In this document: in pieces, positions 1-48,152 of the stretch
How the letters are laid out: each line of letters opens with the position of its first letter
Position numbering within the stretch: the stretch's first letter is position 1
From: Nitrosomonas sp.
GTDB taxonomy: Bacteria > Pseudomonadota > Gammaproteobacteria > Burkholderiales > Nitrosomonadaceae
Assembly: GCA_021582655.1 (NCBI GenBank)
Contig: CP091135.1
Location: 1,368,494 to 1,416,645, forward strand
Length of the DNA: 48,152 nt
Reading direction: 5' to 3'
The notes under the pieces: model-generated
Seen by the model: only the letters and a program-made list of their open reading frames with translations
Told to the model about the DNA's origin: nothing
Database searches by the model: none
Program-made: the position numbers and the translations under genes

Positions 1-21
1 AACCCAAAGGAGGGAGAGAAG

Positions 22-1734
22 ATGAAGAAGCTATGGCCGAGGATGGCTTTGGCGGTATTGGGAGGGTTGCTGCTGGGGACGGTACAAGCCGGCAACATAC
101 CGAGCGTGCCGAATGAATTGTACGAAGGGTTGAAGTTGGACCGGGAGAAGGTAACGACGAAGGAGTTGTATGACGCGATCGTGAAGCGCTACAAGGATCC
201 TGCGCAAGGCGCTGGGAAGGGATCATTAGCGCAATATTGGGAAGAGATACCGCTGAGTAAGTACATGGACCCTGCGACATTTTACAAATCCCCGACGACG
301 AACAAAGAAGTTGCCAGTCGTAAGGAATGCGTGGAATGCCACAGCGACGAATCACCGGTATGGGTGCAAGCGTGGAAACGCAGCACGCACGCGAACCTGG
401 ATAAGGTACGTAACTTGAAACCCGAAGACCCGACCTATTACAAGAAAGGGAAACTGGAAGAAGTAGAGAAGAACTTACGTGCGCACGGCAAACTGGCGGA
501 AGGGGAAAACCTGAAGGAAGTTGGCTGTATTGACTGTCACGTGGAAGTGGGCGCGAAGAAGAAAGCCGACCACACCAAAGACATCGTGATGCCGACAGCG
601 GACATATGCGGTATATGTCACTTGGCGGAATTTGCGGAACGGGAATCGGAACGGGACACGATGATCTGGCCACACGGCCAATGGCCGGACGGACGTCCAT
701 CGCACGCACTGGACTACAAAGCGAACGTAGAGACGACGGTATGGGCGGCGATGCCGCAACGGGAAGTTGCGGAAGGTTGCACGATGTGTCACGTGAATCA
801 AAACAAATGCGACACCTGCCACACCCGTCACGAATTTTCAGCGGCGGAATCACGCAAACCGGAAGCCTGCGCGACCTGTCATAGCGGCGTAGACCACAAC
901 AATTGGGAAGCGTACTCGATGTCCAAGCACGGCAAGATGGTATCGATGCTGGGGGACAAATGGAATTGGGAAGTATCGCTGAAAGACGCGTATGAAAAAG
1001 GCGGACAAAACGCACCGACCTGTGCTGGCTGTCACATGGAATACGAAGGCGAATACAGCCACAACATGGTCAGGAAGATTCGCTGGGCGAACTATCCGTT
1101 TGTACCCGGGATTGCGGAAAACATCAACAGCGAATGGTCGGAAGCACGACTGGACGCGTGGGTGGTTACCTGCACGCAATGCCACTCGGAACGGTTTGCG
1201 CGCTCCTATCTGGATTTGATGGACAAAGGCACGCTGGAAGGTCTGGGTAAATACCAGGAAGCCAACGCGATCGTACACCAGCTTTACAAAGAAGGACTGT
1301 TGACGGGGCAAAAGACCAATCGTCCTGCGCCACCGGCACCGGAAAAAGAAGGGTATGCCTACTTTGCGCAATTATTCTGGTCGAAAGGCAACAGCCCTGC
1401 TGCGATCGAACTGAAAGTACTCGAAATGCACGAAAATGATCTGGCTAAGATGCACGTAGGACTGGCACACGTCAACCCGGGCGGCTGGACCTACACCGAA
1501 GGTTGGGGTCCGATCAACCGTGCTTACGTTGAAATTCAAGACGAAAACACCCGCATTCGTGAAATGATTGCACTGCAAGAACGTGTTAAGAATCTTGAAA
1601 CCAAGAAAACCAGTCTGCTTGACCTGGACGGCACTGCGGAGAAAATCTCCCTGGGCGGGCTGGGCGGCGGCATGCTGCTAGCGGGTACCCTGGCACTGGC
1701 AGGCTGGCGTAAACGCAAGCAAAGCGAAGCTTGA
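22..1734 (+). CDS. haoA: Hydroxylamine oxidoreductase (octaheme HAO)
   Basis: This periplasmic enzyme oxidises hydroxylamine, the product of ammonia monooxygenase, and releases electrons to cytochrome c554. The 570-residue precursor has a signal peptide ending near residue 24. It carries eight CxxCH haem sites, starting at about C103, C169, C196, C253, C263, C283, C334 and C384. Tyr491, in the [11 protein letters not shown] segment, equals Tyr467 of the mature Nitrosomonas europaea enzyme, the residue that cross-links to the P460 haem of a neighbouring subunit. The P460 haem is the fourth site (C253/C256), which is intact. A hydrophobic segment followed by a basic tail (about 545-570) could anchor the C-terminus. 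The ATG at 22 follows an AGGAGGGAG ribosome-binding site. It is the first gene of the cluster, and its promoter lies outside the window. Family, length and key residues all agree, so confidence is very high. Confidence 0.98.
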
Positions 1735-2762
1735 TCAGCGCTGACGTAACGGAACGCACGGGGAAGCCCGTGCATCCGGGAAACAAACTGCTCCCGCTGC
1801 TAGGCATACTCCTGGTAGCGGGAGGTTTATTTTTTCTTGGGTGGTCCGCCTATCTTTGGCTCAAACCGACCCCCGCCCCCTATCAATATCAACTGATCAA
1901 AGAGGGGGATCACAACCAATTCAGCAAGATGAAGCTGGAAGACTGGCCGGAGCTAAAACTCAGCCAATACAAAGTACAAGCCGAAGGCATCGACAAACCG
2001 ATCGCCGAATTCATCACCGCCGAACGGGAACGAGGGGTACCGGTACTCATGTACTGGAAAAACACCACCAACGAAATACTCTATAACCTGGACCGCAAAC
2101 CATCGGAACTGAGCACACTCGCAACCGCGATCGGTAAGTACGCACCGAAAGACGCGCTGATACTTGCATGGTGGGACACATCAAGACAACTGCACCTGCT
2201 GACTGGACACGACACCCTGTTCACCAGCCACTTGAACGAACCCCTGATGATCCCGGCCCCCTGGCTGGAACACACCGAATCGATTCAATCCTACGAACAA
2301 ACATTCTGGGGCGGCGCAGCCAGCGCAAAAGAACGCGATCAATTCAAACGCTTTAGCCTGGCCTTGGTATCGCCGGCCGAAGAAGGCATTGCAATACTAC
2401 GGGAACTTGCGGGGAAAGACCGGGAAACCTACCTCATCGTGCACATCACCGACCTCTACAAACTCGGCTTCATGCACCCTGAAAAGATCGGTGTTGCCTA
2501 TCAGAACTTTCCGATGACTGGCAACATGCATGGGATGATCACGCAGATGAAAGCGCAAGTGAAACAAAACGACTTCGACACCTACACACTCCAATCGATC
2601 GCCGACGAGGAGATCCGTGCATTCTTTCTAAGTGACGAAGCCAGCAGTCAAACCCTACTGGCCAGACTGCTACCGTTTGTCGACAAGAAATCCCCGCTTG
2701 AATTCGAACTTGCCCAACCGATCTACCAACAAGGCGGCTACTGGGTATACAAACTGCCCTGA
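1731..2762 (+). CDS. haoB: HaoB, HAO-cluster membrane-anchored protein
   Basis: The 343-residue protein is always found directly after haoA in ammonia oxidisers. Its biochemical role is not established. It has one N-terminal transmembrane helix (about residues 20-42), then a large soluble domain without CxxCH motifs that is probably periplasmic. The only suitable start is TTG at 1731, which overlaps the haoA stop codon in a TTGA overlap. No good ribosome-binding site precedes it, so translation is probably coupled to haoA. Identification rests on position, size and the single-anchor layout. A partner or assembly factor of HAO is an inference only. Confidence 0.88.
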
Positions 2763-2824
2763 CTGGGAAAAGATAAAAAGAAACACCCTGCGGGACAAAA
2801 ACACGCGAAGCACCCACATAGCCA

Positions 2825-2870
2825 TTTACACAAAATCCGGATAGCGTACAATACGGGCCATCGGATTTTG
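2825..2870 (+). promoter_or_regulatory. Probable cycA promoter within a 9-bp inverted repeat
   Basis: A TTTACA -35 box (2825-2830) and a TACAAT -10 box (2847-2852) are separated by 16 bases. A perfect inverted repeat, CAAAATCCG at 2831-2839 and CGGATTTTG at 2862-2870, lies over it. The left arm fills the promoter spacer and the right arm lies just past the expected transcription start. This arrangement would suit an operator or an RNA hairpin at the 5' end of the cycA message. It implies that cycA-cycB can be transcribed separately from haoAB. Confidence 0.5.
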
Positions 2871-2895
2871 AATCAAAAAAGCATAAGGAGGAAGA

Positions 2896-3609
2896 ATGAA
2901 ACACCCGATTGTATACATACTGTCAATCCTGATGGCAGTATTATTTTCCGGCGCGGCCATTGCTGACTTTGAAGGACGCACCAAATGCAGTTCCTGCCAC
3001 AAATCGCAAGCCAAATCATGGAAAGACACTGCGCACGCCAAGGCGATGGAATCGTTAAAACCGGGCGCCCGCAAAGAAGCCAAAGTCAAAGCCAACCTGG
3101 ATCCTGAGAAAGACTACACCCAAGACAAAGACTGTGTCGGCTGTCACGTAGACGGCTGGGGCAAGAAAGGGGGCTACACCGTAGACGCACCGAAAAAACC
3201 GCTGGCGGCGGTTGGTTGCGAATCCTGCCATGGCGGTGGCAAGAACTACCGCGGCGACCATCGTAAGGCGGGACAAACATTCGAGAGCAAAGGCACCACC
3301 ACACAACGCAAAGTGCTGGCGGACAAAGGTCAGGACTTTCAATTTGAAGAGGCCTGTGCTGGTTGCCACCTGAACTACGAAGGCTCACCCTGGAAAGGTG
3401 CGAAAGCCCCTTACACCCCGTTCACCCCGGCAGTAGACCCTAAATACACCTTTGACTTTGACAAGATGGTTAAAGACGTCAAAGCGATGCACGAACACTA
3501 CAAGCTGGACGGCACCTTTGCAGGGGAACCGAAATTTAAATATCACGACGACTTCCAAGCAAACGCCAAGGAAAAGACCGCGGATAAGAAAGGTAAAGGA
3601 AAAGAGTAA
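2896..3609 (+). CDS. cycA: Tetraheme cytochrome c554
   Basis: This periplasmic cytochrome takes electrons from HAO and passes them to the quinone-reducing cytochrome cM552. The 237-residue precursor has a signal peptide cleaved near residue 23 (…AIA-DF) and four CxxCH sites, at about C31, C80, C108 and C154. Size and haem spacing match the c554 family of ammonia oxidisers. The last 13 residues are rich in lysine. The ATG follows an AAGGAGGAAG ribosome-binding site. The gene begins about 130 bases after haoB, behind its own probable promoter, and its stop codon shares one base with the cycB start. Confidence 0.97.
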   Translation: MKHPIVYILSILMAVLFSGAAIADFEGRTKCSSCHKSQAKSWKDTAHAKAMESLKPGARKEAKVKANLDPEKDYTQDKDCVGCHVDGWGKKGGYTVDAPKKPLAAVGCESCHGGGKNYRGDHRKAGQTFESKGTTTQRKVLADKGQDFQFEEACAGCHLNYEGSPWKGAKAPYTPFTPAVDPKYTFDFDKMVKDVKAMHEHYKLDGTFAGEPKFKYHDDFQANAKEKTADKKGKGKE

Positions 3610-4295
3610 TGACAGGCATACAAAAAGGCGCGATAGGCACCCTGCTGACGGGTGGATTACTGGGTATTGTACTGGTCGCGGTAGTATTTGGCGGAGAAGC
3701 GGCGCTGTCGACGGAAGAATTTTGCACCAGCTGCCACTCGATGACTTACACCCAAACGGAACTGAAGCAATCAACCCACTATGGAGCGCTGGGAGTAAAT
3801 CCCGGTTGCAAGGACTGTCACATTCCGCAAGGATTCAAGAACTTTCACTTAGCGCTGTATACCCATGCGGTGGATGGAGCACGGGAATTGTATCTTGAGC
3901 TTGTCAACGATTACTCAACGCTGGAGAAATTCAACGAGCGTCGCCTGATTATGGCGCATGACGCGCGGATGAACCTGAAGAAATGGGACAGCGTAACCTG
4001 TCGTGATTGTCATAAAGACCCGAATCCACCTGGAGCGGACGCGCAAGAGGCGCACCTGAAGATGAAGACGGAGGGTGCGACGTGTATAGACTGTCACCAG
4101 AATCTGGTTCACGAAGAAGTATCGAAAACGGACCTGAATGCGAGCCTTGCAGCTGGCAAGATGGTGGTGGTGAAGGATGAAGAAGGTGACGGGGAAGAAG
4201 AAGACGATGAAGGCGAAGAGGATGGCGACGAAGAAGGCAGCGGTGCTGAAGCCAAATCCGATACGCAGGAGGATGATGACGAGGATGAGGAGTAA
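3609..4295 (+). CDS. cycB: Tetraheme cytochrome cM552, quinone reductase (NapC/NrfH type)
   Basis: This membrane-anchored cytochrome is thought to pass electrons from c554 into the ubiquinone pool. The 228-residue protein has one N-terminal membrane helix (about 8-30) and four CxxCH sites, at about C39, C67, C131 and C159, in the NapC/NirT/NrfH pattern. Its C-terminal tail (about 190-228) is roughly two-thirds Asp and Glu, which is unusual beside the basic tail of c554. The start codon overlaps the cycA stop (TAATG), so the two are translationally coupled. A terminator follows 50 bases downstream and closes the hao cluster. Confidence 0.95.
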   Translation: MTGIQKGAIGTLLTGGLLGIVLVAVVFGGEAALSTEEFCTSCHSMTYTQTELKQSTHYGALGVNPGCKDCHIPQGFKNFHLALYTHAVDGARELYLELVNDYSTLEKFNERRLIMAHDARMNLKKWDSVTCRDCHKDPNPPGADAQEAHLKMKTEGATCIDCHQNLVHEEVSKTDLNASLAAGKMVVVKDEEGDGEEEDDEGEEDGDEEGSGAEAKSDTQEDDDEDEE

Positions 4296-4343
4296 CATCT
4301 TTGAATTGTCATTATAGCTTGCACTAGTTTTGTTAAGATCATC

Positions 4344-4380
4344 AAATTCTGGGGATGAATAGTCTCCAGAATTTTTTTTG
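4344..4380 (+). terminator. Rho-independent terminator after the hao-cyc cluster
   Basis: A 12-bp stem with one G-U pair (4344-4355 with 4363-4374) and a 7-base loop runs directly into eight T residues (4372-4379). This is a canonical strong intrinsic terminator for the cycAB transcript. Confidence 0.92.
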
Positions 4381-4738
4381 TGTAACTGTAATAACCGATC
4401 GATAAAAAATTGGATCATTGCTTTGGATATACAATTATGCGTTGATCTAGAGACCTAGAAAAATTGAGCGAGGCATTAGATGAGTTTGAGAGTGATTAAA
4501 TATTCAAAGGCTCTCAAGGTATTGATAAGATATGATAATCAATAAAGAACGTATCTCGAAGGTGCTTTGTAATTACCTGAACTGCCAGTAAATTCAAGGC
4601 AAAAGCTATTCTAATATATTTGATACTGTTTTAAGTGTCGCAGCAAGAACGGCGCCGGTTTTCCTTACTGACTGCACCGACCGGTCATATGTTCTTTTGC
4701 CATAATGAAAAGCGACAACTTACGAAAGGGCATTTACT
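4381..4738. other. Intergenic gap between the hao cluster and pstC
   Basis: About 360 bases hold no credible gene. I looked for a Pho box (paired CTGTCA-type half-sites 11 bases apart) before pstC and did not find a convincing one. The start of pstC is preceded by a CGAAAGGG ribosome-binding site near 4723-4730. Confidence 0.6.
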
Positions 4739-5671
4739 GTGGCAAATGAGTCACAAAAAAAATTATCACACCCCGGCAAGCTGGGTTTTAGTCTTCGACG
4801 AAATTTGAACGAAAGATTTATTGAATCTTTTCTATTCCTTTCTGCAGTACTTTCAATAGCGATTATGTTGGCTATTGTCGCGATGCTAGTCAAGGAATCC
4901 ATCGTGTTTTTTCAGCATGTATCGCTTTGGGAGTTTTTGACTGATACACAATGGACGCCGCTTTTTGATGATGCTCATTACGGCATACTGCCATTGATTT
5001 CAGGAACCGTTGTCAGCTCGGTGATTGCATTGATGGTAGCATTGCCGCTTGGTACTATTATTGCAATTTACTTGTCGGAGTTTGCGCCGTTTAGTGTTCG
5101 GGAAATTGCCAAGCCATTTCTTGAGTTGTTGGGTGGTGTACCGACAGTTGTTTATGGTTACTTTGCTTTGCTATTTGTAACACCTTTATTACAAATAATA
5201 TTTCCAGAGTTGCCGGGATTTAATCTGTTATCCGCAGGATTAGTGATGGGGATTATGATCATACCTTATGTGAGTTCAATGACTGAGGATGCGATGCGTG
5301 CTGTACCGATGAATTTGCGTGAAGGTTCATATGCCATGGGCGCGACACGTTTCCAAACGGCGATACGCGTGGTTATGCCGGCTGCATTCTCTGGAATTGC
5401 GGCAGCATATATCTTAGGCATATCCCGAGCAGTAGGGGAGACTATGGTGGTGGCGATTGCCGCCGGCATGCAACCGAACTTAACGTGGAATCCCATGGAA
5501 CCCGCTGCAACGATCACAGCTTATATTGTTCAGGTGAGTCTTGGCGATTTGCCGCACGGCAGTATTGGTTATCAGACTATTTTCGCAGCTGGGTTGACAC
5601 TGCTGTTAATTACGTTGGTATTTAATATTATTGGTCATGTATTGCGGAAGCGGTACCGTGAGATATATTAA
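4739..5671 (+). CDS. pstC: Phosphate ABC transporter permease PstC
   Basis: This is one of the two inner-membrane permeases of the high-affinity phosphate importer, 310 residues long. It has a soluble N-terminus, a first membrane helix near residues 31-58 and several more helices. An EAA-type cytoplasmic loop (REGSYAMGATRFQT) near 198-211 contacts the ATPase. The start is GTG at 4739, eight bases after a CGAAAGGG ribosome-binding site; no in-frame ATG fits. It heads a pstC-pstA-pstB operon. The periplasmic binding protein PstS is not encoded next to it. Confidence 0.95.
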   Translation: MANESQKKLSHPGKLGFSLRRNLNERFIESFLFLSAVLSIAIMLAIVAMLVKESIVFFQHVSLWEFLTDTQWTPLFDDAHYGILPLISGTVVSSVIALMVALPLGTIIAIYLSEFAPFSVREIAKPFLELLGGVPTVVYGYFALLFVTPLLQIIFPELPGFNLLSAGLVMGIMIIPYVSSMTEDAMRAVPMNLREGSYAMGATRFQTAIRVVMPAAFSGIAAAYILGISRAVGETMVVAIAAGMQPNLTWNPMEPAATITAYIVQVSLGDLPHGSIGYQTIFAAGLTLLLITLVFNIIGHVLRKRYREIY

Positions 5672-5716
5672 AAAAGGTTACGCCACTTTCACCTGACGCG
5701 AAGTGTACTCAATCGA

Positions 5717-6643
5717 ATGAAGAATGTAAATGATTTAGAAAAGATAAGAAAAATTATTGGCTTACATAAAAGATGGGATTTGATTTTTATGATAGCCGGT
5801 ATTTTTGCATTGATGATTGCAGTGCTAACTTTTATGGCATTATTTGTGCACATGCTGATTGATGGGATGCCACGGCTGAATTGGGATTTTTTTACATCAT
5901 TTCCTTCGCGAAGAGCCGAGTCGGCTGGAATTTTATCTGCCTGGGTTGGAACAACCTTAGTTATGTTGGTTACTGCGGTAGCCGCTGTGCCGCTGGGAAT
6001 AGGGGCGGGGATTTATTTAGAAGAGTATGCCCCGAAAAATCTTTTTACTGAGATTATCGAAATAAATGTAACAAACCTGGCCGGTGTGCCTTCCATTATC
6101 TACGGCTTATTAGCGCTGGGATTATTTGTTTATCAATTCAGTTTTGGGCAAAGTATTTTATCAGCAGGATTGGCGCTGGCACTCCTGATCTTACCGGTTG
6201 TCATTGTGGCGACCAGGGAAGCGATCCGGGCGATCCCGGTTTCGATTCGCGAAGGCGCATATGCGTTGGGTGCGACTAAATGGCAAACGGTTTCAGATCA
6301 TTTATTGCCTTATTCATCCGCAGGTATTTTGACCGGAATTATCATTGGTTTGGCTCGAGCAATCGGTGAAACAGCACCTATCATTACAATCGGTGCTTTA
6401 ACATTTATCGCATTTTTGCCGCCGTCACCGATAAAACAGGATTTTCCTTATATATCATTCGAATGGCTGACAGCACCTTTTACTGTGATGCCGATTCAAA
6501 TGTTCAACTGGGTTTCACGTCCGGAAGAAGCGTTTCAATTGAATGCAGCGGCGGCGGGGTTGGTGTTGGTGGTTATGACATTAACCATGAACGGCTTGGC
6601 CATTTACTTGCGCTACCGGATGAGGAAAAATATTAAGTGGTGA
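5717..6643 (+). CDS. pstA: Phosphate ABC transporter permease PstA
   Basis: This is the second permease of the phosphate importer, 308 residues long. The first membrane helix lies near residues 24-47. The family EAA loop (REGAYALGATKWQT) is clear in the second half and resembles the one in PstC. It lies 45 bases after pstC and 3 bases before pstB, so the three are one operon. Confidence 0.95.
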   Translation: MKNVNDLEKIRKIIGLHKRWDLIFMIAGIFALMIAVLTFMALFVHMLIDGMPRLNWDFFTSFPSRRAESAGILSAWVGTTLVMLVTAVAAVPLGIGAGIYLEEYAPKNLFTEIIEINVTNLAGVPSIIYGLLALGLFVYQFSFGQSILSAGLALALLILPVVIVATREAIRAIPVSIREGAYALGATKWQTVSDHLLPYSSAGILTGIIIGLARAIGETAPIITIGALTFIAFLPPSPIKQDFPYISFEWLTAPFTVMPIQMFNWVSRPEEAFQLNAAAAGLVLVVMTLTMNGLAIYLRYRMRKNIKW

Positions 6644-6646
6644 ATT

Positions 6647-7441
6647 ATGCAAAATCATACTGAACAAGATGCGGGTGGTAGGATATTCAAATCGGAGGTT
6701 AAGAACCTCAGTTTTTACTATGGTGAGTTTAATGCATTAAAAAGTATCAACATGGTGCTGCATGATAAGAAGATTACTGCGTTGATCGGACCGTCGGGCT
6801 GTGGGAAATCGACCTTTCTGCGTTGTTTTAATCGCATGCACGATTTGTATTCCGGCAATCGCTACGAAGGTGAAATCATTTTATATCCTGATGATGTCAA
6901 CATCTTGGCGCACAATGTCGATCCAATTGAAGTGCGGATGCGCATTAGTATGGTGTTTCAGAAACCTAATCCGTTTCCCAAATCGATTTATGAAAATGTA
7001 GCTTACGGACTGCGGGTCAGGGGAATCAAGCAGCGGGCGATTCTCGACGAAAAAGTAGAGTCGGCACTGCGCAATTCCGCATTATGGGATGAAGTGAAAG
7101 ATAGATTGCATGATCTGGCATTCAATCTTTCCGGCGGACAGCAGCAACGGCTCTGCATTGCACGCGCGCTAGCAACCGATCCCGAAATACTGCTGTTCGA
7201 TGAGCCTACCTCGGCCCTGGATCCCATTGCAACAGCCAGCATCGAAGAGTTAATTACCGATTTGAAAAGTAAAGTGACGATATTGATCGTGACGCATAAC
7301 ATGCAGCAGGCTGCCAGGGTGTCGGATTACACCGCGTACATGTATTTGGGCGAATTGATTGAATTCAATGTAACAGATACGATTTTTATCAAGCCGAAAA
7401 ATAAACAGACGGAAGACTATATTACCGGAAGATTTGGGTAA
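6647..7441 (+). CDS. pstB: Phosphate ABC transporter ATP-binding protein PstB
   Basis: This is the cytoplasmic ATPase that powers phosphate import. The 264-residue protein has a Walker A motif GPSGCGKST (48-56), the signature LSGGQQQR (about 161-168) and Walker [13 protein letters not shown] (about 180-191). [13 protein letters not shown] is the typical PstB Q-loop region. It starts three bases after pstA. No phoU follows; the next gene is gltX on the same strand. Confidence 0.97.
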
Positions 7442-7484
7442 AATCGCCACATTCATTTTTTTGCATTGCTACTGACTGAATATC

Positions 7485-8879
7485 ATGACCGTACGTACTC
7501 GTTTTGCACCCAGTCCAACCGGCTACCTCCATATCGGTGGCGCGCGCACGGCACTGTTTTCCTGGGCTTATGCACGCAAGCACGGTGGCAAGTTTATTCT
7601 GCGTATCGAAGATACCGATCTCGAACGATCAACACAGCAGTCGATTCAGGCGATCTTGGATGGCATGGCGTGGTTGGCGCTGGATCACGACGAAGGGCCG
7701 TTTTATCAAATGCAGCGCTTGGCGCGCTACCACGAAGTTGCCGAGTACCTGCTAAACAGTAATCAAGCCTATTATTGTTACGCAACCAAAGAAGAATTGG
7801 AAGAAATGCGCGAGCGGCAGCTGGCTGCCGGGTTGAAGCCCCGTTACGACGGGCGTTGGCGCGACAGCAATAAAGCCCCGCCGTCCGATGTCAAGCCGGT
7901 GCTGCGGCTCAAGAATCCTTTGGATGGTTATGTCAGCTTCAGCGATCAGATCAAAGGACGCATCACGGTGGCCAATAGTGAATTGGATGATCTGGTGTTG
8001 TTGCGCAGTGATGGTGTGCCTACCTACAACTTTAGCGTGGTGGTCGACGATCTGGATATGCAGATTACGCATGTTATTCGCGGTGATGATCATGTAAATA
8101 ATACACCGCGTCAAATCAATATCTTAAGAGCATTGAATGCTTCATTGCCAGAATATGCGCATGTGCCGATGATATTGGGGGCTAACGGTGAACGGCTATC
8201 AAAACGACATGGTGCCGTATCGGTGATGCAATACCGCGACGATGGCTATTTGCCGGAGGCGCTGCTAAATTATTTGGCCAGGTTGGGGTGGTCGCACGGT
8301 GATGAAGAGATTTTTAGTCGCGAGCAATTGGTGGAATGGTTCGATTTGGCCGCAATTAGTCGTTCACCCGCCAAATTTAACCCGGAAAAGCTATTGTGGC
8401 TTAATCAGCAATACCTCAAAACTGCCGATAACACGCGCTTGGCCGCGCTGACCTCTCCTTTGTTGACGCAAGATGATTGCAGTATCGACGATGGACCGGA
8501 TTTACGGTCTGTTATTGAATTATTGAAAGAACGTGCCAATACCGTGGAAGAATTGGCGGATGCTGCGGTCTATTTTTATCGCCCGCTTGAACCGAATCCC
8601 GAACTGAAATCGCTGCATTTGACTGCGCAGGTGGAACCGATATTAATTGATTTGATAGAGAAATTTTCTGAGATCGAATGGACGCGCGATGTGATTCATC
8701 AGGAAATTAAAACGGCTGCGAAGCAATATAATGTCAAATTACCAAAAATTGCGATGCCGTTGCGAATCATGGTGACCGGTACAGACCATACGCCTTCAAT
8801 TGATGCGGTGCTGGCGCTGCTCGGACGCAAAGAAACGCTTGCACGCATGAATCGGCACTTAAACAGCTTTTCGGTGTAG
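7485..8879 (+). CDS. gltX: Glutamyl-tRNA synthetase
   Basis: This class I aminoacyl-tRNA synthetase charges tRNA-Glu in the cytoplasm. It is 464 residues long, usual for the bacterial enzyme. The HIGH-type motif appears as HIGGARTALF within PSPTGYLHIGG (about 9-25). The KMSKS-type loop appears as RLSKRHG (about 237-243). The C-terminal helical anticodon-binding domain is complete. The ATG start is 44 bases after pstB. Confidence 0.97.
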   Translation: MTVRTRFAPSPTGYLHIGGARTALFSWAYARKHGGKFILRIEDTDLERSTQQSIQAILDGMAWLALDHDEGPFYQMQRLARYHEVAEYLLNSNQAYYCYATKEELEEMRERQLAAGLKPRYDGRWRDSNKAPPSDVKPVLRLKNPLDGYVSFSDQIKGRITVANSELDDLVLLRSDGVPTYNFSVVVDDLDMQITHVIRGDDHVNNTPRQINILRALNASLPEYAHVPMILGANGERLSKRHGAVSVMQYRDDGYLPEALLNYLARLGWSHGDEEIFSREQLVEWFDLAAISRSPAKFNPEKLLWLNQQYLKTADNTRLAALTSPLLTQDDCSIDDGPDLRSVIELLKERANTVEELADAAVYFYRPLEPNPELKSLHLTAQVEPILIDLIEKFSEIEWTRDVIHQEIKTAAKQYNVKLPKIAMPLRIMVTGTDHTPSIDAVLALLGRKETLARMNRHLNSFSV

Positions 8880-8920
8880 CTGGTTGCGTAACATGGTAGT
8901 CCGTATCACTACAAACAAAT

Positions 8921-8949
8921 TTGCTGGAACGCGCGATCTGGTTTATTCT
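8921..8949 (+). promoter_or_regulatory. Probable promoter of tRNA-Ser
   Basis: A TTGCTG -35 box (8921-8926) and a TATTCT -10 box (8944-8949) are spaced by 17 bases. A GC-rich stretch (GCGCGCC) follows, as expected of a stringently controlled stable-RNA promoter. The expected start lies about 15 bases before the tRNA. Confidence 0.55.
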
Positions 8950-8972
8950 TTGCGCGCCATTGATTCAATACA

Positions 8973-9064
8973 GGAGAAATGACCGAGTGGTTGAAGGTGC
9001 ACGCCTGGAAAGCGTGTGTACGGCTCAAACCGTACCGCGGGTTCGAATCCCGCTTTCTCCGCCA
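8973..9064 (+). tRNA. serT-like: tRNA-Ser(GGA)
   Basis: The acceptor stem GGAGAAA pairs with TTTCTCC, followed by discriminator G and encoded CCA. The anticodon loop CTGGAAA gives anticodon GGA, which reads UCC and UCU serine codons. The long variable arm (about 9019-9037) is typical of class II tRNA-Ser. The 3' end faces an integrase gene, so this tRNA is the likely attachment site of the island that follows. Confidence 0.95.
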
Positions 9065-9078
9065 AGTATGTTCCTAGC

Positions 9079-9105
9079 AACACCCAGAAACACCCAGAAA
9101 CACCA
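9079..9105 (+). repeat. 10-bp tandem repeat beside the tRNA 3' end
   Basis: AACACCCAGA occurs twice in tandem (9079-9088, 9089-9098) with a third partial copy. Short repeats here, between the attachment site and the integrase, could be arm-type integrase binding sites. Confidence 0.5.
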
Positions 9106-9110
9106 ACAAG

Positions 9111-9143
9111 ACCCGCATAAATGATAAGTTTAGCGGGTTTTTT
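9111..9143 (+). terminator. Intrinsic terminator after tRNA-Ser
   Basis: ACCCGC (9111-9116) pairs with GCGGGT (9133-9138), with further TAAA/TTTA pairing inside. A run of T (9138-9142) follows. It would end the tRNA transcript before the integrase. Confidence 0.75.
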
Positions 9144-9166
9144 GTTATCCGTGGCCAACCATGTGA

Positions 9167-9240
9167 AATGTGAGTAACAAGATAAATTCGTGAGTAAGTT
9201 CGTGAGTAACTATAATACTCATGAAAATGTTACTCACATT
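9167..9240. promoter_or_regulatory. Repeated GTGAGTAAC sites in the integrase control region
   Basis: A perfect 12-bp inverted repeat (9167-9178 and 9229-9240, AATGTGAGTAAC and its complement) encloses two more direct copies of GTGAGTAA at 9190-9197 and 9202-9209. Four related sites in 74 bases just before the integrase start suggest arm-type integrase binding or autoregulation of its promoter. Confidence 0.55.
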
Positions 9241-9272
9241 TCTGCACAATCCAACAGGATAAAGGCACTCAC

Positions 9273-10599
9273 ATGAAATTGACCGACTCAATCATCAAAG
9301 CGGCAAAACCCGAAGAAAATGATTATTCACTAGCAGACGGGCACGGACTGGCTTTGCTGGTGAAATCTTCCGGCGCGAAATGGTGGCGGTATCGATACCG
9401 TTTTAATGGCACGCCAAAAATGCTTTCAATCGGCGTATATCCTGACGTATCACTTAAAGAAGCACGCAATCAGCACGCACGCCTAAAAGAATTGCTGGCG
9501 CAAGGCATAGACCCTTCAGAAAACCGTAAGGAAGAAAAACAGCAAGCAGCCATTGCAGCCGCCAATAGCTTTGAATCGGTTGCCCGGCTTTGGTGGAATC
9601 ACTGGAAGCATGATAAGACCGAACGCCATGCAGACCAAACGATCCGGCGCATGGAGGCGGATATATTTCCGATCATTGGTCATAAGCCTGTGAATGAAAT
9701 CACAGCAGCCCAATTTATAGCGATGGTGCGCAAGGTTGAATCACGCGGTGCGTTGGATATTGCCAAGCGCGTATTGACCTTGTGCGGGCAGGTTACCCGA
9801 TCAGCACATTGAAGCTCCGCAATTACTCAACATGATCCGCATCATTGAACAGCGGGGTTCTTATGATCTGGCGTACCGGGTGCTGGGAGTATGCGGTCAA
9901 GTATTCCGCTATGGCATATCAAGCGGCCGTTGCACCCGTGACCCTTCCGGCGATCTGCGGGGTGCACTCACGCCGCACAAAAAGAAAAACCAGGCAGCAG
10001 TTAAACCAGAAGAATTGCCGGAATTGCCGCGATCAATCGCCACCTATGAACGCATTGGCGATAGGCAAACACAGCTTGCTTTGCAATTACTGGCGTTAAT
10101 CTTCGTTCGCACCAATGAACTGATAGGCGCGCTATGGGAAGAAATCGATATGAATAATGCGCTATGGATCGTTCCAGCTAATCGCATGAAAATGAGAAAT
10201 GAGCATGTCGTTTCCCTTACCAATCAAGCATTGAATATACTGGCCGAACTCAAAACCATCGCCGGTGATAGCCGTTACCTGCTGCCTGGAAGAAACCCGA
10301 GTAAACCGCTCAGCAACAATACTTTGCTTTTTGCGCTGTATCGTTTGGGATATAAAGGCAAGATGGCCGGGCACGGCTTTTGGGCGGTTGCTTCCACGGC
10401 ATTGAAGGAATCCGGCTTATTCAGTCCCGATGCGATAGAGCGACAATTAGCACACGGTGAAAGGAATGAAGTCCGTAGCGCACACAACTGGGCGAAATAC
10501 TTGCCGGAAAGAAAAAGAATAATGATCTGGTGGAGTAACCATATCGGGGCATTAGAAAAGGGTGCGGAAGTCATTACGCTATTCGGAAAATCGAATTGA
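9273..10599 (+). pseudogene. P4-type tyrosine integrase, chimeric and inactivated
   Basis: Two reading frames carry the two halves of a P4-family site-specific recombinase. Frame one (9273-9812, 179 residues) has the N-terminal arm-binding domain and core-binding domain. The second half opens at about 9790 (nearest ATG 9832) and runs to 10599 with the catalytic domain. The halves overlap in homology. RGALDIAKRVLTLCGQV ends the first, and RGSYDLAYRVLGVCGQV recurs near the start of the second, so the join looks like recombination between two related integrases rather than a simple frameshift. In the catalytic domain the first arginine (FVRTNEL) is kept. The usual HGFR box reads HGFW, and the usual AYNHAEYL tyrosine box reads AHNWAKYL, so the nucleophilic tyrosine appears to be histidine. 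The enzyme should be dead. Confidence 0.8.
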
Positions 10600-10890
10600 A
10601 ATTTTTCACCGTTTTTTTGTGTTTATGTCCTACCCCCTAAAAAACTTGTCGGAACAGTCGGAAAAAAAATCCTGTAACCCCGATGGATGCTTGCTTTAAG
10701 TGTTTCGACATCTTTAAAAAACGTTCCGACAAACCACGTTTTGTTCCGACAATTTCGGGGAAATTCCGGGGTTTTATGTTCCGATTAGCTGCCTATATTT
10801 TGAGATTTGCGGCAAGTTTTAATGCGAAAATCCGGCGCGGAAATGATCCTGTTGCCACCCTTCCGGCGCGAGAATAACTTCACAATTAGA
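10600..10890. repeat. Intergenic region with repeated GTTCCGACA motif
   Basis: No gene is credible here. GTTCCGACA occurs at 10723-10731 and 10743-10751, and as its complement at 10647-10655. Close variants lie at 10656-10664, 10703-10710 and 10778-10786. Six related sites in 140 bases resemble iterons or a multi-site operator. Function unknown. Confidence 0.45.
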
Positions 10891-11901
10891 TTATTTACTG
10901 GCTTTCGCCCGTGATACCATATTCTTTACTGCGGTTGTCATGTTAACCGGAACAAGCTTAGTATCTTTATGAGCACTCTGGAACACCCTGAAGACTTCAT
11001 CCGCAAAAGCTTGTCCAATCTCTTCAATGCCGTCAAAGTCAAGGATTACCGTTTTGAATTTTTCAAAACGAAAGATCAGCCTTTTAGCCTGTGATCTTGA
11101 TATAAGCTTCTCACCTTCGTACTGTCCCAGCCGAACTGGAACGATTGTTTTTGCGAATGTGTATTCTTCAGGCGCTGCGAACTTATCGAAAATCTCCTTT
11201 GTTGTGCGGGTGGAATCATTTATCAACCGCATCACAACAAGCGTACCGGGTGCATTTTTGGGGCGCTCGATCAACATATCGTCCAATCCGTCCTCATGCA
11301 TGAAATGAAGGTTTCCAGATCGAATGTCAAAAAGATCGAATACTTTACTAGAGAAGAAAATTCCTTCGCCGGAATGGTTTGCTGGGTCTGTTGTGAACTT
11401 GCCCTTTGCCAGTTCTAAAATTGCTTCGCGTGGATCATACAGATCAAGAGCTTTTTGAATTTTATTGAAGATGCCTTCACCATCATCGGCAACCCAAGCT
11501 TGAGTATATAAGGCATTTCTCACACCCCAAATTGAAATTTTACTCGCGCCGGAATGGTCGATTGCATTATTAACCATTTCAGTAAAACCATAGCACCAAA
11601 TATCCTTGACGTTATCTGGTAAGTCTTTCACCAATGGCGCAAATAGCGATGACCAGACCACATCCTCACGTAACCCCTTTCTGTCGTATTCCTGATGCAC
11701 CCGGCGCAATTCAGAAAGAGTATATTCAACGCCCCGCCCAATTCCATGCTTTACGATTAATCCTTTCGCAATAGCCTTACGCAATCTTGCGCTTGCTGCT
11801 TGCCGCGATATGCCCAAGACATTGGCAAGTTTACCGGAAACATTTTTCCCGCTTTCGGAAACAAGCTTCAATAGTGTGTGTGTGGTTTCGTCAATTAGCA
11901 T
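10891..11901 (-). CDS. Winged-helix / GHKL ATPase / STAS-like (DUF4325) protein
   Basis: The 336-residue protein has three parts. Residues 1-65 form a winged helix-turn-helix (LANVLGISRQAASARLRKA). Residues 95-215 form a GHKL/HATPase fold, with N-box FTEMVNNAIDHSG (E108, N112), G1 box DDGEG (139-143) and G2 box HSGEGIF (176-182). About 245-325 form a C-terminal STAS-like domain of the DUF4325 type. The ATPase plus STAS-like pairing recalls the SpoIIAB/SpoIIAA partner-switch in one chain, here fused to a DNA-binding domain. It is probably a cytoplasmic ATP-dependent regulator; its target is unknown. The start follows directly on an array of 22-bp repeats that it may bind. Similar proteins are common in genomic islands; a defence role is possible but unproven. 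Confidence 0.75.
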   Translation of the reverse strand: MLIDETTHTLLKLVSESGKNVSGKLANVLGISRQAASARLRKAIAKGLIVKHGIGRGVEYTLSELRRVHQEYDRKGLREDVVWSSLFAPLVKDLPDNVKDIWCYGFTEMVNNAIDHSGASKISIWGVRNALYTQAWVADDGEGIFNKIQKALDLYDPREAILELAKGKFTTDPANHSGEGIFFSSKVFDLFDIRSGNLHFMHEDGLDDMLIERPKNAPGTLVVMRLINDSTRTTKEIFDKFAAPEEYTFAKTIVPVRLGQYEGEKLISRSQAKRLIFRFEKFKTVILDFDGIEEIGQAFADEVFRVFQSAHKDTKLVPVNMTTAVKNMVSRAKASK

Positions 11902-11914
11902 TTGTCATATTAAA

Positions 11915-12002
11915 CGTAAAGATTATCTGAATTAATTGTAAACCTTACGACAAATAAATGTAAAGACTTAATATGAGAAATGTAAAGCAGGGAGAATATT
12001 TT
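11915..12002. promoter_or_regulatory. Four 22-bp direct repeats headed by TGTAAAG
   Basis: CGTAAAG (11915), TGTAAAC (11937), TGTAAAG (11959) and TGTAAAG (11981) start exactly 22 bases apart, two turns of the helix. The rest of each unit is AT-rich. The array begins 14 bases upstream of the start of the winged-helix/ATPase gene on the minus strand and precedes the plus-strand genes on the other side. This geometry is typical of a cooperative operator or iteron array. Confidence 0.65.
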
Positions 12003-12103
12003 TGAGTTCAAGAAAGTTTTCTCGGATAAGATTATTTAACCACCCCATAGTCCGACGGGACGAAAACGGTTTCCTTCAACTGCCTGGGGTGATCCTATCT
12101 TGA
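12002..12103 (+). CDS. Possible 33-residue peptide
   Basis: A TTG at 12002 follows an AGGGAG ribosome-binding site (11989-11994) at good spacing. It opens a short frame reading …RLFNHPIVRRDENGFLQLPG… before TGA at 12101. The composition looks protein-like, but there is no homology evidence. It could instead be leader sequence for the next gene or the remnant of a longer one. Confidence 0.25.
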   Translation: MSSRKFSRIRLFNHPIVRRDENGFLQLPGVILS

Positions 12104-12128
12104 AGGTAACACTTTGAAGGGGCGTTAT

Positions 12129-12964
12129 GTGGCTGCACCATTGAAATGGAACACACTTGAGGAAACGGCAGTGTGGCTTTCCGATAAAACAAAAGAAAAC
12201 TGGACACCAAGACGAATAATTGATTTTGTCATTGATCGATGCCGTCCAGATGACATCGTGGAAGATTACAAATATCCAACCTATTTACGGACTATTTACC
12301 CTAAAAATATTTCAGACTATTTGGTATGGCATCGCTACGTTTGGAAGGTTCTTTAGTCACTTATGTATCTGAAGGAATTCAGCTTAAAGATAAGGAGATT
12401 AAAACGACGTTCGTATTTAAAGACAATTTGACTGAGCTAATTTCTACAGGAAAAACCGCAATAAGCTATATTTCATACCATGATCAGTCAATATCTGAAA
12501 GGACAGACAAATTTTCCCAATCACTTGATCATGGAATAGAATCGATAACAGTTTATTGTGAGTTGCGTTCGATGATCTTTTTTACGGATGGGCCTTACCC
12601 TAAATTCCCTACTATCCCAATCATTCAAATTGATTTTAAAACCCTGGGTATCCGTGATGAAGAATTAAAACAATTGTTACGTGATTACTTGGCTTTACCT
12701 AAGAAAAAATCAGTAAAGAAGGATACCAAATTAAGTGTAATGCGAAGAGATAAAGCCGTCTTTCAAGGTATTGCGGCGGCTTTGTGGGAAAGGAATCCAA
12801 ATCTTACTCAAGCTGCAATAATTAGCCACGAAGAAATGGAGTTTTACAGAGCGACGTACACAGGAAAAAATACCCTTTTGGATTGGCCTCGTGAAATAGA
12901 CCGCTTCCTGAGGTGTTATTGGCCCGCAAGTATTCTTCAATGGGAGTTGAGGAGCGGAATATAA
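12129..12964 (+). pseudogene. Island protein of unknown function, split by a frameshift
   Basis: Two overlapping frames appear to be one gene. The first (GTG at 12129, after GAAGGGGCG, to 12356) carries an N-terminal motif, TLEETAVWLSDKTKENWTP. The second (12326-12964, about 212 residues) ends in a segment like IAAALWERNPNLTQAAI…YTGKNTLLDWPREID. That combination, an AAxWLS-type start and a LWxxxPxxTQ…DWIRxxD-type end, is a layout I associate with hypothetical proteins of proteobacterial islands. The overlap of 31 bases and the poor start of the second frame point to a single-base indel near 12320-12350. Two coupled genes remain possible. Function unknown. Confidence 0.5.
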
Positions 12965-13063
12965 AAAATTATGTAAGCATAGCAGCACAATCCCCGAGTC
13001 CTCCGGCTACCAGGTAAACAATCGGTGCTCTGGGAGCTGATGCAAAGTCAGTTGTAAAATTTA

Positions 13064-14704
13064 TCAATTATCTATGATTCTTCCAGCCTCCATGTGCACC
13101 ACGCGATCAGCCACATGAAAATAGCGATCATCATGCGAAATTACTATGAGCAAATGTCCTTTTGCACGTAATTCGGGCAGCAGCTCGGTGTAGAAGAGAT
13201 GTCTGAATGTTGGGTCTTGGTCAGCAGCCCACTCATCGAATACGAGGACAGGCCGACCTTCCAGATAAGCGTGTACTAAGGCAAGACGCTTGCGTTGACC
13301 CGTCGAAAGATCAATTGTGCTGAAAGTTCCATCTTTTACTAATACCTTATGTGCAATTTCCAGACGCTGAAGATAGGGTAAAGCCATTTCTGGAAGGACA
13401 TGGGTTTTCTCTAATTCATCTGAAACCAAATCTTCAAACAAATAAAAATCCGCAAATACTGTGGTGAAAAGCTGTCGGTATTCATCACGATTTTCGGCCG
13501 CTATTGTTTTTCCATCTAGGATTACTTCACCTTCCTGTGGTACGTATAGTCCTAGTAATAGCTTGATTAATGTCGTTTTTCCTGAACCATTGTTACCAAC
13601 CACGAATACTAACTCACCGGGCTTCAGAGTCAAGTCAATTGGACCTAATACGAATCCTTTGCCATCTTCTGGCGCGTCAAAAATATACTGAACCCCGCGC
13701 AACTCAATATTTTCTTGGAATGGAATTATCGATGGCACTGACTCCAGATTTAAATGAGCTTCAGAATTTGTGAAGCGTATTGAGAGTTCATTGATACGGT
13801 TTAATGCTACTTTAGCTCGCCCGATACCCGGCAAAGCATCTATAATTTGCTCTATCGGTCCTTTAAGGAAGAGTAATACGAGTACAAAACCACTTATCGT
13901 TTCCGGCTCTGTATGCTGAATCGTTGCCCAGCCAAGAACTAAAGCTATGAGCAAAAAGAAAAGTGCTGAGCCGAATGCTGTAGCCATAACATAAGTGTTG
14001 ATTGCATTATGGTGGATGTCGCGGATACTGTCTACAGTAAGATCGATCTGATTTCTTACGCTGGTTCTGCGGGCACGATGCATACGCAATTCCTTAGCAC
14101 CTTCGCTGATGCCACGATAGCCCTTATGTAGTATTTCCTCTAAATCCCTTGCTTTCCAGAAGCCTGCAACACCTTTAGCCTGCGCCAATGCCTGAACCAT
14201 AGTGCCTAGAATTAATGCCACCATCAATAAGGCAAACAACGATGGAGAAAGCCATGCAAGATAGCCTAAGCAACCCAGAGTAATGGCTAAGGCAATAGTG
14301 GTTGAAGCCAGCGTAAAGGCTACATCACTGATCATGTCTACATCCTGCGTCAGAATGGGCATCAGACGGTAAGTACGATTACGTTCCAGAACATCGATTG
14401 GAGCACCAAGAATCTTACGTGCAAGTGTTTTGCGTATTTTGGCCACCAAACGTTGACCAACCAAATTGGCCGACATATCAGATACCACGCGTCCTATGAG
14501 TACGAGAACCGATAAAGCAGTGAAGGTTAATAGAAGATTTACTGTCAATCCTTCGGGATGATGGAGTACATGATTGATGGTATCCAACAAGGTCACAGTA
14601 GCAGCCCCAGCAGTGATGCCTGATACGGCTGACAGCAAAATCCACGGTGAGAACGACCACATCAATTGTGTGATTTCGGGCGCATGGTTGAGTCCTTTCT
14701 TCAT
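13064..14704 (-). CDS. Cyclic-peptide-type ABC exporter (SyrD/PvdE family)
   Basis: This half-transporter fuses six membrane helices (about 1-290) to an ATPase. It belongs by layout to the exporters of cyclic and modified peptides, including pyoverdine precursor export (PvdE) and syringomycin (SyrD). Walker A is VGNNGSGKTTL (about 366-376), the signature is LSTGQRKRLAL (about 464) and Walker B is PVLVFDEWAADQDP (about 482). The unusual W in DEWAADQDP is typical of this family. I chose ATG at 14704, which follows AGGAAA, over the upstream frame-open start at 14752; this gives 546 residues. It is intact. No NRPS genes are nearby. The only peptide-like candidate substrate is the repeat peptide encoded on the same strand at 16484-16729. 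Confidence 0.88.
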   Translation of the reverse strand: MKKGLNHAPEITQLMWSFSPWILLSAVSGITAGAATVTLLDTINHVLHHPEGLTVNLLLTFTALSVLVLIGRVVSDMSANLVGQRLVAKIRKTLARKILGAPIDVLERNRTYRLMPILTQDVDMISDVAFTLASTTIALAITLGCLGYLAWLSPSLFALLMVALILGTMVQALAQAKGVAGFWKARDLEEILHKGYRGISEGAKELRMHRARRTSVRNQIDLTVDSIRDIHHNAINTYVMATAFGSALFFLLIALVLGWATIQHTEPETISGFVLVLLFLKGPIEQIIDALPGIGRAKVALNRINELSIRFTNSEAHLNLESVPSIIPFQENIELRGVQYIFDAPEDGKGFVLGPIDLTLKPGELVFVVGNNGSGKTTLIKLLLGLYVPQEGEVILDGKTIAAENRDEYRQLFTTVFADFYLFEDLVSDELEKTHVLPEMALPYLQRLEIAHKVLVKDGTFSTIDLSTGQRKRLALVHAYLEGRPVLVFDEWAADQDPTFRHLFYTELLPELRAKGHLLIVISHDDRYFHVADRVVHMEAGRIIDN

Positions 14705-14919
14705 AGCAATTTCCTTTCTGTCGCACAGAATGTCTGTGCAAACAGGATTCATTACCAGTGCATCAACACCGGAAAACTTTTCTAGATTTCTTTTATTTCG
14801 AGACGATCTAATCTTGAAATTGTTTAGGATCTGTCACTTTTTATTAATGAGTGATGAGTGAAGTGGTACCGTAAAACGGGACAGCTTGTTAAGCTTTACC
14901 GTTGCCAAGGAGCAATGAG

Positions 14920-15855
14920 ATGAGTAAGAAACGCAAGCAATATCCCGGGGAATTCAAAGCTAAAGTAGCCCTGGCTGCGATACGTGGAGAGGAAACGATA
15001 CCGCACAGTTGGCGGGCTACGGATTGCATTCAACGCAAATCAACAGCTGGAAGCGTCAATTAATTGAACAAGCGGCTGCAGTATTTTCTAAAATAATGAT
15101 ACTGGAAAGGCTGAAATGCGCAGTACGGATGAATTACACCGAGTTATCGGACAATTGACGGTAGAACACGATTTTTTGGCCAGAAAGTTCAATCATTGAG
15201 TTTTGCAAAACGCAAGAAGATGATTGAGTCTAACGAGAGATTGAGTTTTTCCCGCCCGTGTCAATTACTGAATCTGGTGCGTTCGACCTATTACTATGAA
15301 CTGCAACCTGCCGATGACACACAACTGGCTTTAGTGCGAGAAATGGATGAGCAATATCTGAAAACACCCCAATAGGGTGCATGCAGTTATGCCACGTGGT
15401 TCGTGCGTCAAGGCATCATTGCCGGGCGTAAGAAGACATCAATCATGATGAAGGTTCCGGGCATAATCAGCACAGCGCCTAAACCGAAAACCAGTCATCC
15501 GAACAAGCAGCACAAAACCTATCCGGACCTGCTCAAAGGCACTGTTATCGACCGACCTAATCAAGTCTGGGCGGCGGATATCACGTATGTACCGATGCAA
15601 AAGGGCTTTGGTTACCTCATTGCCATGATGGACTGGTATTCTCGTAAAGTGCTGAGTTGGCGCTTATCCAACATGCTGGATACCGATTTCTGTGAATTGT
15701 TATATACCCAGGCATTTGACAACTTAAAGGGGGTGAGACAGAGCCTGACTCAATGGTTTGGTTGGTACAATCATGAACGTTTTCATCAAAGCTTGAATAA
15801 TCAAACACCAGACGAGGTTTATTGTCACAGCAAAACAATGCAACAGACTGCCTGA
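14920..15855 (+). pseudogene. IS3-family transposase (orfA-orfB), decayed
   Basis: The ATG at 14920 opens an orfA-type helix-turn-helix protein (MSKKRKQYPGEFKAKVALAA…) that soon shifts frame. The orfB part follows with a stop codon at the expected Trp of YLKTPQWG (near 15373). It keeps the first catalytic Asp segment (VWAADITYVPMQ). It then jumps from the QAFDN region straight to the C-terminal WYNHERFHQSLNNQTPDEVY, so the other catalytic Asp and Glu are deleted. It is therefore inactive. The right terminal repeat was not found; the sequence runs into another IS remnant. Confidence 0.85.
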
Positions 15856-16276
15856 ACCTGATTAGCCGCCTTTGGCGGAGTTTAACTTTACTTTCAGGTT
15901 GTACAGTTCTAGGGAGACACTTCAGTTCAATCAGGCGAATAATCTCGAATTTCTTAGAGGCGGAATATCTCATATACCGTCCTCCTCATCCCCGATCATG
16001 CTTTTTTAAGCAGGCGGTTTTCCATTAATAGTTCCGCAACGGTTTCTTTGAGTAGCCGGGTCTCACCACACAAGTTCCTAACTTCACCGGACGTCGCCTC
16101 GCGGGCAATATCCCCGGCTGGCCGCTTCTTTCCAGACTCCAGAATTCCTTTGACCAATGGTAATAAATATTGGTATTTGATGCTTTCCCGGCGGCATAGC
16201 TCGGCGATGCTTTCTGGATATCTCGTACCGTTTTTTCAATACTGCGATTTTGATGGTGTTTCTCTGTCATCATCAC
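15856..16276 (-). pseudogene. Second IS3-family remnant (orfA and start of orfB)
   Basis: The minus strand from ATG 16276 reads a typical orfA start (MTEKHHQNRSIEKTVRDI), then shifts frame through a region matching AELCRREGI and returns at YYHWSKEF. Near 15973 a new frame opens with MRYSASKKFEIIRLIE, the usual start of an orfB of this group. It breaks off where the other IS3 remnant begins, so one element probably truncated the other. Confidence 0.75.
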
Positions 16277-16483
16277 TCCTTTTTTAAAGTAACGATCAAC
16301 TAAAACACTCTCTTAGGCAATCAAGCTACTTTGGCCAACTTTTGCTGACGGTATACAAGTGTTTGGATGCTGGATCCCAAAACTGAGGAGATTCAAATTC
16401 CTCCAGAACCCCGTACTCCCGGCACGGGGCAGTCATTAAGAGTTGTCTTTACAGAATAACTATAATTTCTCAAAGACAGAAAT
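16277..16483. other. Spacer between IS remnant and repeat-peptide gene
   Basis: No gene seen. Two weak hairpins are present: CCCCGT/ACGGGG (16409-16429), and TGTCTTT/AAAGACA (16444-16478) just past the stop of the peptide gene. Neither is followed by a clear T-run on the minus strand, so I do not call a terminator. Confidence 0.4.
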
Positions 16484-16729
16484 TTAAATTAAAACAATTG
16501 GATCGCTTATTATGACATCTAAGCCACTAATTGGGGTTGGGCTAGCATAAATGGGGAGCGTATCATTGATTGGAACTGGATCGGCATAAATAAGTGCATT
16601 ATCTGGAGTTGGAGCAGCATAAATAGGCGGTATATTGTTGGTTGAAGTTGAAGTTGAAGTTGAAGTTGAAGTAATCTCGTTAGAAGTGATCAAAACATCG
16701 AAGTAGTTATCGTTCATTGAGCTAAGCAT
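16484..16729 (-). CDS. Repeat-containing small peptide, candidate multi-core RiPP precursor
   Basis: The 81-residue product has a short N-terminal leader-like segment (MLSSMNDNYFDVLITSNEI), a Thr-Ser linker (20-30), then three copies of IYAxPxP: IYAAPTP (36-42), IYADPVP (47-53) and IYASPTP (60-66). Short variable spacers separate them, and the tail is hydrophobic. Translation is well supported: ATG at 16729 follows TAAGGAGATA (AAGGAG complement at 16736-16741). Tandem near-identical short cores after a leader are typical of multi-core ribosomal peptides. A cyclic-peptide-type exporter lies downstream on the same strand. No modifying enzyme is visible; IS remnants on both sides may have removed it. 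I do not recognise the family, so a precursor role is an inference from layout. Confidence 0.6.
   Translation of the reverse strand: MLSSMNDNYFDVLITSNEITSTSTSTSTSTNNIPPIYAAPTPDNALIYADPVPINDTLPIYASPTPISGLDVIISDPIVLI
16641..16670. repeat. Hexanucleotide repeat (GTTGAA)x5
   Basis: Five tandem GTTGAA units encode the Thr-Ser linker of the minus-strand peptide gene. Being a multiple of three, length changes would alter linker length without breaking the frame. Confidence 0.9.
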
Positions 16730-16928
16730 GGTTATCTCCTTAATTAATCTTAATGGCTTACGCGGGTAAATTTATAAAATTAAGATATCTGATTGATGAT
16801 AAATATAAGGTTTATAAATCAATCATTCCAAATGAAGATATGTATTTATAAATTTACTGTGATGATTTTAAGTCGCTGAGAAATTGAGGCATCGCAGGAA
16901 CAGTGCGACTATTTGGTTCTTTTTTGCT

Positions 16929-17151
16929 AGGGAAGCACTGATTTTGCCATTTGCTGGAAGCGCATCATCCGACCGAATTTATCTGCAATGATGTGGCGGA
17001 GCAAGGGTTATTGCTTCACGGAGGTACCATTGTTGACGCCACATTGATCACCGTGTCTCCTTCGGCAAGGAATAAGGAAGGTGCGATACCAAGATGCATC
17101 AACCGAGGGTGGTTAATTGACTGCACTCACGTATTGGATGGCGCTAAATAA
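16929..17151 (+). pseudogene. IS5-family transposase fragment
   Basis: The frame at 16951-17151 contains HHPTEFICNDVAEQGLLL and GGTIVDATLITVSPSARNKEG, matching the first catalytic Asp region of IS5-type transposases (GTIVDAT). It stops after about 66 residues. A GGGAAGCACTGATTTT stretch near 16930 resembles an IS5-type terminal repeat, now fused to the fragment by a deletion. Inactive. Confidence 0.75.
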
Positions 17152-17264
17152 CGAGATCATGCTTTATATTACATCGTTTACCCAGAATCTAGGGGCACTC
17201 TCTCGGCAACTTGAAACGTGAATAGCTCACCGGCGATTGGCGGCATGATTTCGGTGGAGCCTGA

Positions 17265-17294
17265 GAAAAACTTAATAAAGCGCCCGCTTTTATT
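17265..17294 (-). terminator. Probable terminator downstream of nikR
   Basis: On the minus strand an AATAAA(A)GC / GCTTTATT hairpin (17274-17294) is followed by AAG and five T residues (17266-17270 on plus). It would close the TonB receptor-nikR transcript. The 200 bases around it hold no gene. Confidence 0.5.
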
Positions 17295-17368
17295 TGATTA
17301 CAACTGTTCCCATATGGGCGGATTGGGTCAGCTGGTTGATATTGGAGGTATGGCACTGTTTGGATTTA

Positions 17369-17830
17369 TTAAGTAAGCGGGCTGCTATGGGCATGCGAAA
17401 CTACAGCATGTGAATGCGTTTCATGTGTTTGTTCGATCGGAACAATATGTAACTTGCCATGCCGTATGCCATTGGTGGCGATCACTCGGTTGGCGAAAAG
17501 CCTGACATCCTGAACAGTGCCGCGAAGAATCGCGACTTCTAGGCAATTGTCATGGTCCATATGTACATGCATACTCGATAGCGTCAAATTGTGGTGGTGA
17601 TGGTGTGCCGAAGTTACCTGACTGGCCAGATCCCTTTCATGGTGATTGTAAATATAACTGAGCGTGGCGATACAAAAGCCCTTGCTGTCTTTTTGCAATC
17701 GAGTGGTTTCAAGGTAATCCCGGATCAAATCCCGAATTGCTTCCGAGCGATTGTCATAGCCGCGCGCCTGAGATACTTCATCGAATTGTTTAAACAGCTG
17801 ATCATCCATTGAAATAGTAAATCGTTCCAT
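17369..17830 (-). CDS. nikR: Nickel-responsive regulator NikR
   Basis: This ribbon-helix-helix repressor binds DNA when loaded with nickel. The 153-residue protein has the RHH domain at 1-45 (MERFTISMDDQLFKQFDEV…RSEAIRDLIRDYL) and a C-terminal metal-binding ACT-like domain. Ligands match the E. coli set, shifted by one: H77 in a run of five His, H88 and H90 (MHVHMDHD), and C96. A His-containing tail (HETHSHAVVSHAHSS) may hold extra metal. It lies 53 bases after the TonB receptor on the same strand and is probably co-transcribed, which would place it under its own operator upstream of that receptor. Confidence 0.95.
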   Translation of the reverse strand: MERFTISMDDQLFKQFDEVSQARGYDNRSEAIRDLIRDYLETTRLQKDSKGFCIATLSYIYNHHERDLASQVTSAHHHHHNLTLSSMHVHMDHDNCLEVAILRGTVQDVRLFANRVIATNGIRHGKLHIVPIEQTHETHSHAVVSHAHSSPLT

Positions 17831-17883
17831 AAAATTTTCCTTGAATTTGTCGGTTAGAAATTTCTTATAATCAGGTGATAGGA

Positions 17884-20001
17884 TTAAAAGTTAGCTACCA
17901 AATTAACACGAATCGAACGGCTTTCTATGGGATGAAAATGTAAATCGCTCACGCCAGCGATCGATTCACCTGGAAGCCTTGACGTATAATAATAATCGAT
18001 TGCATGTGCCTTGGTATTCAACAAATTGAAGCCTTGTACGATGACTTGTACATTTTTGCCGATTTTGTAGCCTATTTGGCCGTTCAGCGTTATCGTATGG
18101 TTGGATTGCACACTGTTATCCTCAATCAACGAGCGTTTGCCGAAGTAACGAAACTGCATGCCACCGAATAGTGGTCCGATATTATCGACCGATACCGCGA
18201 GCTTCCCGACACCCCTGATTGCTCCCGGAATATAGTCGCCACCCGGATCGGTATCGCTAAAATGCGCGCGTGCCAAGGCATAATCCAAATCGATCATTAA
18301 CCAATTGGTCGGCATATAGAAGGTTGAAATTTCGAATCCCTCCCGTCTGCTGGGGCGGCTGGCTTCGGTGGTACCGGCATCGCCGACAAATAGCAATTCC
18401 GAATCCAGATCCAAGCGAAATACAGCGAAGGAAGCTTGCAGCCCTGGAATGATTGCAGTACGCACACCGGTTTCATATCCGACTGAACGCACCAGCGGGT
18501 TGACACGACTGATCGGATCACCGGATCTCGGATCCAGGGTGGATGTGGTACCTCGTGCATCATTGCTATGAAACCCGCTACCATAATTGAAATAGAATTC
18601 GGTTTGTGCCCACGGCCCGAAAATCAGGCTAAGCTTGGGATTGGTCATATTATCAAAACGATTGCCCGAATTGACACTCAGATTGCTATTGACGTTGAAC
18701 CAATAGTAATCCGAGCGTACACCGGCTACAGTGCGGAATTTCTCCAGCCACTGAATGCTGCTTTGGTAGTAAATTCCGACACTGTTTTGATTGATGTGAT
18801 CTTTGCGGGTGGTTGCCAAGGTCTGCCGCTGCTTGGTGGTTAATAGTCCGTTGTCGATCACATCATTCTGGAATTGCACGCCGATTTCATTTTCAATCCT
18901 GAATCGGCCCATTTGATTGGCCCAGTGATGGTTGATATCCAATGCGGACTGGAAACGCTTGTCGAGTTGCGAGAATTGATCTCCGTTGACAGGATCGTCG
19001 AGGAAATAGGTGAAGTTTGAAAATAGTGCCAGATTGCTGTGGAGGGTGTACAAATTTAATTGTGTGGTACCTAGGCGGCTCGTGTGCTGTAATGCACCCG
19101 ACAAGCTGAAGCGATGCGATTCTCCACCGTCGCTGGGATCAATCGTACCTAATCTGGGAATAAAACCGTTTATAACCCCTCGTTGCGGAATCTGATCGGT
19201 GGCATTCCAGTTGCCGCCATATCCCATTGCGGTCAGATTAAACTTGGTCGGACCGCGGTCTTGGCTATATCGTAATACTGCGTTAAATTTTTTGAAATCT
19301 TCGTGTTTGATCCAAGGGCCGTCTTTGGTCAGCAATTCCAATGCATACAGCACATTACCGCCGCCGACTTCGTGTGATTTTGCCACCAGCCCCCGCATAA
19401 ACCCCTGCTGACCCAGACCATAACTGGCGATGCCTTTGGGTAATTGGTTGACATAGCCCAGGCTGACCGCACCGGCGGAGGAAAAATCGCCTTGATTGGC
19501 ATAATAAGGGCCTTTCAAATACTGTACATTACTGACCAATTCGGGGATGATAAAATTGGTATCCGACCAGCCTTGACCGTGTCCATGCGAGCGTTGGTTG
19601 ACCAGCATGCCGTCCACGCTGATGCGCAAATCGGTACCGTGATCGAGATTAAATCCGCGTAAAAAATATTGATTGGCTTTGCCTTCACCGCTATGTTGCG
19701 TAACGATTAATCCGGGTACGGTTTCCAGTAATTCGCCCGGACGATAGACGGTGCGCAAATCGAGTTGCCGCTTCAGTACTGTACCTTCATTTGCGGAATT
19801 GGCGGTACCGATCAATTCTCGTGCATTGGCACGTACCAGCACTTCCGTGAGTGACGGTACCCCTGCAGCGGTTGCCGAGACAGGCATGCATGTCGCTATT
19901 GAAACAGCGAAGACAAAAAGCGGATACGATTGCACCACTGTCCGCTCTGTTATTATTTGCACGGACCTTCCTCTCAAAATTAGCGTTTTTCTCACGGCCA
20001 C
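17884..20001 (-). CDS. TonB-dependent outer-membrane receptor, probably for nickel
   Basis: The 705-residue protein has a signal region (to about residue 46), a plug domain (about 70-185) and a 22-strand barrel ending in the aromatic terminus …VNLVANF. The plug contains LRGFNLDHGTDLRISVDG and QRSHGHGQGW, features of a well-known receptor group. The start is GTG at 20001, seven bases after AGGGA; an ATG at 20003 is out of frame. The substrate is not shown by the protein itself. Nickel, or a nickel complex, is inferred from the nikR gene downstream and the NikR-like operator upstream. Confidence 0.85.
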   Translation of the reverse strand: MAVRKTLILRGRSVQIITERTVVQSYPLFVFAVSIATCMPVSATAAGVPSLTEVLVRANARELIGTANSANEGTVLKRQLDLRTVYRPGELLETVPGLIVTQHSGEGKANQYFLRGFNLDHGTDLRISVDGMLVNQRSHGHGQGWSDTNFIIPELVSNVQYLKGPYYANQGDFSSAGAVSLGYVNQLPKGIASYGLGQQGFMRGLVAKSHEVGGGNVLYALELLTKDGPWIKHEDFKKFNAVLRYSQDRGPTKFNLTAMGYGGNWNATDQIPQRGVINGFIPRLGTIDPSDGGESHRFSLSGALQHTSRLGTTQLNLYTLHSNLALFSNFTYFLDDPVNGDQFSQLDKRFQSALDINHHWANQMGRFRIENEIGVQFQNDVIDNGLLTTKQRQTLATTRKDHINQNSVGIYYQSSIQWLEKFRTVAGVRSDYYWFNVNSNLSVNSGNRFDNMTNPKLSLIFGPWAQTEFYFNYGSGFHSNDARGTTSTLDPRSGDPISRVNPLVRSVGYETGVRTAIIPGLQASFAVFRLDLDSELLFVGDAGTTEASRPSRREGFEISTFYMPTNWLMIDLDYALARAHFSDTDPGGDYIPGAIRGVGKLAVSVDNIGPLFGGMQFRYFGKRSLIEDNSVQSNHTITLNGQIGYKIGKNVQVIVQGFNLLNTKAHAIDYYYTSRLPGESIAGVSDLHFHPIESRSIRVNLVANF

Positions 20002-20028
20002 ATAAGAATCCCTATGATAACCTGGAAT

Positions 20029-20055
20029 GTATGATAAATTGTATTTATTTCATAC
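20029..20055. promoter_or_regulatory. Predicted NikR operator
   Basis: GTATGA (20029-20034) and TCATAC (20050-20055) form a perfect inverted repeat with a 15-base spacer. The E. coli NikR site has the same half-sites with a 16-base spacer. It lies between the divergent TonB receptor-nikR and metal ABC transporter units and could control both. A second TATGATAA (20013-20020) repeats the left half 17 bases away. Confidence 0.75.
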
Positions 20056-20086
20056 TTGATTAATATGCTTTGGAAGGGGGGTGGTG

Positions 20087-21058
20087 ATGAGGGAATTAAT
20101 TGGCTGCATTCTGATGCGGTTTTTGTGTGTAGTGATACTGGTGTTTGCGAGCACGGGATCGGCTTCTTCAAATGCCGACGGGAGATTGAAAATTGTCACT
20201 ACTGTTTCACCCATTACGAATATTGTACAAAATATCGGTGGGGTCTATATCACGGTTACCGGGGTTGTTCCGGATGGGACCGATTCACATACTTTTGAAC
20301 CCGTTCCGACCGATGTAAAAATACTCAGATCGGCGGATATGATTATTATGAACGGCCTTGATTTGGAGTTGCCGACGTTGAGCCTGGCAAAAAAAGTAAA
20401 AAAAGCGACTACGCCGATCCTGCAATTGGGCAATCACGTACTGGACGAGTCGGAATGGCAATATGATTTTAGTTTTCCGCGTGAGCGGGGACATCCGAAT
20501 CCGCATCTGTGGTTGAATATCGAACTGGTGATGCGCTATGTGGAAATTATTCGGGATCATTTGATTGTGCTGGATCCGGAAAATCGGGCCGGCTATTTGC
20601 ACAATGCGGCTGTATATTCGGTCAAACTGAAAAAACTTGATCAGGCGATTTTCAACTGTGTTGCAACGATTCCGCAAAATCACCGCAAGCTCGTTACCTA
20701 TCACGATTCTTTCGCTTATTTTGCACCACGTTATGGTATGACTGTGATTGCGGCGATCCAGCCTGCCGATTTTTCGGAGCCGGGTCCGCAGGAAGTAATC
20801 AGCATCATTAAGCAAATCAGAGAGACGGGGGTACCTGCGATATTCGGCTCGGAGGTTTTCTCTAGCAAAGTGATGGAGCAAATTGCGCGTGCGTCGCAAG
20901 CCAAGTTTGTTGATCAGTTATCCGATGACGAACTACCCGCACCACCCAATAATTCTTTTATTGGCATGATGGCCGCCAATATGAACATTATGACCGAAGC
21001 GCTCGGTGGGAAGACAACCTGTATAGCCGGTATTGATGCGCGCAATATTCCCTTCTGA
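20087..21058 (+). CDS. Metal ABC transporter substrate-binding protein (cluster A-I)
   Basis: This periplasmic metal-binding protein of the ZnuA/MntC/PsaA family is about 323 residues long. It has an N-terminal signal peptide (to about residue 25). Likely ligands are His in GTDSHTFEP, His in NPHLWL, Glu in GSEVFSS and Asp in FVDQLSDDELPAP. The H-H-E-D set is more like manganese/iron members than zinc ones, which usually also carry a His-rich loop. I chose ATG 20087 after GGAAGGGGGG; GTG at 20081 is possible. It overlaps the ATPase gene by 23 bases. Operator context suggests nickel, which would be unusual for this family. Confidence 0.88.
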   Translation: MRELIGCILMRFLCVVILVFASTGSASSNADGRLKIVTTVSPITNIVQNIGGVYITVTGVVPDGTDSHTFEPVPTDVKILRSADMIIMNGLDLELPTLSLAKKVKKATTPILQLGNHVLDESEWQYDFSFPRERGHPNPHLWLNIELVMRYVEIIRDHLIVLDPENRAGYLHNAAVYSVKLKKLDQAIFNCVATIPQNHRKLVTYHDSFAYFAPRYGMTVIAAIQPADFSEPGPQEVISIIKQIRETGVPAIFGSEVFSSKVMEQIARASQAKFVDQLSDDELPAPPNNSFIGMMAANMNIMTEALGGKTTCIAGIDARNIPF

Positions 21059-21857
21059 TTCGCAGTCGGATGCTGCTGTCAGTTTAACCGGTGTCAGCGC
21101 CGGTTATGAACAAAATATTGTGTTTGAGGATCTTTCCTTGGAAATTGCGGCAGGGATGTTTGCCGGCATCGTCGGTCCTACTGCCAGCGGAAAAACAACG
21201 TTGCTTAAAATTATTCTGGGTTTACATCCGGCCAACTCGGGTAAGGTGCTATTACACGGGGGGGCGCCGGTCAATAGAGTGAAGCCGGGTACGATCGGTT
21301 ATGTGCCGCAGCTTGGCAGTGTCGATTGGGATTTTCCAGTTACTGTTGAAGAAGTAATTATGATGGGGCTTTATACCAACGGTCGCATCTGGCCTTGGCT
21401 CAGTCGACCGGAGCGCATCAGGGTACGGACGCTTGCATATCGATTAGGAATCGATAATTGTTTGCAGCATCACATCAGCGAAATATCGGGCGGACAAAGA
21501 CAGCGTGCATTTCTGGCGCGCGCATTGATTAACAATCCCAAGTTGTTGGTATTGGATGAGCCGACTTCCGGTGTCGATATTAAAACCCAGCATGAAGTAC
21601 TGCACTTATTAAGTGATCTTAACGGCGAAGGCATTACCATCATTTTAACCACGCACGATTTGAACGCGGTGGCTTCTCATTTGCCATGGGTGATTTGTTT
21701 TAACCGCGGTGTGGTGGCGCAGGGGCGTCCGCATGATATTTTTACCAATGAAGTGATGACCAAAACCTATGGCGGCGATATTGTTATCGTTAAATATCAA
21801 GGACATTTTCTGATCGCCAATAGTACACCGCTTAATTTTATAGACGAGAATCGGTAA
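21036..21857 (+). CDS. Metal ABC transporter ATP-binding protein
   Basis: This is the cytoplasmic ATPase of the metal importer, 273 residues long from ATG 21036 (a TTG lies one codon earlier). Walker A is GPTASGKTT, the signature ISGGQRQR and Walker B LLVLDEPTSGVD. It has the VPQLGSVDWDFPVTVEEVI segment typical of Zn/Mn-type ATPases. It overlaps the binding-protein gene before it and shares one base with the permease start after it. Confidence 0.93.
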   Translation: MRAIFPSDSQSDAAVSLTGVSAGYEQNIVFEDLSLEIAAGMFAGIVGPTASGKTTLLKIILGLHPANSGKVLLHGGAPVNRVKPGTIGYVPQLGSVDWDFPVTVEEVIMMGLYTNGRIWPWLSRPERIRVRTLAYRLGIDNCLQHHISEISGGQRQRAFLARALINNPKLLVLDEPTSGVDIKTQHEVLHLLSDLNGEGITIILTTHDLNAVASHLPWVICFNRGVVAQGRPHDIFTNEVMTKTYGGDIVIVKYQGHFLIANSTPLNFIDENR

Positions 21858-22678
21858 TGGAATTGTTTCTTGAGCCGCTCGAGTACGAGTTTTTTCGTCA
21901 TGCCTTACTTGCTGCATTCATGGTCGGCGCATCCGGCGGCTTAATCGGTGTTTATGTGGTGCTGCGCGGTATGAGTTACGTTGGTCACGGGTTATCGCAC
22001 GCAGCGATCGGCGGTGCTGTTGTCGGCATTACGTTGGGTTTGGATTTTTATATCGGTGCATGTGTGATGGGACTGCTGGCGGCATTGATCATTAATAAGA
22101 TTACTAGAAATAACAAAATTAAACTTGATGCCGCAATCGGGATAGTGACCACCGCGATGTTTGCCTTAGGTGTGGCGATTGTCAGTAAGGTGCGAAATTT
22201 CAAACAAAATTTCGAAGCCGCTTTATTCGGCAATATTCTTGGTATTACTCAACAGGATTTGATAATTATCGGGTTTGTCGCTGGTGTGACACTGGTTACG
22301 CTGTTTTTTAGTTACCGTACATTGCTGTTTGCTACCTTTGACCGTGAAGCTGCGCAAGTATTTGGCATTAAAACGGCATCGGTGCAATTGCTGTTCTCAT
22401 TATTGCTCACGTTCTCCGTTATTGCATCGCTCAATGTGATCGGTGTCACCATGGTCGCGGCTACGCTTATCGCGCCTGCAATGACCGCAAGAATGCTGAC
22501 TGACAGCTTTAGTAAAATGATGATCTATTCAACAATTATCGGGGCTGTGACAGGTGTGATCGGTATGTATTTAAGTTACATCTTTAATGTCGCTTCCGGT
22601 ACTACCATTGTATTGTTCAGTGCCGTAGTGTTTGGCATATCAATGTTAATCAAACCAATGCGCAGCCGCTATGGATGA
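21857..22678 (+). CDS. Metal ABC transporter permease
   Basis: This 273-residue inner-membrane permease belongs to the ABC-3 family, like ZnuB and MntB, and has eight to nine hydrophobic segments. MSYVGHGLSHAAIGG near residues 39-53 and NVIGVTMVAATLIAPAMTARML near 195-216 are family landmarks. The start overlaps the ATPase stop (TAATG), so the three genes form a tight operon. Confidence 0.93.
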   Translation: MELFLEPLEYEFFRHALLAAFMVGASGGLIGVYVVLRGMSYVGHGLSHAAIGGAVVGITLGLDFYIGACVMGLLAALIINKITRNNKIKLDAAIGIVTTAMFALGVAIVSKVRNFKQNFEAALFGNILGITQQDLIIIGFVAGVTLVTLFFSYRTLLFATFDREAAQVFGIKTASVQLLFSLLLTFSVIASLNVIGVTMVAATLIAPAMTARMLTDSFSKMMIYSTIIGAVTGVIGMYLSYIFNVASGTTIVLFSAVVFGISMLIKPMRSRYG

Positions 22679-22798
22679 GCGTGGGGCTGTCTCGTATTAA
22701 CGGTAATATTTTCGCGGCGGATTGTTGAGAAACGTTTTTAGAAGTAATCAATCTTCGTCGTGACAATCCAGATCGCTTTTCAATTCAAGAACCCAGGG

Positions 22799-25264
22799 TC
22801 ATGCGACATCATCCGGAAATGTGCGGGATTTTGCAAAATTTTCCACGTATGTTTGAATTGCTTCGGCGGACATCGGTTGACTGATCCAGTGGCCTTGATA
22901 TTTCATGCAGCCGATCGATTTCAGCGTGTCGAATTGCAATTTGTTTTCCACGCCTTCGGCGACCAAATCAAGCGCCAAATTCCTTCCTATCTCAATAATC
23001 GATTTGACTAGAATAAGTGCATTGGGATCCGAGCGGATATTCCTGACAAACATGCGATCGATTTTGATTTGCGAAAGATTGAGGCGCATAAGAAAGCTGA
23101 GCGATGAATACCCGGTGCCGAAATTGTCGATCGAGATGCGAATACCCATGGCGCTGAGTTCGTTAATTTTTTTGATGGTACTGTCGTGTTTCTGAATGAG
23201 TGAGGATTCGGTCAGTTCGAGAAATAATTTTCGGCAGTCGATAGCGTGCTGTGTGATCTGTGCTTTTAGCTTAGCCACAAAATCCTCGTTTTGAAACTGA
23301 ACCGCGCTGATATTGAGCGATAGTGTGAGCGATTTGAGTGACGGATGTCGTTGCCATCTCTGTACTTGCTTGAATCCTTCCGCGATTACCCAGTCACCGA
23401 TCGGAATGATCATGCCGTTTTGTTCTGTAGCCGCTAGAAATTCTTCCGGGGTTAATATGCCTTTCCCGGGATGTTGCCAACGTAGCAGCGCTTCAATTCC
23501 GGTAAAATTTCTTGTGTTGTCGATTTGCAGTTGATAGTGCAGTTTGAATTCCTGCTTATCCAAAGCTTCCCATAGCGCTTTTTCGAGTTGAATTTTTTGT
23601 TCCAATGTTTTCTGCATGGCGGGATCAAAATAACGCAATGTGTTTCTCCCCGCATTTTTGGCCTCATACATGGCTGTATCGGCACGCTTCAGAATTTCCT
23701 CGATTCGATTGTATTCACTCATAAACATGCAGATACCGATACTTGCGGATCCCCGGTATCGCATTTCCTTAAAGCAGTATTCTTGATTGAGTAATGCCAG
23801 GATTTTCTTTCCGATAGTGGATGTTGCGGTGACCGCTTGTTGCGGATCATGTGCAAGCTGTTCGAGCATGACCACAAATTCATCACCTCCCAAACGGGCA
23901 ACAATATCCTTGTCTCTGATGCAGTGGCGAATTTGTGAGGAAACTTTGATCAGAAACATATCGCCGATATTATGGCCATATGTATCGTTAAGGGTCTTGA
24001 AGTTATCCAAGTCAATAAATAATAAGGCACTATGGCTTTGTTGGCGTCGGCTGGTCAGCATTGCGTGTTTAAGTTGCTCAAGAAATAAGCGACGGTTCGG
24101 CAACTTGGTGAGCGGGTCGTAAAATGCAAGATCCCGGATTTCTTTTTCAGAGGCTTTTCGTTGTGTAATATCCTCTTTGACTGCGATGTAATGTAGAATT
24201 CGGCCAAATTCGTTGGTGACCGGCGTGATGGTGATGAATACATCGTACAGCGTTCCGTCCTTTTTCCGGTTGATCAGATCGCCTTGCCACACTTTGTTGG
24301 TGCTGATTTCGAGCCACATTTCTCTGTAAAAGGAATCATTGTGCAAGCCGGAATGAACCAACCCCTTTATTTTTTTGCCTACCGATTCCGCTTGTGTATA
24401 GCCGGTTAATTTAAGAAAAGCAGGATTGACCCATTCGACAATCGATCTCGGATCGGTAATCACCATGGGATTAGCCACCGACTCGAGTGCGATGTTTTGT
24501 ATGGCTAGTTGCAATTCAGTTTTTTTGCGCTCGGTGATGTCGACATGAGTGCCGATGAGGCGCCTGGGGGAAATGAGCTGGCCTTGATGGTCCCGGGCAA
24601 ATGATGCTCTAGACAAAATATCGACCCAGTAGCCTTTCTTATGCATCATCTGGAATTCGATGTGGAATTTGCTTAATCGCCCGGAAAAATAATCGGTTGT
24701 GTGATTCAACACGCGTTCAACATCATTCGGGTTAGTTAATTGCCGCCATGTATTCAGATGCGGTTCCGGCAATTCGTTCTCGGTATATCCCAGCATCGTT
24801 TTCCAGCGGGGGGAATAATAGACCTGGTGAGAATCGATGTCCCAATCCCAATAACCGTCGTTTGCACCATCAAGTGCACAGGATAACCGTTGTTGGTGAT
24901 GATTCGATGCATCCAGCTTTTGCTTATATGCGGTCAGATTAAAGAAACTGCCTGTAAAACCCTCGACAATGGAGTCTTTGGTGATCGAGCTGATATTGAC
25001 TGCAACGTAAACCGAGTGTGCGTCTTTGGTTAGCAGGCGGCATTCAAGCTGTCTGCTGGCCGGTATTTTGCTTTCGGCCAGTTGATGAAACGCCGACATT
25101 ACCGCTATGTGATCTTGCTCATGAATAAAATTCGTCCAAGATTGGCCAAGGGTTGCCGCGATCGGAAAGCCGGTAAGTTTTTGCCAGGCAGGGTTGAGAA
25201 ACGAAAAAACACCGGAAGGGGTGAGTTGGAAAATTGCAATTTCTATTCTTTTTATCAATACCAT
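22799..25264 (-). CDS. PAS-PAS-PAS-GGDEF-EAL cyclic-di-GMP protein
   Basis: The 821-residue sensor protein makes or breaks the second messenger cyclic di-GMP. Three PAS/PAC domains fill about 1-375, without membrane segments, so it should sense a cytoplasmic cue. The GGDEF domain carries an intact RLGGDEF near 456-462. The EAL domain carries EALLRW near 589-594, so both activities are possible. The ATG at 25264 lacks a good ribosome-binding site, and the first PAS domain seems to begin abruptly, so the start is uncertain. Confidence 0.9.
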   Translation of the reverse strand: MVLIKRIEIAIFQLTPSGVFSFLNPAWQKLTGFPIAATLGQSWTNFIHEQDHIAVMSAFHQLAESKIPASRQLECRLLTKDAHSVYVAVNISSITKDSIVEGFTGSFFNLTAYKQKLDASNHHQQRLSCALDGANDGYWDWDIDSHQVYYSPRWKTMLGYTENELPEPHLNTWRQLTNPNDVERVLNHTTDYFSGRLSKFHIEFQMMHKKGYWVDILSRASFARDHQGQLISPRRLIGTHVDITERKKTELQLAIQNIALESVANPMVITDPRSIVEWVNPAFLKLTGYTQAESVGKKIKGLVHSGLHNDSFYREMWLEISTNKVWQGDLINRKKDGTLYDVFITITPVTNEFGRILHYIAVKEDITQRKASEKEIRDLAFYDPLTKLPNRRLFLEQLKHAMLTSRRQQSHSALLFIDLDNFKTLNDTYGHNIGDMFLIKVSSQIRHCIRDKDIVARLGGDEFVVMLEQLAHDPQQAVTATSTIGKKILALLNQEYCFKEMRYRGSASIGICMFMSEYNRIEEILKRADTAMYEAKNAGRNTLRYFDPAMQKTLEQKIQLEKALWEALDKQEFKLHYQLQIDNTRNFTGIEALLRWQHPGKGILTPEEFLAATEQNGMIIPIGDWVIAEGFKQVQRWQRHPSLKSLTLSLNISAVQFQNEDFVAKLKAQITQHAIDCRKLFLELTESSLIQKHDSTIKKINELSAMGIRISIDNFGTGYSSLSFLMRLNLSQIKIDRMFVRNIRSDPNALILVKSIIEIGRNLALDLVAEGVENKLQFDTLKSIGCMKYQGHWISQPMSAEAIQTYVENFAKSRTFPDDVA

Positions 25265-25558
25265 ACAGATTACACTAACAGATTATCCAGGCTTTTAAAG
25301 AGTATTAAATGTGTATATATTTCTTCAATTGAATAATGAGAGGTGAAACATATCAGAATTGACGTATTTGTGTAAGAAAATATTATTATTTTATGTGGGA
25401 AATAATAACTTTTGTTTTTGATGGAATGGCGATTTTTTTGCGATATACAGCGACGAGATCTATCGGTGAGGAAGTAACGCTGCACAACGAAGTGATGCGT
25501 CGTTCGTGCAGTCAATGATCAGCGTATTTAACGGCTTATCGGGGGTGGAGTAGGGGTG
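25265..25558. other. Intergenic region with a dispersed repeat copy
   Basis: About 290 AT-rich bases without a gene. A short hairpin-forming element at about 25478-25518 resembles elements at about 30565-30602 and 42321-42355. Confidence 0.5.
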
Positions 25559-25939
25559 TTATAAATCCGTTGGTTTGCCCGGTGCGTTTTTATTCAGGCG
25601 GGATTCCAAAGCGGCGGCGAGTGCTTTTTTATCCAGCGCATTCATTATAATTCCGGCATCCTGTAGTGCTGATTCCAACAGTTTCTGCATTGGCGTCGAA
25701 CGTTTCGGTTGTGGTTGGATGATGGCCGGGCGTAGCGTGACCGTTTCGGTTAGCGTGGGGATGTTTTCTGATTCGCCGGGATACACCCCCCCCGGTTCAT
25801 GGTGCGGGTGATCGAGTGTCGTGGGTTTATTGCTGCGGGCGGTACCGAACGAATTACCCCGGCCTTGGTATTTTTGCAGTAATCCGTTTAATTTCTCCAG
25901 TACTTTATTGTCATCGGAGTCGGAAGGCGGGGTGGTCAT
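25559..25939 (-). CDS. Small hypothetical protein downstream of holC
   Basis: A 126-residue protein with no signal peptide or membrane segment. The N-terminal half is polar and probably disordered (MTTPPSDSDDNKVLEKLNGLLQ…). The C-terminal part (about 80-126) is predicted helical (KLLESALQDAGIIMNALDKKALAAALESRL). I do not recognise the family. It follows holC by 29 bases and is likely co-transcribed with pepA-holC. Confidence 0.7.
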   Translation of the reverse strand: MTTPPSDSDDNKVLEKLNGLLQKYQGRGNSFGTARSNKPTTLDHPHHEPGGVYPGESENIPTLTETVTLRPAIIQPQPKRSTPMQKLLESALQDAGIIMNALDKKALAAALESRLNKNAPGKPTDL

Positions 25940-25968
25940 ATTTGTAATCGTCAGATATGCGTTGCAAG

Positions 25969-26403
25969 TTAATCGGTTTTGGCATCCAGTTGATAATGGT
26001 GTATGTCAAATCCGGCATTTTTATAATTGCGGTAACGTTCGCGAGCGGCCGATTTATCTTCTTGCGTGGTTCCGGCGATTTCGATTATCTTGGTGAATTG
26101 CTCGAAATAAGGCGGGGATTGATGATGTAGATTGAGCAAAACGTCAAAAGCTGCGTTGTTTGGTGTTTTGTTGCTCAAGATGACCGGCGTTTGTTGAACC
26201 AGAGAGATTTCCTCGTCGTTTCGGCAATGTGGAATGAAGCTGGTAGGAGAAAAGCTCCAGAGTCGTTGATCGAACTGTGCCATCAGCGATATATCGGGTA
26301 CATAGACAATCACGCGCAAACCCTGCCGGACCGCCTTGGCACATAATTGGCAAGCGGTCAGCAATTTGTCTGCGGTACCCGAATAGAAATTGATTTGTGT
26401 CAT
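25969..26403 (-). CDS. holC: DNA polymerase III chi subunit
   Basis: The 144-residue clamp-loader accessory protein links the replicase to single-stranded DNA-binding protein. MTQINFYSG…KLLTACQLCAKAVRQGLRVIVY at the start and the SFIPH segment fit the HolC family. The open frame extends upstream to 26607, but that extension is antisense to the pepA end. I place the start at ATG 26403, matching the usual HolC N-terminus; ATG 26421 is an alternative. Its position after pepA is the common betaproteobacterial order. Confidence 0.9.
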   Translation of the reverse strand: MTQINFYSGTADKLLTACQLCAKAVRQGLRVIVYVPDISLMAQFDQRLWSFSPTSFIPHCRNDEEISLVQQTPVILSNKTPNNAAFDVLLNLHHQSPPYFEQFTKIIEIAGTTQEDKSAARERYRNYKNAGFDIHHYQLDAKTD

Positions 26404-26410
26404 TTCGGAA

Positions 26411-26451
26411 AACCGATACATGCCGATTGAATCAATCAGCATGTATCGGTT
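26411..26451. repeat. 12-bp perfect inverted repeat between pepA and holC
   Basis: AACCGATACATG (26411-26422) and its exact complement (26440-26451) flank a 17-base centre that itself holds GATTG/CAATC. Together they would form a long hairpin at the end of pepA, overlapping the holC ribosome-binding region. It has only a short T-run, so it may act as an mRNA processing or attenuation site rather than a strong terminator. Confidence 0.7.
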
Positions 26452-26453
26452 AC

Positions 26454-27950
26454 TTATCTTATCGACTTGGTTTGCGCGATCAAAAATTGCGCTAATAAAG
26501 GTACCGGACGTCCGGTTGATCCCTTGTCTTTTCCGGATTTCCACGCAGTGCCTGCGATGTCCAAGTGAGCCCAGCGGTATTTCTGAGTGAAACGGGACAA
26601 GAAACAAGCTGCTGTGATTGTACCGGCTGCGCGTCCACCGATATTGGCCATGTCGGCGAAATTACTTTTCAGTAAATCCTGATATTCATCCCATAGCGGC
26701 AATTGCCATGCGCGATCACCGATTGATTCGCCTGCGGCCAAGAGCTCCTGTGCCAGCTCGTCATCGTTGCTTATCAAGCCGGTGGTGAAGTTTCCCAGTG
26801 CAATGACGCAAGCGCCTGTCAGGGTGGCGATATCGATCACCATTCTGGGATTAAAGCGTTCCGCATACGTTAACGCATCGCATAAAATCAATCGACCTTC
26901 CGCATCGGTATTGAGAATTTCGATAGTTTGACCGGACAAGCTGGTAACCACATCGCCGGGTTTGCTCGCTTTGCCGCCAGGCATGTTTTCGGTGGCCGGA
27001 ATAATGCCGATAATATTGAGCGGCAACCGCAACTCGGCGACGGCCAGCAGGGTTCCCAAAACACTGGCGGCTCCGCTCATATCGAACTTCATTTCATCCA
27101 TTTCCGCTGCCGGTTTGAGAGAGATTCCGCCAGTATCGAAAGTAACGCCTTTACCTACCAAAACGATTGGATCCTCCTTTTTACTGGAACCTTGGTATTC
27201 GAGTACGATCAGTTTTGCGGGTTGTTCGCTACCTTTTGTGACCGACAGTAGGGAGCCCATTCCCAATTTTTCCATATCCTTTTCTTCTAGCACGGTCGTT
27301 TTAAGTTTATGGGATTTCGCAAGATCCTTGGCCTGTTTGGCAAGATACGTGGGGGTGCAGATATTGGGTGCGAGATTGCCCAGATCCTTGGTCAGTGACA
27401 TGCCATGTGCGATGGCTAATCCTTGCTGCAGAGCTTCTTCGCAAGCATCAAGCTCCGCGCGATTATCGATGCAGAGAATAAGCTTTTTTAATCGATTCGA
27501 TCCGGCTTCGGGTTTGCTTTTTAATTGATTAAAGCGGTATTGCTGGGCAATAGTGGCAATTGCCGTTTGCGAAACTTTCCAGGCGTTATTCCGATGCTTC
27601 AGCGGAAAATCGGGTAAAAACAATACAGCATCCGTTACCGCGGTTTTTTCCAATGCATTCAGGGCGCTATTGAATGCGGCAAGAAAAGCTTTGTCTTTGA
27701 ATTCCTGTTCTTTTCCCAGTCCGAGCAACAGAATTCTTTTAAATGGGATGCCAGGTACGCTATGGAGTAGTAGCGTGGTATTGGCTTTGCCTTCCATGTC
27801 CCCGGATGCCAGGATGTCTTTAAGATAGCCTTGGGAAAGTTTGTCGAGAATTTTGGCCGATTCGGTCATTTTTCTAGCATCAAAAATGCCCGCAATCGCA
27901 CAAGCGCCGCGTTGCTTTTCGAGCGTTCCCATTTTTATTGCGAAATCCAC
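26454..27950 (-). CDS. pepA: Leucyl aminopeptidase (M17, cytosol aminopeptidase)
   Basis: This two-metal aminopeptidase removes N-terminal residues from peptides; in some bacteria it is also a DNA-binding factor. From GTG 27950 it has 498 residues, the usual PepA size. The active-site signature NTDAEGRLILCDAL and the metal-binding VGKGVTFDTGGISLKP are intact. I chose the GTG, which follows AAGGAG and gives the family N-terminus VDFAIKMG; the frame is open to 28001. Confidence 0.95.
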   Translation of the reverse strand: MDFAIKMGTLEKQRGACAIAGIFDARKMTESAKILDKLSQGYLKDILASGDMEGKANTTLLLHSVPGIPFKRILLLGLGKEQEFKDKAFLAAFNSALNALEKTAVTDAVLFLPDFPLKHRNNAWKVSQTAIATIAQQYRFNQLKSKPEAGSNRLKKLILCIDNRAELDACEEALQQGLAIAHGMSLTKDLGNLAPNICTPTYLAKQAKDLAKSHKLKTTVLEEKDMEKLGMGSLLSVTKGSEQPAKLIVLEYQGSSKKEDPIVLVGKGVTFDTGGISLKPAAEMDEMKFDMSGAASVLGTLLAVAELRLPLNIIGIIPATENMPGGKASKPGDVVTSLSGQTIEILNTDAEGRLILCDALTYAERFNPRMVIDIATLTGACVIALGNFTTGLISNDDELAQELLAAGESIGDRAWQLPLWDEYQDLLKSNFADMANIGGRAAGTITAACFLSRFTQKYRWAHLDIAGTAWKSGKDKGSTGRPVPLLAQFLIAQTKSIR

Positions 27951-28231
27951 AGTGAACTCCTTTATCGAGTTGTTTAACAGAATGAGGCCGGTATTTTTCA
28001 ATTACCCGCTATCTTATTATCACTTGCACGCGAATCAAACAGCTTTTGCTGAAATCTTTTGCGAAACGAAGCGGCATTTTGCCATCATTCAGGAAAATGC
28101 AGACTCGCGTCCACATTCTGAGGCAGGCGATTAATTAACAATATCCTGAAAGATTTTTCTGTGCGATAATTGAAGACAAAACCGATATTATTCAATTGCA
28201 TGTGAAAGATATACTATGAGATGTGCCATAA

Positions 28232-29707
28232 ATGACCGATAGCGCATTGAAATTAAAATTGAGTACCTGTCAGGATCTGCCAAGCTTACCGGCAGTGGCG
28301 ATTAAAATAATTGAGCTTGCTAATGATCCGGATATCAATATAGAAGCTATTTGTCAGTGTATTTCACTTGATCCGGCCTTAGCGGCCAAATTACTCCGTA
28401 CCGCCAACTCTCCGTTGTATAAGACCCGGCGTATGGCTACAAATATCCGGCAGGCTGTCAGCATACTCGGAACGCATACCGTTCTTGTAATTTCACTATC
28501 GTTTTCACTGGTGCAGTCGCTGATGAAAAAGCCGCTCGCTGATCACACCACTCCATTTTTTGATAATAATACCTTCTGGCGCCGTTCGATCGCAACGGCA
28601 TTAGCCGGCCATGCTTTGGGTGAAAAATTGGGTATCAAATTTCTGGATGATCTTTTTTTGGCGGCTTTGGTGCAAGAAATCGGTATTCTTGCCTTTTGGG
28701 TACTGATACCGGAGGAATATTCCCAAGTCTTCAATGCGGCTTCCGATCACGATACGCTTTTAGTGGCCGAGCGCGAAAATTTCGGTATCGGTCATGATGT
28801 GCTGGGCTACGAGTTGCTTAAGAAATGGCAAATTCCGGATTATATCGCGTTGTCTTGTATCAATAGCCATTGCAGTCCCGAGCCGTTGGGCTTGGGGCCC
28901 ACCCTGCAAGCATGCTTGGCGGTGTCGCGTTATTTGGGAGATTACTTTTTTAGTCCGTCGGATCCACAAAAATTGATGGCGTTGCACCATGCCGCTCGGG
29001 TTTGGCTCGGCATTGATGGGCAAGTGCTGATTGATGTGATTGATGTCATGACGGAAAAACTCGACTCCATTGAAAATGTGTTTGAAATCGCCATTCATGA
29101 TCCTTCGGAGGCGAATCATCTGCTCGCGCAAGCGAAAGAATTGCTGGTGGCGCATAGTTTACTTAGCATGAAGGATTTGGAGGATAAATCAAGGCACGAT
29201 GGTTTGACTTGCGCATTTAACCGCGCTTATTTCGATGAGACATTGGCGAGTGAATTCCATTTGGCGGTGCAAAATAAGTCACCGCTGACAGTTGCATTGA
29301 TCGATATCGATCACTTTAAAAAAATAAATGATACCTACGGACATGTCACCGGTGATTCTTTACTCGTCATCCTGGTAGAATCGATCTTGAAGCAAATTCG
29401 TCATGACGATGCGTTGAGTCGGTATGGCGGTGAAGAATTCGCGCTGATTTTGCCGGGTACTTCGCTTGCTGCATCAAGAAACTTGATGATGCGGTTGAAG
29501 GATGTGATCGCCGCCATTAGTTATCGATTCGATGCGGAGCGTCTGATTCGAATTACGGTTTCCGTTGGTGTCGCCGCGTATGAGGCGAACGCATTAGGTT
29601 TTAAACAACCGAATGATTTGATTCGCGCCGCAGATGCGGCATTGTATGAGGCGAAACATGCCGGACGTAATCAAATTAAGGAATGGCGTGAGGCACAAAT
29701 TTATTGA
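28232..29707 (+). CDS. HDOD-GGDEF diguanylate cyclase
   Basis: The 491-residue cytoplasmic signalling protein joins an HDOD domain (about 10-215; LPSLPAVAIKIIELANDP…) to a GGDEF domain. The GGEEF motif is at residues 399-403 (RYGGEEFALILP), so it should make cyclic di-GMP. HDOD domains usually sense or relay signals without catalysis. It is divergent from pepA and 15 bases before serB on the same strand. Confidence 0.92.
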   Translation: MTDSALKLKLSTCQDLPSLPAVAIKIIELANDPDINIEAICQCISLDPALAAKLLRTANSPLYKTRRMATNIRQAVSILGTHTVLVISLSFSLVQSLMKKPLADHTTPFFDNNTFWRRSIATALAGHALGEKLGIKFLDDLFLAALVQEIGILAFWVLIPEEYSQVFNAASDHDTLLVAERENFGIGHDVLGYELLKKWQIPDYIALSCINSHCSPEPLGLGPTLQACLAVSRYLGDYFFSPSDPQKLMALHHAARVWLGIDGQVLIDVIDVMTEKLDSIENVFEIAIHDPSEANHLLAQAKELLVAHSLLSMKDLEDKSRHDGLTCAFNRAYFDETLASEFHLAVQNKSPLTVALIDIDHFKKINDTYGHVTGDSLLVILVESILKQIRHDDALSRYGGEEFALILPGTSLAASRNLMMRLKDVIAAISYRFDAERLIRITVSVGVAAYEANALGFKQPNDLIRAADAALYEAKHAGRNQIKEWREAQIY

Positions 29708-29722
29708 TCCGGTGATTTTTTT

Positions 29723-30556
29723 ATGATGAACCTGATTCTTCAAGGTGTGGAAGTCAATAACAGCGATTTGCGGGCTATCGCAAAACTGACCGCTGCGGAT
29801 AGTATTGAACGTATAACCGGTGAAGCATTTCGCCTGATCAATGCTGCATATTCGGATGCGGTGCCTGACTATTGCGCGTCGGCGGAATTGGATTTCGCAT
29901 TTGTGGCGGCACAGCGGAAGCTATCGGATTTTAAATTAATCGCTATGGATATGGATTCCACTTTGTTGGCGATCGAGTCTATTGATGAAATTGCTGACAT
30001 GTTGCATATCAAGCCGCAGGTTGCGGCGATTACTTTGCAAACCATGCAAGGTGAAATCAGTTTCGAAGAGAGTTTGATACGGCGTACGCAATTGTTGAAA
30101 GGATTGCATCAAGATGCGTTGCAAAACGTTTATGATGAGAGGGTAAGACTCAGCCCGGGTGCCGAACGGATGCTGGCGCAAGCCAGGCAAGCCGGGTTGA
30201 AAACCATGGTGATTTCCGGTGGCTTCACGTTTTTTACCGAGCGGATCAAAGCAAAACTGGAACTCGATTTTGCCGCTGCCAATGTATTGGCGATCGACAA
30301 TCAGCATTTGACTGGCGAGGTCGTTGGCGAGATTATCGGGCGAGAAGGAAAAGCGCGGGTATTGAAGCAGATTTGCGATACTTTGGGATTGCAACGTGCA
30401 CAAGTAATCGCGATCGGGGATGGCGCAAATGATTTGGGTATGATGGCGGAGGCAGGGGTCAGTATTGCCTATCACGCGAAACCGATCGTCAGAAAAGCCG
30501 CAACATACGCAATCAATCATGTCGGCTTGGAAGGTGTTGTCAATTTATTCGACTAG
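29723..30556 (+). CDS. serB: Phosphoserine phosphatase
   Basis: This HAD-family enzyme removes phosphate from phosphoserine in the last step of serine synthesis. The 277-residue protein has a small N-terminal ACT-like region and then the HAD core. Motif I is DMDSTLL (near 76-82), motif II ISGGFTFF and motif III GDGANDLGMM, as in SerB. Two ATG codons, 29723 and 29726, are possible starts. Confidence 0.95.
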   Translation: MMNLILQGVEVNNSDLRAIAKLTAADSIERITGEAFRLINAAYSDAVPDYCASAELDFAFVAAQRKLSDFKLIAMDMDSTLLAIESIDEIADMLHIKPQVAAITLQTMQGEISFEESLIRRTQLLKGLHQDALQNVYDERVRLSPGAERMLAQARQAGLKTMVISGGFTFFTERIKAKLELDFAAANVLAIDNQHLTGEVVGEIIGREGKARVLKQICDTLGLQRAQVIAIGDGANDLGMMAEAGVSIAYHAKPIVRKAATYAINHVGLEGVVNLFD

Positions 30557-30564
30557 GAAAACGA

Positions 30565-30602
30565 GCGTCGTGCAATGAAGTGATTCACTCGTGCAGCCAT
30601 CA
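30565..30602. repeat. Dispersed short intergenic repeat, copy 2
   Basis: The segment ending in GAAGTGATTCACTCGTGCAG lies just after serB. Related copies are at about 25478-25518 (same strand) and 42321-42355 (reverse strand). Confidence 0.45.
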
Positions 30603-30696
30603 TCGGTGTCTCCTTGGCAGTCTGAGAAGGGGGGGCAGTATAATCGTTGCGTCGGTATCGGTATATTTTTTGCCAGTTTCTCCCTGAATGGCTGTA

Positions 30697-32310
30697 TTAG
30701 TAATTCGGTGCGTACATCAGTGATTTGATGTATCCGCTAACATCTTCCGGTAATTGTCTGTCCGTTAAACCTTCCCGATCGGCAATGTGGCATATCGCGG
30801 TTGCAATTGCGAGGGATACTTCTCTGACTCGGGGCAACGCCGGATAAACTGCACCGCTGCTAAGTTCCTGCTCGGTTACAATATCCGCCAATACGTGTGC
30901 CGCAGCCAGGAACATACTTGGAGTGATTAGCCGGGCAGCACTCGCATAAATGCCGAGGCCGATACCGGGAAAAATGTAAGCGTTATTTCCTTGTCCCGGT
31001 TTAAACACTTGATCGCCGTATTGCACAGGCGGAAACGGGCTACCGCTTGCAAAAATGGCCCGCCCATCGCTCCAGTAATAAGCTTGCTCCGCCGTGCATT
31101 CGGTGTGTGATGTCGGATTCGAGAGTGCGATGATGACCGGCCGGCTGGTTACGGCGGCCATTTTGCGCACCACCGCTTCGGTAAAAGTACCCGGAACGCC
31201 GGTTGCTCCGATCAACACATCCGGTTTGATCGCAGCAATCGCATCGACGAAGTCATAAGCAGGGTATACGTGAGCATAAGCTTGGATGCGTGGTTTTATG
31301 TTTTCGCTCATCGTGGTTACCAATCCTTTACGATCGATGAACCAAAGCCGTTTTTGCGCTGCCGACCGATTTAATCCGGCGGCGCAAAAGGCGTCTGTGA
31401 TAAGTTCCGCCGCACCTCCCGCCGCAGAACCCGTACCCAGAAACATGACTTTCAGATCCGAAAAATTTTTGTGTGTGATACGGCAAGCGCTATAAATGCC
31501 CGCAAGTGTTACCGCTGCTGTGCCTTGAATGTCGTCGTTAAAGCATCGGACGGTATTGCAGTAGCGTTCGAGGAATTCGAAAGCATGAGGTGTCAGAAAG
31601 TCTTCAAATTGTATCAGTGCATCGGGAAAGCATTGCTGAGCGGCATGCACGAACTCATCGACCAATGATCGATACGTATCACCGGCTATTCTTGGATGGG
31701 GGTATCCCAGATATAATGGGTCTTCGCGGATAAATTGATTGTTGGTGCCAACATCGAGCATAACCGGCATGCATTGTGCCGGGTTGATCCCGGCGCAAGC
31801 CACGTAGAGTGCTACTTTGCCGATCGGAATTCCCATGCCGTTGGCACCCAGATCACCCAGACCGAGAATACGTTCACCATCCGTTACGACGATGATGCGG
31901 ATATCTTGGTCCGGCCAGTTTTTTAAGAGTGAGGCAATGTCACCACGATCCTCCGGTGTAATGTAGAATCCTTGCGGTTTTCTGAAAATATGCGCGAATT
32001 CCTTGCAGGCTTCGCCAACGGTCGGTGTATAGACAAGCGGCATGATTTCTTCGATATGATCGATCATGGTTCGGTAAAAAAGTCGCTGATTGCGTTCCAG
32101 CAGCGCGTTTAGAAAAATGTATTTTTCGATGGCACTGCTTTTGGCGCGTAAACTACCCAGTACGCGATCAATTTGTTTATTCATACTTGCAACATCGTAG
32201 GGCAATAGACCGCGTAAACCGTAAATCTCGCGTTCTTCCCGTGTGAATCCCGTTGATTTGGTTTGGGTCGGATCCATAAGCAGTGCTTTGCCACGTAAAT
32301 TTTTTATCAT
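30697..32310 (-). CDS. maeA: NAD-dependent malic enzyme
   Basis: This cytoplasmic enzyme decarboxylates malate to pyruvate. The 537-residue protein is of the large SfcA/eukaryotic type rather than the MaeB fusion. It has the malic domain with YTPTVGEACKEF, then GLGDLGANGMGIPIGK, an ECFNDDIQGTA-like CFNDDIQGTAAVTLAG, and a Rossmann motif, FLGTGSAAGGAAELI. It lies convergent with serB. The start at 32310 could shift a few codons downstream. In an autotroph it may balance C4 and C3 acids. Confidence 0.93.
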   Translation of the reverse strand: MIKNLRGKALLMDPTQTKSTGFTREEREIYGLRGLLPYDVASMNKQIDRVLGSLRAKSSAIEKYIFLNALLERNQRLFYRTMIDHIEEIMPLVYTPTVGEACKEFAHIFRKPQGFYITPEDRGDIASLLKNWPDQDIRIIVVTDGERILGLGDLGANGMGIPIGKVALYVACAGINPAQCMPVMLDVGTNNQFIREDPLYLGYPHPRIAGDTYRSLVDEFVHAAQQCFPDALIQFEDFLTPHAFEFLERYCNTVRCFNDDIQGTAAVTLAGIYSACRITHKNFSDLKVMFLGTGSAAGGAAELITDAFCAAGLNRSAAQKRLWFIDRKGLVTTMSENIKPRIQAYAHVYPAYDFVDAIAAIKPDVLIGATGVPGTFTEAVVRKMAAVTSRPVIIALSNPTSHTECTAEQAYYWSDGRAIFASGSPFPPVQYGDQVFKPGQGNNAYIFPGIGLGIYASAARLITPSMFLAAAHVLADIVTEQELSSGAVYPALPRVREVSLAIATAICHIADREGLTDRQLPEDVSGYIKSLMYAPNY

Positions 32311-32504
32311 TTTTGTGATCTCCGCGAATCAAAATGGTCATACGACAGTCATTAACGATTCTGACAGATTTCTGGCAATGTCGGGTTGGACAATCGAGAG
32401 TGCCGACGATAAACTAACCTGTTCCGATAAGAATAGTATTATTTATTCTTGTGTAGATTAAACATTAATAACTTTTCATAAACTTACTTACACGCTATTA
32501 CATC

Positions 32505-32930
32505 ATGAGTCACTTACCATTTTCTATGCCAGATCCAAGCTTATATACCGAAGAAGAAGTCACGCAGCTGGTTTATAAATTTTATGGAAAAGCCAGGAAG
32601 GATCCTGGATTAGGTCCGATTTTTGAAGCACACGTGATCGATTGGGATGCGCATTTCGTACAAATGATTAATTTTTGGTCGGCGCAATTGCGGGGTACCA
32701 GCCGGTTTCGCGGTGCGCCGATGCCCAAGCACATCGCACTGCCTGATCTGTCCGCCGAATTGTTTGAACGATGGCTTCAACTTTTTCGGCAAACGACCGA
32801 AGAACTCGGCAATCCAAGTTTGCAGCAACATGCAAATGCTATCGCTTCGTTCATTGCGACCAGATTATGGCAGGGGTATCAAATGAGCAACTATCCGGAC
32901 AGGGCGCCGGAGACTTTGCATATCACTTAA
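32505..32930 (+). CDS. Group III truncated haemoglobin
   Basis: A 141-residue haem protein of the TrHb3 family, likely binding oxygen or nitric oxide. The segments FYGKARKDPGLGPIFEAHV, HFVQMINFWSAQLRGTSRFRG and MPKHIALPDLSAELFERWLQLF match the group; His in MPKHIAL region or the preceding E-helix should hold the haem. In an ammonia oxidiser, nitric oxide handling is an attractive role, but this is inference. Its stop codon is 16 bases before the next gene. Confidence 0.88.
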   Translation: MSHLPFSMPDPSLYTEEEVTQLVYKFYGKARKDPGLGPIFEAHVIDWDAHFVQMINFWSAQLRGTSRFRGAPMPKHIALPDLSAELFERWLQLFRQTTEELGNPSLQQHANAIASFIATRLWQGYQMSNYPDRAPETLHIT

Positions 32931-32945
32931 TTCCAGGAACCGGTA

Positions 32946-34598
32946 TTGAAGAGCATTAAAAGCAAAATCATCGTTTTTTCTATTTTGGCGACATTGATTC
33001 CTTCGTTTGGCCTAGGTATGTTGTCATTTCAGCAGAATGAAACGATGATCAGTGAGAATGTGACTCGCGAGTTGCGCGCGCTTGCCCATTATGCGAGCCG
33101 GGAATTGGATTTGTGGACCAAGGAACAGGTGCTTGTTGCCCGCGAGCTTGCAACATCCAAGATGCTCATTGATGGATTATCCGTAGAAAAGCGTCTACAG
33201 AAAAATAAGCGCCAAGTGCAACAGCAACCGCTGGCGCTTTATTTGAAGTCCGTACAAAAACGCCTTGATACTGTTTTGGAACTGACAGTGGTCGACGCAA
33301 ATGGAAAATTCATTGCCAGTAATGCGGATGTCCCGGTTTTCACGGCACTTGCGTCGGATTGGGTGGAACAGGCATCAATACTGGGAGAGCTTGTGTTGGC
33401 ACCGCAATGGAATACGCACTATGCTACTGCGATACTGAGCATTTCGGTACCGATTCTATCGGGGGATGATTTCGTATTGGGGGCGCTGATCGTTACGTTT
33501 AATATCCGTAGTGTTCAATCAAACCTGAAAGATAAAGTGAGATCGCCACCGGGCGATGTCTTACTGTTGGATCAGCAAGGATATGTCATGTTGACCAGTG
33601 ACATATCAATACCCGATGGCCATCCGCCGATGGCTTTGAGTATGGATGTTATCCAGAAATTATTGGCCAATCCGGGCGAATATGAAATTTTTCCGAATCC
33701 ATTGCAAGAAAAAACAGCAGGGCTTGCGTATATGTCCGAAACCCCGGTCACAATTATCGCTAATCGTAGTTACCGCTCAATTTATGATGCATGGGAATAT
33801 CAGCGTAACCTGTTTATTTGGTTGATTTGTTTTATTTTGTTGATGGTGACCTCGATCGCTTTTCACATGAGCCATACAATCGCCGTTGCATTGCAAAAAC
33901 TAATCGGCGCTACCCAAAGAATCGTCAAGGGTGATTTGAATATCACGCTTACAAACATGCAACACGATGAGATAGGGCAGTTGACGCGAACATTCAATCA
34001 GATGACTGAGCAATTGCGACAAAATCAAATCGAAATTTCAGCTGCCAGCAGTGCTATGCAACAGAAGAATCAGCAGTTGGAGCTTTTGTCGGTTACCGAT
34101 GGCCTGACTGGATTGTATAACCGCAACAAATTGAATGCCATTATCAACGATCAATTGGCACGTTATGAACGAAATAAGCGGCCATTCGGTGTATTGATGA
34201 TAGACATTGATCACTTTAAAACCTTGAACGATGGCTTGGGGCATGTTGCGGGAGATGAAGTTATTGTTGCGGTGGCGCAGAAAATATCTCAATCAATCAG
34301 GGCGATAGATTTTGCAGCTCGCTATGGAGGGGACGAGTTTGTTGTTATTCTGGCCGAATCGGTGATCGATGAAACGGTTAAAACTGCGGAACGGATTCGC
34401 GAACAGGTGGCCGCTATACATTGCGGCGATGAAGACAATAACTTTCGAGTGACTTTGAGTATCGGGGCTATACAAAGTGAACCACAAGATACTTCGCTGA
34501 CAATTTTGTTATCACGTGTTGATGGTGCGTTATACGAAGCAAAACGTGCCGGACGCGACCAAGTGGTGAGTATTAAGCCCGGTTGGTGCACAATTTAG
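32946..34598 (+). CDS. Membrane sensor diguanylate cyclase (CACHE-HAMP-GGDEF)
   Basis: The 550-residue protein has an N-terminal membrane helix (about 7-28), a periplasmic sensor domain of the double-CACHE type (about 35-285), a second helix (about 293-315) and a HAMP domain (about 316-368). A coiled segment and a GGDEF domain follow, with GGDEF at 461-465. It should make cyclic di-GMP in response to an external ligand. The start is TTG at 32946 after an AGGAAC ribosome-binding site; later ATG codons would remove the first membrane helix. Confidence 0.9.
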   Translation: MKSIKSKIIVFSILATLIPSFGLGMLSFQQNETMISENVTRELRALAHYASRELDLWTKEQVLVARELATSKMLIDGLSVEKRLQKNKRQVQQQPLALYLKSVQKRLDTVLELTVVDANGKFIASNADVPVFTALASDWVEQASILGELVLAPQWNTHYATAILSISVPILSGDDFVLGALIVTFNIRSVQSNLKDKVRSPPGDVLLLDQQGYVMLTSDISIPDGHPPMALSMDVIQKLLANPGEYEIFPNPLQEKTAGLAYMSETPVTIIANRSYRSIYDAWEYQRNLFIWLICFILLMVTSIAFHMSHTIAVALQKLIGATQRIVKGDLNITLTNMQHDEIGQLTRTFNQMTEQLRQNQIEISAASSAMQQKNQQLELLSVTDGLTGLYNRNKLNAIINDQLARYERNKRPFGVLMIDIDHFKTLNDGLGHVAGDEVIVAVAQKISQSIRAIDFAARYGGDEFVVILAESVIDETVKTAERIREQVAAIHCGDEDNNFRVTLSIGAIQSEPQDTSLTILLSRVDGALYEAKRAGRDQVVSIKPGWCTI

Positions 34599-34606
34599 TT
34601 AAAAGG

Positions 34607-34635
34607 TTGAAATTATTTTTTCAACTCAGTAATAT
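34607..34635 (+). promoter_or_regulatory. Promoter of the rpsF operon
   Basis: TTGAAA (34607-34612) and TAATAT (34630-34635) are 17 bases apart, with a short GC-containing discriminator (ACGCGC) after the -10 box. This is a good sigma-70 match, placed 66 bases before the rpsF start. Confidence 0.65.
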
Positions 34636-34700
34636 AACGCGCTTTTAACCTTGCCTTACTTACAGCCATATTGTTAGAAGGCTTTACCCATAAGGAAATT

Positions 34701-35102
34701 ATGCGACATTACGAGATCGTGTTTATTGTTCATCCTGATCAAAGTGAGCAAGTACCTGCAATGATCGAACGCTACCGCGGCATTGTCACCGCCAGAAATG
34801 GAAAAGTTCATCGAGTGGAGGATTGGGGGCGGCGGCAGCTTGCCTACTTGATCCAGAAAGTTCACAAAGCGCATTACGTTTTGATGAATATTGAGTGCGA
34901 TCAACAAGCATTGGACGAATTGGATCATGCGTTCAAATTCAGTGATGCGGTGCTGCGGCACTTAACCATCAAAACCGGTGGCCCGATCACCGAACCATCC
35001 CCGATGATGCGCCAGGCGGATAGAGCAAGCACGCCCTCAACGGATGTCGCCGAAGGATTGGGAGCTGATGATTTAGCAGAAGAATCCAGTACTGCTGCTT
35101 AG
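34701..35102 (+). CDS. rpsF: Ribosomal protein S6
   Basis: A 133-residue small-subunit protein starting [21 protein letters not shown], the standard S6 N-terminus. The ATG at 34701 follows AAGGAAATT; the frame is open upstream to 34671. It has an acidic, Ser-rich C-terminal extension of about 25 residues. It is first in rpsF-priB-rpsR-rplI. Confidence 0.97.
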
Positions 35103-35116
35103 GCGATCGCGCCATT

Positions 35117-35413
35117 TTGCAATGTAATCATACCGTTATCTGTGGGAAAATCATTAAATTATCTCCTTTGCGCTATACGCCGGCCGGTGTCGCTATTATG
35201 GAATTTACAGTCAATCATGCTTCGAAACAAAAAGAAGCAGGAATTGTCCGGCAGATTATATTTGAGCTTTTGGCGATAGCGATGGGGGAGGCGGCGATAG
35301 CGGTGGCTGGGATGAAACGGGAGAATGCGGTTAAAATGACCGGTTTCTTGAACAGAAAAAGCCATTCGAGCCAGCAGCTGATATTTCATGCGATACAGAT
35401 CGAACTCATTTAA
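35117..35413 (+). CDS. priB: Primosomal replication protein N
   Basis: A 98-residue OB-fold single-strand-binding protein used in replication restart. [17 protein letters not shown] and the position between rpsF and rpsR identify it. The start is probably TTG at 35117, which gives the full-length OB fold; no in-frame ATG fits. The ribosome-binding site is weak, so coupling to rpsF is likely. Confidence 0.92.
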
Positions 35414-35433
35414 TACAACGAATAGGAATGAAT

Positions 35434-35718
35434 ATGACAACACGCTTTTCCCGACGTAAAGAAAGTAAGGATAAGGAAAGAGAGAAGAAAGCAAATCGCC
35501 CGTTGTTTAAGCGTAAAAAGTTTTGCCGTTTCACTGCGGAAGGTATCAAGCAAGTAGATTATAAAGATATTGATATTCTGAAGGATTTTGTCAATGAGAA
35601 CGGCAAGATAATTCCTGCACGTATTACCGGTACTTCCGCATGCTATCAGCGTCAGCTCAGTACGGCGATTGAACGGGCTCGTTTCTTAGCTTTGTTGCCT
35701 TACACCGATCGTCACTAA
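35434..35718 (+). CDS. rpsR: Ribosomal protein S18
   Basis: A 94-residue small-subunit protein. [24 protein letters not shown] and [27 protein letters not shown] are the family core. I chose ATG 35434, six bases after TAGGA, over ATG 35428, which touches that site. The N-terminus is strongly basic. Confidence 0.97.
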
Positions 35719-35727
35719 GGAGTAAAA

Positions 35728-36183
35728 ATGCAAATTATATTGATGGAAAAAATCGCAAATTTAGGACAGCTAGGCGATGTCGTAAATGTAAAAAGTGGTT
35801 TTGCTCGTAATTATTTGATTCCTCAAGGAAAAGCGAAGCGAGCCACTGAGCTGGCGATTGCGGAGTTTCAGGCGAAGCGCGCTGAGCTAGAAAAAAAACA
35901 AGCGACAGCATTGGCTGCTGCGCAAGCGATTGCAGCAAAATTAGACGGCTTGTTGGTGCAGATCACGCAAAAAACCGGTAATGACGGTAAATTATTTGGC
36001 TCCGTGTCGAATGCTAACATTGCCGAGGCCCTGTCCGGATTAGGCTTTACCGTGGAGAGGTCGATGATTCGAATGCCGCACGGCCAATTTAAGCAGATTG
36101 GTGATTATCCGGTTACTATTTCATTGCATAGTGATGTCGCTGCGCATATCACGGTGTCGGTCCTCGGCGAGGCGATGTTGTAA
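35728..36183 (+). CDS. rplI: Ribosomal protein L9
   Basis: A 151-residue large-subunit protein with the N-terminal domain [36 protein letters not shown], a long connecting helix (about 45-75) and the C-terminal rRNA-binding domain. The ATG follows AAGGAGTAAA. A terminator follows. Confidence 0.97.
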
Positions 36184-36219
36184 TTGTTCATTTGAAATAG
36201 GTAGTTGATTTGCAATTTT

Positions 36220-36246
36220 GGGCTGCGTCTGCAGCCCTTTTTATTT
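36220..36246 (+). terminator. Intrinsic terminator after rplI
   Basis: GGGCTGC (36220-36226) pairs with GCAGCCC (36231-36237) around a 4-base loop, followed by five T. It ends the rpsF operon before dnaB. Confidence 0.88.
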
Positions 36247-36300
36247 GTTGGCGCTCAGGTGATAAAATGCGCTTCCGACTCACCGCGAATTTGCTGACTC

Positions 36301-37692
36301 ATGGCGCAATCACCGATCAGTAGCTTACATCAAGATCAATTTGTTGATACTTTAAAAACGCCGCCCCACTCAATTGAAAGCGAGCAATCCGTGCTAGGCG
36401 GTTTGATGCTGGATAACAGCGCGTGGGACAAAATCGCCGATATTGTCGCGGATGGTGATTTTTATCGCCACGATCATCGCTTGATCTATCATCATATTTG
36501 TAAGCTGCTGGCGCAAAATAAACCAGCGGATGTCATCACCGTTGCCGAATCGATGGAAACATCAGCGGAATTGCAAACCGTTGGTGGACTTGCATATATT
36601 GGTGCGATAGTGCAAAACACTCCATCTGCCGCCAATATCCGCCGCTACGCCGAGATTGTGCGTGAACGTTCGATCATGCGAAACCTTGCTCAGATCGGCG
36701 TACAAATCGCGGATTCCGCATACCATCCTGCAGGACGCTCTGCCGCGGATTTGCTGGATGAGGCGGAAGCGAAAGTATTCGAAATTGCGGAGGAGGGCGC
36801 GCGCGGTAAAGAAGGTTTTACCGATCTCCAGCCGCTGTTGAAGCAAGTGGTTGAGAGAATCGAGCTGCTCTATAACCAGGATAATCCGAGCAACGTTACC
36901 GGCATTGCATCCGGTTTTCACGATCTCGATCAAAAAACCTCCGGTTTTCAACCGGGCGATCTGATCATTGTTGCCGGCCGGCCTTCGATGGGTAAAACCG
37001 CTTTTTCCTTAAATATCGCCGAACATGTCGCGCTAGAACTGAATAAGCCGGTTGCCGTCTTCAGTATGGAAATGGGCGGTGCGCAGCTTGCAATGCGATT
37101 GTTAGGATCGGTTGGTAAGCTGGATCAACATAAAGTGCGTACCGGTCGACTGGAAGATGAAGATTGGCCGAAGCTTACGCATGCTTTGGGTAAATTGAGC
37201 GAAGCCCCGATCTTTATCGATGAAACCGCCGCATTGAATGCACTTGAGTTGCGTGCACGATCAAGACGACTATACCGCCAGCACGGCGAACTGGGTCTAA
37301 TTGTGGTTGATTATTTGCAGTTGATGTCGTCCGCCAGCCAGGGAGAAAACCGTGCGACCGAAATATCCGAGATTTCCCGGGCTTTAAAAGGATTGGCGAA
37401 AGAGCTCAAAGTGCCGGTTATTGCGTTATCGCAATTAAACCGCAGCTTGGAGCAGCGTCCCAACAAGCGTCCGGTGATGTCGGATTTACGGGAGTCCGGT
37501 GCCATTGAGCAAGACGCAGATGTCATTTTGTTTATTTACCGCGATGAAGTTTATAATCCGGATTCACCCGATAAAGGTATCGCCGAAATCATCATCGGCA
37601 AACAACGTAACGGTCCGATCGGTAAGGTGGACTTGACCTTTCTCGGTGAATACACGCGATTCGAGAATCATGCCCGGCAAGAATATTATTGA
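36301..37692 (+). CDS. dnaB: Replicative DNA helicase DnaB
   Basis: The hexameric 5'-3' helicase of the replication fork has 463 residues. The N-terminal helical collar (PPHSIESEQSVLGGLMLD…) is followed by the RecA-like domain with Walker A GRPSMGKTAF and Walker B LIVVDYLQLM, then SQLNRSLEQR. It is complete, with no intein. It follows the ribosomal operon after its own terminator, as in relatives. Confidence 0.97.
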   Translation: MAQSPISSLHQDQFVDTLKTPPHSIESEQSVLGGLMLDNSAWDKIADIVADGDFYRHDHRLIYHHICKLLAQNKPADVITVAESMETSAELQTVGGLAYIGAIVQNTPSAANIRRYAEIVRERSIMRNLAQIGVQIADSAYHPAGRSAADLLDEAEAKVFEIAEEGARGKEGFTDLQPLLKQVVERIELLYNQDNPSNVTGIASGFHDLDQKTSGFQPGDLIIVAGRPSMGKTAFSLNIAEHVALELNKPVAVFSMEMGGAQLAMRLLGSVGKLDQHKVRTGRLEDEDWPKLTHALGKLSEAPIFIDETAALNALELRARSRRLYRQHGELGLIVVDYLQLMSSASQGENRATEISEISRALKGLAKELKVPVIALSQLNRSLEQRPNKRPVMSDLRESGAIEQDADVILFIYRDEVYNPDSPDKGIAEIIIGKQRNGPIGKVDLTFLGEYTRFENHARQEYY

Positions 37693-37799
37693 GGGAAATC
37701 GAAAAAGGTTATTCGCTTTCTGCAGCTCGTCGGTGGTGTTGGCAATGAATTTTTGCCCGCTTTTCAGCAGGGGCATATGGCAAAAGAGCGAGATGATCG

Positions 37800-39020
37800 G
37801 TGAAATCTAAAAATCCACATTCGAATTGGCAGCCACCGTTGCCGCGATTTTTGTGGTTTTTGTGTGCGGTGATCATGTTGGCGGGATGCATCTCGCCGAT
37901 TGCATTGAATCGCGCAGTGACCGCTTATGACGATGCGGTGACTGACGCGATATCGCAGCAGCTCTTACTCAATATCGTGCGTGCGCATCACCGTCAGCCG
38001 GTGCATTTCACCGGTGTATCCAATATTGCCGCGACGTTTACTTTTGTTGCCAACGCCGGTGCTACTCCTGCGTTGGGCGGATTGGCCGGGGCGACGCTGA
38101 TGCCGATTTTCGGTGGCAGTCTGGCGGAGAGCCCAACCATCAGCATCGTGCCGATCGAAGGAGAGGAGTTTACCAAGCGACTGTTGACACCCTTTCCACA
38201 AAGCAAGCTGACCTTATTGCTGCGGCAGCATTTTGACGTCGACATGCTGTTGCGGATGATGGCGCAAGAAGTGCGATTAATGGATGGCGAGCGACATAGC
38301 ATTCATCGCAATAGCCCGGCGGATAAAACCGGGTATGAAATGTTTCGCCGTGTAGTGTTGCACCTTTCGGCGATTCAAGATCATAATCAATTATTTGTTG
38401 AACCTTTGCCGCTGACGCATACATGGACGATCCCCGCCGGCTCGATTGCGCCCGACAGCTTTCAGTCGTTGCAAAAAGAGTTTATCGTACGCTACAACAG
38501 TGCAGACGATACCTTTACCTTGCGCAAACAGGTACCCGGGCCGGTGTTGATTACGAATTACGATCCTGAAATGCTGCCCGAGGCGGAACGCGAAAAATTA
38601 AACGATCGGGCACGCGAATGGGATATCAGCGACATCGCGTTTGATATTCGCCCTGGTTATTTTGGCGGAGAATGGTCGATGAGCGGGTTTTTCCGGTTAC
38701 GAAGCTTCCAAGCGATTCTTGGTTTTCTTGGTAAAGCGCTTGGCCAAGGTGCCGGGTACCATGTTGAGAAAGATCCCAGAACACCTGCTATTTTGGGTAA
38801 TGAGAATCCGAATCTGACCATGGAATTTCTGGTTTCCCACACAGCGCCGTCGGATGCCGATTTTTCCATTCGCTGGAATAATCGGTATTATGCTGTGGAC
38901 ACCGCCGGTTCGCATGCGCGCTGGAACCGCGATGCGTTTCAATTATTGTTTTTGTTATTCCAAATGACAGTCACCGATTTACCGCGCCTCGGTGTACCGA
39001 GCATCACAATTGCCAAGTAG
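37800..39020 (+). CDS. Uncharacterised lipoprotein
   Basis: The 406-residue protein starts at GTG 37800 with a long polar N-region, a hydrophobic stretch and a lipobox LAGC (Cys near 30), so it should be lipid-anchored in the periplasm. The rest is soluble, with no motif I can assign; the segments AISQQLLLNIVRAHHRQPVHFTG and SGFFRLRSFQAILGFLGKAL stand out. Similar proteins occur as single genes in proteobacteria, function unknown. It sits 66 bases before the Lon-like protease. Confidence 0.75.
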   Translation: MKSKNPHSNWQPPLPRFLWFLCAVIMLAGCISPIALNRAVTAYDDAVTDAISQQLLLNIVRAHHRQPVHFTGVSNIAATFTFVANAGATPALGGLAGATLMPIFGGSLAESPTISIVPIEGEEFTKRLLTPFPQSKLTLLLRQHFDVDMLLRMMAQEVRLMDGERHSIHRNSPADKTGYEMFRRVVLHLSAIQDHNQLFVEPLPLTHTWTIPAGSIAPDSFQSLQKEFIVRYNSADDTFTLRKQVPGPVLITNYDPEMLPEAEREKLNDRAREWDISDIAFDIRPGYFGGEWSMSGFFRLRSFQAILGFLGKALGQGAGYHVEKDPRTPAILGNENPNLTMEFLVSHTAPSDADFSIRWNNRYYAVDTAGSHARWNRDAFQLLFLLFQMTVTDLPRLGVPSITIAK

Positions 39021-39086
39021 TTTGAAACACCCATTAATACGAGGCTTATTATCAACGCGCATAATGAAACCGCATCGAAAGGTGCT

Positions 39087-41459
39087 TTGCTTGAACCGTC
39101 AAAACTGAGTAATCCTTGCGATCCAGCGCAATTCGGTTTCAGTACTACCGCGGAATTGAAAGATTTGACGGAAATCATCGGGCAGCTGCGTGCCACCGAC
39201 GCAGTGCGCTTCGGTGCCGGGATCCGGCATGACGGTTACAATTTGTTCGTGCTGGGTTCTGCGGGTATGGGAAAGCGCAGTCTGGTGCGGCAATTGCTGC
39301 AAGAAAAAGCGGTGTGTGAGAATAAGCCTGCCGACTGGTGCTATATCAATAATTTCGCGCAACCGCATAAGCCTTGCATGCTTAAGCTACCGCACGGTCG
39401 TGGCGGTGAATTGCAACAGCATATGGACCGGTTGATCAATTATCTACGCAGTGCGGTACCGGCGATATTTGAGAGCGACGAATTTCGCGCCAAAGCGAAA
39501 GCAATCCAGAAAGCTTTTGGTGAGCTGCAGGAGCATGCTTTGCTGCAGCTTAAGGCTGAAGCCGAGGCCCGTGGAGTCGGGTTATTGCAGACACCTGACG
39601 GTTTTGTGTTTTCGCCGCTACGCGGTAATGAAGTGATCTCCCCAGATGAATACGCCAAGTTGCCGGAACAGGAACGCACGTACATTGAGGCGACAATCGT
39701 CGAATTGCAGGAACATTTGGAAAATATTTTCAGCCATTTGCCGCAGTGGCGCAGGGAGCGCAGCGAGCGCATGCGACAATTGAATCGCGAAATGATGCTG
39801 ATGACGGTGGTACACATGCTTGATGAATTACGTGGCTTGTATTCGGATTTGCCCGATGTGCTGGCTTATTTCGATGCAGTGCAGGAAGACATGGTCAATC
39901 ATGTCGACGATTTTCGCAAACAAGAGGAAACTGTTAGTCTGTCCGGCATGAGTATCATTACTCACCAGACATTTCACAATTACCAGATCAACGTGCTGGT
40001 GACCAATGGCAAGGATACGGGCGCGCCGATTCTCGGCGAGGATAACCCTACCTATAGCAATCTACTCGGCCGTGTCGAGTATATCGCGCAAATGGGTGCA
40101 TTGGTGACGGATTTTATGCTGATCAAACCGGGTGCGTTGCATCGTGCCAACGGTGGTTATTTGTTGCTGGATGTGCGTAAGGTGATGATGCAGCCGTTCG
40201 CGTGGGAGGGGCTCAAGCGCGCACTGCAATCGCGTCAGATTCGCATCGAATCTCCGGGGCAGATGTACAGTTTGATTAGTACGGTATCGCTTGAACCGGA
40301 ACCGGTCCCTTTGGACATAAAAATCGTGCTGTTCGGCGATCGGTTGTTTTATTACTTATTACAGGAATACGATCCGGATTTCAATACACTATTCAAAGTG
40401 GCGGCGGATTTTGAGGAACATATCGAACGTTCGAACGAGTCCCATTTGCTGTACGCCCGACTGATCGCTACGTTGGTGCGCCGGGATGCGTTGTTACCGT
40501 TCGACCGTGATGCGGTGGCGCGTGTGATCGAATACAGCGCGCGGTTGGCCGGCGATAGCGGGAAACTGTCGATGCACATGCGTAGTATTACTGATTTATT
40601 GCACGAATCCGGGTACTGGGCGCGCCAGGCGGGACGTAGCGTGGTCACGGCTGACAATATTCAGCAGGCGATCGGTGCGCAGATCCGGCGGCAGGACCGA
40701 GTGAGAGAGCAGCTTTACGAAGCGATTTTGCGTGATACCTTGATGATCGATACGCAAGGTGCGGTTACCGGGCAAGTCAACGGTCTTGCGGTGATTCAAC
40801 TGGGAAGTTTCGTATTCGCGCAACCATCGCGCATTACCGCCACCACCCGGTTCGGCAAGGGGGAACTGATCAACATCGAACGCGAAGTGAAATTGTCCGG
40901 CGCGATTCATTCCAAAGGCATTCTGATTCTCTCGGCTTTTCTCGCGTCGCGTTACGCTAGGGATCAGCCGCTTTCATTGTCCGCAAGTCTGGTGTTCGAG
41001 CAATCGTACGGCATGATCGACGGCGATAGCGCCTCACTGGCCGAATTATGCGCGTTGCTTTCCAATCTGGCGGATGTGCCGGTCAAGCAGTCGTTGGCGA
41101 TTACCGGATCGGTTAATCAATTCGGGCAGGCGCAGGCGATCGGCATGGTCAACGAGAAAATCGAAGGTTTTTTCGATATTTGCGTGGCGCGCGGATTGAC
41201 TGGCGATCAAGGCGTTATCATTCCCGCTGCTAACGTCAGACACTTGATGCTGCGCCAGGACGTGATTGCTGCCGCTGCCACAGGGCGATTTCATGTCTAT
41301 GCAATCGGCACGATTGATCAAGCTATCGCTCTATTGACCGGCTTGCCGGCTGGCAGCATTGACGGCGATGGCAGGTACCCGCCAGGCAGCATCAGCTGCA
41401 GAGTTGCTGCGCGGCTCGGTGAGTTGGCGGATATCGGCAAATCATTGCTGCAGAAATAA
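39087..41459 (+). CDS. Lon-like AAA+ ATP-dependent protease
   Basis: The 790-residue protein combines an N-terminal AAA-type ATPase with Walker A GSAGMGKRS (near 57-65), a long helical insert (about 130-270), and a C-terminal Lon peptidase domain. The catalytic serine is S648 in DGDSASLAEL and the lysine is K691 in NEKIEGF; their 43-residue spacing equals that of Lon. It is the non-canonical Lon-related type (AAA_32 plus Lon_C), not Lon itself, and should degrade proteins in the cytoplasm. The start is set at TTG 39087; the frame is open further upstream. Confidence 0.88.
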   Translation: MLEPSKLSNPCDPAQFGFSTTAELKDLTEIIGQLRATDAVRFGAGIRHDGYNLFVLGSAGMGKRSLVRQLLQEKAVCENKPADWCYINNFAQPHKPCMLKLPHGRGGELQQHMDRLINYLRSAVPAIFESDEFRAKAKAIQKAFGELQEHALLQLKAEAEARGVGLLQTPDGFVFSPLRGNEVISPDEYAKLPEQERTYIEATIVELQEHLENIFSHLPQWRRERSERMRQLNREMMLMTVVHMLDELRGLYSDLPDVLAYFDAVQEDMVNHVDDFRKQEETVSLSGMSIITHQTFHNYQINVLVTNGKDTGAPILGEDNPTYSNLLGRVEYIAQMGALVTDFMLIKPGALHRANGGYLLLDVRKVMMQPFAWEGLKRALQSRQIRIESPGQMYSLISTVSLEPEPVPLDIKIVLFGDRLFYYLLQEYDPDFNTLFKVAADFEEHIERSNESHLLYARLIATLVRRDALLPFDRDAVARVIEYSARLAGDSGKLSMHMRSITDLLHESGYWARQAGRSVVTADNIQQAIGAQIRRQDRVREQLYEAILRDTLMIDTQGAVTGQVNGLAVIQLGSFVFAQPSRITATTRFGKGELINIEREVKLSGAIHSKGILILSAFLASRYARDQPLSLSASLVFEQSYGMIDGDSASLAELCALLSNLADVPVKQSLAITGSVNQFGQAQAIGMVNEKIEGFFDICVARGLTGDQGVIIPAANVRHLMLRQDVIAAAATGRFHVYAIGTIDQAIALLTGLPAGSIDGDGRYPPGSISCRVAARLGELADIGKSLLQK

Positions 41460-41536
41460 TCGGGATTGTTATATCGGTGTTGCGGGTGACATGGTTTAGC
41501 GATTATACGGCGTATATATTGATGTTGCCTGCTGCC

Positions 41537-41908
41537 CTACCAACGTTTTGTTAATCTGTTCCAGCAGTAAAGCGCAGCGGCGAAACCGTTATAAGCTAAA
41601 CGGCATAGCTGCTTGATAACAGGTAACCCTAGCATACGGCACTTCCATAATTCCGTCGGTGAATTGCGCCAAATCGCCAGAAAAGCATCAAACCCCACTT
41701 GAAGTTCGCCGCGCTCATCGATCACATGCAAGCGTTTTCTGGCAAATGCCAGATCCGCACCGATCTCATTGATCAATTGATGGTGGTGGTGGATATCATG
41801 CCATTGCGTCTCGCAGGCACTTTGTTTCCGCATTTGCGCGTCAATGCCTGATTTGCAGACAGGGCAGGCGGAATTGTAATAAATCTTTAGTTTGGGGCGA
41901 TCATACAT
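41537..41908 (-). CDS. DCC-family (DUF393) thiol-disulfide oxidoreductase-like protein
   Basis: A 123-residue protein with the family start KIYYNSACPVCKSGID, where CPVC is the CxxC pair. The IDERGELQVGFDAFLAIW segment is also typical. The frame is open to 41998, but family proteins begin just before the CxxC strand, so ATG 41908 is preferred. Role unknown; a redox function is inferred from the motif. Confidence 0.8.
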   Translation of the reverse strand: MYDRPKLKIYYNSACPVCKSGIDAQMRKQSACETQWHDIHHHHQLINEIGADLAFARKRLHVIDERGELQVGFDAFLAIWRNSPTELWKCRMLGLPVIKQLCRLAYNGFAAALYCWNRLTKRW

Positions 41909-42083
41909 GGTGATCTTATTAAAGCAGATTGATAGTAAGTATCCGATCTCGCAGAATTTATGGTGATTTACTGGGAAGTTTACGTTATTTTGATTCATTT
42001 GGTGAATACTATGGTAAAGAAAAATGTTTTTATTTTTAATATAGAATCTTTGACATTTAGTATGAAAAGGAAGTGGTATTTAC

Positions 42084-42320
42084 ATGAAGCAGAAATTGTT
42101 GTCACATTGCATTTATTGTTTCTTAATGTCAGCGACGATGACGGGGTGCGTATCTGCGACAGTAACTGCGGTGAATCTCGGTTTTTCTGACACTTTTATT
42201 GCGGAATGGCTTTATTCTTGGAGTATTGCCTTTCCTGTCGGTTTTGTGTTGCTGCTGTTGTTATCACCTCAATTCAGACGAATTGTGGATAAGATCGTAT
42301 ATTATGGAAACGTCGATTAA
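42084..42320 (+). CDS. Small two-helix membrane protein (DUF2798-like)
   Basis: A 78-residue protein with two hydrophobic segments (about 8-32 and 45-62) and the pattern …VNLGFSDTFIAEWLYSWSIAFPVGFVLLLLLSPQFRRIV, split here by me into TM one and TM two. The layout matches DUF2798 proteins, which are of unknown function. The ATG follows a weak ribosome-binding site. Confidence 0.7.
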   Translation: MKQKLLSHCIYCFLMSATMTGCVSATVTAVNLGFSDTFIAEWLYSWSIAFPVGFVLLLLLSPQFRRIVDKIVYYGNVD

Positions 42321-42958
42321 TTGGCTGTACGAGCGAATTGCTTCGTGTGAAGATGACGCGTTTCTTTTCATTCGTTGAATTAATTAGTGTTTCCCCTAGA
42401 TGTTTGATTCCACGTTTATGCTGATATTGCTGTTATCAGCATCACGGTATTTACCGTTTACCGGGGATGATAAGCCTGCAAAGAAGGCGGCTATTTTCAT
42501 ATCGACTTGGCTGAGTGCCCCCAGAAGAAAACAAGTTTTATCTATTTGCTGCCGTTGATCGGATATCGAATCATTTAGAAAGTGATGGTAAACACTATAA
42601 ATTTGATTTATATGATCAATTAAAGATTTATTCGTATACTTTCGTGATGACGTAAATTTCGCTACAGGGCTGAAAGCTCTCAAGAGCCTTTCCCTTCCGA
42701 GTATATTTTCGGCATACGGTCAAAAGAGTTGGAGTAATTTATTTAATCCTAACCACGACCCTATTCGTATGCTGCGGGACTAAAAGCGGTGGTATCTACT
42801 CTATCTTTTTTTTCACGACTGTTTCTATGGTGCCAATATGACATGGAGCTAAAAATTACCCGATAATATTTGTTGGAAAAATATTATTTAATTGATCCTG
42901 ATAAATTCAATTTGATCAGAGAGTTTATAAGATTTTTATAAAATCATTATTATGATTG
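42321..42958. other. Gene-poor region upstream of petA
   Basis: About 640 AT-rich bases. Copy 3 of the dispersed repeat lies at 42321-42355 (reverse). On the minus strand, 42396-42683 is an open frame of 95 codons starting at TTG after GGGAAAGG. Its product (…LLGALSQVDMKIAAFFAGLSS…) matches nothing I know, so I do not call it a gene. Confidence 0.5.
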
Positions 42959-42967
42959 TGGTATAAT
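42959..42967 (+). promoter_or_regulatory. Extended -10 promoter of petABC
   Basis: TGGTATAAT is a perfect extended -10 element, 115 bases before petA in an AT-rich stretch. No strong -35 is needed with this element. It likely starts the bc1 operon. Confidence 0.6.
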
Positions 42968-43081
42968 TTCGCGGTTTTGATGTTGGTCATTTGGCATTGC
43001 GGGTAAATTGGAAATTGATGTCTGTGAATTGCGTTTATAAATAGATGGTTACGTTAAAAATATTACTGATGGAATTTGAAT

Positions 43082-43687
43082 ATGGCGGATAGTTTCACTA
43101 TTAATGAAAAGATGAGCGGCAGACGGAAGTTTTTAGTTGCTGTGACATCGATGGCGGGTGGTGTCGCGGGCGCTGCAATTGCAACACCCTTTTTGTTGAG
43201 TATGATGCCAAGTGAACGTGCTAAAGCAGCTGGGGCACCGGTAGAGGTTGATATATCCAAGCTCGAGCCTGGTATGCTGTTGATGGTTGAGTGGCGCGGT
43301 AAAGTCGTGTGGGTATTGAATCGCACGCAAGAAATGCTGGCATCGCTTGAGAAAGTGGAACCACAATTGGCGGATCCTGATTCTGATAAAAAGCAACAGC
43401 CTGATTATGCCAAAAATCGTACACGTTCGATTAAACCGGAAATTTTGGTGGCTGAGGGTGTATGCACGCACTTGGGTTGCTCGCCTGTATTTAGAAAAGA
43501 TATTGCGCCCGCTGATCTTGGTTCAGATTGGTTAGGCGGATTCTTTTGTCCATGCCATGGATCAAAATTTGATCTGGCTGGACGGGTATATAAGATTGTG
43601 CCGGCTCCAACAAATATGGTGGTGCCTCCTCATGTCTATTTGAGTGATACACGACTTTTAATTGGTTCCGAAAGCGAGGCAGCTTAA
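43082..43687 (+). CDS. petA: Rieske iron-sulfur subunit of cytochrome bc1
   Basis: This subunit takes electrons from quinol and passes them to cytochrome c1. The 201-residue protein has a Tat-type anchor (SGRRKFLVAV near 13-22, then a membrane helix). The 2Fe-2S ligands sit in CTHLGC (C128, H130) and CPCHGS (near 154-159). ATG 43082 is preferred over TTG 43076. First gene of petABC. Confidence 0.96.
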   Translation: MADSFTINEKMSGRRKFLVAVTSMAGGVAGAAIATPFLLSMMPSERAKAAGAPVEVDISKLEPGMLLMVEWRGKVVWVLNRTQEMLASLEKVEPQLADPDSDKKQQPDYAKNRTRSIKPEILVAEGVCTHLGCSPVFRKDIAPADLGSDWLGGFFCPCHGSKFDLAGRVYKIVPAPTNMVVPPHVYLSDTRLLIGSESEAA

Positions 43688-44935
43688 ATGAGTAATTTTT
43701 TTAATTCAATGATTGCGTGGATTGATAAACGTTTTCCGCTATCATCAAATTGGAAAGCGCATCTTTCCGAATATTATGCGCCAAAGAATTTTAATTTCTG
43801 GTATTTCTTTGGATCGTTAGCGCTGTTAGTTTTTGTCAATCAATTGCTAACTGGCATTTTCTTGACTATGAACTATAAACCGGATGCTAGCCAGGCTTTT
43901 GCTTCGGTTGAATATATCATGCGTGATGTCGAGTACGGTTGGTTAATTCGCTATATGCATTCAACGGGTGCATCAATGTTTTTTGTCGTGGTTTATTTGC
44001 ATATGTTTCGCGGCATGATATACGGTTCCTATCGTAAACCCAGAGAGCTGCTGTGGCTGGTTGGTATGGCGATATTTTTTGTGCTGATGAGCTTGGCTTT
44101 TACTGGTTATATTTTGCCGTGGGGTCAAATGTCCTACTGGGGCGCACAAGTGATTGTCAGCATGTTTGGTGCAATTCCGTCGATTGGCGATACGCTTCAG
44201 CAGTGGTTATTGGGTGATTTTAATTTATCCGATGCAGCATTAAACCGTTTTTTTGCTTATCATGTTGTTACTTTGCCATTAGTGTTGATTGTACTGGTGT
44301 TTGTGCACATTCTTGCGTTACACGAAACGGGATCAAATAATCCTGACGGTATTGAGATTAAAGAAAATAAGAACCCTGCAACCGGTATTCCAGTCGATGG
44401 AATTCCATTTCATCCTTATTACACGGTAAAAGATATTGTCGGCGTGGTTGTCTTTCTATTTGTATTCTGTGGAATCATTTTCTTTGCGCCAGAAATGGGG
44501 GGATATTTTCTGGAGTACAACAACTTTATTCCTGCCAACACATTGCAAACGCCAGACCATATTGCTCCAGTGTGGTATTTCACACCTTATTATTCGATGC
44601 TGCGCGCTGTAACCGTGAATTTTCTCGGGATTGATGCGAAATTGTGGGGGGTGATTTTAATGGCGGGCTCGGTAGTAATCTTTTGTTTCTTGCCGTGGTT
44701 GGACAGGAGTCCTGTTAAGTCAATACGCTATAAAGGTCCTTATTTCAAAATTGCATTAGCGCTTTTTGTCATAAGTTTCTTTGTTTTGGGATGGCTAGGA
44801 ACAAAATCACCAACACCTTTATACACATTATTAGCGCAAATTTTTACGATCATCTATTTTGCTTTCTTTATTTTGATGCCATGGTATAGCAAGATAGATA
44901 AAACGAAGCCTGAACCCAAAAGACTACATGAGTAA
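43688..44935 (+). CDS. petB: Cytochrome b subunit of cytochrome bc1
   Basis: The 415-residue membrane core of the bc1 complex carries two b haems and both quinone sites. The family landmarks MHSTGASMFFVVVYLHMFRG, GYILPWGQMSYWGAQVI and PEW-type PDHIAPVWYFTPYYSMLRA are present, with about eight helices. It starts directly after the petA stop. Confidence 0.97.
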   Translation: MSNFFNSMIAWIDKRFPLSSNWKAHLSEYYAPKNFNFWYFFGSLALLVFVNQLLTGIFLTMNYKPDASQAFASVEYIMRDVEYGWLIRYMHSTGASMFFVVVYLHMFRGMIYGSYRKPRELLWLVGMAIFFVLMSLAFTGYILPWGQMSYWGAQVIVSMFGAIPSIGDTLQQWLLGDFNLSDAALNRFFAYHVVTLPLVLIVLVFVHILALHETGSNNPDGIEIKENKNPATGIPVDGIPFHPYYTVKDIVGVVVFLFVFCGIIFFAPEMGGYFLEYNNFIPANTLQTPDHIAPVWYFTPYYSMLRAVTVNFLGIDAKLWGVILMAGSVVIFCFLPWLDRSPVKSIRYKGPYFKIALALFVISFFVLGWLGTKSPTPLYTLLAQIFTIIYFAFFILMPWYSKIDKTKPEPKRLHE

Positions 44936-44938
44936 AAA

Positions 44939-45649
44939 ATGAAGAAAATAATAATTGCTTTTTTGATTTTATACATAATTCCGTTTGGTGTTTTTGCTGG
45001 TGAGCCTGGTATACCGTTAGATCGAGCACCTGTTGATATAACTGATAATGCTTCTTTAAAACGTGGTGCGGAAAGCTTTGTTAATTATTGCTTGACTTGT
45101 CATGGTGCGAGTTACATGCGCTACAATCGCCATCGCGATATCGATTACACTAATGAAGAGATTCTTGAGAAACTGATATTTACCGGCCAAAAAGTGGGTG
45201 ACTTGATGGAATCGGCAATGAGGAAAAAGGATGGCGAGGAATGGTTTGGTGTAGCTCCTCCGGATTTGTCAGTAATTGCACGTGCCAGAGGTGCCGATTG
45301 GTTATATACTTATCTGCGTGCTTTTTATCGTGATGATGCAACAGCAACGGGATGGAATAATTTGATTTTTGATCGTGTGGCAATGCCTCATGTTTTATAT
45401 CAGCTACAGGGAGAGCAACGGTTGATAGAAAGCGGCGACCAAAAAAAATTAGTAGTGGATAAGCCCGGACAATTGTCTGTAGCAGATTATGATAAATTCG
45501 TAGGTGATTTGGTAAATTATCTGGTTTATTTGGGTGAACCGCATGCAAATGCACGTAAGGAATTAGGTATCAAAGTAATGCTCTTCTTGCTGGCAATGTT
45601 TGTTTTGTCTTATTTGCTGAAGAAAGAGTATTGGAGAGATGTGCATTAA
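44939..45649 (+). CDS. petC: Cytochrome c1 subunit of cytochrome bc1
   Basis: The 236-residue protein has a signal peptide (to about residue 21), one CxxCH haem site (CLTCH near 51-55) and a C-terminal membrane anchor (about 211-228, ending KKEYWRDVH). The methionine ligand is probably in the RVAMPHVL region. It starts three bases after petB. Confidence 0.96.
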   Translation: MKKIIIAFLILYIIPFGVFAGEPGIPLDRAPVDITDNASLKRGAESFVNYCLTCHGASYMRYNRHRDIDYTNEEILEKLIFTGQKVGDLMESAMRKKDGEEWFGVAPPDLSVIARARGADWLYTYLRAFYRDDATATGWNNLIFDRVAMPHVLYQLQGEQRLIESGDQKKLVVDKPGQLSVADYDKFVGDLVNYLVYLGEPHANARKELGIKVMLFLLAMFVLSYLLKKEYWRDVH

Positions 45650-45697
45650 ACCTAGGCTTTGCTGGCGCAATAAAAAATAAAACAGAGAATTGTTGTT

Positions 45698-46297
45698 ATG
45701 ATGACGCTGTATTCAACAATTACTTGTCCGTATAGTCATCGTTGTAGAATTGTTCTTCACGAGAAAGATATGGACTTTCAAGTAATTGATGTTGATCCGA
45801 ATAATAAGTCTGAAGACTTGGCAGTGATGAGTCCGCATGGCAAAGCACCAGTGTTAGTGGAGCGGGATTTGATTTTGTACGAATCCAATATTATTAATGA
45901 ATATATTGATGATCGATTTCCGCATCCGCAGTTAATGCCGGCTGATCCAGTGATGCGCGCCCGTGCGCGACTTATGTTATTTCGATTTGAACAGGAGTTG
46001 TTTTGCTATATTAATGCCTTTGAAGGCACTGATCAGAAAGTGATGGACAAAGCTAGAACAGTAATCGCTGAAAATCTGACACTGATTTCTCCGATTTTTG
46101 AGAGGCAAAAGTATATGCTCGGTGATGAGTTTTCTATGCTTGATGTTGCTATAGCACCTTTGTTATGGCGGCTTGAGTTTTTTGGAATTCGCTTGCCAAA
46201 ACAAGCTGCGCCATTACTAAAATATTCAGAGAGATTGTTTAGTCGCCCATTATTCATTGACGCATTATCTGCTTCTGAGAAAGTAATGCGTAAGTAG
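45698..46297 (+). CDS. sspA: Stringent starvation protein A
   Basis: An RNA-polymerase-associated protein of the glutathione-S-transferase fold, 199 residues long. The N-terminal thioredoxin-like part (LYSTITCPYSHRCRIVLHEKDM) and the helical C-terminal domain are complete. It follows petC by 48 bases; petABC-sspAB is the usual betaproteobacterial order. Confidence 0.95.
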   Translation: MMTLYSTITCPYSHRCRIVLHEKDMDFQVIDVDPNNKSEDLAVMSPHGKAPVLVERDLILYESNIINEYIDDRFPHPQLMPADPVMRARARLMLFRFEQELFCYINAFEGTDQKVMDKARTVIAENLTLISPIFERQKYMLGDEFSMLDVAIAPLLWRLEFFGIRLPKQAAPLLKYSERLFSRPLFIDALSASEKVMRK

Positions 46298-46302
46298 ATG
46301 AA

Positions 46303-46731
46303 ATGATTGTTCAATCAACGAAGCCTTATTTAATCCGTTCGATTTATGAATGGTGTATTGATAGCGGCCTTACGCCTTATTTGTCCGTGAGATCCAGTGA
46401 TAAGCTTAATTTACCTAAAGAATATATTAAAAATGGGGAGATTATTTTTAACGTTAGCGCTCATGCAATACAGGACCTGGTTATCGCTAATAATGAAATT
46501 AGCTTTATGGCGCGTTTCGGCGGTGTATCAAGAAAAATTGAAATTCCGATAATTCTTGTACAAAGTATTTTCGCTAAGGAAATTAATCAAGGAATAGCAT
46601 TTACTCTGAATAATAAAATGATCGACTATAAGCATAACGAAATAAAAGAAGGTATAGGGGAGGTCGATGACGCTTCTAAAGCAAAAGAATCGAGTAAATC
46701 AAAAAAGCCAGGGTTACGTATCATTAAATAA
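46303..46731 (+). CDS. sspB: ClpXP specificity factor SspB
   Basis: The 142-residue adaptor brings ssrA-tagged proteins to ClpXP. The start STKPYLIRSIYEWCIDSGLTPY and core FNVSAHAIQDL are typical. The basic C-terminus GLRIIK is the short ClpX-docking tail. Five bases after sspA. Confidence 0.96.
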   Translation: MIVQSTKPYLIRSIYEWCIDSGLTPYLSVRSSDKLNLPKEYIKNGEIIFNVSAHAIQDLVIANNEISFMARFGGVSRKIEIPIILVQSIFAKEINQGIAFTLNNKMIDYKHNEIKEGIGEVDDASKAKESSKSKKPGLRIIK

Positions 46732-46760
46732 AAATTATATTTCCGAATCCTAGTTAAATT

Positions 46761-46836
46761 GCCGGCATAGCTCAGATGGTAGAGCAGCTGATTTGTAATC
46801 AGAAGGTCCCGAGTTCGATTCTTGGTGTCGGCACCA
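46761..46836 (+). tRNA. thrT-like: tRNA-Thr(TGT)
   Basis: A complete 76-base cloverleaf: acceptor GCCGGCA with TGTCGGC (one G-U), anticodon loop TTTGTAA giving TGT, T-arm GAGTTCGATTC region, discriminator A and encoded CCA. It follows sspB directly, and an integrase gene converges on its 3' end. Confidence 0.95.
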
Positions 46837-46849
46837 TAAAAACAATAAC

Positions 46850-47575
46850 TTAAGTGATATTTCCAGACTCCTGATTTCCCGATTGTGTCAAAATTGTGTT
46901 ATTCAGGAGTTCATCTACTACTATTGCATGTTTCCTGAATTGCTCGGGAGCCAAATGAGCATAACGCTTCACCATCTCAGTCGACTCCCAAGCGCTCATC
47001 TCTTGAATCACATTTAACGGAATACCTTTTTGAGTTAACCAGCTCGCCCAGGTATGCCGCAGATCATGCCAGCGAAAGTCTTCAATACCAGCCTGTTCTA
47101 ATGCTCTGCGCCAAGCTTTGGTATTAACTTGGTTGATTGGCTTACCTCGATAAGTGAAGATTCTCACTGGATGCTTGCCAATTTGTTTCCGCAATATTTC
47201 TATTGCAGTAACATTTAACGAAACGTGAATGTTTTCTCTTCCTTTAGCCTGATCTGCGTGAATCCATGCAGCGTTTCTTTGCAGGTCAACCTGCGACCAT
47301 TCAAGATCGGTTACATTTCGTTTGCGTAACCCCGTACACGGGGAGGATTTAACCAAATCAACTAAATGCTCCGGTAACTCATCAAGAAGCATTTTGACTT
47401 GCTCTGGTTCGATCCATTCCCAATCAAGGGTAGCACGACGTAAAATTGCCCTTGTTGCCAAGTAATGATTAGCCGTTGAAGGTGAAGTTTCCTTGCGTTT
47501 CACTTCACCCACTTCAGCAATTATTTCCCGAGTTATTTCAGAAAGTAGGCGACCTCTAAAAGAACTGCTGAATCC
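46850..47575 (-). pseudogene. Tyrosine integrase, truncated at the N-terminus
   Basis: A phage-type site-specific recombinase pointing at tRNA-Thr, its probable target. The catalytic part keeps Arg in TGLRKRNVTDLEW, RWHDLRHTWASW and the tyrosine in KRYAHLAPE. The N-terminus is lost: homologous sequence starts near SSFRGRLLSEITRE, and the residues before it (to 47644) are read from IS sequence. A deletion also seems to join DWEWIEPEQVKMLLDELPEH, where relatives have about 20 more residues. It is probably inactive. Confidence 0.8.
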
Positions 47576-47584
47576 AGGCAACCT

Positions 47585-47895
47585 GGAGTTTCCCCCTTTG
47601 AACGGACACACTATGTTCTGTTTAAAGGAGAAGTAAGATGACACAAAACTACAAAACTACAAACCTGCTTACCCACCTGAGTTTCGCCAGCAGATGGTGG
47701 AATGGGTGGCATTAGGGAACTGTCCCAAGCAATTATCCAAGGAATTTGGTTGCCACTACACGTCGATCCAAACCTGGTGCCGGGCAGCAGGTGTACCAAT
47801 TAGATCAAGCCAGGCAATTGCTTTAGCTGCAACATCGAGTGTACCTTCCTTGAGTGCTAGCGAACGGCAGGAGCTGCTGGAATTGCGCAAGAAGC
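47585..47895 (+). pseudogene. IS3-family orfA-like remnant, frameshifted
   Basis: ATG 47638 follows AAAGGAG, but the frame ends after 25 codons. Removing one copy of an 8-bp tandem duplication (CAAAACTA, 47644-47651 and 47652-47659) restores MTQNYKPAYPPEFRQQMVEW, which continues into GNCPKQLSKEFGCHYTSIQTWCRAAGV, a transposase helix-turn-helix protein. A TTTCCCCCTTTGAACGGACAC stretch near 47590 resembles an IS3-type end. The frame meets an unrelated IS30-type sequence near 47896. Confidence 0.7.
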
Positions 47896-48152
47896 TCAAA
47901 ACAGATTGCCAATCGGCTACAGATCGATTTCCCAGAGGACGGATCCATGCGCATCTCTCACGAAGCCATCTATCAGGCTCTCTACATTCAAGGTCGAGGT
48001 GCTCTCAAGCACGAGTTGGTGAGCTGCCTGCGCACGGGACGAGCGTTGCGCGTACCGAGAGCCAGGGCACAGGCTAAAGCATGGGCTCATGTCAGCGAGG
48101 ATGCCATGATCTCCAGCCGCCCTGCTGAAGTGGAAGATCGTGCCTTACCCGG
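47896..48152 (+). pseudogene. IS30-family transposase fragment, running off the window
   Basis: The third frame reads KQIANRLQIDFPEDGSMRI, then SHEAIYQALYIQGRGALKHE, then LRTGRALRVPRARAQAKA and SSRPAEVEDRALPG, all typical of the middle of an IS30-type transposase. The N-terminal helix-turn-helix part is absent, replaced by the IS3-like remnant. The window ends before the main catalytic region, so the 3' half cannot be judged. Confidence 0.75.

Follow-up and report, generated by a model that had tools for sequence, protein, structure and literature searches.

A small open reading frame (ORF) on the reverse strand of the 48,152-nucleotide stretch of DNA analysed here (the window), from the ammonia-oxidising bacterium Nitrosomonas, is a real gene and, as judged by comparison with its homologues, looks functional. 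It belongs to a protein family which is very rare, restricted to one lineage and without match in Pfam, NCBIfam, PHROGs or PDB sequences. We give about an even chance to the reading that the product is a short, acidic, Lys/Arg-poor, intrinsically disordered and lineage-restricted repeat protein, which is not modified and acts by multivalency. According to this reading, an N-terminal segment of the NFFDVL type, weakly predicted as a helix, together with the hydrophobic tail would dock the protein, and three spaced motifs of the [IL]YAxPxP type would each offer a partner the same short linear motif; the binding or spacer role, the action in unmodified form and the roles of both ends are what we infer. 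The short Tyr-Pro motif, recurring within the protein and kept in its relatives, is a usable starting point for the search of such a partner.

An earlier note, made on the sequence of the window, had pointed to a small ORF carrying three IYAxPxP copies and preceded by a strong AAGGAG site, and both observations were confirmed (Table 1). The ORF starts with ATG, ends with TAA and lies six bases from the AAGGAG. The motifs IYAAPTP, IYADPVP and IYASPTP occupy residues 36–42, 47–53 and 60–66, respectively, and none out of 1000 shuffles of residues 32–81, a range excluding the Thr-Ser run, produced three 7-mers as alike. Stops in the other five frames number 5–10 for the window ORF and 2–12 for its homologues. 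Lys and Arg sum up to 0, 0 and 1 against 8, 11 and 11 Asp and Glu in the three known proteins of 81, 84 and 85 residues, and Cys is absent from the window protein. AlphaFold2 modelling of the latter returned a mean pLDDT of 52.8 and a pTM of 0.11, with a single weak helix at residues 9–15, the input alignment consisting of three rows only, so that the low pLDDT is weak evidence for disorder. A PPIY sequence within the repeats is reminiscent of PPxY, a motif known from eukaryotic ligands of WW domains; this likeness was set aside, since PP before IY is kept in just one of the three window repeats.

Table 1. Position of the repeat-protein gene and of its parts in the window.
Feature	Position	Strand	Basis
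Small repeat protein ORF, 81 aa	16484..16729	-	homologues; NG86 dN/dS 0.26–0.33
Leader-like N-terminus, residues 1–13, family pattern MLSSM[DN][DN]N[FY][FL]DVL	16691..16729	-	alignment
Hexanucleotide microsatellite encoding the Thr-Ser run, absent from two homologues	16641..16672	-	alignment and tandem-repeat detection
Repeat 1, IYAAPTP	16604..16624	-	
Repeat 2, IYADPVP	16571..16591	-	
Repeat 3, IYASPTP	16532..16552	-	
C-terminal tail, shorter than in homologues (ending ..HPIIDITLTxIL)	16487..16531	-	alignment
Ribosome-binding site AAGGAG; AGGAGATA retained in both homologues	16736..16741	-	
Upstream DNA common to window and both homologues, presumed promoter and 5' UTR	16730..16925	-	

Two homologues, 84 and 85 aa in length, were found, both in Nitrosomonas metagenome-assembled genomes (MAGs; G059 and G074). 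At E < 1e-3 the gene is thus present in 3 of the 85 genomes of the genus, the third being the window's own genome (G000; a single contig of 2.46 Mb with a listed completeness of 83%), while the remaining genus rows had E values of at least 0.0037 in the profile search and at least 0.0125 in the single-sequence search. Inspection of 10 weak genus matches, which fell inside or opposite longer frames or in frames with stops, did not reveal any similar small protein. Beyond the own genome, no match at E 0.001 was obtained by single-sequence search of 399 genomes of the order, where seven weak rows were seen at E 0.004–0.007, six of them with stops inside the match. Profile search of 369 genomes of the class gave no relative apart from the own genome, and none was found in plasmids, viral contigs and phages (the phages being searched with the window protein), nor in genome contigs queried with the single window protein. 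No family match was retrieved from Pfam, NCBIfam (two of the three proteins), PHROGs (best E 0.13) or PDB sequences (best E 0.66), and no match from Rfam. A second copy of the gene was not found in G000, and among the literature titles listed there was none on such a Nitrosomonas peptide.

Common to the three proteins are the leader-like N-terminus, the repeats and the hydrophobic tail. The conservation of residues 1–13 in both homologues, followed by the repeats, agrees with the leader-like start proposed in the earlier note, as a layout and not as a proof. On the contrary, the Thr-Ser stretch, which had been regarded as a linker, is a hexanucleotide tandem repeat of 5.3 copies and, judging from the alignment, is not part of the family plan. 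Each of the three genomes encodes three [IL]YxxPx[PS] units, at a spacing of 13 residues in G059 and G074 and of 11 and 13 residues in the window protein; a degenerate unit, NYDTPTS, is present in addition at residue 18 of the two homologues, in the part where the window protein has the Thr-Ser run. The number of repeats, expected to vary among relatives, hardly does so.

The shared start, repeats, tail and upstream DNA, together with NG86 dN/dS values of 0.33 for the pair G074–G059 and of 0.26 and 0.28 for the window gene versus each of them, make the gene look functional. A milder ratio of approximately 0.64 (dN 0.141, dS 0.220) was given by YN00, a value referring to the G074–G059 pair alone. 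Gaps within the coding DNA measure 3, 12, 6 and 3 bases. Not all repeat units are equally constant: purely synonymous change was seen only between the two IYAAPAP units of G059 (three synonymous and no non-synonymous codon differences), and over nine within-protein comparisons of [IL]Y units the non-synonymous changes exceed the synonymous ones in five, equal them in two and are fewer in two. Between G059 and G074 the peptide is 76% identical and the neighbouring MutS-like, protease and ALAD proteins 92–94%, indicating that the peptide evolves faster than its neighbours.

The homology between the window and its relatives, as determined by blastn, is confined to nt 16925–16496 and so takes in almost the entire gene plus about 195 bp upstream of it. 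Over 40 columns of the upstream DNA (nt 16874–16835) identity to the two homologues is 82% and 80%, versus 43% for unrelated flank. Scanning nt 16300–17000 for promoter consensus yielded two sites versus 2.8 in shuffles, and so gave no support for a promoter. A shared downstream terminator hairpin, apparent in the alignment, was discarded, because homology stops near the stop codon and the hairpin is absent from the scan.

The genomic surroundings of the three copies are of two kinds. In the two MAGs, G059 and G074, genes for a MutS-like protein and a trypsin-like protease flank the copy, and farther out in G074 there are EAL/GGDEF, MacB, ABC ATPase, HlyD, ALAD, YicC and RF3 genes; the order in G059 is the same by eye, the Pfam scan having covered G074. 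The window copy adjoins a NikR gene and sits amid transposase-like remnants. Since the gene and the DNA upstream of it are both conserved although their neighbours are not the same, the gene looks, from the alignments, like a stand-alone, single-gene unit equipped with a conserved upstream region of its own. A chance ORF in DNA littered with insertion sequences, to which the remnants around the window copy and the presence in only 3 of 85 genus genomes might point, is very improbable: frame, start, ribosome-binding site, repeats and upstream DNA are all conserved in two genomes with another neighbourhood, which argues strongly against it. Non-conservation of the frame in close relatives had been put forward in the earlier note as a possible refutation of the precursor role, and the frame is kept in both G059 and G074.

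As for the remnants themselves, stretches resembling transposases flank the peptide gene at nt 14902–15855 (+), 15996–16276 (-) and 16951–17151 (+); Pfam confirmed only nt 15403–15855 (+) as transposase-like (rve).

The trypsin-like protease gene in G059 and G074 lies 545 bp upstream of the peptide gene, on the same strand, and its product has a signal peptide as judged by eye. This arrangement, together with the MacB-like permease, ABC ATPase and HlyD-like protein encoded nearby in G074 (locus L016), would suit a small surface protein or a peptide exported without modification, on which that protease might act; being almost devoid of Lys and Arg, the peptide would hardly be touched by a trypsin-type cleavage. 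We regard this explanation as improbable. In the window's genome the relative of the protease (61% identical) is encoded at another locus, blastn detected no shared DNA between the peptide upstream region and the protease loci, and no hydrophobic signal-peptide core is visible, by eye, at the N-terminus.

The main alternative to an unmodified repeat protein is the precursor of a ribosomally synthesized and post-translationally modified peptide (RiPP). Multi-core RiPP precursors are encoded by short ORFs in which a leader is followed by near-identical repeated motifs with variable spacers, and the window ORF resembles them in being short and in having a conserved leader-like start, near-identical motifs and variable spacers. 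A MLSSMxDNFFDVL leader and IYAxPxP cores, acted upon by an enzyme and an exporter encoded elsewhere or belonging to unrecognised families, would account for these features as well as for the strong ribosome-binding site. Indeed, the conserved leader-like start and the variably spaced repeats, fitting a multi-core precursor too, weaken the unmodified-protein reading. On the other hand, the repeat protein differs from such precursors in its hydrophobic tail after the last repeat, in the lack of Cys and in a unit number which is nearly constant in three genomes, and no modifying enzyme or linked exporter was found for it. Overall, we consider a RiPP precursor unlikely. Of the multi-core precursor proposed in the earlier note, the real gene, its frame, the leader-like start and the conserved repeats stood, and the precursor role found no support.

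Modifying enzymes adjacent to the homologues, which the earlier proposal anticipated, were searched in the neighbourhood of the G074 gene, where Pfam scanning of 11 out of the 16 other ORFs of at least 70 aa did not detect any known RiPP enzyme. Likewise, none was found among the 13 window proteins scanned between nt 9273 and 25264. P450, lanthipeptide and non-SPASM radical SAM enzymes were absent from the scanned neighbours at both loci. This lack of RiPP enzymes among the scanned neighbours is one of the points in favour of the unmodified reading. At the genome level and at E 0.01, PqqD (PF05402), YcaO and SPASM were each found in none of the three carrier genomes, with working controls (matches in 3, 5 and 8 of 14, respectively), an absence weakened in G000 by its listed completeness; for graspetides, the MvdD-type ATP-grasp domain gave 0 of 3, with a control that was silent in all 14.

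An MNIO enzyme (DUF692) is encoded once in each of the three carrier genomes, away from the repeat-protein gene, and in all three it lies beside a small gene for a KCG-motif peptide (L066:2876-4087, L067:2931-4160 and L068:2587-3855), with six KCG in G000 and two in both G059 and G074. The adjacency suggests that MNIO and its Cys-motif peptide belong together, in what is presumably a bufferin-like system. MNIO was therefore rejected as modifier of the repeat protein, which has no Cys.

A cyclic-peptide-type exporter had been noticed downstream on the same strand, and this part stood: the gene at nt 13064–14752 (-) matches TIGR01194 with 611 bits versus a cut-off of 286 and lies about 1.7 kb from the repeat-protein gene, with transposase-like remnants between them. 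Moreover, TIGR01194 exporters are present in 34 of the 85 genus genomes, including all three peptide carriers, a coincidence expected by chance in about 6% of cases (34/85 cubed) and the sole result favouring a link. The exporter does not, however, travel with the peptide. The window exporter is 78% identical to that of another genome (G081), in which the peptide gene was not found, and shares only 38% identity with its G059 and G074 counterparts; closer to the latter (41–42%) is a second exporter encoded at another locus of G000 (1727405–1728985). G059 and G074 have one exporter each, on contigs other than that of the peptide and within a non-ribosomal peptide synthetase (NRPS) cluster having a phosphopantetheinyl transferase gene. 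The exporter–peptide link was rejected after comparison of five exporters from four genomes. A leader-like start, repeats and a nearby exporter are thus insufficient to call a peptide precursor, as the exporter link fails across relatives.

Apart from this comparison, the NRPS of both homologue-bearing MAGs (L059:18-13785 and L060:3889-16928) has at least two modules and a reductase-type terminal domain. No NRPS was recognised near the window exporter among the window proteins scanned.

A more specific form of the precursor reading, in which the gene would be the first representative of a rare class of RiPPs in ammonia oxidisers, with a Cys-free and nearly Lys/Arg-free precursor, three IYAxPxP cores, a trans-acting enzyme encoded elsewhere in the genome and a one-gene unit carried between species with its own promoter, appears to us improbable.

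The unmodified, multivalent repeat protein that we favour has its nearest parallels among short disordered repeat proteins that are rich in proline and carry their linear motifs in tandem, a kind of protein and not a single family. It shares with them the lack of a confident fold, the richness in Pro, Ser and Thr, and a motif that is kept between variable spacers, and differs from them in having no family match in the collections searched.

Elsewhere in the window, a tyrosine integrase gene is split in two frame pieces (nt 9273–9812 and 9832–10599, +), both matching the central integrase domain. It adjoins a gene (nt 10891–11901, -) whose product begins with a winged helix and ends with a STAS-like DUF4325; the nearby protein encoded at nt 12326–12964 had no Pfam match. 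The window starts with genes of multi-haem proteins, which we take to be the hydroxylamine oxidoreductase cluster.
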